Shown in pieces: positions 1-64,000 of a stretch of 64,000 nucleotides of DNA (position 1 is the stretch's first letter; the number at the start of each line of letters is the position of its first letter). Position numbers and translations under genes: made by a program. The DNA comes from Caenorhabditis elegans. Its lineage: Eukaryota; Nematoda; Chromadorea; Rhabditida; Rhabditidae. The notes under the pieces were generated by a model, which saw nothing but the letters and a program-made list of their open reading frames with translations, did not search any database and was not told where the DNA came from. The DNA is taken from contig NC_003282.8 in NCBI RefSeq assembly GCF_000002985.6, positions 7,192,001 to 7,256,000 on the forward strand. Reading direction: 5' to 3'.

Positions 1-1519
1 TTGTCAAAGTGATTGATGTCGTTTGAGTTGCAAATTGTTTCAAATTGAAGGCTATTCTTGTTCAAATTTCGTGCTCAGAATGTCAATTGGGAACACCCAT
101 TAAAAAGTACAGCTGTGCTGCCCAAAATAACAAAAACGTTTTCTTTGGAAATTGAAACTAATAAAACGTTTCAATCAAGCATTTGAATCCTCAACTCACA
201 TCATTTATATATGCGCGGACCTACACCAAAGCAGATACATTATTCAAATGAATTCTCAATAGAGAATACTTTTAGTTTCATTATTTTTTTTCCGAGGATT
301 AAGCTTCTGACGTTTGATACGAGAGAAAAACTATTTTGAGTTAACAATAGGAAACTTCAGTAGGCGGAACAAGATTAGTGTCACGTATGTGATTTCAATA
401 TTCTGAAAATTTTTGTTCAAAAATCAAGAGGATTTAACTATTTCAAAAGAGCTATGTAATAAAATAAATTCAAACTAATCTTGAAGAGGCTTTTGAAGAA
501 CAATGAAGACGCTTGTAGATGCGGAGTTTGAAATAAAAATAATTTTGTTCGTTTCCACATTTCAATTCTAACTTGTCCTCTGAAGCGTGAATAACTCAAA
601 AATTATTTTCAGCAGTATAAAAAAGTTATAAGCTGAAAAATTGAAATAAAAATCAACACGCAAAGACGAGAAAGGAACATAATTTCAGCTTGAAAGTTCA
701 AATTATCTGAAAATTGGCAAGCTAAGCTTTTGTCGAATTTGAGCGGAAATTAAGGGTTTTGAGATGTGACGCAAATGAAAAAATGATTGATGAGCGATTA
801 GTTTTTTGGAAAGAAAAAACATTGAAATGAAAACTAACTGCAAAAATGTTTGATGAGAGAAGTCGGAAGTATTTTGAAAATCCAAGGGTTCAGTTATGAG
901 ATAGAAATATAACAACTAAATATTTCAAATTCTGGCTAACAGTAATTTTTTTAAGTCGCATACTTTTCATTAGCATTTTGTGTTAAAAATCTTAAGGGTA
1001 ACCAAAAACCTTGAAATCCAACAAAAAGCAAATGAATTAAATGTTATAACTATGTATTCCGCTAATAGAGAAATACCTGGGCTAGTAAATAATTGAATAA
1101 GACATAATGTTAACAAGAGTCTTTCATAGTCATAATTTATTTTTTCAATCAAGCCAAGAATCAAAGGCGAAAGCACCATAGTTCAAAGAAGTGCATCTAT
1201 TTTTTGATCACTCAATAGAACGTTCTGAACATCTACGTACTTACCTCCGATTTCAAAAAGTTGTAGACAGCTTTGACAAAAAGCCTGGCACCTTTTGTTA
1301 CGGCGTCAAAAAATATAATTCTGCTTCAAATTGAGATAAGCGATTTTAATCGAATACATAAATAAAATCAATTTTTATTTAGAAATAAAACGTTTTCAGT
1401 TTTTAAAAGAAATACTTAATGGTTCAATACAGGTTTCTTGAAAAAATTTTTTAAACCATTCTAAAGATTTTTAGAACAAAAATACAAAAGAACTCGACTC
1501 GTGTAAAAATCATTAATAA
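1..1519. other. AT-rich intergenic sequence
   Basis: No reading frame here has coding character or spliceable context. The tract lies downstream of the minus-strand bestrophin gene and probably contains its 3' UTR at the right edge. I see no repeat or RNA gene that I can support. Confidence 0.5.
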
Positions 1520-3682
1520 TTATTTTTTATTTGGTTTTTCTTCTTCCATATCAATTCTCATGTCTGCTCTCGGATCTTCATTTTCCTCGGTAACGAACTC
1601 AAGATCTGAAATAAAATATTTCATTGCTTCATCGCAAAACTAAAACAAACTGCTGAAAGCACTTTGCGTACTCTCTCCACCCGGTGATTTGACTGTTTGT
1701 CCTTTTGGATGTGAGATACTTCTACTGAAAGTTGGGTAATAAGGTTAGTTAAGCTGAATTAATCCAATTAATTACCCAAGCTTCAATCGAGTACTCAATC
1801 TACGGAATCTTCTTCGAATTGACGATTCTCTTCTCTGATCATTTGATCCTGAGGCTCCCGATGCAACACTGGTTTTGCTATCGACGTGAACCATTTTTGA
1901 TTTATCAGAGTCTGGTATCCTGAATTAAAACTAGTTTTATTTATAAATTTTCTTCAACTGAACTTACACAACATCAGCAGCAGAACCTTGAAGAATATGT
2001 GGATGCTCAGCAAGAACACTTGGGTACATTGGACCAAATTTGGGGTCCGAAAACTGATCAATATTCAGTATTGGGCATTCTGCATGGCTTTCATCTACAA
2101 TTTGCATTCCAGTCTGTAGAAAAGTTAGTTTTGAAGTTTTAATCGAATTGGAAATTCTCGAAGTACGTGTTTTTATTGGGTTTCTTGTCTTTAGTTAAAT
2201 AATAATTCTCACCTTGATGTTTTTATCAATGACCCAATTTCCCTCAAAATCGTCATCATCTTCACCGAACGGATTCAGAAGGGCTTCAGCTACCTAAAAA
2301 TATAAATTCAAGTATAATAAGGGATTCATGTTCTACATACTTTCATCCAGCCGAGATAAAGGAAAAACGATGTAGCAGGAATCAAGGGAATATGACGATA
2401 CCACTGAAAATAAGGAATAAATGTATGTACTCGGTTTCACTAATTAGTTCAGAACTCACCAAATATTCTTCAGTTTCCATTGGAATGTACTGTCTTGTGA
2501 ACAAAGTGAAGAAGAAATGAATTCGAACAGCAAGGAAAACGATCTTTAAATTTTAAACTTTTAATATTGGGAAACATTTTTTGACCAACCTGTGGATAAG
2601 AAATAGGAATTGGAACCCAGTCGAACTTACACAGATTTTCGAGTTGGGTTCGAAAATCTCGAATATTCTGAAATGCATTACCTATTAGAGTTGAACACTT
2701 CGATCACAATAAACTCACATTCAAAACATTATTGGTAGAAACGGGGGCTTCGATATATTTTTGCTTAAAATTTATTTATTTTTCTCAGGACACATCGCTC
2801 CCCACCTCTTGCATCCGCCATACAATTGAATTACACCAATTGATAGGTACCCAATACTTGTTATATCCAGTCTCAGTCTGTTCCAACTCATGAAGCTCAT
2901 TTTCAAAAATGAAACCTGCTTCCATCAAACTTTTCATGGTAGGAAACCGTCGACGAACTCTCATAGAAATGTCTCTGTACACCATTGCCTTGAAACATTT
3001 GAAAGTTTAACAAAACATGATGCATTGAAAAAAAAACCTGCGACAATACCAAATATCGAATAATAGATCTTCGTGCCAAACGAACATTGTCATCTGATCC
3101 ACGAATAATTGTAGAAACTGAGAGGGCAACACTTAAAATTGAAATAAATTGGCTTATAAGATGGAGATTACTTACGTTTCAATGAAACCAATATTTTGTA
3201 AAATAGTTTTCCATCGATCGACAACAATTGTAACAAAAAATCCGAGCATAAACTTTATATCAAGAATTCCGAGTTGATCATCTAGACGAGCGGCTTCTAT
3301 ACTTATTGCTCTGAAATCTTCAATCAATGCTTATTCCAGCTAAATGTCGGTAAAGATGTGACCAAGAAATTTTTGAATTTTTGAATTTTCGTAGGCGTTT
3401 TCCGGGCGAGATGCGGGGAAACAAGGGAATATGGGTGGTGGACAAGAGTCCCTCCGAGTCCACCTTTCCTTTGCGGTCATTTTTTTTCCAAAAAATAGCT
3501 TACGTCTTAGTTTCTGGAGAAAAAGATAAATTGATAATAAGTGCAATAGCTGTGTACAATCCAATCCATACAAGAAGCTCAGCCCACACAGCTTTTAAAA
3601 CTGATCCTTTCCATTTTTGAAGTAATTTTAAAAACGCCGAATATCGAGCAGATGAAACAGACAATGCATATGAAACTGTCAT
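1520..3682 (-). CDS. bestrophin-family anion channel
   Basis: Bestrophins are pentameric Ca2+-activated Cl- channels of the plasma membrane. The start ATG (3680-3682) opens with [17 protein letters not shown], the conserved bestrophin N-terminus, followed by a hydrophobic segment ending near FSPETKT with donor at 3504. The next exon (about 3176-3312) carries the second membrane segment ([14 protein letters not shown]). Later exons give [16 protein letters not shown], then [11 protein letters not shown] (about 2245-2275), the acidic Ca2+-binding clasp typical of the family. The last exon (1520-1607) ends EEEKPNKK and stops at 1520-1522. About a dozen exons with small introns. The C-terminal tail is Ser/Arg-rich and poorly conserved. 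The family call is firm; C. elegans has many paralogues, so I give no gene number. It is divergent from unc-8, with a 1.5-kb shared upstream region. Confidence 0.9.
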
Positions 3683-5152
3683 ATTTTTGAGAAATTAATT
3701 TTCGAATAAAATCACATTGAAGTCTTTCAAATTATTTATGTTTACAGCGAAACGATATTTTAGAAATAGAAAACAAGTGAAATGTTTTCGAACAATTGCA
3801 GATGAAATGTGTGCGATAAAAACTGTTGCTGAATGCGTCATTTACATAGTTCAGGGTATGCTCACCCGTTTTGGAATTGGAATATCATTATTCGGATGAT
3901 AAATAGTTGTGAAGTTCACGGCAAAGATCACGGAGGAATCGGGAAACCAGGTCACATATGGAGTTCTGAAAAGCTATCTGAAAATGAGATAATTCTCAGA
4001 AAAATGATCATGATCTAAATGATCAAACTTGTTGACATGAAAGAAACAAATTAATTTCGAGTTACCGAATTGCCATTTCAACTTTCTCCAATACCGTGTT
4101 TTTGCAGATGTACATTATTTTCGTTGTTCCTAATTTTTTTTTCCTGTTTCAGAGATCTATGTAATTTTTGATAGGTTGTCCTCATGTGCCACTTTGATTC
4201 AACTCTTTCAATTTTTTACCATTATTTGCTTTAAAACAATATATTGCCTTCCTTTTTCAACTTGTGATTCAAATTCTATGTCTTGTTTCTTGGATGCTCT
4301 AAATATCTGAAAACGTAATAAAACAGAAAAAGGTAATCCAACCCTTCTAACCTTTTTTCTCTATTCTTGCCACCCCAATTTTTTAGTCATTTCAATTGCT
4401 TTCCGGCATTTAGTGGCTGGACTCTCCCTTATGCTTCTTCTTCTTCTTCGAGACTCTTCGCAAAGACAAAATCCGGCCTGGAAATGGTCGTAGTGTCCAC
4501 CCGCATCATGATCTATTCACGAGAGAATGTAGAGTGGCCCTGAACGAGGAAAAGAACTGGAGAAATAGAAAAAATAAAGGATTAAATTGCTCTTTTTTTT
4601 GGAAGAAAAAGGAGGGGGTCTACGACGTCCGAGAAGTCATTGAGGTCGGCGCCAAAATTGCCACCTTCTAAAAAGGTTCCGAGCACTTTACATTCGTTCT
4701 AGTTTGGTACTACTTTGGTATTTTTGGTATTGCGTTGAGATTTTGCAGATAGTTGCAAAGTAAATAATTTATTCAATTTTCCAAAAAAAAATCATCATTC
4801 TTTGAAATAATGCAGCCCCTTAAAACTATTATTTCAAAAATAAAAATGAAAGCCTAATAAAAAAAATAACAATTAGAAAAATTAATCCAAAAGGTTGAAA
4901 TTGATACCGATTCAGGAAAATAACTAATCTCAGTGAATAAATTCCTTAATTTTTGAGCAAGATTCTCCTACACCCTCTTCTGCTTCTTCTTCAAAACTTT
5001 TCACCTTTATACCGGAAATAAGTCCAACATTTCTTCCAATACACAATGGAATGACCAACGACATTTTGAATGTTGCCTTATTCTTTTTCTGCCTACTTCT
5101 GCACCTTTCTCTCTTCTAAAAATTCTTATTGACATTTATTTTTCTATTTTAG
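3683..5152. promoter_or_regulatory. divergent upstream region of bestrophin and unc-8
   Basis: A 1.47-kb tract separates two divergently read starts and should hold both promoters. Short frames at 3717-4018 have no coding character. A CT-rich block lies near 4430-4460. No specific operator or TATA box can be supported. Confidence 0.4.
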
Positions 5153-8100
5153 ATGAGCGCAAGGAGTAGTGGAAGTATGAGTACAGCATCACGAATGGTA
5201 AGATTATTTTGAAATAAATATTTTGAATTAGTTTTGAGAATTTTGTTTCTGGATTGAAACGGTAGTTATAAGTTTTGTGTCCCCATAGAAGTTTTAAATT
5301 TTAAAAATTAAGTTTTAATCCAGATACAGTAAATTCATTTGAAACAATATAGAAACTCTGTAGTTTTTTCTTTAAAAAGTTTACAGACAAAAGGATCTCC
5401 AGAAAGACTTGTATCGGCCACATCAGAGAGTAAAGTGAGTTAATACTAGTGTCAAGTGAATACTCAAATCAAATTTTATTACTGTTTTCCGAATTTCATA
5501 AAGCTTTATGGAATATCATAAACTTGATGAATCCCCATATCCCCATGGAAGGCTTTTCTTTTTTCATTTATACCAATGATTTCTCCAATTCTAAAACATC
5601 GCACTCATCTCTGTCGGCGACCCTGTTGTTATAAACTTATTGAGAATGAAGAAGAATTTGAATTTGATGAGGTGAGAATGAAAACTTGAACAGATTTTCA
5701 TAAACTATATCTTTTGAAAATTGTTTCCAATTAAAACAAATACAAATTTTTAAAAGTATTACAAATGAAAAGAAGTGTACTGGAATTTCAGTACAAGTTC
5801 ATAAATGAATAATGGGTTATTCAAATAGTGTAGGAAAGTTAAGAAGCGCATTTAAATACCCGTTTTGCCTTATTGAAGTAACTAAATATATGTATTAAAA
5901 TTAATACAGTTGCGACTTCATAAAGTGTATTCAAATAAATTTTGCAAAATTATTAGAATAACCACATGAAGAACGTCAAAGTTCAATATCAGTTGCTTTA
6001 CTCGAATCATTAATCATAAAATTTAATTTATCCTGTTCTAGTAACAGGTATAGGCACACTACAGGCAGACATTTTGTGCCTTCCTAGAAAAAGCCTGAAT
6101 ATTTGTTTGAGTTCTTTTTTTTTCAAAATTTATTCACCGTATACTAAAACCAAAAACGGAAAACAAATTTAAAAACTTCAAGTCAAAAGCTGATAAAATT
6201 GGGAGCATTTCCGGTAGTTTGAACTTCTAAAAACTACACTTTTCGATCTTTTATTTTCAAAGTCTCTTCTGAATTTCTGTAGTAAGAAGATGTCCAACAG
6301 AGACGTCAACAATATACATCTAATTGCGGATGGGCTCTCAGAGCAACAAAAAGATAGATGACTCTCTTCCAATCCCCTCGTCTACTTTTCGTCTCTTGTC
6401 AAAATTTTGAATCCGTTAGTCTGTGCACTTTATGATTCCAAAATATACATTTCCACGTCGCAAGGATGCAATTCGGCACAAAATTCGAAAAAATGTCACC
6501 TTTGCTGACGTGGAACTTGATATGTGTCAGGTAACTTCTATTTTCAGTCATACTATTGGTAAATGTAAATTCTTTTTCCAAACAATAACCAAAAATTATC
6601 CCAAAACCAATAACCACTTTTAATCCAAAAATAGGAACCTTGGTAATAAATTTCCCAATTGGGAGTTCCCCGAAGTGAAGCTAATCGCAGATTCGTGTAA
6701 AACCCCCGTCTTTTGACAAAAAACCAAGAAGGAAATCGCGGCAAGACCAAAAAAAGAATGAAGAGTAATACGACATGCAATGATCCCAAGAGAGGCCAAT
6801 TGTCTTTCAGTTGATCCCTCAGGAAGAGGACTTTCCTTTTTCAAAATGTGTCCCAAGCTTTTGTTTCATGTCACACAATTTTTGAAGTTGACACTATTTT
6901 CAGTTCAAGGTGGTACACAATTTTATGTTTAAAAAATAAAGTTAAGTTCTGGTTAGGAACAGTATTAATTTTTGTTATAGAATTGAATTTAAAACATCTT
7001 TAAAATTATTTAAATTGTCGTTTATTTTGTTTTCAGAGCAACACATTTCTACATTTATTGAATCTATCTGTTTCAAAATTTTAATAATTCACACTATTAT
7101 TTTAGAGTAATAGATAAAGTTTAAACCCTAAATTTATTTGACTATTATTTTTTATAGCTCCCGCCTTTTTTTCGTTTAATACATACAATTTTATTAAAAT
7201 GAACCCTGTTTGATGAATTCTTCTCTACTCGGTCCTTTATGAAATTAGCATATCCTCCTGATCCACCCAAAAGAATGTCAACTGAATAATAGGAGAAAAA
7301 GATAAAAGAGAGTAGATTTGAACATTTGAAACCAAGATTCCCATTTAGATAAGCTTATATTGTGGGGACTCCGGGGCCACACGGCGTCCTAATACAAGCT
7401 TTTCAAGAGCTTGCTCTCATTTTTTCTCAACAATATTGTTTAGTATCTTCAAAAGTTTTGCATAAGCATGCTACAGTTGAAGACATTCCAGCTTTTCACT
7501 ATGAAATATTTCCTTCATATTTTTATTGCAGAGACTCGTCCATGAACCAGAATCAATGGAGAGCAGGTCAAGTCCATATATTAGACCATCTCCATACGCT
7601 GGAGGAGTTCATCCACACTTTGAAGAGGAAGATGACAGGTCAAAAGTGAGTTTTATTCAAAGCTACGTTTTCAAACTTTTGTTTCATTTTTTCGTTCTTA
7701 CCGAGATTTTTTTGATTCAAAATTGCGGGTTGTCATCGAAATAAGAAAGGAAAATACAACAGATATTAAGTTTTGCTTCGCCTATTCTTTAAAAAAAATT
7801 ATCGTTGTTATTTTGAGCATTAGGAAGATGTTATGAATCAAAAGATGTTACATTTTTGAGCATTATCAGAATGTCGTCCATTTCTCATTTTACTAGTGGA
7901 ACACGACGCAATTCGTTCTTAAAAGTATAACTTTACACATATTTTTCTATTAAATTATTTTTGTCATGTTTCTAATATACGAAGTTGCCAAGGTTTTCAG
8001 TGGTTTATTTAGTAAATGGGGCCCTAATAATTTCGAATCTTCGGTGATCACAATAAAATTGTTTTCAAAAATATAGGATCAATGAAAATTATTTTACTAT

Positions 8101-11100
8101 TGTATACTCTTTGCTTGAATTTGAATGATGTTTCCAAAACATTTCAACTCATTTTTTCAGCTTCATGCATCAGCTCTCTACTCGGAACGCCGAACGTCAT
8201 CCCGGAAATCGTTAAGATCACAAAAAATAGACTATCACACAACAACAATAAAATCCCTTTGGTTTGATTTTTGTGCCAGAACTTCTTCCCATGGAATACC
8301 ATATGTTGCGTACGGTTTTTTTTTCATTTTGTATTTATCTGAAAATGCTTATTTTGCAGAACATCTTCATTTTTTGGCCGATATGTATGGGCGGCACTCT
8401 TCATGTGCATGTTAATGGCATTCTTATTACAAACCTATTGGACAATGTCAGAATATTTGCAGTATAGGACAATTATTGAAATGCAGTTGCAGTTTGAAGC
8501 TGGTAAATTAATCAACATTTATTTATCTAAAATAATTTATTTTCAGCTGCATTTCCCGCTGCAACAGTTTGCAATTTGAATGCTTTCAAATATAGCGAGC
8601 TCACGCAGTATGAAGAAATTAAAGAGGGTGTAAGTTTTCATATAAAATTATTGGAATTTCTGAAAATCTGAATTTGGTGTTTCAGTTTGACTATTGGGAA
8701 CGGGTGATAAATGCTCGAATGATGAGTGACAGTATGAAGCCAGGAGGTGATATTCTAGAAGCAATCAGTGTCAGGAAGTAAGTGATAAGATGTACACAAC
8801 GTAAACTTGTAAAATATTTCCAGAAAGCGATCAAAAAGTCGAGATCAATTACTTTTTCCAATTGATGACGAAGACTTAGAGGGTGCAGTGTATCAGCCAG
8901 TCTTTGTGAGATGCACCTGTATGAATATGGAACAATGTGTACCAAATAGGAATCCTTTAGAGGTTGGAATATTTATTTGAAAACAGCTTGCAAATCAAGT
9001 TGAAATTTGCTAGATGACTTTTATTTAAAAATGTATAATTTTTCAGGTTAACGCCTCAATTTGTATGTGCTTTGAAGACGTGACACGTGGCTTAATCTGG
9101 CCATGCTACCCAACTTCCGTATGGACTGTAAAAGTATGATAACTCTCCGTTTATCATTTCTAATTTTAGTTTTAGAAATGTTCTGGTTGTTCAATTTCCA
9201 ATACTTGTCCTGACCCGGATGGTCCTAATGCTTCAAAGCAAATCGCAAAACATAACAGTCCACTTCCATGTCTTTGCCAATCAATTTCTCATCATTGTAT
9301 GGTACATCCAAAGGTTAGTTTGAAACTTTTTTCCGAATTAAATTGACAAAATCTTAGGACGAAATCCGATGGTGGAACCCAAACAATTATACAGTTTATT
9401 CTGTAACTGAACCACCGACCACAGAAATAACTGAAACCGAAGAAGCTTTTGGATTGAGCGTAAGACATTTCTCAATGGAATATTCTATTCATAGGATAAT
9501 TTTCAGGACCTCAAAGATGCGGGAGCCATCACAACTCAAACAAAAGAAAATTTAATTTTCTTAGTGGCTGCTTTACCCCGTGAAACAAGAAGGAACCTGT
9601 CATACACCCTCAATGAGTTTGTTCTTCGATGTTCGTTTAATTCGAAGGATTGTAGTATGGAGCGGTAAGTGTTTTCTTTTAAATGTCATGTAAATCTTGA
9701 AATTGAAGTGACTTTAAACTTCACGTTGATCCTGAATACGGCAATTGCTACACATTTAACTTCAATGATTCGGTGGAGTTGAAAAACAGTAGAGCTGGTC
9801 CCATGTATGGTAAGTTTTTCAAAAGCTTGTGTTTTCAATGCATTAGATAACCAAACAATTTATTGTTTAAAGGTCTCCGTCTATTATTAAACGTGCATCA
9901 AAGCGATTACATGCCAACAACAGAAGCAGCAGGTGTTCGATTAGTTGTCCATGAACAAGATCAAGAACCGTTCCCTGATACATTTGGATACAGTGCTCCA
10001 ACTGGATTCATTTCTTCATTTGGTCTTAAAACGGTATTTAAATACTCTTGAGAATCTGTTTGCAGAGTTCGATTTCAGAAAGAACTACATCGTCTCAGTG
10101 CTCCATGGGGGAATTGCAGTGACACATTCCGACCGGTTCCATACATTTACAACGAACACTATTCTCCTGAAGTATGTAACATTTCCCATTCTTAATCAAA
10201 CATTTATATTTTTAGGGTTGCCATCGAAATTGTTTCCAATTGAAAGTACTTGAAATATGTGGATGTGGAGATCCAAGATTCCCTCTACCATCTGAAGAGC
10301 ATAGACATTGTAATGCGAAGTCAAAAATTGATCGTTAGTTTTTTTCATTAAAACATTAAGAAAATTAGAAATAATTTCGGCGAAACAGAAAAGTTATAAA
10401 TAGCATTTTATTAACTAAAAAATCTACTGATTCTACAGTGAGCATCTCTCCTCCATATTTTTTCGCTTTCTTACCAGTTACCCAGAAGACGCCTTAAAAA
10501 GGAGAAAATCACAGAAACATAACCCAAGAGGCACCCAGCCAAGCACCAACTGAGCGGAGTGCCAAATGGGAACACATAAGTTGCACAAGTTTTGGAACTT
10601 TTCCTCATTATCGAATTTACCACAATGAAGAAAAAGTCAAATATTGAATCCTTGAATACTTCAATTTTGTAGAAACATGTTTTTTTCAAAAAATGTATTT
10701 TTCAGGTCAATGTTTATCAAACCTAACAAGTGACTCTGGAGGTTACCACCATCTACACGAACAATGTGAATGTCGTCAGCCATGTCATGAAAAAGTATTT
10801 GAGACTGCTTACTCTGCATCTGCATGGCCCAGTCAAAATTTCAAAATTGGTTGGTTTTTCTATGACTCATATCTTTCTCTACCACATAATTTCAGGTACC
10901 GACTGCCCCGCCGTATCAGATATTTTCAACGACACTGAAGCTTGTACCGAATATTATCGTCAAAACACTGCTTACATTGAAATTTACTACGAACAATTGA
11001 ATTTCGAATCGCTGAAAGAAACCGCCGGTTACACGGTCAGTACTAGTACTTTTAAAATTCATGTTTTATGAAACTTTCGGAGAAAAAACGAAATAATCGG

Positions 11101-11498
11101 ATTATTTATATCAATAGTTCAAACTTCATAGAATTATCTATTCAAAGATCAGCTACATTTGAATATTTCAGCTCGTCAATCTTTTCTCAGATTTTGGAGG
11201 TAATATTGGATTATGGATTGGATTTTCAGTCATTACGTTTGCTGAATTTGCAGAACTTTTCTGCGAGGTTGGAAGAAACTTATTAGATAGTTTGACGCAA
11301 AAGAATATTGAATTACAGATCTGCAAACTAATGTATTTCAAAGGAATAGTCTATGTACAGAAAAAGATGCAAGGAAAAGAATACACATCATCTTCATTAA
11401 TGCACATTGATTTTCTTCAACGATCGCCTAAAAAAAGCCAACCAGGAGAAGATGAAGTTTCAACAAATGAATCAACAAAGGAGTTAATGAGCAAATAG
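5153..11498 (+). CDS. unc-8: degenerin / DEG-ENaC cation channel subunit UNC-8
   Basis: Amiloride-type Na+ channel subunit; UNC-8 acts in motor neurons in locomotion and synapse remodelling. I assembled exons 5153-5197, 5387-5434, 7532-7645, 8161-8309, 8360-8502, 8547-8629, 8686-8777, 8824-8962, 9047-9133, 9176-9313, 9358-9459, 9507-9664, 9709-9809, 9873-10033, 10079-10171, 10216-10333, 10706-10849, 10896-11035 and 11172-11498. They sum to 2382 nt (793 codons plus stop) with all phases matching. Family marks: SSHGIPYVA gating motif before TM1 ([18 protein letters not shown]), [10 protein letters not shown] after TM1, [17 protein letters not shown], Cys-rich extracellular loop, [18 protein letters not shown], then [13 protein letters not shown] leading into TM2. 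The start lies two bases after an AG that could be a trans-splice acceptor. The 48-nt second exon is in phase and could be skipped. Confidence 0.93.
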
Positions 11499-11641
11499 TT
11501 ACAATAAAAATTCCACTAAATTTCTATCAGTTTTTGATGTCGGGTAAATTATATTTTAGACTTTTGTAAATTGTTGTCTTTCTTTTTTGAGCATTTTTTA
11601 TGACTGACATTTGAATAGCAGAAACTTTTTTGTATAGGATG

Positions 11642-11647
11642 AATAAA
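11642..11647 (+). terminator. poly(A) signal of unc-8
   Basis: An AATAAA hexamer lies 144 nt after the unc-8 stop codon, in T-rich sequence suited to a worm 3' end. Confidence 0.6.
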
Positions 11648-12174
11648 TATTTAAAAGATATTAATGTCTTTAATTATGCTAAATCATAAAAAAAAGAGGA
11701 TATCATGCAAAAAAGGTTGAAACATTTGCTCGGAACAAATTAGATTCTTTTAATTTGAAAAATTATTTCATAACAGTCTGTTTAAACTTTATAAATTCTT
11801 GATAATTCGACAGGGGGCGAAAATTTAGAAATCTTTAGAAAAATATTATGGATTTTAGAAGAAGCGGGCTGAAAGAATTCGGAGATGTTTAAAAAATTTG
11901 AAGAATTTTGTTCCGGAATAATAAATATTTTTAAACGATTGTTTTGAAAAAAACGTGAACTGAAATTATCTTAAAGAATTATTTACTATCGAAAAAATCA
12001 ATTCGTGGCAACGAATTTTTTAAACATAAAAAATTTACTAGAACAAAGTTTATTTCCTAATCTTTTCGGCAACAAATAGTGATTTCGATCAAAACTATCA
12101 CAGGTAAATTCGATTTTTGAACGGCTATAGCTTCATGAACTTCAAAAAAACGCAAAAATAATTCAGAAATCAAA
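11648..12174. other. intergenic region upstream of the BTB-like gene
   Basis: About 530 bp of AT-rich sequence between unc-8 and the next plus-strand gene. No frame or repeat supports a feature. It presumably contains the promoter of the BTB-like gene. Confidence 0.4.
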
Positions 12175-13259
12175 ATGAGCGACATTTCTATGAAAATTCC
12201 GGCAGTTAACAAACTTTTGAACCTACCAGAAGATTCAGAAATCGGAAAGAAAGTTCGAATTTCCATTCGTGACATTCATGGACTCTATTGGACTGGATTT
12301 TGGACGATTTTGAACACAATCCAAGGAAGATTTGAAATAAAATGTGAGGAGGATAGTATGTGTCGTTGGAAATTCTTGGCTCAGGTGGAGCTTCAGTTTA
12401 CTGGGGAAGGACAGACTCCAGATGTCAACATCAATAAGGAAATTGAGTTCTCTCAAAAGATGAAGATATTCACATTCGATCCAATTGATCAGGGACGCAG
12501 ATACAATAAAGTTAATTTGAAAATTACTCGAAAGTCATCCGTTGGAGTTGATGTCGTTAATTTCATCGATTTTGAAAAGAAGAGCAATTTGCTGGATGCC
12601 CTCATTCGATCGGAAGATGGAAGCAAAATGGTGTATGCCAATTCTGGAGTATGTTAATTTGAGTAATGTTTCGGATACACATCTCATTTTTTAGATACTC
12701 GCTTTGAATTCCCCGATTCTCAAACAAAAGTTGGAGAAAGACAAGTTAGCTGAAATTATAATGCCATCTGAATTGTTTGTTTCAATTGAAAAACTGATGA
12801 ACTTTCTCCATCCTCCTTTCAAAATGGAACGGGAAAGTGGTAAGATTACAACTAAATACTGAATTTCAATATTCTGAATTTTCAGTTGAAGAAGTTCTGG
12901 ATCTTGCTTCAAAATGGGAAATGAAGTCGGTTCTCGCAAAATACGAGCAATTCCTTATCAGAACACGTTCGTACGGCCAAGAAGCTTCCATTAAGAATGT
13001 TAAATTAGCGGATAAGTTCAAGATGAAATCTCTTTTTGTCAGTTCTACAAATTATATTATCGTGTAATGTTTTGTGTTACAGGAAGACGTTCTCTATAGC
13101 GAAGAAATTGATGTGTATACTTTCCTTGATGGAAATGATTATAGCTCTTGGATTCGTGCAGCAATGTTTGATTTTGTTCTTGAAATGAAGAATAGTTCTA
13201 CTAGTATTGATGATGAAGATGATACAATGAGCACTTATGATAACTTAGCACTTGATTAA
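12175..13259 (+). CDS. BTB/POZ-like domain protein, nematode-expanded type
   Basis: Four exons: 12175-12648, 12695-12839, 12886-13037 and 13083-13259. They total 948 nt and encode 315 aa. The N-terminal 150 residues are a beta-rich region of the kind found ahead of the BTB fold in worm BTB proteins (WTGFWTILNTIQGRFEI). Residues about 155-255 read like a divergent BTB domain: SKMVYANSGILALNSPIL, then HPPFKMERESVEEVLDLASKW and YEQFLI. BTB proteins often dimerise and act as Cullin-3 substrate adaptors; that role is inferred, not shown. The C-terminus is acidic (DDEDD). The exon phases fit exactly. I am unsure whether the N-terminal half is a degenerate MATH domain. Confidence 0.75.
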
Positions 13260-13277
13260 ATGCAAATTTATGACATA

Positions 13278-13283
13278 AATAAA
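13278..13283 (+). terminator. poly(A) signal of the BTB-like gene
   Basis: An AATAAA hexamer lies 18 nt after the stop codon, implying a very short 3' UTR. Confidence 0.5.
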
Positions 13284-14268
13284 TAATTTATGTTTTAGGA
13301 TTGTTTGAAATTGCACACACGAAGAAATAAGAAACATAACTAATCAGTGCAAAAGCTAAATTTTAATATAATTTTACTGAGATTAGTATAATAGTTCTAA
13401 ATTCATTTTACATTGAATACAAACATAGTTCCAAGACTCGTAGGATCTATCAAAAAAATTATCGGAAAACTTCTGTAACACCTTAAAAACAGGCACTTCA
13501 ATTAATTGTACATTTTTATCTCTAAAATGGCTCATATTGCCCCAAAACGTCTATAGGCTTATAAATACGCTTAGTAAATATCACAACTCTTCTTACATCC
13601 ATTTTCCATTATAAACAAATCAATTAATCAAATTATTTAGTGTTCAGAATAAAAAATCTATGCTAACTGTCTGAAGATAAAACATTATATTAAACGTTCA
13701 ATTCTTGCAGCTCCCTTCAGTGCCCGACACTAAACTTCTAGCTTTGTATTCATTGCTATTTACTGTCTTCTTACTCTACAAAAACTGGGCGGAGTCCTGG
13801 ATTCTGATGTCCATGTAGCAAAAACTGAAACAAAACTAGTGGAAGAATCGAGTGGATTATTTAAATTTATTCAAATTTGCGACGACCGTCCGAATCCAGA
13901 TGTATTTATACACTCTCCGAGTCGCCAAAAAATTATCAGTTAAACCTTTTCGGAAATTTATTCAGAATTTCGAGTTTGACAACGACAACGTAGACACTTT
14001 GTTTTCTGGCAATATTCATATCAACTGAAATTTTTTTTGAGAAAATAAATGCAGCATTGGCTCTTCTCTTTTATTTTTTCATTCATACATAGAAAATGCG
14101 GTTTCATTAGGCATATTTTGTCCACTCTCATTTTCTTTCTATTTTTTGTCGTATGCCTTTCTACAAACAAGCCTTATTGCTTGCTCCAAGTGTTCTATTT
14201 TTAACTTACTGTTTCAATTACTAGTTATATGTGTTTTTCAGAGTCTCTCTCAAATTTGCAAGTCTTCC
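13284..14268. promoter_or_regulatory. region upstream of the first kcc-1 start
   Basis: About 1 kb without a supported frame. It precedes the most distal kcc-1 first exon and should contain its promoter. An AG just before the ATG (tttttcag at about 14232-14240) suggests a trans-splice or 5' UTR acceptor. Confidence 0.35.
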
Positions 14269-14399
14269 ATGGGGGACGACAGTTCACAGGATAAGGCTTC
14301 CGCGCCTCCATCTGCAGCAGCAGCAGGAGCAGCTCCAGCTGGAAATCCACAACAACAACCAGCCAGTGCAATCAGAAATAAAGTGGATGTTCCGCCTGG
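14269..14399 (+). CDS. kcc-1: kcc-1 distal alternative first exon A
   Basis: Starts [14 protein letters not shown], followed by an Ala/Pro/Gln-rich stretch, and ends CCTGG before GTAAAT, in phase 2. The same exit phase occurs in the other two distal first exons, so each can join the exon at 18064. The Gln/Ala-rich composition is low complexity, so function cannot be inferred; it would give one isoform a distinct cytoplasmic N-terminus. Confidence 0.65.
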
Positions 14400-17300
14400 G
14401 TAAATACAAAGGGAAAGAAGGATAGAGTAAACTTATAATATCTGTTTTGTTTTACGAGTCAAAAAACACATTGAAAGTAAATAAGAAAAAGGCTTTTGAC
14501 GATCTTCAAATTCAGTCTACTTATAGTCGAGGTAGTCAAACTATCTAATTCAATAGCCATATGATACGCTGGAGGAAGAATCTTGCAATTACTCGAAAAA
14601 ATATTTTCAAAAAACGTGAAAGATTTCAATTTTACAATTTTTTAAGGGAATAGGTTTATGTGATTTGGTTACGCTGCGTTAAATACATTGTTGGACTCAA
14701 AAATTTCGTTTTCCATTTTTCTGTAGAATTTCTGGTAGCAAGTTTTTACGTTTTTTATCCGTTTCCAATTTTTAAAAATTTATTTTGAATTTATTGAAAT
14801 GAAATTCATGAAAACTAGACAAAAACCAACTCTAAACTTTTACGCACAATTTCTACTATGAACTTACAGTCGCAGTTTTTTCTTTAATGAATTATTCACA
14901 CTACCCGCATAATTGCGTCTCTGCAGATATGCCTTGAAATTGTCAGAAAAGTTTACAAAAAAAACTTTATTTAGAACATTAAAAAATCGACTAGCAAAGG
15001 ATTTTCAAAAAAACAAGAAAACTTTAAGCTACGAAAAATATATTTTGCAAGTACAATTACTGACGCAACGTTAAAATTTAAAAATTATCTGAAAAACAAT
15101 CACAAATCAGAACTAAATGAACGGTTATACTTTTCAAGTTTTCATATCAAGCGTAATTGGCGAACACAAAAAGTTGCCGATCCCTGAACAGAAACAGGTT
15201 TTCACTTGCCCTTTTTTGACCGGTCAAAAAAAGAGAAAATGCAGTGATAATGAAAGATTAGGAGGAAGTTAGAAAAGATGAATCTACACATATATATCAG
15301 TTTCAAAATATCAGTAACAATCTTTTAAAATAAAGAAGAAAAGTGACAAAGGCAACTTTATAGATTCGGAAGACGTGTCAGTTCAGTGGAGGTTGTGAAA
15401 AACGCGATGCCACCGACCAAAAAGGCGTCCGTCGTGATTTTTGAAACTCCAGATACTCCAAAAGCTGAAAGGTTAGTTTCATTTTTGAAACAATTAATAG
15501 ATTCTGGAAAGAAGTGTTTCACATATTTTGAAACCGTTTATCTCTTTCGCTCCAAACTTAGTTAGCTTACTCTTGATTTTAAAAAAATGGGCAAAAATAG
15601 AAAATTGCTGTATGAAAAAACTGACAATATATGAGCGGAGTCTAATTTCAAGCTATAATTTTTATGCGATAACTTACAAACCAATTTTCATTCAAATAAA
15701 CTATCAACATTATTGTTGTTTTATTTCAAACTAGCGGTTGAAAAAATCCAACCAATGGAAATTAAATAAGGTTAAAATACCAAAATTCTTGAACTGTCAT
15801 GAAAATAGGCCCCGCCCATAATTTGGCATTTTAGAGGTTTTGAGTATAATTTGATTGAGTAGGCTATATGATATCAAAAATCATAAAAGTGACAGAATAT
15901 CGTTAAATGATAAGAAAATATTTATTTCTCACTAATATTCATTTATGAAACTGAAATAAAATTTTAAATTTCCGGAACCAAAACAAAAAACTCATAAAAA
16001 CTTTCTTCCTAATAATAATAATAATTTTTCATTGATATTTTCCAAATTTATCAATTTTGTTCATCACTTGACGATGGCGTCATCCGCAACGTCTCATTGT
16101 CAATTCAATAACAAATTGAAAAAAAAGCTCTGAAGAAAGAGAGCACCGTATAGTATGAATAAGCCGGAGGAACACTGTTTTTTTGCTCTCTGCGTCTTCC
16201 TGTCTAGTTATGTCTAGTTACCTAGTTACTATTTATTTATCTGAAAAGAAAAGTTGTAAGTCTCATTTTATGATTTTTTTTGCTTTTTGTTCCCTCTACA
16301 CCACTGTGAGAAATGATTATTTCAACTAGAACAAATCACAAAATTCACACTTTCTTTCTTCAAATATTTCAAATAGCTATAATACGGTAGGTTTGGAATT
16401 TTAAGCCATTTAAATAAAGAAAAGTCGTATTTTGAACTTTTAAACTACGATTTCTACAATTAATTTTTTGAAAGTTCAAACTCGTAGGTCAATACCAATT
16501 GAACAAGGAAATCGCGTCGCGTCTACTACTCAAAAAATAAACAAAGAATTGATAAAATGATTCGAGCAAATCGGGAGAGGAGGGGGGTCAATTTCAAATC
16601 AGATATCTCAAGATGTTCTTATTGAGTACCGCCCGGTTTTGACCACTGTCCAACCATTTTTCCACTTTTTGTCAATATCACTAGATACTCTTGATAGTGC
16701 AGTTGTACCCTTTATTCATTACTGTAGATTTGCATGTTCTGGAGGTTTGTTCTGGAGGCACCTTTGAAAAACAAATTAAGCTTTCAGACGTGTTTTTTTA
16801 TCTCAAAAATTCCTTCACATTAGGTTCTCATTCTAAAGAGAAATACCTTAAAAATTTTTTTAAAAATTGAGGAAATTAGTGAAATTTAATTTTAAATGTT
16901 ATCATTCAAAATTACGGTGATACGTACAAAGTTATAGTTCAAGCAATTATTCATAAATTTCCATGCATATCAAGTAAGTAGTGAAAGACCATTAAATGTT
17001 CATAGGATTATGTAAAACTTGAAATACAGTAGAAAAACCAAAAGATTATGCAAAAACTGTTTACATGAAACAATCGAAAGAAAAAAGAAAAAAAGAAAAA
17101 CAAAGTTTTGATATATCATCCGTTCATCTGATACATGTCACTTTCACATGCGCAAATCGAACAGACATTAGTCAAATTTCCGAAATCGGATCGTCGAGAA
17201 AATTGTGATGGTAAAATGAAGAGGAAAGAGGAGTGATAAAAGATTTGTCAACTATCACATATCTTACAGTGTCTATGTATGATTGAATGATTGTTTCTTT

Positions 17301-20300
17301 TGTGAGAATGCATACCTGACCACTACCTCTCGGAATATCTTCCGTATCGTATTCAATGAGTGTTTCCGTTCCAAATTTAGGTTTATAATACTTTCACATT
17401 CCGAACATAGCTTTCCAATTTTTTGTTGAAGTTTTCAGTTAATGTTTCATAGTAATTTTAGGTAGTTAGAATTCCAAATAAATTAAAAAATTATGCTATA
17501 CGTTTCGTAAATATTTCTAAGTTTTTAAGTGAACCGTTACCTAATCTAAACTTATTTTCCGGTGGCCTTCGGAAATTTAACAACAATGATTGTTATTACT
17601 CTCCGAAACTAATTGATAAGGTATCAAAAGAGTAATAAACAGAACTTTAAACTAAAATCAAAAACCTTTGGCATTCTCAATCTCTCTATCACTTCTACCT
17701 TGTGTTCAGATCCTTTCCAAAACATAACAGGTTTTTATGATAACAAGTACCTTTTACTATTTTTGAAAATGTCCATTGATAGTGATGACCTAATCATTAG
17801 TAATCGATAGAAGATCACAAGAATCAGTAAATCAGCATCAGTGATCAGATCAGAATACAAAAAATTGATATATTTTCAAACACCTCCACCATCTCTCACC
17901 TATTTTATTTTAAGAAGAGCTTCATCGTGGTGGCGCAATTTAGTGATGGACGACGACAAAACTGCGCCTGTGCAGTCTGATACTGTGATATCTCCCGAAA
18001 ATGCGTAAGTTCTTTCAAAGAATTTTATTCACTGCAGCATTGAAGTTCAAATAAATTTTACAGTGGAAATGGACTCGCCGACCATCATCGTAACATTTCA
18101 ACTGCCAGTGTTGGAGATAGTGAGTTATTTTTTACATTTAAAAGTGGAATAGATCCAGTGCAGAAATCTTTGAAAACTACGTCTATGGTGCCAAAATGAC
18201 CAAATATCTTAATAAAACGTTCCAATAATTTTTTGAAAAATTTTATTTGCAATCGAAAATGGACAACTCTCGAATTCCTGTAACAATTTGAGAAAACCAT
18301 TGCATTGTCCAATTTCTACAATATTTTAATATTTGAAACATAAGTGGACCAACACAAAATTAGGAATCATTTTTTGACGACTTTCAAAATGTGACGAAAA
18401 TAGAAACTTTTTTTAATTTTCAAAAAATCATATAAAATTTAGCAGAATTGTTTTTATTTTTTTACTACGATACTTGGTAATTGTGGTACCATGGTTTAAA
18501 GCCATTTTCCCACTGGCGCTACTCCGCCTTCAAACAATTTCGACATTTAATACCTAAACGTCATTAAAGTGTTCTTGGCGAGCATATAAAAATACATTAA
18601 AAACACGGTCGGAACATTAAAGCTGATAGGGGCGATGATTCAATTGTTTATATTTGCATGTACTTTTTCTCGATTTATATTCGTTTCAGTCAGTCTATCC
18701 AATCTATTTCTCATACTTTTTTGTTTCTTTTTTCAATCATCCTTGAGAAAAATGCATTTGCATCTCATACGTTAATGACCTTGAGCCGAAGAATGGGCAG
18801 CTGGCGCCACAAAAAGAGCAATTCTGTTGTGATGGTCTGTTGCGCACGGTCATTCCACTAAATTTGAATTAAGTCATGTCAATTGTCACAATTCCATCTG
18901 TTTCGAGTCACAATTTTTAAATTAAATTTGTCTGAACTTAAAAAGTATTAATTTCAAGTCGGTTACGGTCGTTGTGTATGTATGCCAATTGTTTTTTTCT
19001 TATAACCTAGTATGTACTTGATGAGTGCTTGATAAAATTCTCAAAAAAATATAAAAGCTTCGAAAATAACAAAACTAAACGTTTTTTTTTTTCCAAACTT
19101 GAGTCTAAACAATTTTTATTGGAACATCTCTTTAGTAACAGAAATCCATCCACTGAAACAGTGAAGTTTTTTTTTCAATTTTGAATAACACCACATCAAT
19201 AAAAGTCACAAATTCAGAAACGAAAATATCAGTGAGTATGTTCTGATAAAATGGGGAGTACTGTGCATTTAATTTTCCATTCCTAAAAATTTACAAGGGA
19301 TAGTTATGCAAAATGGTCCTGCCACTCATTCTGTTTTTGAGCGTTTATCTGAAAAATTTGTGTAGATCAAACGTAGATCACATTTAATTAAAAGAAAATC
19401 TATTTACAAAATCAGAGGAAAGTATATAGTGATCTACGCTTGATCTACTCAAATTTATTATTTTAACCCTCAAAATAAAGGATGAACGCGCGAAAATGAC
19501 ATTTGCATAATGGTTCCTGTCATAGAAGTAGAAAAACATAAAAATGTTTGTTTTTGTGTTTCAGTTTTCAGTGAGATCCCACGAGAAAAGAAAGTGCAAC
19601 GTAACAAGAGGAATCAGCAAGTGCGCCCCATTAATTATTATTGTTAAAACGCGCTAGGAGAGGTGTCGTGCGCATTGAGAAGTGTTGTGCACAGGCGGCC
19701 TCCGTTGAGTCTTGTACTGGAACACTGCCAAGTCTGTATATATCTCTCTTTTTTACAATCTTGTTATTCTGCCATTCTTTCTTTCAAACAAAACCGATGC
19801 TCTCTTCGCTCTTCACGTTTATTGTTAACATTTTGTTATTACCTAAAGGTTAATTGATAACATATATATTTTGCCACAGCTTTCCCTGACACTTTGTCAA
19901 CACTTACTGATATTTTTGCTTCCGAATTTGTGCCCCTTATTGATTTAGTTACAGAAACATTAAAATAAGTTGCAATATTATAGTGTTGCACGCTCTGCTG
20001 GGTTTTTGTTGCTAAAGAGGTGTTCCAATACATATTGTTTATACTCAAGTTTGAAAAAAAGTTTGTTATTTTCGGTGCTGTTATATTTTTGTTAACATTT
20101 TATCAAAAAACTAATTTAACCATCTAAGTGTGCAAACACCGCAGAATTTATTTGTCTAGAATTTTAAAAGTTGAAACTTTTATCCTAATTTTTTGAGCAA
20201 AATATCACTAATGTTAGTCCCATTTTTTGCGTGAAGTATTCTAATTTTGGAAGAGTTGGAAAAATAACCACATATTTACCCTTTATTAATATTTTTAGAG

Positions 20301-23300
20301 TTATTTTGAGAATCGTATTTTTTATCATACTCCGGGTCACAAAAGATAAAAAAGTAAGTTGTTTCTCTCATTAGTTTTCAATTATTGACGAAAATGCATC
20401 TATGAGGGCGTCCCCATAATCTGTTGAACTTTTTTGCTCGCGATTTTTCGATTTTTCTTCGAAAGTTTTTACTGATAACTCCAAGAAGCATTCAATAGTA
20501 ACGTTAAATGCAAAATATTTTATAGTTACATGCCTGAGTTTGATTAAAGTTTCCAATTTCGGTTTGATCTACGACATTTTTATAAGCGAAAAATTTCGGC
20601 ATTTTTGGTAGATCAAATCGCAATGGGATAGTCTGACACTACGTGTAACTAGGAATCTCATATGCTATATAATTTTTTTAAAAGATTTATAAATTTTAAA
20701 TGGGTTTCCTGCAAACGTTCTTGCACTAATTGTTTCTTTATTTGCCAATGTTTTCAAATTGGTTCTATGCGTGCTCTTCACCCAATTATTTGTCTTGTGA
20801 GTGATGATACTAGCAAAAAAGATGGAAACAAAAAATTGTCGGTTTAGAACTGTTGAATGCCTCACCCACACACTCAAACCCAACTTTTGCTCTTCATAAA
20901 TCACATGAGGGAGCAATATTTTCGCGTCGATGGCGACAACACTATCAATTTTGCAAATTTTTGATTTTATCATTGGTAATTATTGCCAACCAACCATACT
21001 AAATTCCTTGATAATAATAAGTTGTCAGCGCTTCTTACGTAACAGCTATAATTTATTTCAATTCTCAAAACGCTTCAAAATAATAATTTTTCTCGAACCA
21101 TTTTCATTTTCCTCATGCTCTGTTTAGTCTCAATATCTTAACTTATCTCAGCATTTCTCTTTTTTTCAATTTCCTGTTCTTCAGCTTGTTTCTGACCATC
21201 AACATCATCATCAGACCATCACTATCTCTATAACTCAATCATACACATCATTTCACCTACTTCTGCCTGTTTTGATATTAAATGACAACCGGCAATGGTA
21301 CCGGTTCTCCGGCACCACCGTCTTTCAAATTCGTAGTCGGTGGCGATGACCATGAAAGTGGCTCTCATGAGCACACAAGTCTTCTTTCCACCCATCATCA
21401 GGTGGTTCCCACTGGAACTACTGCACCGATTACTTCTGGAATGAACAAAGTTCCTAAGAAAGCATCTTCTAGGTTCTTACTTACTGTTGAGACTGATGCA
21501 CCGCCACCAATGACTAGAGATGACAGTCATCGTAGGTTTTTGTTTGAAAAGAGTTTTAAAAATGTTTCGTGGTTATTCAAATAACAAAAATGTATAAAAT
21601 GAAGAAATAAATCCCATTAAAAGTTAATAACAATACATTTTAGGGGAACTATACGCATGGGGAACAAATAAAGATGCTGGAGGAAATCACAATTTGGCTC
21701 TTTTCGAAGAACCTTCAATGCCATTTTTCTCTAGCTATCTGAAAGCCCATATCACACCTGGACCACTTGAAAGAGCTCAGAGCTCATCACACGGTGGTCA
21801 TGGAGCCAAAGCTGATCTTGGAGTGCTTCTCGGAGTCTACTTGCCGACGATTCAACATATTCTTGGTGTAACCATGTTCATTCGTCTCTTTTGGCTTGTT
21901 GGAATCGCTGGGCTCGGGCAAACTTTTCTGCTACTTTTCCTTTGCTGCTTCTGTGTAAGTTTTGATTTGTTTGTTTGAAAAAAAGAGATTGTTTTTAAAT
22001 TTTTCAAGCATTAAACCCAGTTTGATACAATTTATTAATTTACAGACTTTCCTTACCTGCATCTCTATATCAGCCGTCGCAACCAATGGAGTCGTTGAAT
22101 CTGGTGGAGCCTATTTCATGATATCACGTAATCTTGGACCAGAGTTCGGATCAGCAGTGGGAATACTGTTCTACCTTGCTAATACTGTAGCCACATCTAT
22201 GTACTTGGTCGGAGGAGTTGAAATATTGTTACTCTACATTTTCCCTGGATTAACGTTCGGAGGAGTTGAAGGACAACATGATACCTGTTTGTTAAAAAAT
22301 ACTTTTTTCTGAGAATAAGTTCCAAATTACAGCCATGTTCGGAACGATGACCAACTCTCTACGATTCTACTCCACAATACTACTTCTCATCGAATTTGCC
22401 ATTGTCGCCATGGGAGTCAAGTTTGTACAAATGCTTGCACCGGTAAGAACTATAACATCTATCGGATCAGATTTGATAATGAGTATTTTTAGGTTTCACT
22501 CGTCTGTGTAATTTTGTCGATTCTCGCCTGTTATGCCGGTGGAGTAACAAAAACTATTTATCCCGATTCAGGACAATAGTGAGGATTCTGAATTCTAACA
22601 AAAATCTATAATTCCTGTGGTTTTCAGTGTTTGTATGTACAACGACCGTCTTCTCCAATCGAGCGCTGTTCTGAATGAAAGTATTCCACTTGACGAAATA
22701 TGCAATTATTGTAATATAAAGTGAGCTCACAATTGTTTATAATCTCTGCATAATATATTGTTTCAGCAACACTTTCCTCGCCGATAGAGTATGTGGAGGA
22801 CGGTGCAACTCTACAACAATTCCTCATGTATCTCCGTTCCGTTGCATTAACGGTTTCCCTGGTTTCCAAGGTGGTCAAACACTTCTCGAGAATCTTGGAC
22901 CAAATTATCTTGAAAAGGGTGAAGCAGCACATGGAACTCAAGCTGATACTAAGTCTGATGTTTACCAAGATGTTCGCACCTCATTCTTTGTGCTTCTCGC
23001 TATCTATTTCCCTGCTGTAACTGGAATTTTTACTGGAGCAAACATGAGCGGAGATTTGAAGAATCCACAAGCATCGATTCCTGCAGGAACTATTGCTGCC
23101 AATTTGACGACTTCATTCGTTTATTTCTCTTTGGCATTCATCTTCGGTGGCGCTATCGATAATGCAGTTTTACGAGACAAGTACTTTCTTTTCATTTTAA
23201 TTTTCAGCACTATTTAATATCATATCTTTCAGAAATGGGCAGTCTGTAGGAGGTCAAATGGTGGTTGCTCTACTGTCGTGGCCATCTCCATGGGTTCTCC

Positions 23301-25224
23301 TCATTGGTTCTTTCCTCTCAACGTTTGGAGCTGCCCTTCAATGTTTGTGCTCTGCGCCACGTCTTCTTCAAGCAATTGCCAAAGACGAAGTCATTCCTCT
23401 TCTTTCTCCATTCAAAAAGGTCACTGCCAACAATGAGCCCTTCCTTGGATTGATTTTGACAACTATTATTGCTGAAATTGCAATTCTCATGGGAAGCATG
23501 GACACGATTGCCGCTGTTGTCGACTTCTTCTTCCTTATGTGCTACGCTTTTGTCAACATAATCTGCACACTTCATTCATTGCTGGGAGCTCCTAACTGGA
23601 GGCCACGATTCAAGTATTACCATTGGTATGTTTTAAATTGGTAATATGCTCTCTCTGGTTAATACTGATATTTTTACAGGTTCCTGTCACTTCTCGGTGC
23701 AGTTCTTTGCTTCTTTATCATGTTCTCAACTCATTGGGATTATGCTATTGTCGCCTGTCTGCTCTGTCTTGTAATTTATAAATACGTGGAATGGAAGGGA
23801 GCCAAAAAAGAATGGGGAGACGGAATTCGTGGACTTGCTCTCACTACAGCTCAGTATTCATTGATGAAGATCGAAGACAAGGAACCTCATCCAAAGAACT
23901 GGAGACCTCAACTCCTTTTGCTTCTCTCAATGCAATGGTCGAAAGAAATTATTGATGTTCGTTATTTGAACCTTCTCAATCTGGCATCTCAGCTCAAGGC
24001 TGGAAAAGGATTAACCGTGGTTACTGCATTCTTGCAGGTTTGTATTTTTAAGCCATTTTTAAAATGTCTTTTTTTCCTAAAAATTTACTTTTCAGGGAGA
24101 TCCAACAAGCCCTGACGATAAGAAGAAGGGAGAGCAGGTCAAAGCACGCATGGACTTCGATATGAACCAAGTTCGTCTTCGTGGTTTTGCAAAGACCCTT
24201 GTGCACTCAGAAGATCAAGTTCGGGGCTCTATGTCTACACTTGTTCAGTCTGTTGGTCTTGGAGGACTGAAACCGAATACGATGCTCATTTCATGGCCAG
24301 TGCACGAACGTGAAGAAGATATGACCGAATACAACACTTTCATCGAAAAAGTCCATGCTGCTTCGATAAACGATATGGCTATTGTTGTTGCCAAAGGAAT
24401 TATTGACTTCCCATCAGCCGTTTTCCGAATGAGTGGAATGATTGATGTCTACTGGATTGTTCACGACGGAGGTCTCTGTCTTCTTATGGGATACCTTCTG
24501 AAACAACACAAAGTATGGCGTGGTTGCAAGCTCCGTGTTATTGGAATCGCTCAGGAGTCTGATAACAACGTGAAGATGCAGGAAGATCTGCAAAAGTACG
24601 TCTATCAACTACGTATTGATGCAAAGATTATGATAGTCGAATTAGCCGATCCAGAGATCTCCAAGAATGCCTTCGAACGGACATTATTAATGGAAGAACG
24701 AACAATGATGATGAGAGATTTACAAAAAGTTTCTGGTGGAGGAATGTCACTCTCATTACCGCCAGCAAATGCTCCACGAGCACCATCACCGCTTGTTACA
24801 TCCGAAAGAAGAGCAAATTCAAAGGACTCAGACGAGGGAACACCGACAGAAAGTGAAGAAACAACAGAAAAGAAGTCAACAAGCACTGATAATGAACAAG
24901 CTAATCAAGAAACGAAGACCAAGAAGGAGAGAATGAAGGCTTTGGACAGATCGAAGGTTTCGAAAATGCACACTGCAGTACGACTCAACGAGTTGTTGCT
25001 ACAACATTCCGCCAATTCTCAGTTGATTCTACTTAATCTGCCCAAGCCTCCGGTGCACAAAGATCGTAAGTTTTGCTACAAAAACGACATACTTATTGAA
25101 ATAAAATTTTCCAGAGCAAGCACTTGATGATTATGTTCATTATTTGGAAGTGATGACCGACAAACTCAACCGAGTGATTTTCGTCCGTGGAACTGGCAAA
25201 GAAGTGATCACGGAGAGCTCGTAA
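14269..25224 (+). CDS. kcc-1: K+-Cl- cotransporter (SLC12 / KCC family) KCC-1
   Basis: Electroneutral K-Cl symporter of the plasma membrane, lowering cell Cl- and setting volume. The body is 21644-21954, 22046-22286, 22333-22442, 22493-22578, 22628-22720, 22767-23180, 23233-23625, 23680-24037, 24096-25065 and 25115-25224. With the proximal first exon (21282-21531) it totals 3336 nt, 1111 aa. Family marks: [23 protein letters not shown] in TM1 (split across the membrane entry), [16 protein letters not shown], a long Cys-rich extracellular loop ([15 protein letters not shown]), [15 protein letters not shown], and the C-terminal [12 protein letters not shown]. The cytoplasmic tail has a low-complexity Ser/Glu insert before the conserved [12 protein letters not shown] end. 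Three further first exons lie up to 7 kb upstream and feed the same exon 21644 through two shared small exons. Product firm; symbol from memory of the unc-8 neighbour. Confidence 0.93.
15407..15471 (+). CDS. kcc-1: kcc-1 distal alternative first exon B
   Basis: Starts [17 protein letters not shown] and ends GAAAG before GTTAGT, in phase 2, so it can splice to the exon at 18064. Encodes 21 residues plus two bases. Support is the start codon, donor and shared phase rather than similarity. Confidence 0.6.
17946..18004 (+). CDS. kcc-1: kcc-1 distal alternative first exon C
   Basis: Starts [19 protein letters not shown] and ends AATGC before GTAAGT, in phase 2, with a 59-bp intron to the exon at 18064. 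The short intron and consensus sites make this the best supported of the three distal starts. Confidence 0.7.
18064..18119 (+). CDS. kcc-1: kcc-1 shared upstream coding exon
   Basis: Fifty-six bases after TTTTACAG and before GTGAGT, reading [18 protein letters not shown]. It enters in phase 2 and exits in phase 1, matching the three distal first exons on one side and the exon at 19565 on the other. Confidence 0.65.
19364..19451. repeat. short foldback repeat in a kcc-1 intron
   Basis: GTAGATCAAACGTAGATCAC on the left is mirrored, with one mismatch, by GTGATCTACGCTTGATCTAC on the right, about 50 bases apart. It resembles the ends of small worm MITE-like elements carrying GTAGATCAA termini. 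Confidence 0.55.
19565..19600 (+). CDS. kcc-1: kcc-1 36-nt microexon joining distal starts to the common body
   Basis: Reads [12 protein letters not shown] after GTGTTTCAG and before GTAACA. It exits in phase 1, the same exit phase as the proximal first exon, so both lead into [10 protein letters not shown] at 21644. A competing acceptor seven bases later would exit in phase 0 and break the join. Confidence 0.6.
20555..20650. repeat. dispersed MITE-like repeat in a kcc-1 intron
   Basis: Contains TTTGATCTACGACATTTT and GGTAGATCAAATCG separated by about 40 bases, then a tail ending CTGACACTACGTG. I recognise the wording as a common C. elegans dispersed repeat, related to the foldback near 19.4 kb. 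Confidence 0.5.
21282..21531 (+). CDS. kcc-1: kcc-1 proximal alternative first exon
   Basis: Starts [18 protein letters not shown] with an in-frame TAA immediately upstream (21279-21281), so it cannot be an internal exon in that frame. It encodes an 83-residue His/Ser/Thr-rich cytoplasmic tail and exits in phase 1 before GTAGGT, joining exon 21644. Confidence 0.8.
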
Positions 25225-26092
25225 CTTCACAAAGTACGCTTGTTATCAAGAAAATATACATATCTATGGTTTTATCACTTTCCCGTAAATTTTCCCAAAG
25301 GTTTGCAATCTCTTGCCCCCACTCATTCACATCACTCCTCTCATGATTTGTTTCCCGAATCTGTAGAACCCTTTAAATATTTGTAAGTCTTAGACGTGGT
25401 TGTCAAGCTCTCATTCATGCTTGACGTCTTCTAGTCTTCTGAATTATCGCACATCTTCACACAGAAACTTTGCATAATCCGCGTCACTCGTATATTTATT
25501 TCTTGTTCAATAATTCCCCCGTTTCAAACAGTAAGGTATTCCTTCTTACCATCACACCTTTCCCACTCTTGTAACATTATCTATATGGTTTTTGGTTACG
25601 TTTAGACGTTTTTTGGCGCCCTCCGTACTCTCGTCGGAATATGATGAACGGCATTTTATATATTCGTTTAGGTAGTTCCTGATTTGTTTTTTTTGTTTTC
25701 TTGAAAATTGATTGATGTTCAAATTTTTTTTGAATAATTTCTTATCAACTTTGTAGATTCTTTCCATCCTAAACATTGCCGATGTTAGTACCGTAACCTA
25801 CCGTAAGTCGTGTTTTCCTCCCTGTGGTCATTCACTGTTTTTATGTCAAAGGAGTCTGTCTGACTTTACTTCTATCATTCACCATCCCCTTCAGTATCAT
25901 ATCAACCCCGATCCCCCTTACTTTTCTATCGCCCATCACCACGTTCTTTGTTTTATGTTTCCGTTTATATATTTAGTATGCTATAAATGGTTAGATTCAT
26001 GTTCATTGAAGCAATCGAATCATTTTGGATTTAAAAAAGAGAATTATTGAAAAAGAGAAAATTCATCACAAAATATCACAAGTATTCAAAGT
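25225..26092. other. kcc-1 3' UTR and convergent gap with the globin gene
   Basis: About 870 bp between two convergent stop codons. Pyrimidine-rich stretches but no reading frame with support. No clear AATAAA; variant poly(A) signals are likely. Confidence 0.4.
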
Positions 26093-27485
26093 TTACAACA
26101 TAAGAAATAGGTGATGATCGTTTCGATTTATGGAGATCTTCCGTTCAGCTGTCAGTTTTGCAAAGTCAAAACCATCAAGTAGTTTTTGGCCAAGATATCT
26201 GAAATTTCTTCGTTTTAAATATGATACAAACTATATTTTTTTACCTCATAAGTTCAATCCAAGACTCGGCACATTTGGGAGTCGCCTCCGTGTCTCGAAG
26301 AAAATCGAAAACGGTGCAAACTATTTGAGCACAAAATACTCGAACGTTTTCTTCAGTCATGTGTGGTGTCTGTAATGTTTCAATCAATTAGGTTGCATCT
26401 AAGAGTTTTCAAATAAAAACTCACAATATCTGGTCTATAATGTCTTTCGCCGTATTTGAATACAGTCGGAGCCACTTGTGCTTCCAGTTCATCCACATTT
26501 TTCACAGAAATATGTAGAATGCTGGTGAATAGTCGAGCATGCCGACGAACTGGATGGTTGTCAGGTAAATCGAATACGTCATCGGATTCTGATAATCCAA
26601 AAAGCGGGCGGAGCATCGGAATTTTCGAAAAGACACGTTGAAATACGAAGAGACCAAAGCAAGCGGATGTTTCTGCCGCTGAGGATCGAGATTCAACAAG
26701 ACGCCATGAATCAGCCACCACTTCACAACTCTGAAAAATAGATTTTTTAATAAGATTTTTTAAAAATTATTCTCTCAAAACTGACGGCTAAATACTGACC
26801 TCTTTATCAATCAAGTTCTCCTCACTAGGAATTGATCGAAATGAATATGTTCTCATTTGTTTCAATGGTGAATGAGACTTTGTTCGTATCATACAACTCA
26901 TTTTAGCAGTCATTGAATCATCAAGACTTCTTGCCATGAAATCCTGATTTGTAGAAGATGACAGGAATATCTTACGACGTTCTGAAGCACTATTCTTTTG
27001 AGGTTTTTGATAGGAAGACGTTGATGACGTGGAACGAAGAGATGAAAAGTCCTGTAATATTTCGTACTGTGAGTAATTACAGAAAAGTTAACTTACTGTA
27101 CTGGCACTTTTCGCTCTCAACTGCCCGTGTTCAAATTCATCGAAACTTTCTTTTCCGTTAATTTGAATTGTTGGCGGGGTGGTAGAAGAAGTATTATTTG
27201 ACGATGAGCCAGTTGGCATGTGACAGTTCTGAAATTACTTTTTAAAATTATATTAATACCAATAATGCAAATAGTTGAGGTTTTTAATTGAAGTGATACC
27301 TTAACCATACTTTAATCTTTACGGCCCAAACTTTTTTTAAACTTTAATTTTAAAAAATTTCCAATGAGTATAGTTACCTTAACATTTTGATTTTGGCTCG
27401 GATCAGATAATCTTCTTTGTCGTCCCAGTTTTCCTTTTGTTGATTTCGATGATGTTGAAGTGACACCCGGATGCGAATTTCCCAT
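26093..27485 (-). CDS. glb-23: globin with long N-terminal extension
   Basis: Six exons, high to low: 27378-27485, 27097-27228, 26800-27051, 26425-26730, 26246-26369 (donor after ATGAG) and 26093-26198. The N-terminal 160 residues are Ser/Thr-rich and low complexity (MGNSHPGVTSTSSKSTKGK; SSLRSTSSTSSYQK). The globin fold starts at VVADSWRLVE (helix A), continues through IPMLRPLFGLSESDDVF, has HARLFTSILHISVKNVDELE (helix E/F region) and KYGERHYRPDITPHMTEENV (helix G start), and ends KLTAERKISINRNDHHLFLML. Worm globins of this kind are neuronal and probably sense O2 or redox state rather than store oxygen; that is family knowledge. Gly at residue 2 is present, but Pro at position 6 argues against strong N-myristoylation. 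Symbol from memory only. Confidence 0.8.
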
Positions 27486-27840
27486 TTTGTATCTGAAAAA
27501 TATGATTTAAAAATTTAAAATGCATTGGACAATATAAATCAAAAATAAATGCAAGTGTTTGGCACAAAGTTCATGAAATATTGGAGATTTTTTTTGTTAT
27601 TATTTTTGAGAAGAAAAAGAAAAAGTTTCATAGAACTAGAATGTCATACAAGATCCAATACAAATGCATATGTATTCCATGTTTCCAGGCAATTGATGCT
27701 AATGGAGCATCTTTATTTACGTGTCATTGGGCTCAAAAAATCACAGACAAAACGAAAAAAGAGCCACGAAAAAAGAAGAGGTCTGTCTCAGTGTGTGCCA
27801 ATTATATTTATTTTTCCGTCTTCGCTATACGAGTAAGAAG

Positions 27841-28076
27841 ATGCCACAAGATAGTTCCCAGGGGAGACCTCGTGGTGATGACGTTTGGGTGGCAGAAGCT
27901 AAGGTAGATTTATTATTTTCAGATTTCAAAAACAATATATGTTACAGTATGATTGTAATACACGTGGGCGAAACAGTATAATGGGAAACGGGGCATTAAA
28001 ATACAGGACGGAATCGAAAAATTGTGAGAATTTAGTAGAAACGAAAGAAAAACATGCGATTTTTGGTTTGATTTGA
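27841..28076 (+). CDS. possible two-exon small protein, unrecognised
   Basis: Exon 27841-27903 starts MPQDSSQGRPRGDDVWVAEA and ends AAG before GTAGAT. A 44-nt intron with TTACAG leads to 27948-28076, which reads YDCNTRGRNSIMGNGALKYR and ends FGLI then TGA. Total 64 aa, hydrophilic. An acceptor-like TTTCCAG lies upstream at about 27684. I recognise no domain. Evidence is only splice-phase and intron size, so it could be a chance frame. Confidence 0.3.
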
Positions 28077-29161
28077 CAGTTTTTCTTACATGAAAATCAC
28101 ATTATGTTTCTGCTGCTTTTATTTTTATTTTTAATATTTTTGATTATCTCATTTGATACTAGTTTACAGTAAGTCTGATCCACAAATTGAAATTATATTA
28201 AACTGAACGTTTCTGAAAAGTGTATTTTGTTTCGAAATATGTAGTGAAGAGTTCTCAAAAACCACAGGCGTCTTTTTAAATTATTATTTTTTCTTTCAGT
28301 TTTTAATTTAATTCCAGAAGAAGTATTTCATAATACTATGAAATACTTAGACTTATTCTTGAGAAATCTTAGGAATATTATAATTTAAAATAAATATAAA
28401 TTATCTTTGAATGTGCTTTTAGAAAAACATCAACTAACACGATAAGGCTTCATCTATACAATTAGCTCAAAAAACACATTTTTCAGCGCTATCCCAATGC
28501 CACGTGGCGCGAAACCTAAAGGATTCATGATGGTTTGTGAATCGAAAGACACACAAAATCTTGAAAACAATGAATCATATTTTCAGGGTCTTGGTGTCTG
28601 TTTTTAAATGAGATTTTCGTTTTATTCGGGAGCCGATTTCAATAATTTATTGACGAGCGAAATGAGTAATGTACAGATTAAATTTGTTCGAAATTTTTCA
28701 AAATGTGGAAACAATGAATATTTTCTAATCTGTCGTTCTATGTCTTAAAAGATGTTGAAGTCACGATGGATACGTAAACAAAGCCGTTTTACAGATTATC
28801 CTAATCTCGAGTAAGCTATAGTAAACACGAGAAGCAATGTGATACAGTGGACGTTTTATTTCCTAAGAAAACAAATCTCAGAGTTCAGAATCTTCGCTCG
28901 TGCTTTGATTATCTTAGTTTATAAATAAAAATTTAAGTTTTCTAGAATTGAAAATTACAATTAACTTTTGAAAAGGATTTAGAAGCTCTATTGCATCTCG
29001 CCAAGTACAAAAAATACTTCGAATAAAGGCAGAGCTTCTTTACTGTGAAACTTGCAATTATTTAGTCAAAAAGTTTTACACAATTAATTACAAAACTTTT
29101 CAAGCATATATTCACACATGTAGTTCACATAGGATAGGCGGTTGGCAGCCAGTTAGAGAAA
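28077..29161. other. non-coding gap with one tiny spliced frame
   Basis: Mostly AT-rich. Near 28487-28607 there is an acceptor, then MPRGAKPKGFMM, a 57-nt intron and GLGVCF with a stop: an 18-residue spliced frame that I cannot validate. Nothing else is supported. Confidence 0.3.
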
Positions 29162-29305
29162 CTAGACAATCCAGCCGGTTGAGACGTTACGGGGATGCTC
29201 TCGCCTTCCGTATTCGTCTTCCTTCTCCCTACTGACCTTGTGTGCACTCTCGTAAAACGCATACAGTACAACTAAAAGATACACCACAATGAAATTGCTA
29301 AACAT
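29162..29305 (-). CDS. 47-aa single-pass membrane microprotein candidate
   Basis: A single-exon frame whose ATG (29303-29305) lies 11 bases after a good acceptor (GTTTCCAG read on the minus strand), as expected for a trans-spliced worm mRNA. Residues about 2-19 (MFSNFIVVYLLVVLYAFYES) form one membrane segment. The rest is charged: HKVSREKEDEYGRREHPRN, ending STGWIV. GC content and codon use are higher than in the surrounding AT-rich DNA. I recognise no family; the layout is like small membrane-anchored regulators. It is too short to be found by length filters. Confidence 0.5.
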   Translation of the reverse strand: MFSNFIVVYLLVVLYAFYESAHKVSREKEDEYGRREHPRNVSTGWIV

Positions 29306-32300
29306 AATTAGGTTTTCTGGAAACTTTAAAAAACCGAGAAGGTATCAAATTTTTGAAAATGGTTGAGATGTGAGATACTTTTATCGTATATATCAATCAA
29401 ACTTCAAAATGAGTTGAGTTATATTGTTTTCGTGTTCAGAAATTAGAAAATGAACAACAAAAAAGATTTCACCAAACACCAAATATGTCAGATACCTAGA
29501 GTAGTAATGTTGGGGTGGTTTTTTACGTAATAAGCAACTTTCCAAAATAAAAATTGTGAGCATTCATTATTGGGTCACAAACTGAAAATTGAATTTTTTA
29601 AAAATTGCGTGCTATTCAAAATACGTGCATCTTTGCAAGCCTTTGTGAGAATTGCAAAAAGAAGATATCATCATATTCATAGATCTTCTTCTTGACTTTA
29701 ATATAATTCTCAAGTATTATAAGCTGCAAATTCAGTTTTCACAAAACAAAAAAACCACCCGCGAACAAAAAATGTATCTTTTGGAGAGGTTGCTGGGCTC
29801 ATTGAGCATGAAAAGGCGACGAAAGGAAGGAAGGAGGAGAAGAAGGCAAGAATTTGGTTTAATTAAGCAAATGGTAACATTTCATGAATTCTTTCAATGC
29901 CGCATCAAACTGCGACGATGCTTTTTTAATGCCTTTCTTTTCTAGTTGAGCTGTGGTTTAGCTTCCAGAAAAACCCTGGGAAGTTCAAAACCTTTGATTT
30001 AAACTTTTATTTTTTTAGGTCAACTGTGGAAAAAATAATAAAAAGACAATCTATATTTATTATTTTTCAACTTTTTCTTGTGGAGCACTGAAAAAAACAA
30101 TTTAATAAAAATAAAGGATTACTGGTGGCTTCCTTTTATTTGAAAAGACAAGAGAAGCCAAAAATTGGAGGAAAATGGATGAAAAAAGGATGAGAGATAA
30201 GAAAAAAGGGGAAGAAGTTTTCGTTTTCTATCGGTGAAGGCCCCCAGGCTATAAATTGGATTCAGAAAAGTATTGAGTGGGCGGGGAAATAAAATCTTAT
30301 TTCAAGAAGGAAGAAGACTGAATTACTAAGGACAAAGTCTGTCTAAATCTGTTAAACTTGGTGAATCCCAAAATAAAATGTTATTATCATTCCTAAATTT
30401 GCAAAATAAAACATTCAACGCTCGTCTGAAATGTTTGATATCAAAAAATCTTCTTTTTGTTTTGAATCTTAATATTATTCCTGATCTGAAATCCGACTGA
30501 CTGAAATGTAGTTTTCAGACAAAAATTGTAGTTTCCAGAACACTCTTTCTATATACTAGAGATGGAAAACAGAAGGTCTATGAAAATTAGTCCGAGCTTT
30601 GAAATCCCTATTCATAATAGGATTTTTTAGTTTGGAATTTAATTTTTTTAAAATTAATTTTTCATTATACGAGTTCTGTGGCAGGCTCGGTCAACATGCC
30701 TACCTACCTAAGCTGCCTGCCCCCTTTAGTTTGACGTTAGTTTGACGTTGTGCATTTATCATCTCAATTATTTTGTATAATTTTGAACTAAGAAATTTAG
30801 AAATTAATATTCAAGAGTACATCGTAGTAGGAATGGAAGAATCACTAGACTAGGCAGATTAAATTTAGGTTGTTTTAAATTCAGGAAGACATTGCAGTGT
30901 TGTGCGATTTCGTTTGAAAAAAAGTTGAACATAATTTTTTAAGCTAGTTGGAAACATAATAAACTTTGGACAAAATGTGATCTTTAAAATGAGTATGACA
31001 AAAAACCGGATGAGACAATCCATAGACTCATATCCGGATATGGGCGTTGTTGAGGAAAATGTCCACATATTTCCTTTTGGAGAGAGAAATAGTTACGTCA
31101 ATTCTTTTTGCAACTTCTAAGCTTCAAAACTTTTTGTATTCTCAAGAACACTTGAAACATCCTACTCACTTTTTTACTAGAAATATTGAGAAGGGTTCTA
31201 AGACCAAAATATTCGGAGAAAGTAACTTTCTGAATTCATGAAGAGCTCTCGGGTGTCTTCCATTGTGCTACTGACTTCAGAATACTTGATACAAGGGCTC
31301 ATTGTTGAGCAAGTAATGTGATACTAGAAATAGAAGAATTCCTAAGGAAAAGAAGACGTTAGTAAAAAGACGATGTGTTGGTAGAAGACGTAATTAGGTC
31401 ATCTTCATCTGGGATTATATGTATGAAAACGTCACGATAGAGTATTTCCAATTTATTCCATTGTTTTTGGTACCTAGAATGATATAATAGTCAGTGGAAT
31501 GATGATGAAAAATAAAATACATTTTTTAAAGCAAACTGCGACCATTTCAAATATCAGAGATAATCTGTGATTTATAAAATATTTCAAGTCTAAATCATTG
31601 CAAAAGAGCGAATATGAAATCGAAATGAAAAGGGATATCTCAAGAACATCTGGATTTTCAGATAAATGTCAGAAAACATGGAATGTCTTTTATACATGTG
31701 AATTGAATAGCCTAAAAAAGGAGAGGAAATGTGGGAAATCGACAATTTTCAGTATTATGGGGGTTTTCAGAGAATGTGTAATTTTAGGATGTATTCTTAA
31801 AATAGAGTGTTTTCAGATATTCTAGAAAAGTATCACAATATGTTTTTTTTAAGTCTAATGAGAGAATCACATAAAATTCTAAATTCATAGGATAAATAAA
31901 TTTCAAATATTTCTAAATTATTTTTCATTGCTTGAATGGATTCCCATGAGTTCCATTTTTGAACGATAACTTCTCTACTTCTCACCTACTTAGTAATATG
32001 ATCTAGGGTGAATAAGAAACTTGTTTTAAATGGGCTCAATGTTAGAATTCAGTCTGTTCGCGAAAGATTTCGGGGAAAATATATTTTTTGAAAAGTCATA
32101 TCTGAAAATCAATTGCAAAAATTTATATCTAAAATACATTTTTTAAATATGCAAAACCTCTTCCTCAACCAATACGGCCTGAGAGTGCTCATTGAGCTGT
32201 GACGTATAACTAGAAATGGTTGAGTGAAGACAAAAGGTCTTAGTAAAATAAGGTTGCAGGCAATAGAGTTCAAGAACCTCTATGAAAAATTCAGAAAAAA

Positions 32301-33415
32301 GGATAGGCCTGGGAGTGTCGGCTATCTAGACACCACATGTTTTTGAAAAGAAGAATTACTCATTTTCGAACGGAATTAATAGATTAATCATTTTAATAGA
32401 GACCAAACATTGGAAACTTTCATAAGCTCAAGATAACAGTAAATTAGTTTTGACACTGTTTTAACTGTAAAAATTGCACCACTGAATGGTTTTAAATTGT
32501 CAGTGTGCAAATAAAATTTGAAAGTTTAGTTCTCTACAACCCAGCGTACTTTGATAAATTTCTTGTTTACCTAGAGGTACATATAACCTATCAAAAAGTT
32601 ATAAATTGCTGTGAATATTTATTTACGTCATACTATCATCTCATCACATCCGGGTATACCCTACTTTTAAGTCCATGTTGAGAAAAGAAGAGGAGAAGAA
32701 GATAAATGTGTCCGTACTTTATTTACTATTCAAATGAGCCTACGGAAATAAGGACGCACACCTCGAATCTTCAATAATGCAGAAGATTCCAGACAGGAAG
32801 ATGCCTTACGATGCTTTGCAATTGTATTTTTATTTATTTTTTTGTGTTTTCGCAGAATGCAAAAACAAACGGGATGGGCCGTGATGATTTGATTAGCCAA
32901 GAATCATGAGAAGACGGGGGCAGGCAAAATGAGAAACGAAGAAGCAGTCGGAGCAGCTTCTTTTTGGGATTCAATAAGATACGATGACTAACATAATTCT
33001 TGCACGGAAATGATGGTGGGGGTGGGATGATAATTGAATTTCGTCCTCTAATTTTTTGGGGATTCTATGATGCCAAGTTATCATTCTGAGAACATTTCCA
33101 GTGGATGTGACAAAGATCGTAGGAGTTACCAAGGGGAGTAGCGGAACTGGGGAATGTTGTGACCCAAATTACCGAATATCATTCAAAATATTCTGAAAAT
33201 TTTCAGACAACTTTTTGGTGAATAACCAAATACACGAATTTTCTTGCTCGACGATTTTGGAACTACAAAATCTGAATTTTTCCATTACCATCTTTGCTAA
33301 AATTTGCTTTTTTTTGAATGATTAATACTATCACAATGATGATTGGTCATTCACCGAAACAATTTTAAAAAATTTATTGAATGAGATTATAAATAAATTT
33401 CAAGGATTTCAAAGA
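29306..33415. other. 4.1-kb intergenic region
   Basis: No gene can be supported. A Lys/Arg-rich frame at 29770-29944 is low complexity. GCCTACCTACC-type repeat wording occurs near 30690-30720, common in worm intergenic DNA. The right end flanks the 3' end of the F-box gene. Confidence 0.4.
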
Positions 33416-35164
33416 TTACTGTACCATTCGCTTCTTCATACACTCCACATGAACTGTTGAGTTATCAATAGAAACTTGTAGAAACCTGTCAGAAGAAATA
33501 GGAATTATAGCTTTTCCTACTGAGACCAATGTGGTACATCTGGCATCTTTAATCAGTTCATGTAAAGGAAATCGTTTTGGATCAGTGACATAGGCAACAA
33601 ATCGAGTTCCAACTGGCACTTTTTGTGCAATCCATTTCTGAAATTTTTCAAATTGGATTCCAGAAGTTTTTGTCTTATGTTTTAGTTATCGTATTCGTTT
33701 TAACTGTATTTGAATGGATTTGAATGTTAAACTGAAACCTGTATTCCATAATCTTTCAGGCAAGAATTTGGTAAGCACAAATAGATAAAGATAAATATTT
33801 CTTACCTTTATAATATAATTGACTCCGTTAAAAGTAATATCACACGATTCAATCTCAATATCCGTTGCGTTCGTAGTCATCAATACATCATCATTCAAAT
33901 CCGTTTTCCTCAGGATGTACAAAGTTGTGAGGTTTTTCAACTGGAAAATAAAAAAAGTGTTTGAATATATTGCCTTATTTAACAATGACAATTGTTTAAA
34001 GAAAAACACCCCACGGGTCCGGCAACGCGAGCAAACCTCAAAAGACGTAGCCGGGAGATGGAATGCACCTTGAGACGAGGGTACTGTACTTTTATTTACC
34101 ATATTTTCTCAATCAGTATCGCATACAAAACTAATAAGGAAAAATGGTGGCTTTTTATTTGTTGACTTAGTTCTAGTTAACTTTTTTAATATTTTAGAGA
34201 TCGTGGTGAGACCCACATAGAAAATTGAAGTGCCACGTTGTTTTAACTCTTGTGAGTGAGCCATGGCTCTTGTGAGTGAGCCAAGCCAGACATATTTACC
34301 TTTTTCAATGAATCAGCGATCGAGCTTTTTACTTCATCTGTGTAAACTGTAATACTCCGGAGATGTTTTGGATTCAAATGGACCAGCCACATCGGTAGAC
34401 TACTTTCGAATTCAATAATTTCGACGCCGATAGCCGACCGAAAATGTTTAAAATTCTCGACATTCAAACACTCGGAAGCTTGCAAAAAGTTGGAATTGAA
34501 CATGTGATTCGTCTTGAAAGAGTTGCAGATGACATTGTCCTTCAGAAAAGTTTCGCAGAAAATCTTCCGTGCCACGTCTTGGCAGTTAGATCTTTCAGTT
34601 GTTTCAATTTTTGTTCTTGACATCAATTTTTCGAAATTAACAGTGACTTCACCAGGAACAGATGATTCATATATTCGAATAACAATTCCATTGAATTCTA
34701 TTAAATAAGTTTCAATTAGTGAAGAATCTTCATGTGGTGTGTATGTTAAAGTAATTTCTTCATTGAATACAAGTACAGCTGATTCAGTCGCAGATTTCAT
34801 CTTTCTCGAGCATTTCTGCAGTGGTAGTCTGAACTATTTTGGTTTTGTTGGAACAGTCAATTATTATTTTGACGCAGAAAAATATCCTTTTCGAAATCGA
34901 CGCGGAAACGCGCTCCAAAATGCAACGCCCACGAACCATGGGTCTCGTTAGGTATTTGGCGGCAAAACGGGGAATTAAAACTTTTTCAATTAGTTTCGCC
35001 GATATTCATGCATTTTTTAACTTGCGTTTTCAGCTCGACCTTTCCACGCCGATTTCAAAAGCTGAATTTTTCTGCGTCTTTATAATAAAATCTTACCGTT
35101 CCATGAACGACAGATGCTTAACTACCTCATGCAGCATTTCTTGTGGAAGATTTTCGAGATTCAT
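33416..35164 (-). CDS. F-box protein (nematode F-box / FTH-like family)
   Basis: Four exons, high to low: 35097-35164, 34300-34828, 33806-33940 and 33416-33637, totalling 954 nt, 317 aa, all phases consistent. The first exon reads MNLENLPQEMLHEVVKHLSF and joins MERLPLQKCSRKMKSATES, a standard F-box (LPxEmlhxVxxxLsfxeRlxLqkcSr) that should bind SKP-1 in an SCF ubiquitin ligase. The rest (LPMWLVHLNPKHLRSITVY, TNATDIEIESCDITFNGVNY) looks like the beta/leucine-rich C-terminal substrate domain of worm F-box paralogues, usually called FTH/DUF38; I am less sure of that. The first intron carries a MITE-like insertion. It lies 317 bp downstream of the next minus-strand gene; an operon is possible but not shown. 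Confidence 0.85.
34871..35093. repeat. MITE-like foldback in F-box gene intron 1
   Basis: GACGCAGAAAAATATCC on the left is mirrored by GAATTTTTCTGCGTC on the right. The interior includes CCATGGGTCTCGTTAGGTAT, also found in the GST-gene intron near 48.77 and 49.03 kb. The element fills almost the whole intron. Confidence 0.6.
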
Positions 35165-35480
35165 TATACCTTAACCGCCCTGTTTATTGGTCCGATTCAG
35201 ATGATTTGGATAACTTTTCAGTTTTGGTCATATGCCAAATCGAGAAAAAAGAACAGAAAAATGCTATTTTAATATGAACGTATTTTTCATTAGACCCATT
35301 ATGGGAGATAAAACTGAAAACTACACGAAGATGGGAGGGAATTCGGGAAAGCGACAGAAGAAGTTAAAGCGACTGAATGGAGAATTATTATGACAACCAG
35401 GAATTTCAATTTGAACCAAAATGGGAAATAATAAATTAACATGGCGCGATGAGTTTGATGTAGTCGACAATACGATTTAT

Positions 35481-36306
35481 TCAGCGGAAGATGAGCCTTG
35501 AAGGAGTCTGAAATTTTTTAATTTGTAGAGACTGCGGAAAGGATTAATAACCACAAAAATCACATGACGACATTTTAGAACTTACACATCCATTCAGAAT
35601 TATATTTCGACGTTAATCTGAGTTTTTAAGTTTCCGTTTAATTAATAATTTTCGCAATAATATCAATTGAAGACTATAAATCTAAAAGAACGTACTGTAG
35701 CTTCGGAATCATCGAAGAACTGTCGTTCCCAATCGAGACGATCGGCTGTCGGGTGATCCAGTGAGTTCAGCGGTTGTCTTTGATTGTTCAGTGAGCGATT
35801 GTTTCTTAAAGTTTCAAAATGTGAAATAATTAAAATAATAATTGCTTATATACCCTCCACGGCCCATGGGAAGATAAGTGGCTGAAGAATTTTGGCCCAT
35901 TCCGCCACTAGAAGCCGAAGATGCGCTTTGTCTTGAAGCAGAAATTCTCCATCGTGCTGATCCGATTAATTCAGCTCTCCTAAAATTGAGAATAAATGTT
36001 TTATAAATCGAAAGGATACTCACTTTTTCTTATGGCTTATCACAATTTTCGCAATGAGAGCACATGCTACTCCAAAAACTACCAAGGAAATGAAGGCGAT
36101 CGACGTTGCAGTTGTATGATCACTTGGAGGAAAAGATGCTGAAAAAATGTGTAATCTTAGAAATATGTTTCTGAAAGCTTACTAGTCAATGGAATTTCCG
36201 TCGTGGTAGTTGTAGTCGTGCTGGTTGATACCGTACTTGTCGATGATACCAAATCTGACAAGTTGCTCAATAAAGTCGCATTGAGAACCTCAGTGAGGTT
36301 TTGCAT
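35481..36306 (-). CDS. small single-pass membrane protein, unrecognised
   Basis: Five exons, high to low: 36183-36306, 36024-36138, 35854-35979, 35696-35804 and 35481-35507; 501 nt, 166 aa, phases exact. The ATG directly follows an ATTCAG acceptor, fitting trans-splicing. The N-terminal 45 residues have Asn-glycosylation sequons (NLT, NAT, NLS) and a Thr-rich run (TSTTTTTTE), so this end is probably extracellular. One membrane segment follows (IAFISLVVFGVACALIAKIV), then a KKK stop-transfer and an 85-residue cytoplasmic tail (SASRQSASSASSGGMGQNSS). No signal peptide, so a type III orientation. No known domain. The poly(A) signal overlaps the stop codon. It lies 396 bp downstream of cap-1 on the same strand. 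Confidence 0.75.
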
Positions 36307-36702
36307 CTGAATTTTCTTCAATTAAACGAACACATATTAACTATTTAGCTAATTCGTTTAAATATATATCAAAAGGTGCGCGACCTTTCTAAAATCAGAA
36401 AATATCTCGAAAATTCTTAATCACACACACACAAATAATATATAATTGAAAAATGAATCATACCATACAATAAAATTAGATACATAGATGATACAAATTA
36501 TCAAATCATGAAAAAAGAAGCAGCGGAGCAAACGAAGGGTATTATGTTGTAAAGCACGTCTAGTGTCCGGCCAAAGGATAAAGGAAAGTGGGAGAAATAA
36601 AGGTCGAAATTGGAGGATTTTTTGGTTTTTGGAGAGGATTAGGAAGATGATGAAGACCAGCAGACGAACTTGAAGCAAAGCGATGTGATAACGATTTTGT
36701 GA

Positions 36703-38222
36703 TTACTTCATTTCCTGACCAATTCGGTAGGTTTGAGCCTGAATTAAAATTAATTTATTCTTTTTATTTTATCAATTCTGAAAATTTTGACATGCCTTTG
36801 TAGAGGCGCACAGATTTATTATGGTAGCCCTTGCTTAATCTTTTTCAAAGAAATTACTTCGCATTTAGAGAATTTTGTCGGCTTCATCTCTTGTTTCTGT
36901 TAAAATTCTTTTTAAATTAGTTTTCAAATCACAATTATTTTTTATTGTGTCTGCATGACAAGGGATATAAAACTGATTCGAAGCATTTGTTAACAGAAAA
37001 ATAAGAAACACCGAGACCCATCTGAATAAATCTGTGCACTTTTCCGAAGGCATTCCGAAATATTGTGAAATTACGATACCTTATTCCAGTCCATCTTAGC
37101 GCGAGTAACTGGCAATTGGCGACGAAGTGCTTTGAATGTGGTATCAGACATATTAGCGTAATTCTCTTGTACAGCATTCTGATATATAGTCTCTTCCTCG
37201 GAAATGGCATGAATTATTTCTTTGGCGGTTTTGTCGAAGTCAGCCTGAAAATAGGGCTTTATATGCCAATTTTTAATTCGATTAAATAGCTCTATGAAAA
37301 ATATAATTTAAATGATTCCTGTGATTTTATTTTGTTCTTCACAATTTTATGAAAAACTTTTTTTTCTATCCTTCTAAATTGGATCAATTTATGGAAAAAA
37401 AAATTTACCGAAACATTGACTTTAAGAACCGGCTCTTTCTCAGAGAACAACTGCACGTTTCCGTCTTCGTAATAATGAACTTGCGACAAAATTTTTCCTT
37501 TCATCTCCTGAGATCCTGATTTACCATCGCCAACCGGCACATTCCACTCCGAACGCCATCTTCCGTTACAGAAATTTTTTGGCTGGAATTGATGAGATTC
37601 GATGCAAATCGTGAAAACTCCGTTTCGAGCAAAAACCACTCCCGTTCCACTTTTCGCGTAATGATCATCAATATATATATCGAGTTGAGTTTGAAGAGCT
37701 TGACGCCATTGTTCGGTTATTCCAGACTCGGCTGGATGTGGTTGAAGATCTGCGGCCTCTTTACGGACGTGATCGTATTTGAAACTTTTCTTTGAAACTT
37801 CATCGTAGAAACGTCCATTACCCAAATCATTGTATGGAGTGATCAGAGTCTGAAGAAAATAATTAAATATTTGAAGAAAGTTTAAAAAATGAAAATAGTA
37901 TACCTGCTTGGCAACACCATCCAACTTTACTGGCACAAATTGTCCAACGTTATATTGAGCGATAGCATTAACACATTTGTTCTTCAGAAGATCATCATTT
38001 TCCAAAAGCATCCGAACCGAATTGAATACCTGAATGGAAAGGTAAATTGACAATTGAAGTGAATTGCGAAATATAAATTTTTTGATGACTATAATATCAA
38101 GCTTGAACGAGCAATTCTCCTAAAAATCGACAAAAAATTACCTCGTTGAACTCGCCGGGTGGCGCGTGTTTAATGAAATCCGAAGCAATGCGGACCTTTT
38201 CGGCGTCACTGATCTCCGACAT
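36703..38222 (-). CDS. cap-1: F-actin-capping protein subunit alpha
   Basis: Forms the CapZ heterodimer with the beta subunit and caps barbed ends of actin filaments, in muscle Z-disc equivalents and cell cortex. Exons, high to low: 38142-38222, 37904-38029, 37409-37849, 37080-37244 and 36703-36738; 849 nt, 282 aa, which is the usual length for this family. All joins are in phase 0. Conserved blocks: [75 protein letters not shown], and [20 protein letters not shown]. The C-terminal actin-binding tentacle ends YRIGQEMK. The last intron (36739-37079) is the longest. Confidence 0.95.
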
Positions 38223-39247
38223 TCTGAACGAGAAAGAGTTATGCTTATAAACATTTTAAAAATATATTTCTATCAAATAACTAAAAAGAAATAAAGATTG
38301 ACAAAATAAAAGTGGTGATTCATTGAATAAAAGAGTGAACAAAAATGAATCACAAACAGAGAAATGAGCGCATCGATTTTAGCCGTAGAGCGCGCTTGCG
38401 TTTTCGAGAGACACCACACGGAAAGTGGATAGAGATTACTTGAGATATTTAGTTTGAAATGTTTTTTATTCTTCAGCGAAAAAGAAAGCACACTAAAGCA
38501 GTTATAAAAAATGAGTAATAAATAGTCTATAAAATAAAAAGCATTTGAACCATGTTCAGAATTCAATTACATTATTTACACTTAAAATTTGTGAAAAATT
38601 CGCTGGAAGAGAGAATATGTACTAGATGTGAGAGCATTTCTAGAGAAGAAAATCTTTGAAATTTGAGAGCATGTCAATGAAAATTTGAAAGAAAATTATG
38701 TCGAAAAGCCAAGAATAACCTGTGCTACGAGAAATATTAATTATTTGCGTCTGAAATATAATTCGAGAAACACGAAATTTTGGAAGTGGTACGGTAGATT
38801 TCAGTCCAAGAAAAAAAACCGAAATTTGAACATTGCAATCTTTCAATCAATGCGACTTATATAGAAACGTTGTTCATAAAACAAACAATGCATTTTTTTC
38901 GGGAATTCCCTTCCTCTGCTTCTTAAACTGCAAAATCAAATTGATGAACCAGAAAACGCTAAGCTTCAAACTTGAAATAATAGTTCAGAATTGATCAATT
39001 AAATTGTTTAATCTGAATAAAAAACTTTGGATCTAAAAAATTCCGGTTAAATGTTTTAAAAACGTTGTTCATAATGCAAACAATTCCACTCTTTTTTCGG
39101 AAAGTGTTCGCTTCCTCTTCTTCTAATAATAGTCCGGCAACAACGGATTTGCTATATTCTAGTTGTTCGAATAACTAGGTCAAGATGATCACGATCAACT
39201 GAAAATGCTATAAAAGAAAATTGTTAGACAATTCAGAATATTCAAAG
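38223..39247. promoter_or_regulatory. divergent promoter region of cap-1 and the secreted protein gene
   Basis: One kilobase between divergent starts. It contains a diverged direct repeat of about 60 bp: AACGTTGTTCATAAAACAAA at 38868 and AACGTTGTTCATAATGCAAA at 39061, each followed by a TTTTTTCGG box and a CT-rich CTTCCTCT tract. Confidence 0.5.
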
Positions 39248-40738
39248 ATGTTATTCAGATTCCTCATACTACTCCTAACTGTTTTAGCACTGGCAACATG
39301 CCGAAAAGTTCACATTCAAGTTAGAGAAAATGTCACACAAAGTTGTCCGAATGGTTTGTTCTTTTAAATAAAAATTAAATGGTTTTACAATTAATTTACA
39401 ACCAAGTTTAGTGGATTCCGATGTTATTGACGAGAGCTCGTTGAAGATCACAATGAAAATGTTGAAGAATGATAATCCAGAGGAAGAAGATGAAGAAAAA
39501 GATGAAGTAACAATTACTGATATTAATGGAGAAACTCGCCAAATTGATTTCCCTGGATGCTATAGAGTTAAAGTCAGCTTTAAGATGCTGAGACCTATCG
39601 AGAATCCGTAAGTTAGAGCTGAAACTTAAGACTGGAGTTCATTCGTAAAATTGAATCCTGCAAATCTCTTAAAATCGTAATAGATTCCGTATTTTTCCCT
39701 ATTAAACTTGCACCTCTTTACACCTCTTCGACGGGGGTTTCCCGGGTTTTTTGGTTTCATGAAAAGTGCGAACTGAACACACTTATAACATAGTTTTCTT
39801 TACTTTATTAGTGAAAACATTTTTTTTCGATAAACTAAACCGTCAAAGTAAAGCAATGCCGATAACAGTCTAATAGAAAAAAAAAATGGTACATTCTTTC
39901 TTCTAGATACATTGAAGCATTTATGCAACTTGGCCAAAACGTTCCCTGCAAATCAGAAGACGCGATTCAAAATCTTCGTGGAGTTGAGAGCATTTGTGCA
40001 AACGTAACTAGTCCATCTCAATGGTGTCCAGAGAGTTATAACTCCCAATTGAGAGAGATGCTCGGTGGTAAAACTACATGGTTGGTTTGCAATTTATATA
40101 AACTAACAATAGGAATTGGCTTTTCAGTAAATTCTGCTCTCTGTGCGAAAACGTTAAGGAAAACGTAAAAGAAAATGAGAGCAAATTGAACAAGCTTAAA
40201 AAATTTTTGAGCAACGAGGGGAAGGAGGAGTGTTCCACAACTGATAATATTCATAGATATACTTTTAAGGTATAAATAATGATATAAATTAGAATATAAC
40301 AGCTTGTTTATTTTTTAGATGTGCACTCCGACTCAAGACGATATTAACAAAGAAGAATCTGACACGAAGGATAAAATCGAGGAGTACTGGCAGTACCTCA
40401 AACAGGTTAAAATGGATGTTCGTCCTGTGAAATAGCATTGAACGTGAAATTGTTGCTCAAAATCTTGTGTTTTGTTTCCCATTTTAGCTGATTATTTTGG
40501 TTAATTTCAGGGAATCATGACTACAGTAATCCATGTAATGGATCGTAACCCAATGAAGTCTGGAAGAGCTGAACAATGTCAAAAGATGTGCCAAGTTTAT
40601 GGTGACTCCAGTAAAATGTCCAATTCAAATTATAAAGAGACGCTCACAAGATCCATCGAGAAATTGTGTGCCCCTGTAGATTCCTACGCAGCATGCCTGT
40701 ATCATACAGTGAAATTTGATGTGAATTCCAATTTGTAA
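39248..40738 (+). CDS. secreted Cys-rich protein, unrecognised
   Basis: Six exons: 39248-39353, 39412-39607, 39907-40080, 40128-40269, 40319-40405 and 40511-40738; 933 nt, 310 aa, phases exact. It opens with a clear signal peptide (MLFRFLILLLTVLALATC), then an Asn-glycosylation sequon (NVT), an acidic stretch (EEEDEEKDE), and about 16 cysteines spread over the rest, including CKFCSLC and CQKMC pairs. No transmembrane segment after the signal, so probably secreted and disulfide-bonded. The spacing is reminiscent of worm DUF19-like extracellular proteins but I cannot assign a family. Confidence 0.75.
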
Positions 40739-40803
40739 TTGAGTTGATGACACTTATAGCTATAATTGAGACAAGAATGTACATAAAACACCCTGTGAAT
40801 CTT

Positions 40804-40809
40804 AATAAA
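40804..40809 (+). terminator. poly(A) signal of the secreted protein gene
   Basis: AATAAA 66 nt after the stop codon at 40736-40738, within AT-rich sequence. Confidence 0.6.
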
Positions 40810-40849
40810 TACAGTTTATTTTAAGATGAAATTGTTTTTGAAAGAAGTT

Positions 40850-41210
40850 GGAAGACATCGCAAAACAGAACACTTAGAAGGTGTGACATGACAGAATTTA
40901 AAAATTAATTTCAAGCTTTCTTTTCATCGAAAATTCTGGAAACTTTCAAGAGCTTTGATATACTTATTGGAACTTTCAGTATATTTAAGAAGTTAAGAAA
41001 AAATCAGAAAATGTTTAAAATGTTTCTGAAAATTCTACACATTTGCAGAATGTTTCAAAATTACCAAAGCGTTTCAAAAAATATTTCGAAGATTCCAAAA
41101 CTTTTAGATAAATCTGAAAACTCTTGAAATGCGTCAGAAGCTTCTAGAAAAGTTCAGAAGTTTTTTAAAATTGCAGGGCATTTTGCGAGAGTTTTAAGAA
41201 CAGAATAACA
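40850..41210. repeat. degenerate TTC/GAA-rich tandem repeat tract
   Basis: Many loosely repeated units resembling TTCTGGAAACTTTCAGAA occur in succession (GAAAATTCTGGAAACTTTC, AAATTCTACACATTTGCAG, AAGCTTCTAGAAAAGTTC). This looks like a decayed minisatellite; period and copy number are not clear by eye. Confidence 0.4.
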
Positions 41211-44200
41211 GTGTTTGAACTCTGTAAAAATTTTATAAAATTATACATAAACTCGAATCTTCATTCACAGAAAACCTATAATTTGTTACTAGGTTTAATC
41301 CGAGAAGCTTCCAAACTTGGCTTAAACCTGGGTGCGACCAAAACAAAGCCTTGCCCAAGTCTTGCAAAAGTTTGGCCCGGACTTTGCCATTTTCTAGACC
41401 ACGTTTTTCGAGATTCACTAAGGAAAGATATTGAATCATAGTTGTTTGTATCAACGTTATCACAATTTGAGGACGCAATGCACTTTCTCTATTGGCAATC
41501 TACGTAATCCTCATTCTTCATAGATATCACCCCATATCTCCCTCTCCACCTTCAATACTTTTTCTCTACGATCAAACCACATGGACTATGAAAAGAATAA
41601 AGAAAGACGGCGGGATCCGGCTTCTCTTTTCTGTCTCCCGCAATAACCTGTTGCCCTTTCTGTCCACCTTCACCACTTTCCTGATCCTTCCACGCCCCAT
41701 CAAGAATGCCATCATCATCATCGTCATCGAAAAAAAAAAGATTTGAAAATATATTGGCGGGGCATCTAGATCCACACTCTTTCCCTCACTCTATGTTTTT
41801 TTCAATCAGTTTGTCTCGTTTCCTTTTCTCATGCCAATCGTTCGCTTAGGCAGAGAGAAAGAGTGAGTGAGATGAAACGATGAAAAATACGCGGAGAACA
41901 GAGAACTACACACTTATAAATCATTTGGTTTCCAGGACGTGACGGCTACTTTTATTTGCATGATCTCTTCATTGTTTCTGTTTTCAATGTTTCTCGTTGG
42001 GATTGGCAGATCAAATCCTATAAGCATGCAGGGCGATTGAACTTTCATATTTTCTTCATGAACATTGTATAGAATAATTGAACATTAATTAGAAAATGTA
42101 TATTTGTTTCTAAAACAAGAAATATTTTTAATTGTCTCAAACAGACGTTACCATGGGTCGTCAGGCCGAATTTTGAGGGCATTTCTCTGCACTGATCTGT
42201 AGAGCAGCTGCGCTAGGTTACTCCTCGGTCAAAGTTCTCAGCCCTCTCTCGGGCACTCTTCCACCTTGAAAACATGTACAAAATTCAAACTTAGTCTGAA
42301 AACCCGTTTAACGCCTTTTTGAGTTTCTGGTTGCCTAATACTTGTAGATATTTATCTTGGGTAAGTCCTTGGTAAGTCTGCAAATACTTTTGTTTTAACC
42401 AAGAAATAGGCGGAGTCTTTGAGGATTTCAATTCAATTTCTGTAGATTATGAAAAATATGAATTCTTAATTCAATAAAAACAAAAATTACTAAACACCAA
42501 AAATTAAAAAAAAAAGCTCCACCCACATCTAGGTTTAAATTGCATTTTTTGAACTCCGGATTTTCGAAATCCATTCACCAATATATCCTATTAAAACACT
42601 TCGAAGCGAAATCACTAGAAGTCATATTTGTTTAACAATTCTTTTGAAAAACAAATTAATACTTTAAATTGGCATAACTATAGTATATTACATCTTTCCA
42701 AATGCGTACTTGTCTTTTTTAGATCCACCCTCTGCCTATTAATGTTTAAAACAACTTTGCCGTCGAATAGTGTCCATCTCACATTCTGCCATTGCAAACA
42801 GTCTGCGATCTTTGGAAAGATTCTTTTTCTGTTGATCTTAATCTTTTCATTAATGTCACCACTACGATTTGTTTCATATTTTATACATATTCAGTTCATT
42901 TTTCATTTACCTTGATCTAGAACTTTAAATCAGGTTCAATAAAACGGCTAATTACCGATGTAGACAACTAGAAGATAAAACTATAAGAATTGGTGTTTTA
43001 TCTGAGGAAAAGAGGAAAGCCATAAAAAGGTCAAAGATTTAATTTTGGCTGTTAATTTCTACGGTGACTAATTGTTGGAAAAGAAAGTGTAAAAGTGGAA
43101 AGATCATCTTGCAGTACCGGAATGTATCTCACAATAGTCTCTAAGTCTAGACTGGGATTACAAGAATTCCGGGTCAATCTTGCATTTGAACTGAACCATT
43201 AATTTTCGACTTGTTTAGAAATGTAGTTTGGTTCTTATGTATTTTGAATTTTATATATTTAAGATGTACTCGTATACTTTTTGCAAGGCACATTATTTGT
43301 TGTTGATACTTTCATCTTTTGGAACTACTGCATTTATAAAATCATTATTTTTATACGAAATGCCCTCTTGCTTCTATCGTCTCCCATGGGGACGGGGAGG
43401 ACGGAAGGAAGGATCAGGCCATTTTCTATTTGCCAGTTGGGTTCAAAGGCTGGAGCTGATGTCTGTCTCTATACGCGTAAATCTTGCCGCCTGCTTCCAT
43501 TTCTCATCTCACTCTCTCCTTCGTTTCCCCCCATTCCCATTTCTCTGTGTTCTCTGTATCTGTTTCTGCTCACTCCTGGCTGCCCCTTTTTTCCACCAAA
43601 CAGACGGACTTTGCCCTTTTCTCTGCACTCTCTCCGTTCTGTGCACTCTTTTGAACTTTCTCGTTCGGTTAGCCGCAGCCGTAGAGGAGACCGCTTTGTA
43701 TCGCGCAACGTCCATTGCGCATTCAGCAACTCGATACCCTATCAAAATGATACAAAAAATAATAAGTTTCGCGGTCCCATCGGTTTTTTATCAATAGTCT
43801 ATCGTAAAAAGTAGACACAGTATAGGACATAGTTTGATAACGTTTCTCGCCGCCCATCTCTGACTCATTCTCGGTTTGCACAATCTCTGTTTGATTTAAT
43901 GGTCAATTGTATGTGTGCTTTGCACTCTTTCTGTGTCATATTTGCGTTTTTGAATCTTTTTAGGCCAAAACGTTTTATTCTGAAGCTTAGCGTTTAAATA
44001 TTGTGCATTATCTCTTTCTTATATTTGCACAATCTACCCTACATAATTTTTTTAAAGAGGCTGCTCAGCCGCAACTGCAATTAAAATATGTTGTCTAAAA
44101 TAATATTCTTAGATTATTTAGTTATGAACTAATGTTTTGAATCACAACGCCATGTGAAAAATTTATTTTTTAATTCACTTTTCTCAATTTAATGTTTTTA

Positions 44201-45727
44201 AAAACCTTTTTAACCTTTTGAAAGCTTTAAAAGTTTAGAACAGAAAAAACATTTTTTTCTAATTGTGCATTTCGACGTGACGGTGTTTGCACAGCGCATA
44301 CCGTAGTCTTACAAATTTTCACAAATTGTTTTTGTCTGTTGAACAATTTCCTTTAATTTCCCTAAATTTTTACGATTTTCCGTGGTTTTAAAACTTGCTA
44401 TTGCGTAACATATCTTTTATCAGTCCTCCAAGTCTCCCAAAAATGGATTTTAGCTAGCGTAATAGCAAAAAGGCAGTGAGTGGCGGCGGTGGCGGGTGCG
44501 CGCACGCAATCCTCGGCACAAACGTGATCTTGCGCAAAAATCTGGTTATATAACACACCGTGTTTCATTTTTATCAATTGCCGGGAAGAGGATGAAGAGG
44601 ATAGAAGGAGGAGACGCTAAAAACCCCGTAATACACGAACGAGATCTTTCCTTCATTGACACTCTCTGCTTGTTTCGCTTGTTCTCACTTCTCCAAAACA
44701 TATTTTAGCCGTCCGGATTTTTTTGTTGCAAGTTTTCTTAATGCGTCAGTACAGCCGCGTTGTTTGGCAAAAATAATCTCTTTCAAATTCGTACAGTTTC
44801 TTCAATTTTCCTCCCGAGCAGGCGTGCGCGGCGATTGCCTACAAGTAATTCTACAAAATGAGCCAGTGTGGCATTTTCTCCCAGTATTTTTTAAAAATTA
44901 AAGTTTAGTGAAATTACACAGAAAAATGGTTGATTTATCTCAAAAAATGTATGAAATTTGGAGCCGGAAAAAGTTTCTTTAAGTTGTCGAATTTTTCTCA
45001 GGCAATTTCCAACTTTCAGACCATTTTTGACCGCTTTTCCAGTTCTTTCAACCTAAATAAAAGCTATTTTTTAGACTCCGAAAATATTTTTTCTCGTACT
45101 CTATCAGTAAATATTATTTAAAAATATTGAAGGAACATGCCACACTGGATCATTTTTTAAATAATTTTTACCAGAAACGTTCAGCCTGTGGCAATGTTCT
45201 TATTGTCCACACCTCTATTCCATCATCAATTCGTTTCGTTTCTTTTTGTCGCATTGTTTTGTCGCCTCCTTCTCTTTATCTTCTCTTGTCTCCCACCATG
45301 AATTCTTGTTCGCACACAAATTCCTTTTCTTTTATTTTCTAGAACGATGCAAAATAAAAAAGTGTATAAAACAATTACAAAGAACAACTTCTACATTTAT
45401 ACAACCCCGTTTTGTTCTTTTGTTTTGACCTTATGAAATCATTGCTAAAACTTGATATAAATTAATCATTTTGAGTTGTCATACCGTGATTTCTTCCAAG
45501 CTTCACGTCGTCATGGAAATTTTGAAAATTTTCCACCTGTCATTTCCTTTTTTTCTATTTTTCTCTCCACTCTCTAGCTCCACCTCTATCCTTCCTTATC
45601 GTAGTTACACAACTTTATATCATATAATTTTGGCGCACACCTTTGTCATTCGCTGAGCCCTATGTGTCACCTTTTTACTCACGAAACCTTAAAAATATTA
45701 CTTTATCTATTTTTATTTTTCAGAAAA
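41211..45727. promoter_or_regulatory. 4.5-kb upstream region of elo-3
   Basis: No gene supported. It includes CT-rich tracts (41500-41720, 43480-43660) that create long but low-complexity open frames, a short GC-rich island near 44480-44515, and a foldback at 44862-45153. An acceptor (TTTTTCAG) five bases before the elo-3 ATG implies trans-splicing or an unseen 5' UTR exon here. Confidence 0.4.
44862..45153. repeat. imperfect inverted repeat upstream of elo-3
   Basis: GAGCCAGTGTGGCATTTTCT on the left is mirrored by GAACATGCCACACTGGATC on the right; similarity continues inward (CAGTATTTTTTAAAAATT against AATATTATTTAAAAATATTG). Arms about 40 bp, interior about 210 bp. Likely a MITE. Confidence 0.6.
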
Positions 45728-47896
45728 ATGGCAAAATACGACTACAATCCGAAGTATGGGTTAGAAAATTACAGCATAGTGAGTATTTATTATCAAAAAA
45801 TTAAAAAAAAAACAATAAATATTTTCAGTTCCTTCCCTTTGAGACATCTTTTGATGCATTTCGATCGACAACATGGATGCAAAATCACTGGTATCAATCA
45901 ATTACAGCATCTGTCGTGTATGTAGCCGTCATTTTTACAGGAAAGAAGGTTTGTGTATACGCTTTTTTGATAGTTGCAGAAAAATTAGTTATAGTTAAAC
46001 TGATAAGAGTTTTAGCTAGGTGAGACGCTAGAAAAGTGACATGATAATGACAGAAAATGATGCTCCAAAAACAGTGAAACATAGGAAGTCACACCATATT
46101 TCCTGGAAATGTCTGTAGAAAATTATGTGTAGAAAAACAGTCGAAAACTACAATAGTGGTTAAAGAGAGAGTATTGACACTTCTCAAAAAAAAAAAAGAA
46201 TTTTTATGGCGTGTCAATTTCCGAAAAAGAGGCGCATTTTTCTAAAATCTGAAATGTGCTAAAAGAAACTAGTTAACGCGAGAATAATTACCAAAATATT
46301 CAATAAAAGTTATTACATCAATAAAAAACTGTTTCCCAGCTGCAGCGACAAGAAAAAGCTGGCAAAATTTCAAATTTTGGACTTTTTCGGAATTTTTGTC
46401 ATAAAAATTTTTAGAATTTTTTTTGAGAAGTCTCATCATGAATTCGGTAGTTTCTAACCAGTTTTTACTATAGAAAACACAACCTCTACTCCCAAAAACT
46501 GTGAATTCCGTTTCAGAAGCCTCCTAGGTGCGTTACATATTTTAAAGCATAACCGAAAATATATCGACATTAAAGTAATTGCTTAGCAGGTGGTTCTCAT
46601 CTACAAAAAATCACGAGTTATTACTTTTGAGTCTAGCCTTCAGAATGCAATTAAGAATCGAAACCGAAAATCACTTAATAGTTCTCAAATGTTTCAGATT
46701 ATGGAAAAGTACAAGCCCTTCCAACTGGACACACCACTCTTCGTCTGGAATTCATTTTTAGCCATTTTCTCAATTCTCGGGTTCCTCCGAATGACACCTG
46801 AATTTGTATGGAGTTGGTCAGCAGAAGGAAACTCATTCAAATATTCAATTTGTCATTCATCTTATGCTCAAGGAGTCACTGGTTTCTGGACTGAACAATT
46901 CGCAATGAGCAAACTTTTCGAGCTCATCGACACAATCTTCATCGTTCTTCGTAAACGTCCACTCATCTTCCTTCACTGGTATCATCATGTAACTGTTATG
47001 ATCTACACATGGCACGCGTACAAGGATCACACTGCATCAGGACGGTGGTTCATTTGGATGAATTATGGAGTTCATGCTCTTATGTATTCCTACTATGCTC
47101 TTCGTTCTCTGAAATTCCGTCTTCCAAAACAAATGGCAATGGTTGTTACTACTCTCCAACTTGCTCAAATGGTTATGGGAGTAATCATCGGAGTCACTGT
47201 CTACCGTATCAAGTCATCGGGTGAATACTGCCAACAGACATGGGACAATTTGGGATTATGCTTTGGAGTTTATTTCACATATTTCCTTCTTTTCGCCAAC
47301 TTCTTCTACCATGCATATGTTAAGAAAAACAACCGTTATACCGAAGTTAAGAAAGATAAGAAGGAAAAGGAAGAGGTGAGCATCTTTTAGGTACAGTAAA
47401 TTATGAAAATAATTCAAAAAATTTCCCCGATCTCGTTTTAATTTACCTGAGAAAAAAGGTTTCAAGAAAATCGAAAAATCGGCAATGTTCAGAAAATAAT
47501 TATAAAATTCAATTTTCATCAAATTTTGTTAATGTTGATGGAAAAAAACATAAGAAAACATATGAACTTATTCTTCCAAGAAGAAAAATGACCACAATTT
47601 TAACTTTTCTATTTGGAAAAAATCGAATTTTTTCGAAATATCAGAAAAATCGAAAAAACATTTCGATTGTTAGATTTCAGTAAAAAATGGAAAACCCGTT
47701 ACCCTTGCTGGGAAACTTGGAAAATTCTGACTTATGAGCATATTTTTAAAAAATCTTTGGAAAAAAATAATTCGTTTTTCAGCCTGTTGATTTCGAAATT
47801 CTGGAGCCAAAAGAAGATATCAATGCTAACATCGCTGAGCCATCCATCACAACGAGGTCCGCCGCCGCACGAAGAAAAGTTCAAAAAGCTGATTAG
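45728..47896 (+). CDS. elo-3: very-long-chain fatty acid elongase (ELO family)
   Basis: Condensing enzyme of the ER fatty acid elongation cycle, adding two carbons from malonyl-CoA to acyl-CoA. Exons 45728-45778, 45829-45948, 46698-47375 and 47783-47896; 963 nt, 320 aa, all phase 0. Hallmarks: ELIDTIFIVLRKRPLIFLHW, the catalytic histidine box HWYHHVTVM, and NYGVHALMYSYYAL, with about seven hydrophobic segments. The C-terminus is a basic/acidic cytosolic tail (KKDKKEKEE, then ITTRSAAARRKVQKAD). The start is just after a TTTTTCAG acceptor. Symbol rests on recall of the cap-1/elo-3 neighbourhood; the family is certain. Confidence 0.92.
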
Positions 47897-47923
47897 AAAA
47901 TATCAGATTGTTATTTGTTCTCT

Positions 47924-48141
47924 ATTACCGGTACAGAGAGTGTAGATAGTTAGAGAGTGACAGACATCCGGGACCTAATGGGGCGGGGCGCGCGGAAGAG
48001 ACGATTTGTGTCGATTTACGAAATAATGACAACGAGGAAAATTTCGTAAATCGACACAAATCGTCTCTTCCGCGCGCCCCGCCCCATTGGGTCCCGGATG
48101 TCTGTCACTCTCTAACTATCTACACTCTCTGTACCGGTAAT
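47924..48141. repeat. nearly perfect 101-bp inverted repeat
   Basis: Left arm 47924-48024 and right arm 48041-48141 are reverse complements over 101 bases with a single mismatch (CCTAAT against CCCAAT), separated by a 16-base loop (AATGACAACGAGGAAA). The arms begin ATTACCGGTACAGAGAG and contain a GC-rich core (GGGGCGGGGCGCGCGG), unlike the surroundings. The element begins 27 bases after the elo-3 stop and lies between convergent genes, so read-through RNA from either side would form a long hairpin. Confidence 0.95.
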
Positions 48142-48509
48142 ATTATTTTTCGTTTCTTGAAATTTCTCTTTTACTTTTTATCAAACCTTTACGCTTTCCC
48201 TTATTTATATTCGGCTAATCATCAGAGGCCACGCAAAACTAACACATACTCAGATCTCTCACCCTTCGTCCCCCCAACCAACCCCAAGTTTTCGTTAGCT
48301 TATGCTCTTTCTTTTTTGCTCCGTTTTTTTTCTGTAATTGCCGCAACAAATTGAAACTCGTGTGAAATAGATTAGTAGTCTTTTTGTTTCCACATTTTTT
48401 CCATCGTTTTCTGTATTTCTCTTGCCAACACAAAAGAAAGAATTAATTTTAATCGTTATTCTTTCTCAGATAAAATTCTAGACACTTTTTAGAATGCTAA
48501 TCTGACAAT

Positions 48510-50255
48510 TTATGCGTTCGGCTTCTTCTCTCTCATTGGACCCTTGAATGGCTCGGCAAGAAAATCGGCCACCTGTGGAAGGCGATCCGATCCGAAAACT
48601 GTTTGAAGTACTTTTCCGTGACCATCAGTGATATGCATCCACGGAGCTCCGAAACACTGAAAAAAATTAATTTTAATTCCCAATTGAGAATATTATAAAA
48701 CAGCAAAAAAACATTTTAAAACGACGCGCAAGCGCGCTCCGGGGCCAACTGAAAATGCTCCGCCCCTAAACCATGGGTCTCGTTAGGAATTTTGCGTTCG
48801 TCGTCTATTTTGTTATATTTTTCGTAGTTTTTGATGTTTTTTCGGTTGAAATAGATGAAATAAAATTATTATGATAAGTGAAAACGCCCTAAATTCACAT
48901 AATTTTCTTAGACATCATTTCGATGTTGAAATCATTAAACACTTCGAAAAATATAACAGAAAGACTAATTCTAGAAAATTGTCGAGCCTAATCAAAAACG
49001 TTCAAGTTTAACGGAAAATACCTAACGAGACCCATCGTTAGGGGGCGGACCGTTTTAAATTGGTTGTGGAGCGTGTTTTCTCGTCGATTCCGTGTTTTTC
49101 TGGGTTCCTATAATAAATGACCTACTCCATTCCCGATGGCTTCATCTGTGTTTTCTCTTAAAATGTTCTTAACTTCTGCCGAATCACTCATCATCACCAA
49201 CTCATCGACATCTTTTACATGCAAATCTCTCAAAACTTCGGCAACTTGACTTTTTGTGAAAATTGGTTTTCCGTATGCATAAAATCGATGCCAGAGTCCA
49301 CGAGCAACGTCTTCCATCAAAACATTATCACGGAGTTGTGAAGCGACAAGAATACGTTGTGGAACGATTGAACTTGTGTTCAACATCATATTTGTGTAGT
49401 CCTTGGGAAGACGGAACGGAATTCCCCAATATTGGGCAGAGAAGAGCAAATCTTTGTGCATGTACTTTTCTTTGATAGGAATACGGAGTGGGAGACCGGG
49501 GTTTTCTGAAAACTTGCAGTTATATGATTTAGAAGGTACATATCAAACAACTTTCTGATGATTAGCACGATTCGAAAAAAATTTTCAAAACAATTATGTT
49601 ATTTATCAATGCTCCTATACTTATAAAATTACCAAATATCACTTTTCCAAATGTCTCGAAATTGCTTTCAAATAGTCCTTTTAGGGACATTTGGCAACTT
49701 ATCAAAACGTTCACTGATCATTTTGAAAAATCCTGAAATTTTTGGATTGTCTTATTATGTTAATATATGTCATGTTCAACTATTATAATGTTGAACTATT
49801 GTTGAACTATTTAAGTGTATTTATCTATTCTAGTGCCCTTCGTCAGATTAAAGCAGATTTTAAGAAGTAGAAGTAGCCGACCTTATGATATAAATAGATA
49901 GAGGTGCATTTTTTAGAAAATAATAACATACAGGCTTCTTAAGGTTTTGCATGTCCTTTTCCAGAAGTAAATTGAAAGCTTTTATTTTGACATTTCAAAC
50001 GGAATTGTTAGAGGGTCATGGTTTAAAAACCTTACTTTAAAAAAGCTAATTCCATTTTTTTACGGATATTAGAGAAATTTCAAGACAAAAATACAAAAAC
50101 TCACCAGTATGTCTGACAACACCAGCAAAAAAGAATGGTTTCATCTGAATTGGAGTCTTCCAAACGGAACGATGACGAGTGATTCCTTCGAATCCAAAGT
50201 AACTGTACGGAGAAATGACATCGAAGAAGAATTTGACCACTTTTCGGTTCGGCAT
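48510..50255 (-). CDS. gstk-2: glutathione S-transferase, kappa class
   Basis: DsbA-like kappa-class GST, usually mitochondrial or peroxisomal, conjugating or reducing with glutathione. Exons, high to low: 50105-50255, 49126-49505 and 48510-48656; 678 nt, 225 aa, the typical family length. The N-terminus KVVKFFFDVISPYSYFGFEG carries the SPYS active-site serine region. Further family marks: FFFAGVVRHTENPGLPLRIP (substrate-loop), ALWHRFYAYGKPIFT-like helical insert, and GCFGAPWMHI, the cis-Pro/GAPW block. The ATG is 15 bases after a TTTTGCAG acceptor. I see no strong peroxisomal C-terminal signal: it ends KKPNA. Intron 1 (49506-50104) is plain; intron 2 carries a MITE. Confidence 0.9.
48720..49088. 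repeat. MITE-like inverted repeat in kappa GST intron
   Basis: Left arm (ACGACGCGCAAGCGCGCTCC to CCATGGGTCTCGTTAGG, 48720-48787) and right arm (CCTAACGAGACCCATCGTTAGG to GGAGCGTG, 49021-49080) pair imperfectly. The TGGGTCTCGTTAGG box also occurs in the F-box gene intron element. Confidence 0.65.
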
Positions 50256-52290
50256 TTTGAAACTTGAAGTCTGCAAAATTCATGAAAATTCAGCAATTAT
50301 TTTAAAATTTTTCGACAAAAAAGCGAAAAAAAAACAGAAGCTTATGATTTTTCTAAACCTTAATGAGCTCCAGTACTAAAACAACTTGAACTACTTCGGG
50401 ACGCTTTTAAGATTTCTGAAAATTCTTATTTTGTAGAAAAGTTTTTTTTAAAATAATTAGGCACGAAAAAAAAAAACAGCCGAATCACGTTGGCCAGACA
50501 ATAATGATAGAGTTGAGAAGAAAGAAAAGATATTTGTGTAAACATCAAGGGAGGTACCAATGAGTTGATAGGAGCACAGACACGTGGTAGAGCAATTGGA
50601 GCATCAGCGGACAAAAAACAGAAAAAAAACAGTTGGTCTCAAGTCTAGTGAACAAAGTGTAGAATTGTTTGCAAATGACCACGATAAAAATAGATTTTGT
50701 TTGGAAAAAAACTTGGGTACTCTAAATATTTGATTTCTATTTTTCCTAACCGCACGTGATAACCAGATGTGCGATTTTTGAGCATTTAGTTGTTTTGGAT
50801 AAAAGATATGAAAATATACAATGAACAATATTTTCAGGAAAGAAGTTTGGTTAAATGCTTTATGACTATTCCAAATACGCACAAAAATACCTGCCATTTC
50901 TTAATTGAACTTTTAACAAAACAATTTAAATGATAAAGGGAGATAAACGTAAATTTATCATGTGTGTACACCACCCAGCTCATTTTATGTTAGAATGTAG
51001 AATCGAGGGGCTAAGAAGGCACGCAGGCAGGCAGGTATATGACATACACGAACAAATGAGAAAAAATAAAATTGTAGCCAGTGTAAAAATGATCCGATCT
51101 TTTCACCGTTCAATAAAAACATAAAGGGCTGAAATAGAAACGGATGAAAACAACATTTTGTGTTTTTGAAATTCAGTTCTTAGAAGGAGATCACGTGACT
51201 CGAGGTGAGTGAAAAGAAATAAAGTGCAAACGGGTGAAAAAGAGGGAACAGAATTGTGTTGTTTGTTGGAGGTTAAATATGTACTTTGGGTTGTGGAATT
51301 GGGATTTCATAAAGTTCACGTTTCGGAGAAAAAAAAAAGAAAATGAAATAGAAAATAATCCGATTGGAATAATTTGTTCCGAAAATGTTCCGGCTTTTGG
51401 AAAAAACAACTGGAATATATTGTTTTTAAATTTAATTGGAAAACTTTTACATTTTATGATAAGTTTTCCAATTAAACTATATCTGAAAAGTTTAAAAAAC
51501 AATAATGATGTGAAAACTAACAGTTCAGATCTAGAACTCATTTTTGTTTTCTTCTTATCGAATTCTCTGCCTTCCACTCGCAAATGTTTGCCACATTCTT
51601 GACTTTTGGTTCATAAAGAGTGCAAATTGTTTCAAAGTTTGAAGAAATAAATATTTTTAGTATCATTTATTTGGGTTTTGCATTAAGTTGATCTTACTGG
51701 CCCAACAAGGAAATTCAATTTAAAAAAATTGGCTATGAAATTTGAATCAACAATTGAGAAGTCCAAAAATAAGCAAAAATAAATAAGCAAAATTAAGTAA
51801 AAAAAAGTAAAAAAAAGGAATTTGTCATCGCGGTGATTCAAATTTAAATTTTTTACATGCCTTTTGTTATAAAAGTGTAAAGAAATAGAACAAATTGAAA
51901 GAATCTAGTTGAATGCTCGTATTGAAGTAAATAAATAAATAAATAAAATGCTCGTGACTGTTTCTCTTTCCGTGATATATACACCTTTAAAATAAGAGCG
52001 TAATAAGTATATTTTTTGAAGCCAAGGAAAAAAAGTTGAAAAAAGTGCCTACCAACTCAACCTTCAAAACTGAAAATTCACTGCCTGGTAGAAACAACAC
52101 CAAACAACAAAATGATCGGTATCAATTCTCGTAGGTGTCTTATCAAAATCAACAATCAGAACAAAGAAACAGAAATAAATAAAAAATAAGAAGAAGAGAA
52201 GAGTGGCATGTCCAATAGATATCGATCTAGACAGTCTTCTCACAATTTTCATATTTTTTTTTTGATTTTCCTGGAATTATTTTGTCTAAA
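50256..52290. promoter_or_regulatory. divergent upstream region of kappa GST and arylformamidase
   Basis: Two kilobases with no supported gene. A small AGGCACGCAGGCAGGCAGGTA tract lies near 51020-51035, a common worm repeat wording (split here only as seen). A TAAATAAATAAATAAAT run lies near 51930-51946. Both promoters should be in this interval. Confidence 0.35.
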
Positions 52291-53417
52291 ATGAATGAAA
52301 TGACACTTTTATACTCTCCATCCTGTTGGGTACCTGGTAAAAATCGAGATGAAGTCATGAATGATTTCTTTGCTGGAATTAAAAACGCTTTTGAAGCTCT
52401 TAAGAATGATGAGAAGATTCCAAGAAAAGAAAATGTTGCTTATGGAATGGGTGAGTTGATTTCTTTGATGTTTTAATTATTGAATTTTCAGAAGAAAATC
52501 AGAAAGTGGACATTTGGGGAGATGCATCCGATAAGCTTCTGATTTTTATTCATGGAGGATACTGGGCGGTATATTATTTTTTCTAATTTTTGGAAATTAA
52601 AAGTATACCTTAAATAATTTTCAATTTCAGGCAGGAACCCGAAAAGACTGCTTAACTCCAGCAAGGTGTGCATTGAACAATGAATATGCATTTGCATCGG
52701 TAGGTTACGGCCTCTCAACAGAAGGTAGAACTCTTACGGAAACAGTGGAAGATGTTGTGAATGGTGTGGATTTTATTTTGAAATTATATCCGAATGTATC
52801 TAATGTTCTGGTTGGAGGACATTCAGCAGGAGCTCATTTAGCAATGAACGGTAAGTTTTTAGTTTTCGATTTATGTGAAAAATTTCGAACTTTTGAAACT
52901 AGAATTCCGATGAAAACACAAAATATCAATAGAAAATCTATTTTAGTCGAAGCTTATATTTCCAGCTGTTGCACGTCTTCGAAATCCACGAATCAGAGGT
53001 CTCCTCTTGTTTTCCGGTTGCTATTTTTTGGAAGAACTAATTGGCACAGAAATAGGAACAGATATCAAGTAAATCTCTAATTATGATTCTCATTGTCCTA
53101 CGCTTTAAAATTTTCAGTTTAACTACTGATCAAGCAAAGCTCAATAGTTGTGATTTATCCAAGTTAGATGGTCTGAAGTTGGATAGTCTTGTTATTCTTG
53201 GACTACAAGAAGCACCAAAACTTATCGAACAGAATCGAGATTTTGTTGCACAACAAGGCCAGTCTAGAATTGAGGTAGGTCGAGTGGGATTTCATTCAAT
53301 GATTTTTATAAAATTCAGGAGTTTCCAAACAGTGGGCATTACACAATTATGACAAATCTACTAAATCACACTTCTGGGGAGTATTTGGCAATGGAGAAGT
53401 TTTTGAAAAATTTCTAG
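52291..53417 (+). CDS. afmd-1: kynurenine formamidase (arylformamidase), alpha/beta hydrolase
   Basis: Hydrolyses N-formylkynurenine to kynurenine and formate in tryptophan catabolism; cytosolic. Exons 52291-52450, 52492-52568, 52631-52850, 52966-53068, 53118-53274 and 53319-53417; 816 nt, 271 aa, phases exact. Diagnostic features: oxyanion-hole motif HGGYWAAG (residues about 80-87), nucleophile elbow GGHSAGAHLAMN (Ser in GHSAG), and the catalytic His in NSGHYTIM near the C-terminus; the acid is probably the Asp or Glu in the preceding strand region. No signal peptide. It is convergent with the collagen gene, stop codons only 87 bp apart. Confidence 0.9.
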
Positions 53418-53504
53418 TGTGACGTCTTCGATCTAATTGCCTAGGATAGACTGAAAGATCGTTTAAAATGAAGTTTATTATTAAAATAAAACAAAATTTG
53501 TGAT

Positions 53505-54640
53505 TTAGCGTCTTGTTCCATCTTCGAAGAAAACTCCTCCGTCGATAGCACAATACTTTGGACAGATTCCCTTCTCTCCGGCACCTCCTCCAGATCCTGG
53601 TGGTCCATTTGGTCCTGATTCTCCGCTTGCTCCTGGTGGCCCATCTGGTCCATTTTGTCCCTTGGCTCCTCCCATTCCTGGAATTCCATCTGGTCCAGCC
53701 ATTCCTGGTGGTCCTGGTGGTCCTGGAATTCCAGAATCTCCTGGCGGTCCTGGATCTCCTGGAACTGGGGATCCTTCTTGTGGTGCGTCTTTTCCTGGTT
53801 CTCCTGGCATTCCTGGCTGTCCATCGGCTCCTGGCTGTCCTGGTGGTCCCTTTGGTCCTGGTTCTCCATTTGGTCCATCTGGACCGTTACGGCCTGGCTG
53901 ACCAGCCGGTCCTTTATCTCCCGGTGCTCCTGAAATTGACACTTTGCAAAAAAATATTTCTACTTTCAATTTACCAGTTACTCCTTGCTCTCCAGGCATT
54001 CCAACTGGACAGACTCTGCAAGGCGGTGGTGATGCAGCTTCACATGGTGCTTGAATTGTTGTCTTTCCTGGAACACCTGGCAGTCCTGGTGCTCCCGGCT
54101 TTCCTGGACGTCCTGGCTTTCCTGGTTTTCCATTTGGACCAGGTCCTCCTGGACAACATCCCTTTAAATTGAACAGCATTTTGCAAATGATTCAAGAATT
54201 TCAAACTTACTCCACAAGATCCTCCACCAGCAGCTTCAATAACTGGAGGTGCTTCACTATATTTTTCTCCACCACCTCCACCTCCAGCTGGTGCAGCATC
54301 CTTGTAAGCGGCTTGTCTTGGGAATCGAGATGTTCTGTTTGTGAAGGGCAAGTTCTTCATGATCTCAACCTCACGCCAAATTTCTCTAGCATGATCCTGA
54401 AGGAAAAATTTGAAAGTAATTGAAAATTTATTCACATATTCACATATTATTCACATGGTTCATTAATCTTACCTCACAAGAGACAACTTCAGTATTAATG
54501 AGCTGCTTGACATGGAACATGTACATATAAATTGCAGGCATCGACACACATACAGTGAGTACCGATACAATTGCAAAGCACATTGCAATGTTGGCAACCC
54601 ATTGATAGGCTTTGATACGTTGACACGATTCGTCCTCCAT
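53505..54640 (-). CDS. cuticle collagen
   Basis: Nematode exoskeleton collagen secreted by hypodermis. Exons, high to low: 54473-54640, 54211-54396, 53975-54161 and 53505-53929; 966 nt, 321 aa, phases exact. The N-terminal region ([20 protein letters not shown], one hydrophobic signal-anchor segment) is the cuticle-collagen N-terminal domain. A basic NRTSRFPR site follows, likely for subtilisin-like processing. Then a short Gly-X-Y block ([19 protein letters not shown]), a Cys-containing interruption ([10 protein letters not shown]) and the main Gly-X-Y block with small breaks (DAPQEGSP), ending [20 protein letters not shown]. The stray long plus-strand frames here are mirror frames of the repeats. 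I do not recall its col number. Confidence 0.93.
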
Positions 54641-55115
54641 TATTTTTGTTGAAACGAATTGAAGTGAGATATCAGACAATTGAACAACTTTTTTATACGG
54701 AGAGGGTTTACAAGTTAGATGCATATCGAAAACTAGACCATCCGGGAAATTAATTCGAAGCCGCTGGTGGAAAACTTGCAGTTTTAAGATTGTTTTGTAG
54801 ATAATGGAATCAAGATTCTAATGGAATGTGTGTGCAAAGCTCTAAGGAAGTGAACGAGAAAGTCGATCATATCCTCCCGTTTCAAAAAAAAACAAAAATT
54901 GTATTGTTTCGTTGACTCTATAGCCAGAAAATGATGCCTAAAATCGAATCTGAATAATAAAGTCCTTATAATTGCGGCATTTAAGAAATCATTTAAGAGG
55001 GTCCTTTCTGGTGAAGTTGCTATTGGGAAAATTTTTTATATCGGAGGAAGAATGTCAAATTGTCATTAATGAAAAATACTGAATCTATTTTTACTGGCAT
55101 ATTTTCTTTTCAGTT

Positions 55116-55405
55116 TTAGTATCGACTTATTTTCCAGTACCAAAGGAAATTGGCCGTTACATTTACAAATGAAAAATAAACATATACTTCTGAAATTGAT
55201 AAGTTAAAGATCGATATTATACAGTTTAGTTCGTCTGAGTCCCGTTTCCTTCCACCTCCACTGAACAATGAGATAATGGAGTTACGAGCATTATTGATTA
55301 AACTAATTTGCATTGAAGACATTCGTTCTCTTCCTGCATCACCAGATGGTCCAATGACATCATTCCTTCCTCCATTACTATTACTGTGAACACGTTTTCC
55401 AAACT
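55116..55405 (-). other. possible orphan coding exon
   Basis: After a good acceptor (TTACTTTTCCAG on the minus strand) an open frame reads FGKRVHSNSNGGRNDVIG, then SLINNARNSIISLFSGGGRK, and stays open to a stop near 55116. Composition looks coding over the first 60 residues and then turns AT-rich. No upstream coding exon with a start is visible because the kinase gene begins on the other strand at 55543. It may be a relic or a trans-spliced small gene. Confidence 0.3.
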
Positions 55406-55542
55406 GGAAAAGTAAATTATAAAATTGTAAACACGTGAGCTTTTGCAAGTTTATTTTTTCTTCTTATCAGCAGCAAATCTGCGTGCAAGTGAAAAAACAC
55501 AGGCAGTGTGAATTTTAAAGTTTATTTCGAATTTTTAACACA

Positions 55543-57437
55543 ATGGCAGAAAACACTGCTTCCGAAAATGACGTTGAGAACGTCTTCATTTCGATGGATG
55601 ACAAGTAAGTCTTGGCATTTTGCCACAGAGTTCACTCGCACTTCTGCAGTCTCCCCTCGCACTTTGTCAGAGTTCATACAGAGTTTAGATCTTTCTGGCG
55701 AAAAGCCGAGGTGATTTGGAAGTCTTGCTTCCATGGTAGGCAAGCGCGGTTTCACGACCTGCTTGAATCCTGCCGGCCTCGGAAGACATTGTGGGCGCAA
55801 CAAAACCCGTGCCAGAGTTGCAAACATGCAAACATGAGAGTTTCTCCCTTTTTCTCGGATTTCAAATAAGAATGAGTACGTGGATCGAGATGTATTGTTC
55901 ATTTGACTATTTTCCAAGTGAAATAAAATGTGAAATCACGGATTTTCTATCTTATTAAAATACAAGCCCATCTTTGCAACTGCCATGGTTTTTGCTCCGC
56001 CCACAATCTTCCAGTTTTGTGTAACCCCTTTTCGAATGTTTCCCCGATCGGTGGGGCCTCGAATCGAAGGAAGTTCTAGAATGGATTGAGGCTTAGAATA
56101 TTTTTAATGAAGCCAAAACTAGGATACTTATGAAATAGAAGAAATAAATAGTTGAAAATCAAAAAAATAGCATTATTTTCCAGAATAAAAGGTTACCAAG
56201 TTGTCGAAAGTATAGGAGACGGAGCTTATGGGCAAGTATTCAAGGTTTCCAAAAATGCAAAGAAATATGCAATGAAAGTGGAACCCAATCGGTTGGATGG
56301 CGGCCCAGCGTCAATCACCAAGGAGGTTTGGCAATATTTATGAAACGATTTTTAATAATATGTGAAATTTTAGATAGAGGTTATGATGGAATTGAATAAT
56401 CGTGGTGCTAAGTTCTTCCCAATATTCGAAACAGGAGGACGAGAACCAAAATTCCACATGGTTGTGATGACTCTTTTGGGCGAAAATCTACAAGTGTTGA
56501 GAATGAAGGGATGCAACCCGAAGGCTTGTACACCTGGAACATGGAGCCGCATTGGGATACAATGCCTTTTTGTGTAAGTTTAGAGAGTACTGATTTTTAT
56601 GATCCAAATGTTTTCAGTGTAAAACAAATGCACGACTGTGGCTTCCTTCATCATGATCTGAAACCCGCGAACTTCGTGTGGGGCCAGTCGGATGAAGTTC
56701 TCACATCCCGAGTGTTCTACCTCATCGATTTCGGAATTTCCAGCAAATTCATCCGCCACATCAAAGGGACTCCTATAAATCAACAAAATGGCTTTGAATT
56801 TCGAACGGAAAACAAGAAAGTTCACTCACTGGTTGGAACACCGAAGTACACATCACCCAAAGCTCATGCAATGGCTGATTTGGTTAGTTGGAATGAGTAT
56901 CGGCAATTTAAACTATTGTTTTTTTTTCAGGGAAGAGGTGATGATTTCTGGTCTCTCATGTATATGATTGCTGAACTAGTCAAACCATTGCCATGGGAGA
57001 TACTCGAAGCGAAAATGCTGGAAAAGACGAAATTGAAGAGTAAGCTCAAGGATCTTTACGGCATTGGTCAGTTTTATTTATAATTTACAATGAAAATAAT
57101 AGTTTTATTGCAGATGCTTTTGGAAAAATTGAAACCATGCTCCAAGCCTGCACTTTCCACTCATTTCCGAACTATGAAATGATCTACCATGCATTCAAAG
57201 ACGTGTTTACCAAAAGTGGAGCTTCTTGGTATGATCATTCGATTGGGAGGGAAAAAATATGCCGTCTTACAAACGATGGGTAAGTTTTCCATAAACCATT
57301 TCTGTATTCTCATCTTTGAGTGTTTCAGAGACAGAATGCCGAGAAACCACGTTGATTGTTCGGTTGGGAAGAATCTGACGTCGGACTTTATTTTCGAAAG
57401 GATCCATTTCAATATGCACATATCGCGGATAAAATGA
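55543..57437 (+). CDS. tau-tubulin kinase / CK1-like protein kinase
   Basis: Member of the worm-expanded TTBK-like Ser/Thr kinase group (many are sperm-enriched). Exons 55543-55604, 56184-56325, 56374-56573, 56618-56882, 56931-57066, 57114-57279 and 57329-57437; 1080 nt, 359 aa, all phases consistent. Domains: Gly loop SIGDGAYGQVF, Lys in YAMKVE, alphaC Glu in ITKEIEVMMEL, catalytic loop LHHDLKPANFVW (HHD in place of HRD), metal motif DFGISSKF, and GTPKYTSPKAH, the CK1/TTBK form of the activation segment. The first exon is Glu/Asp-rich. The predicted C-terminus (after NDG) is uncertain: a Lys-rich frame that continues like other family members is out of frame here and preceded by TGA. Confidence 0.8.
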
Positions 57438-57775
57438 AGACGATGAAAAAGAAGAAGAATGGAAAGGAAACAACGGATGAAAGACTGTGGAAACGTGCGA
57501 GGAAATCAACGGGAAGCCTGCCAAGAAGCCACTAAAAGTTACTGAACTCAAGAAAGCACTGATCAATAAATAAAGTGATTTGATGTGAAATGTTTAAAGA
57601 GAGTATGCAAACTATCATGAACATGCAAAAGGATTTTTAGCTAAGGTTATAATTGGAATGTTTATAATCATTATGAACTTGACAAACCTGCTTTCTATGG
57701 TTGAACAAAAATAATTTTTTTTGAATTCCTCCTTTGTGTAATTCGACTTTTATTGATTTCCCATTAAGTTCTCGA
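57438..57775. other. 3' flank of the kinase gene
   Basis: Contains the out-of-frame Lys-rich continuation up to 57535 and an AATAAA near 57567-57572 that probably ends the kinase transcript. Nothing else is supported. Confidence 0.4.
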
Positions 57776-58063
57776 CTAATCTTCCAATTTCGACAAGTCG
57801 TGATATTTTGAGTCAACTAACAGATTAGTTCTCAAATTATTTTGATGTTCTTTGCCAGTGATATAGAGATACTCCAACTTTTTCATAGAAACTCCGTTCT
57901 CGAAAAGAAAATGTACGAAATCAATGCGATCATTGGAAAGTGCTTCAATCATTGCATTATGCAAGTCTTGAGTAGTCTATTCAGTTCCATTTGCGAAGAT
58001 TTCTGTTCTAGCAATGTCTGATCTGTTTAAAGCAAGAGCCAGTTGAAGTTGTTCTGTTGGTGA
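57776..58063 (-). pseudogene. TRPM-channel gene fragment
   Basis: On the minus strand the frame reads LQLALALNRSDIARTEIF, then NGTE and a TAG stop (57977-57979), then HNAMIEALSNDRIDFVHFL, FENGVSMKKLEYLY and a stop at 57776. This is the N-terminal cytosolic TRPM homology region (LALxWNRxDIARxEIF; AMxDALxxDRVDFVKLLIENGV) of melastatin-type channels such as worm GON-2, GTL-1 and GTL-2. Only about 95 residues are present, without a start, splice context or membrane domain, so it is a decayed fragment of a gene copied from elsewhere. Confidence 0.75.
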
Positions 58064-58070
58064 ACATTGA

Positions 58071-58150
58071 TTCACCAAAAAGGGAACTTCTCGGTATGAA
58101 CATCGTGTGGGCGAGGAGGAGGAGGATAAAAGCCATAATCACCGACATTC
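58071..58150 (+). pseudogene. fragment of a TTBK-like kinase exon
   Basis: Reads FTKKGTSRYEHRVGEE, matching FTKSGASWYDHSIGRE at 57207-57254 in the intact kinase gene at both DNA and protein level. Only this short piece is recognisable. It abuts the TRPM fragment, suggesting a patchwork of duplicated segments. Confidence 0.5.
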
Positions 58151-59106
58151 TAAAGCTGAGATTTTTTCAAATTTATACAGATTTACACAGTTCTACTCGA
58201 AAAAATTTAATGTGCACACATCTTGAATTTTTCCAAACTTGTGAAGTATCCGGACCAGAAGCTAGAGATCCGTTCCGTACCCCCATTTATCATTTTCTTG
58301 TTCTTGTTATTCCTATAGAGCCACGCGTCGCCTCCGTGACATAACACCGACAGCCAAAAATATGTTTTGAAACTTGACATTCAGTTTTTTTTCCAAAGTT
58401 TTTAAAGCTGATTTAATTTTATTAAAAGTTATTTCATTCTTCAGATTCTAAATTACCATGGGCAATCATCTGAGGAAGATCGGAGAGGGACGGCGAGGAG
58501 AAGGTATTTTTGTTATTACAAATATGAAATTAGTGGGATTAAGAGTTTTAGATGTTTAAATTTAGCTCTTGCAAAACACTCAGAGAACATTTTTCTGATA
58601 CCAGTGACCTTTTTAGATTTTCCGACTTTCGAAAAACGTTAAAAAAAACCCCAAGAATCCTCAAATCGAAAGAAAAAAACAGAAAAGTTAATTTATTCAA
58701 TACTCAAAAAATAAACAAACTGTTCCAAAAATAGATAAAAAGAAATGTCAAAATACTTTGAACTTATCAATGATAAATAATATTGTAAGGAGAATATAAT
58801 TGGGAATGAAATATTTATTTTCTTTAAAAATAGAGACATTTTCAAAACTTATTTAAAGAAAAACAAAAAAAATGTCCGAAAATAGTTAACCGAACAATCA
58901 AGCGAAGGCTTTCCGTCGATTTGTCAAAAATTGTAATGAGAATGTTAAAGTTTGCCGGGATGATTGAGATTTTTGAGATTTGAAGCAAAAAAAAATCCCA
59001 GATTTTACCCACCTTGTAAAGCCCAAAAATACAAATACAACATTTCACAGAACAAGCACGAAGAAAACACTTAGCCAATCTGAAAAAAGTCATCAGCAGC
59101 AAGATA

Positions 59107-59495
59107 ATGTATAATTGGGACTATTTAATCAGTGGATCAGTGGAGAAAATCGGGGAAGGAGCTAATGGAAAGGTATTCCAAATTACCTGGAAGGAGCGAA
59201 AAGCCGCGATGAAAGTTCTGCATATTTCCTTAGTTCTACAAGCCGAGTCTGCGAAGGATGAAGTAACCGCCACGAAAAAGATAGGATCGAAGCTACTCGG
59301 CAGTTTGCTACTCCTGGCGCGCGCACGTTTCGCACCGGGCGCGCGGACGGAGCGCGCTAGTAATAATGTCTCGAACGCCCGGCGCACTCTCTGCGCGCGC
59401 CCCGCGCATTTGATACAAATTTGGTCACGGCTCGTTCCCCATCCCTTCATGATTTTATCAAATACATTGGCAATGTGGAATACTGGGTATATTTA
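59107..59495 (+). pseudogene. haspin-like kinase fragment split by a GC-rich insertion
   Basis: An N-lobe reads VEKIGEGANGKVFQITWKE (Gly loop) and AAMKVLHISLVLQAESAKDE (ATP-anchoring Lys, alphaC Glu), ending ATKKIGSK. The frame then runs into a GC-rich block (about 59290-59440; GGCGCGCGCACG, GGGCGCGCGGACGGAGCGCG) and resumes as DFIKYIGNVEYWVYLN, which suits the next kinase strand. No C-lobe follows, so this is a broken copy related to the haspin-like pseudogene at 62.2-63.9 kb. Confidence 0.6.
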
Positions 59496-61163
59496 AATTT
59501 AATTTTATTAAAGTGAAAAGCTTTAAAAAAATTAAAAACTTCAAAATTTAAAATTGTTCCGTTGTGCAGCAAGTTTTCTTCTTCCTTTGTTGGAGTTCCT
59601 GAAGTTCTTTCGATGGACCTGAAAAATAAAAAAGTTAATTTCATTCATTGAAACATTTTTCATGTTCAAATGAAAAAGAAAAAAAACTTACAGAAATCAG
59701 AGAAATTAAACAACTTCAAAAATCTTGTTTCCAAAGGTCCCTCGTGCATAGGCCGTGTAGAGGTGGTGAATCCAATTCATCTCCATACCTGTGCTGCTTT
59801 TCTGAAAATATCAAATTATGTTTATAAATAATTGCAAAATCACAAAATATTTCACAAGATGATGAAACAGTAGTTATCACTTTCAAATAGTTGAGTTGTG
59901 AGATGAACACTATTCAAACGCAGTAATTCTAAGTCCCCACCCAACTCATCATCAATCTCTGTTCTCAAAAATGTTTGTGAGTACTTCTTATAGAAAATAT
60001 TATTTAAAAAACAATTGAAAAGTAAGAATCGCTAAATGATTAAGCCTAAAACATCCGAAAAATCATCAGTATGTCGATTTATTCGGCAAATATCTTACTA
60101 TCGTAATAAATTAAATTAAACTTCCTATTTTAATCCTAGTGCTTATCAATAGTCTCTTTACAAATCTCAATAACGAAAGTTCTCCACATTAATACAAAAA
60201 TTTAACATTTTAGTTATCCGGAACACGTTGATTCGTCGCGCTCCCGAGGACAATCTTCGATTTTTGTAGTTTTTTTTCTCAAAAATGTTGTTTTTGTAAA
60301 GTTTATTGAATATAAACAGTCTTATAATAAATTTACTTGTTTTGTCTAAAAAACAAAAGCATTACACACGAATAAGTAATAGATTTATTGTCCACGGTTG
60401 CCTCCACCTTGTTTCCCGTCGAATTTGTGCTGAAAATGGAATTTTTCATAGAATTTTGTGTATTTTATCAATAGAAAGGCATAATTTGAGAGAAATAAAA
60501 AAAATTTCAATATAAAACAGCGAAAAAATGAGAAAAATCGACGAAAATCGGTATAAAATCAAATAAAAATAGAAGGAAAATATTCACCTCGTAAACCCAC
60601 ACTTGCGGCACGGTTTCGTGGGCGGGGCGTCTCTGGCGGGAAAATTCAGCGTTTGAAAACTCACATATAGGCATCCAATGAATTTTCGGATTTTAAAAAT
60701 TAATATTAAATCAGGGAAATTTTTTTGAATTTTTTCACATCGATATTCGGCATCAGGGGCAAAATTAGAGTCAGAAACATATATTTCCCCACAAACTCTA
60801 CTCCCCCTTTAAAGTAATTTTGAAACTGAAAAACTTTACGTTTTTCGAAAAAATTAGAACTTTCGGTGAAATTATCGAAAATCTCAGGTGGTCCCATACC
60901 AGTTGGGCGGTCGATTTTTCATACTTTTTGCTCTTTTGCTCTTAATTTTTGAGATATCAAAATAAAATCGTAGACCCATAGGTTTTTTGCTATACTGAAC
61001 CCGATTCCGTTACTGGTTTTCGATGAAAAAGTTCGGAAATGCCCTAAATCGCTCAAATGGGGGGGGGGGGGGTCCCATAGCAGTTGGGCGCACTGTAATT
61101 TTAGAGAAGCGAGGTTCAGGGAAAATCGCCGAAGGCGAACGAAAATTACCTATATATTTTCAG
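59496..61163. other. repeat-rich non-coding tract
   Basis: AT-rich DNA with scraps of dispersed repeats. The phrase GGTCCCATA(C/G)CAGTTGGGCG occurs at 60892 and again at 61071. CCCACACTTGCG near 60597 is mirrored by CGCAAGTGTGGG near 61553, possibly ends of one element. No gene supported. Confidence 0.4.
61059..61072 (+). repeat. G14 homopolymer run
   Basis: Fourteen consecutive G residues, the longest such run in the window. Such tracts can form G-quadruplexes and in C. elegans are deletion-prone when the DOG-1/FANCJ helicase is absent. Confidence 0.9.
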
Positions 61164-61248
61164 ATAGCCCAGGGAGCTCAAAGTGTTCGGCAGAAGAAGG
61201 CAGAAAAACAACGACTATACAGGCAGAAGAAGAAACTGACTGCTAAAG
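61164..61248 (+). other. possible upstream exon of the haspin-like kinase copy
   Basis: After TATTTTCAG the frame reads AQGAQSVRQKKAEKQRLYRQ, a basic coil, ending AAAG before GTAATT. Similar basic coils precede the kinase domain in worm haspin-like proteins. It exits in phase 1, which does not match the frame of the next recognisable exon at 62155, implying a lost exon or an indel. Confidence 0.4.
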
Positions 61249-61779
61249 GTAATTAATTGTTACTGCAAAAGTACAGTCGCGCCAAAGCGATCGCTCAGTG
61301 AACACTGCAGTCACGCAGAGCCGGGCCCTTTATTATTATTACCAGCCGCTGACCGCAACGACTGGTGACATTCGAAATGTTTGACACACACACAGTCTTC
61401 TCGGCATCGAAGAGGCAGCTTTCTTGCGCATTTCGCGTATTTGCTTCTTGTGAATTTCTCCGAAATGCAGAAAATACGTAAAAAAACTACGATAGAATTC
61501 CAAAAATGAAGCCCCCCTCTTTGATATTCATCTTTTGGAGGAAGATGAATAATCGCAAGTGTGGGTGATATCATACGCCCGACATCTCGCGAGTTCCGTG
61601 CCCGACTATGTTTACAGCGCAATGGGGGCGGAGCTGAGGAGACTGTGACACATACCTTCTATCATGAAAAAATTTGAAACACTTAAAACGCTGTATCAAT
61701 TTACTGGCACTGTTACATGTATGTATTTACCTGTGATATGCATGTTTCAAAAGTTCACAGTTGATGTGTATTTTGAAGA

Positions 61780-61923
61780 AATCTAAAAGAAAAAAGGCGG
61801 GGTCCTTTTTGATTCCAGCATCTCCCGAATTTTTCATCTCTCGATTCGAGCCAATTTTCGGCATGCGAAATCGAAAGGGAATCTTTCGCGGGATTGGCTG
61901 GATTCAAATTTGAGGTGACACTT
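61780..61923 (+). repeat. dispersed repeat, copy 1
   Basis: About 144 bp running from AAATCTAAAAGAAAA through GGCGGGGTCCTTTTTGATTC to GGTGACACTT, matching copy 2 at 63386-63530 in direct orientation with only a few differences. Both copies lie in putative introns of the same kinase copy. Confidence 0.85.
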
Positions 61924-62344
61924 CACAAGTTGGATTTCTCTACATTTTCGTGGCGGCGACCGTGGCCAAGGTTTCCCTCTTTAGGCTTACTATTAGAAAT
62001 GGTTAATTATAAAAACTCCACACGTTTTTATTTAAACATTTATTTACAAAAATGAGGGGAAATGATACACAAGTACCCAATTTACACCCCGTGGGGTACC
62101 GCAAAAACAGAAAAAAAAACGACAGCCCTGATTGGTAACATAATTTTTTTACAGAAAAAAAGAAGCGGCAGACAAGGAGAAGTTTGAAAGAGCGCTGCAA
62201 TTGACATCCGAAAAGCAAGTCATTGAATGGAAACAACTCCATTGTACCGTACCAACTAAGTTGGGTTCCGGAGCGGCTGGCTTTGTATTCAAAACAAAGA
62301 AGTTGGATCAACAAATAGCTTTAAAGGTTTACAACCTTGATGCT

Positions 62345-62852
62345 GATCCGGGACGAATGCAGAATGAGATTAAAGTGTGCAGAAAGATTGATTGATTGAT
62401 TTATTTAACATAACTAATGCAATTTACTATTGTACAATTGAATTTTGAGTGTTAAATAAAACGGTAAAACGAGACTAACCCAGAAAGAGTACGTCTCGAG
62501 TTTGGGACGGGAAAGGAGAGAGAGGGTAATGTGGTAGAAGAGATCAATTAGAAGTCAAAGAGAACCAGCGGATAAAAGTTAATACCGGGGAATATTGAGA
62601 TCCGGGACGAATGCAGAATGAGATTAAAGTGTGCAGAAAGATTGATTGATTGATTTATTTAACATAACTAATGCAATTTACTATTGTACAATTGAATTTT
62701 GAGTGTTAAATAAAACGGTAAAACGAGACTAACCCAGAAAGAGTACGTCTCGAGTTTGGGACGGGAAAGGAGAGAGAGGGTAATGTGGTAGAAGAGATCA
62801 ATTAGAAGTCAAAGAGAACCAGCGGATAAAAGTTAATACCGGGGAATATTGA
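62345..62852 (+). repeat. perfect 254-bp tandem duplication
   Basis: Two adjacent copies (62345-62598 and 62599-62852) appear identical base for base. Each starts GATCCGGGACG and the second is followed by GATCGAG, so the breakpoints share GATC. The unit spans about 41 bp of kinase coding sequence plus the adjoining LINE tail. Confidence 0.9.
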
Positions 62853-63002
62853 GATCGAGAAAGTTTGAAAACTGATAGGGGGAGAGAAATACCGGTATAT
62901 TTTTGACAAGATTGTTCCAAATAGGAATGGATTTGGCAAAGAAATGAGAGGTGCATGTGTCTCTCCTAACCAGCATAAAGATGAAACCAATGCCCATGTA
63001 CT
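62386..63002 (-). mobile_element. 5'-truncated LINE (non-LTR retrotransposon) 3' end
   Basis: Read on the minus strand, a frame ends FFAKSIPIWNNLVKNIPVFL then FSNFLDLNIPRY and a stop near 62833, the usual C-terminus of CR1-like LINE reverse transcriptase ORFs (IPxWNxLPxxI). The 3' end is a TCAATCAATCAAT tail abutting kinase sequence, typical for these elements. The 5' end is truncated near 63000 where kinase sequence resumes. No reverse transcriptase core remains. Part of it was duplicated by the 254-bp tandem event. Confidence 0.7.
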
Positions 63003-63385
63003 GTTCAAATTTTTTGAAACTATATGGTGTGCATGTCGTCGATAATCCGCCTCTCTCAGTTCGCAGGGAATTCACTGCTACACGGTCTGCCTTCCTGATG
63101 ATACTGATGGAACTCGGAGGATCACCACTTTCTGCAAAGCCTGATAACTCCCTTCATGCTCATCAATCAATAAGAATCATGAAACAAGTTATTTTTTGGT
63201 TGTTTGTCGCCAATTCAAAGTTCAAGTTCGCCCATCAAGACTTGCACTGTGGAAATGTTTTGATTGGAAAAACAAAGGACGTTTTATTGCAATACAGCAT
63301 CGGTCAAAAGAACATTTCAATAAACTCGAAAGGAATTTTGGTTAAAGTGTGCGACTACTCGGAGAGCGTTATAGGTAACCGGCGG

Positions 63386-63530
63386 AAATCTAAAAGAAAG
63401 TAGGCGGGGTCCTTTTTGATTCCAGCATCTCCCGAATTTTTCATCTCTCGATTCGAGCCAATTCTCGGCATGCGAAATCGAAAGGGAATCTTTCGCGGGA
63501 TTGGCTGGATTTAAATTTGACGTGACACTT
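63386..63530 (+). repeat. dispersed repeat, copy 2
   Basis: Direct copy of 61780-61923 with few changes (GAATCTTTCGCGGGATTGG is shared). It sits inside the intron 63375-63621 of the haspin-like copy, starting a few bases after the donor. Confidence 0.85.
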
Positions 63531-63850
63531 TTAGTTCGATAAAAATACAGATGTGACGCCATAATGTGTATCAAAATACATTTAGCTAAAATTTACTTGA
63601 ATAACCCCATTATAATTTCAGATGGATCAGCTGATGACGTCAAAGATCAAATCCCTGATTTCGAAAAAGAGCTTCTGAAGAAGACACGCGACTCCGACAG
63701 AAAGGTTTCTATAAACTTGAACTTCATATTTTAAAATAAATTATTCAGGTGGTCGAAGATTTGTTCAAAGGGATGAGTGATGCAAAAAGCTTCCGAACGC
63801 TTCTCAAAATTCCACTACTCAGTGGGAATGATATCGATTGCCACGTTTAA

Positions 63851-64000
63851 TTTTATTGTATTTCTTCTGGTTTATTTTAGATTGACGTTAGCCAATAAAT
63901 GTTCCATTTTAAACACCTGCTATTACCAGTTTGTACGATTTGTTCTGCAAATTCTGTAAATTCTGTAAACTCGTTCTCGAAATTGAAAAAAATCGAATAC
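63851..64000. other. AT-rich right edge
   Basis: One hundred and fifty bases after the haspin-like stop codon. An AATAAA near 63893-63898 could be its poly(A) signal. Nothing else is seen. Confidence 0.4.

Follow-up and report, generated by a model that had tools for sequence, protein, structure and literature searches.

The PAL-type families of Repbase are palindromic MITEs of C. elegans that have TA targets. The hairpin described here comes from a C. elegans window of 64,000 nt (the whole stretch of DNA that was analyzed, C4:7192001-7256000), and it is like them in being a short, non-coding, near-complete palindrome with TA on both sides and dozens of copies. Like CERP2 and CELE2 (PMC9757741), it is a C. 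elegans MITE that adjoins genes; a feature of those two families, in the passages of that paper that concern them, is that they became co-opted germline promoters via motifs bound by HIM-17. Among the papers listed on PALTA and Caenorhabditis MITEs, titles and abstract openings reveal no such repeat family (PMC9757741 and PMC1562414 cover other MITEs), and the passages on repeats in PMC9071541 name none. For Sailor (DD82E), to which the probable mobiliser of the hairpin bears some likeness, passages of PMC8533490 report a spacer range of DD78E-DD111E and include an example from Caenorhabditis nigoni.

The hairpin lies between two convergent genes, which an earlier note on this DNA named elo-3 and a kappa-class GST gene. 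These identities hold at the domain level: the penultimate exon of the upstream gene gave a profile match to the ELO domain (E = 6e-66), and exon 49108-49461 of the downstream gene matched the DSBA domain (E = 3e-20), which fits a kappa-class GST. We take gstk-2 to be D2024.7. The equation of elo-3 with D2024.3 rests on the co-occurrence of both names in PMC3602672 and PMC514883, in which neither "gstk-2" nor "D2024.7" occurs. The features of the locus, in window coordinates, are as follows.

47783..47896, + strand: last exon of the ELO-domain gene (elo-3), with stop codon TAG at 47894-47896 and its start placed by the preceding AG
47923..47924, no strand: left TA target-site duplication, with TA on both sides in 36/36 end-to-end copies and variable bases outside
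47925..48024, + strand: left arm of the palindromic MITE, starting TTACCGGTACAG; T at 47976 is the sole arm mismatch
48025..48040, + strand: 16-nt loop, with A at 48025 where the 37-copy consensus has G, the only difference
48041..48140, - strand: right arm of the palindromic MITE, from the repeat search and the alignment
48141..48142, no strand: right TA target-site duplication, on the same basis as the left
48510..48656, - strand: last exon of the DSBA-domain (kappa-GST-like) gene, from the open reading frame list, its boundary placed by a splice-like AG

A repeat search found inverted-repeat arms at 47923-48024 and 48041-48142, each of 102 nt, which are 99% complementary with one mismatch and are spaced by the 16-nt loop. 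The near-perfect hairpin reported in the earlier note is thereby borne out, although its limits of 47924-48141 were one base short per side. If the outermost TA on each side is excluded, the element proper is 216 bp long (47925-48140), and 28 bases separate it from the elo-3 stop codon. It had also been described as GC-rich amid an AT-rich tract, and we found a G+C content of 50.5% in the element, compared to 33.6% in its flanks (47601-47900 and 48143-48500) and 34.8% in the whole window.

We compared the hairpin region to its own genome (100,286,401 bases in 7 contigs). This hunt for other copies of the arms, which the earlier note had proposed as a check, was decisive. There were at least 82 matches in about 40 places, with 40 of the 97 first-look candidates scored. 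As expected of a palindrome, each of these places gave a match on either strand; identities were 87-99%, self excluded, and most matches ended close to or exactly at two shared points, the edges of the hairpin. With up to 3 mismatches allowed, a core 31-mer matched the genome 77 times and its reversed control not once; these matches represent 44 loci, the elo-3 copy included. Altogether, we tabulated 45 copies: the elo-3 copy, 39 from the region search, and 5 from the core pattern. We aligned the 37 full-length copies and left out eight that are truncated or rearranged (L041, L043, L045, L046, and L048-L051). The consensus of the aligned copies starts with TATTACCGGTACAG and ends with CTGTACCGGTAATA, with 102/102 arm positions complementary. 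TA was present at both borders in all 36 copies for which the match spans the whole element, and the bases beyond it vary; TATA appears at the left border in one of the 36 and at the right border in four.

We identify the element as a palindromic MITE, 216 bp long, whose target duplication is TA. It is short and non-coding, and has terminal inverted repeats (102-nt arms, counting the TA). Its copies are many, dispersed (44 loci) and uniform in length, with the same ends (37 of the 45 tabulated are full-length). It has a target-site duplication, and its termini are common to a transposase-bearing element, L053. The earlier idea of a hairpin specific to elo-3 or to the GST gene is therefore not supported: because there are dozens of near-identical copies, the hairpin owes its symmetry to the transposon rather than to any demonstrated role in the neighboring genes. 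Because the same hairpin is present at dozens of other genomic sites, an assembly artefact is very unlikely. Near-perfect arms around a short loop are, as a matter of general knowledge, a typical leftover of local inverted duplication or template switching, either of which could have formed a palindrome in place at elo-3, but the occurrence of the same sequence, ends, and TA borders at dozens of other places speaks against this, and we give a local origin practically no credence. The elo-3 hairpin is almost certainly one recent insertion of this palindromic MITE, which is a non-autonomous DNA transposon.

What might have moved it? A 20-base end pattern of the MITE had 162 matches in the genome at up to 3 mismatches, compared to 1 for the reversed control, and among the matches listed there was one convergent pair 3.3 kb apart, on C4. 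This pair bounds L053 501-3793, a 3.3-kb element that is the probable mobiliser of the palindromic MITE, as judged from its ends and its coding frames. The inverted repeats of L053 are 419 bp long with 99.5% identity. The outer 82 bases of the MITE arms, with the TA, are 92.7% (left) and 93.9% (right) identical to this repeat; the inner 20 bases of the arm and the loop gave no alignment to it. Frames of 376, 112, and 71 codons lie between the repeats, with the transposase spread over at least two overlapping frames. The 112-codon frame narrowly passed the cut-off for Pfam DDE_3 (E = 1.2e-6, 28.9 bits against a cut-off of 28.6). The 376-codon frame scored below the DDE_3 cut-off (E = 0.003) and matched nothing in Pfam at a limit of E = 0.001; its matches in the genome were itself, at 100%, and one 31% relative, and no solved-structure relatives were found at E up to 1.

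By motif, Sailor appears to be the nearest described group. L053 encodes VIDNC and HCCLNPIEL, which resemble VIIMDNA and HCELNPIEL in Sailor as given in passages of PMC8533490, and its spacer from the second D to the E is long, at 89 codons if a 43-nt intron-like stretch is assumed to be skipped and 103.3 if it is not. In other respects the passages of PMC8533490 on target sites and termini describe something different: the target duplication of the MITE is TA, whereas that of Sailor is TATA; the L053 repeat begins with TT, whereas Sailor repeats usually begin with GT or CC; and the L053 repeats extend over 419 bp, compared to 23-57 bp in most Sailor species. Because neither the TA target nor the first bases of the repeat agree with the description of Sailor, we file the putative partner under IS630-Tc1-mariner only, a group recognized by a DDE/D transposase and a TA target; here these are represented by the 28.9-bit DDE_3 match in one frame and by the TA at the MITE borders. 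Another locus, L054, is 674 bp long with the same ends and is too small for a transposase; it is a deletion-type relative. The inner part of the long L053 repeat is also found on C2 and C6. Separately, a further inverted-repeat pair (L053 174-502 and 3938-4269; ~330 nt, 89%) flanks the transposase-bearing element, which sits as though inserted in a larger palindrome.

None of the 44 core-pattern loci is on C6, which is probably chromosome X. If insertion were uniform, the chance of this would be about 2e-4, a figure that uses a C6 size in keeping with the remainder of the genome total and concerns a pattern noticed post hoc. C6 does carry a more diverged copy of the MITE as well as the pieces of the long L053 repeat, and both speak against avoidance of this chromosome. 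As controls we examined other families in the window. A dispersed inverted-repeat element at 44852-45159 had 51 matches, with 5 places on C6 (31/31 candidates scored), while two families with overlapping match lists, at 48719-49089 and 34861-35088, had none on C6 among the matches listed (40/175 and 40/205 candidates scored). We draw no claim from the absence of core-pattern loci on C6. The element at 48719-49089 is a second inverted-repeat element, probably intronic in the GST-like gene, with 80-nt arms that are 78% complementary and have at least 107 genome matches among the candidates scored. Elsewhere in the window, 19029-20106 contains nested inverted-repeat blocks with arms of 45, 62, and 48 nt; taken together, they point to a ~1.1-kb element whose long inverted repeats are imperfect.

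The near identity of the hairpin arms had been taken to imply a recent origin or gene conversion, and the family alignment bears on both. The elo-3 copy differs from the family consensus at only two positions, one in an arm and one in the loop, and is among the least diverged of the 37; the insertion looks recent, and its high arm identity mainly reflects this. The arm mismatch (position 54, C>T, window 47976) is common to L009 and L015, and is therefore inherited or recurrent. Alternatively, conversion between the arms within each copy, rather than recency, could keep them alike. Some changes do occur in both arms: there are eight paired changes at seven positions, one of which (A>C at position 38) is found in paired form in 8/37 copies; L047 has six paired changes yet one arm mismatch; and the alignment, read by eye, has a one-base insertion in both arms of several copies. 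These paired changes show that MITE arms were symmetrised at times in source lineages. Changes confined to a single arm are far from rare, however, with 86 distinct ones among the 37 copies (44 in the right arm and 42 in the left), 73 of them private, a pattern that shows independent decay of the arms after insertion. The 13 that are common to at least two copies, two of them linked in L015, L027, L031, and L037, suggest that asymmetric copies probably transposed uncorrected. We thus regard within-copy conversion as a rather unlikely explanation for the likeness of the arms, and favor recent insertion for the elo-3 copy.

We also considered what the hairpin might do as RNA. The predicted fold of 47898-48200 has an energy of -212.9 kcal/mol, whereas 100 shuffled versions averaged -71.7 kcal/mol with an sd of 4.7, which puts the hairpin far outside chance expectation (z = -29.8). 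On the + strand an unbroken stem is predicted in which the arm mismatch becomes a G-U pair. The expectation that RNA through the hairpin would form a long duplex, here of about 100 bp, accordingly agrees with the predicted fold. An Rfam search of 47600-48600 with an E limit of 1 gave 13 matches; all scored below the gathering score, and 12 lay on the hairpin. Such matches are expected of any long perfect stem, and we rejected a microRNA precursor.

Whether transcripts enter the hairpin depends on where they end. A scan of the + strand from 47850 to 48560 for 11 poly(A)-signal words found only AATAAT at 48022 (in the loop), AACAAA at 48345, and GATAAA at 48469, with AATAAA absent; between the elo-3 stop and 48344, the AATAAT is the only such word. 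Because there are few of these words before or after the hairpin, elo-3 mRNA probably runs into or past it, which the scan suggests but does not prove. On the - strand, several variant words, such as ATTAAA at 48453, precede the element from the GST side, so the GST mRNA more probably ends before the hairpin. We note that at 48022-48027 the loop difference, private to the elo-3 copy among the 37 aligned, changes AATGAT to AATAAT, which is weakly poly(A)-signal-like.

A hairpin in the elo-3 3' UTR could have been co-opted, such that ADAR editing, nuclear retention, or Dicer cleavage tunes elo-3 mRNA. Its position just past the stop codon, the sparse poly(A) words upstream and downstream, and the strength of the predicted fold are all compatible with this, and in one study, as reported in passages of PMC4282642, over 98% of the editing regions identified in C. 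elegans contained inverted repeats, overlapped transposons, or both. The hairpin is nonetheless a generic MITE copy, two positions off the family consensus, and "elo-3" is absent from the main text of PMC4282642 and PMC5644944 and from the papers listed in a literature search; judged by titles and abstract openings, no listed paper is visibly on this hairpin element or on editing at elo-3. ADAR editing of this hairpin could plausibly occur as a passive effect, regulation of elo-3 by the hairpin is an open but weak possibility, and co-option strikes us as decidedly improbable. Still further from likely is a dsRNA network of the 44 loci, in which any transcribed hairpin, such as the elo-3 copy, would give rise to siRNAs matching all others and so couple host genes in trans, with ADAR editing gating entry into RNAi.

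We return to insertion of the MITE as the preferred reading. In this reading, two inverted terminal repeats with a 16-nt loop inserted as one element at a TA just 3' of the elo-3 stop codon, and copies would have moved in trans by cut-and-paste, through the L053 transposase or a close relative. The elo-3 copy is most likely neutral in its host. Transcripts of elo-3, if they read through, would contain a long double-stranded stem, which could make them passive substrates of ADARs or Dicer. Since the C. elegans genome is well catalogued, this palindromic MITE family is, we presume, very probably already listed, and the gain is therefore mainly one of clarification: a suspected gene-specific regulatory hairpin becomes a transposon insertion with its probable mobiliser located in the same genome, and the 37 aligned palindromes let arm decay be told from arm symmetrisation.
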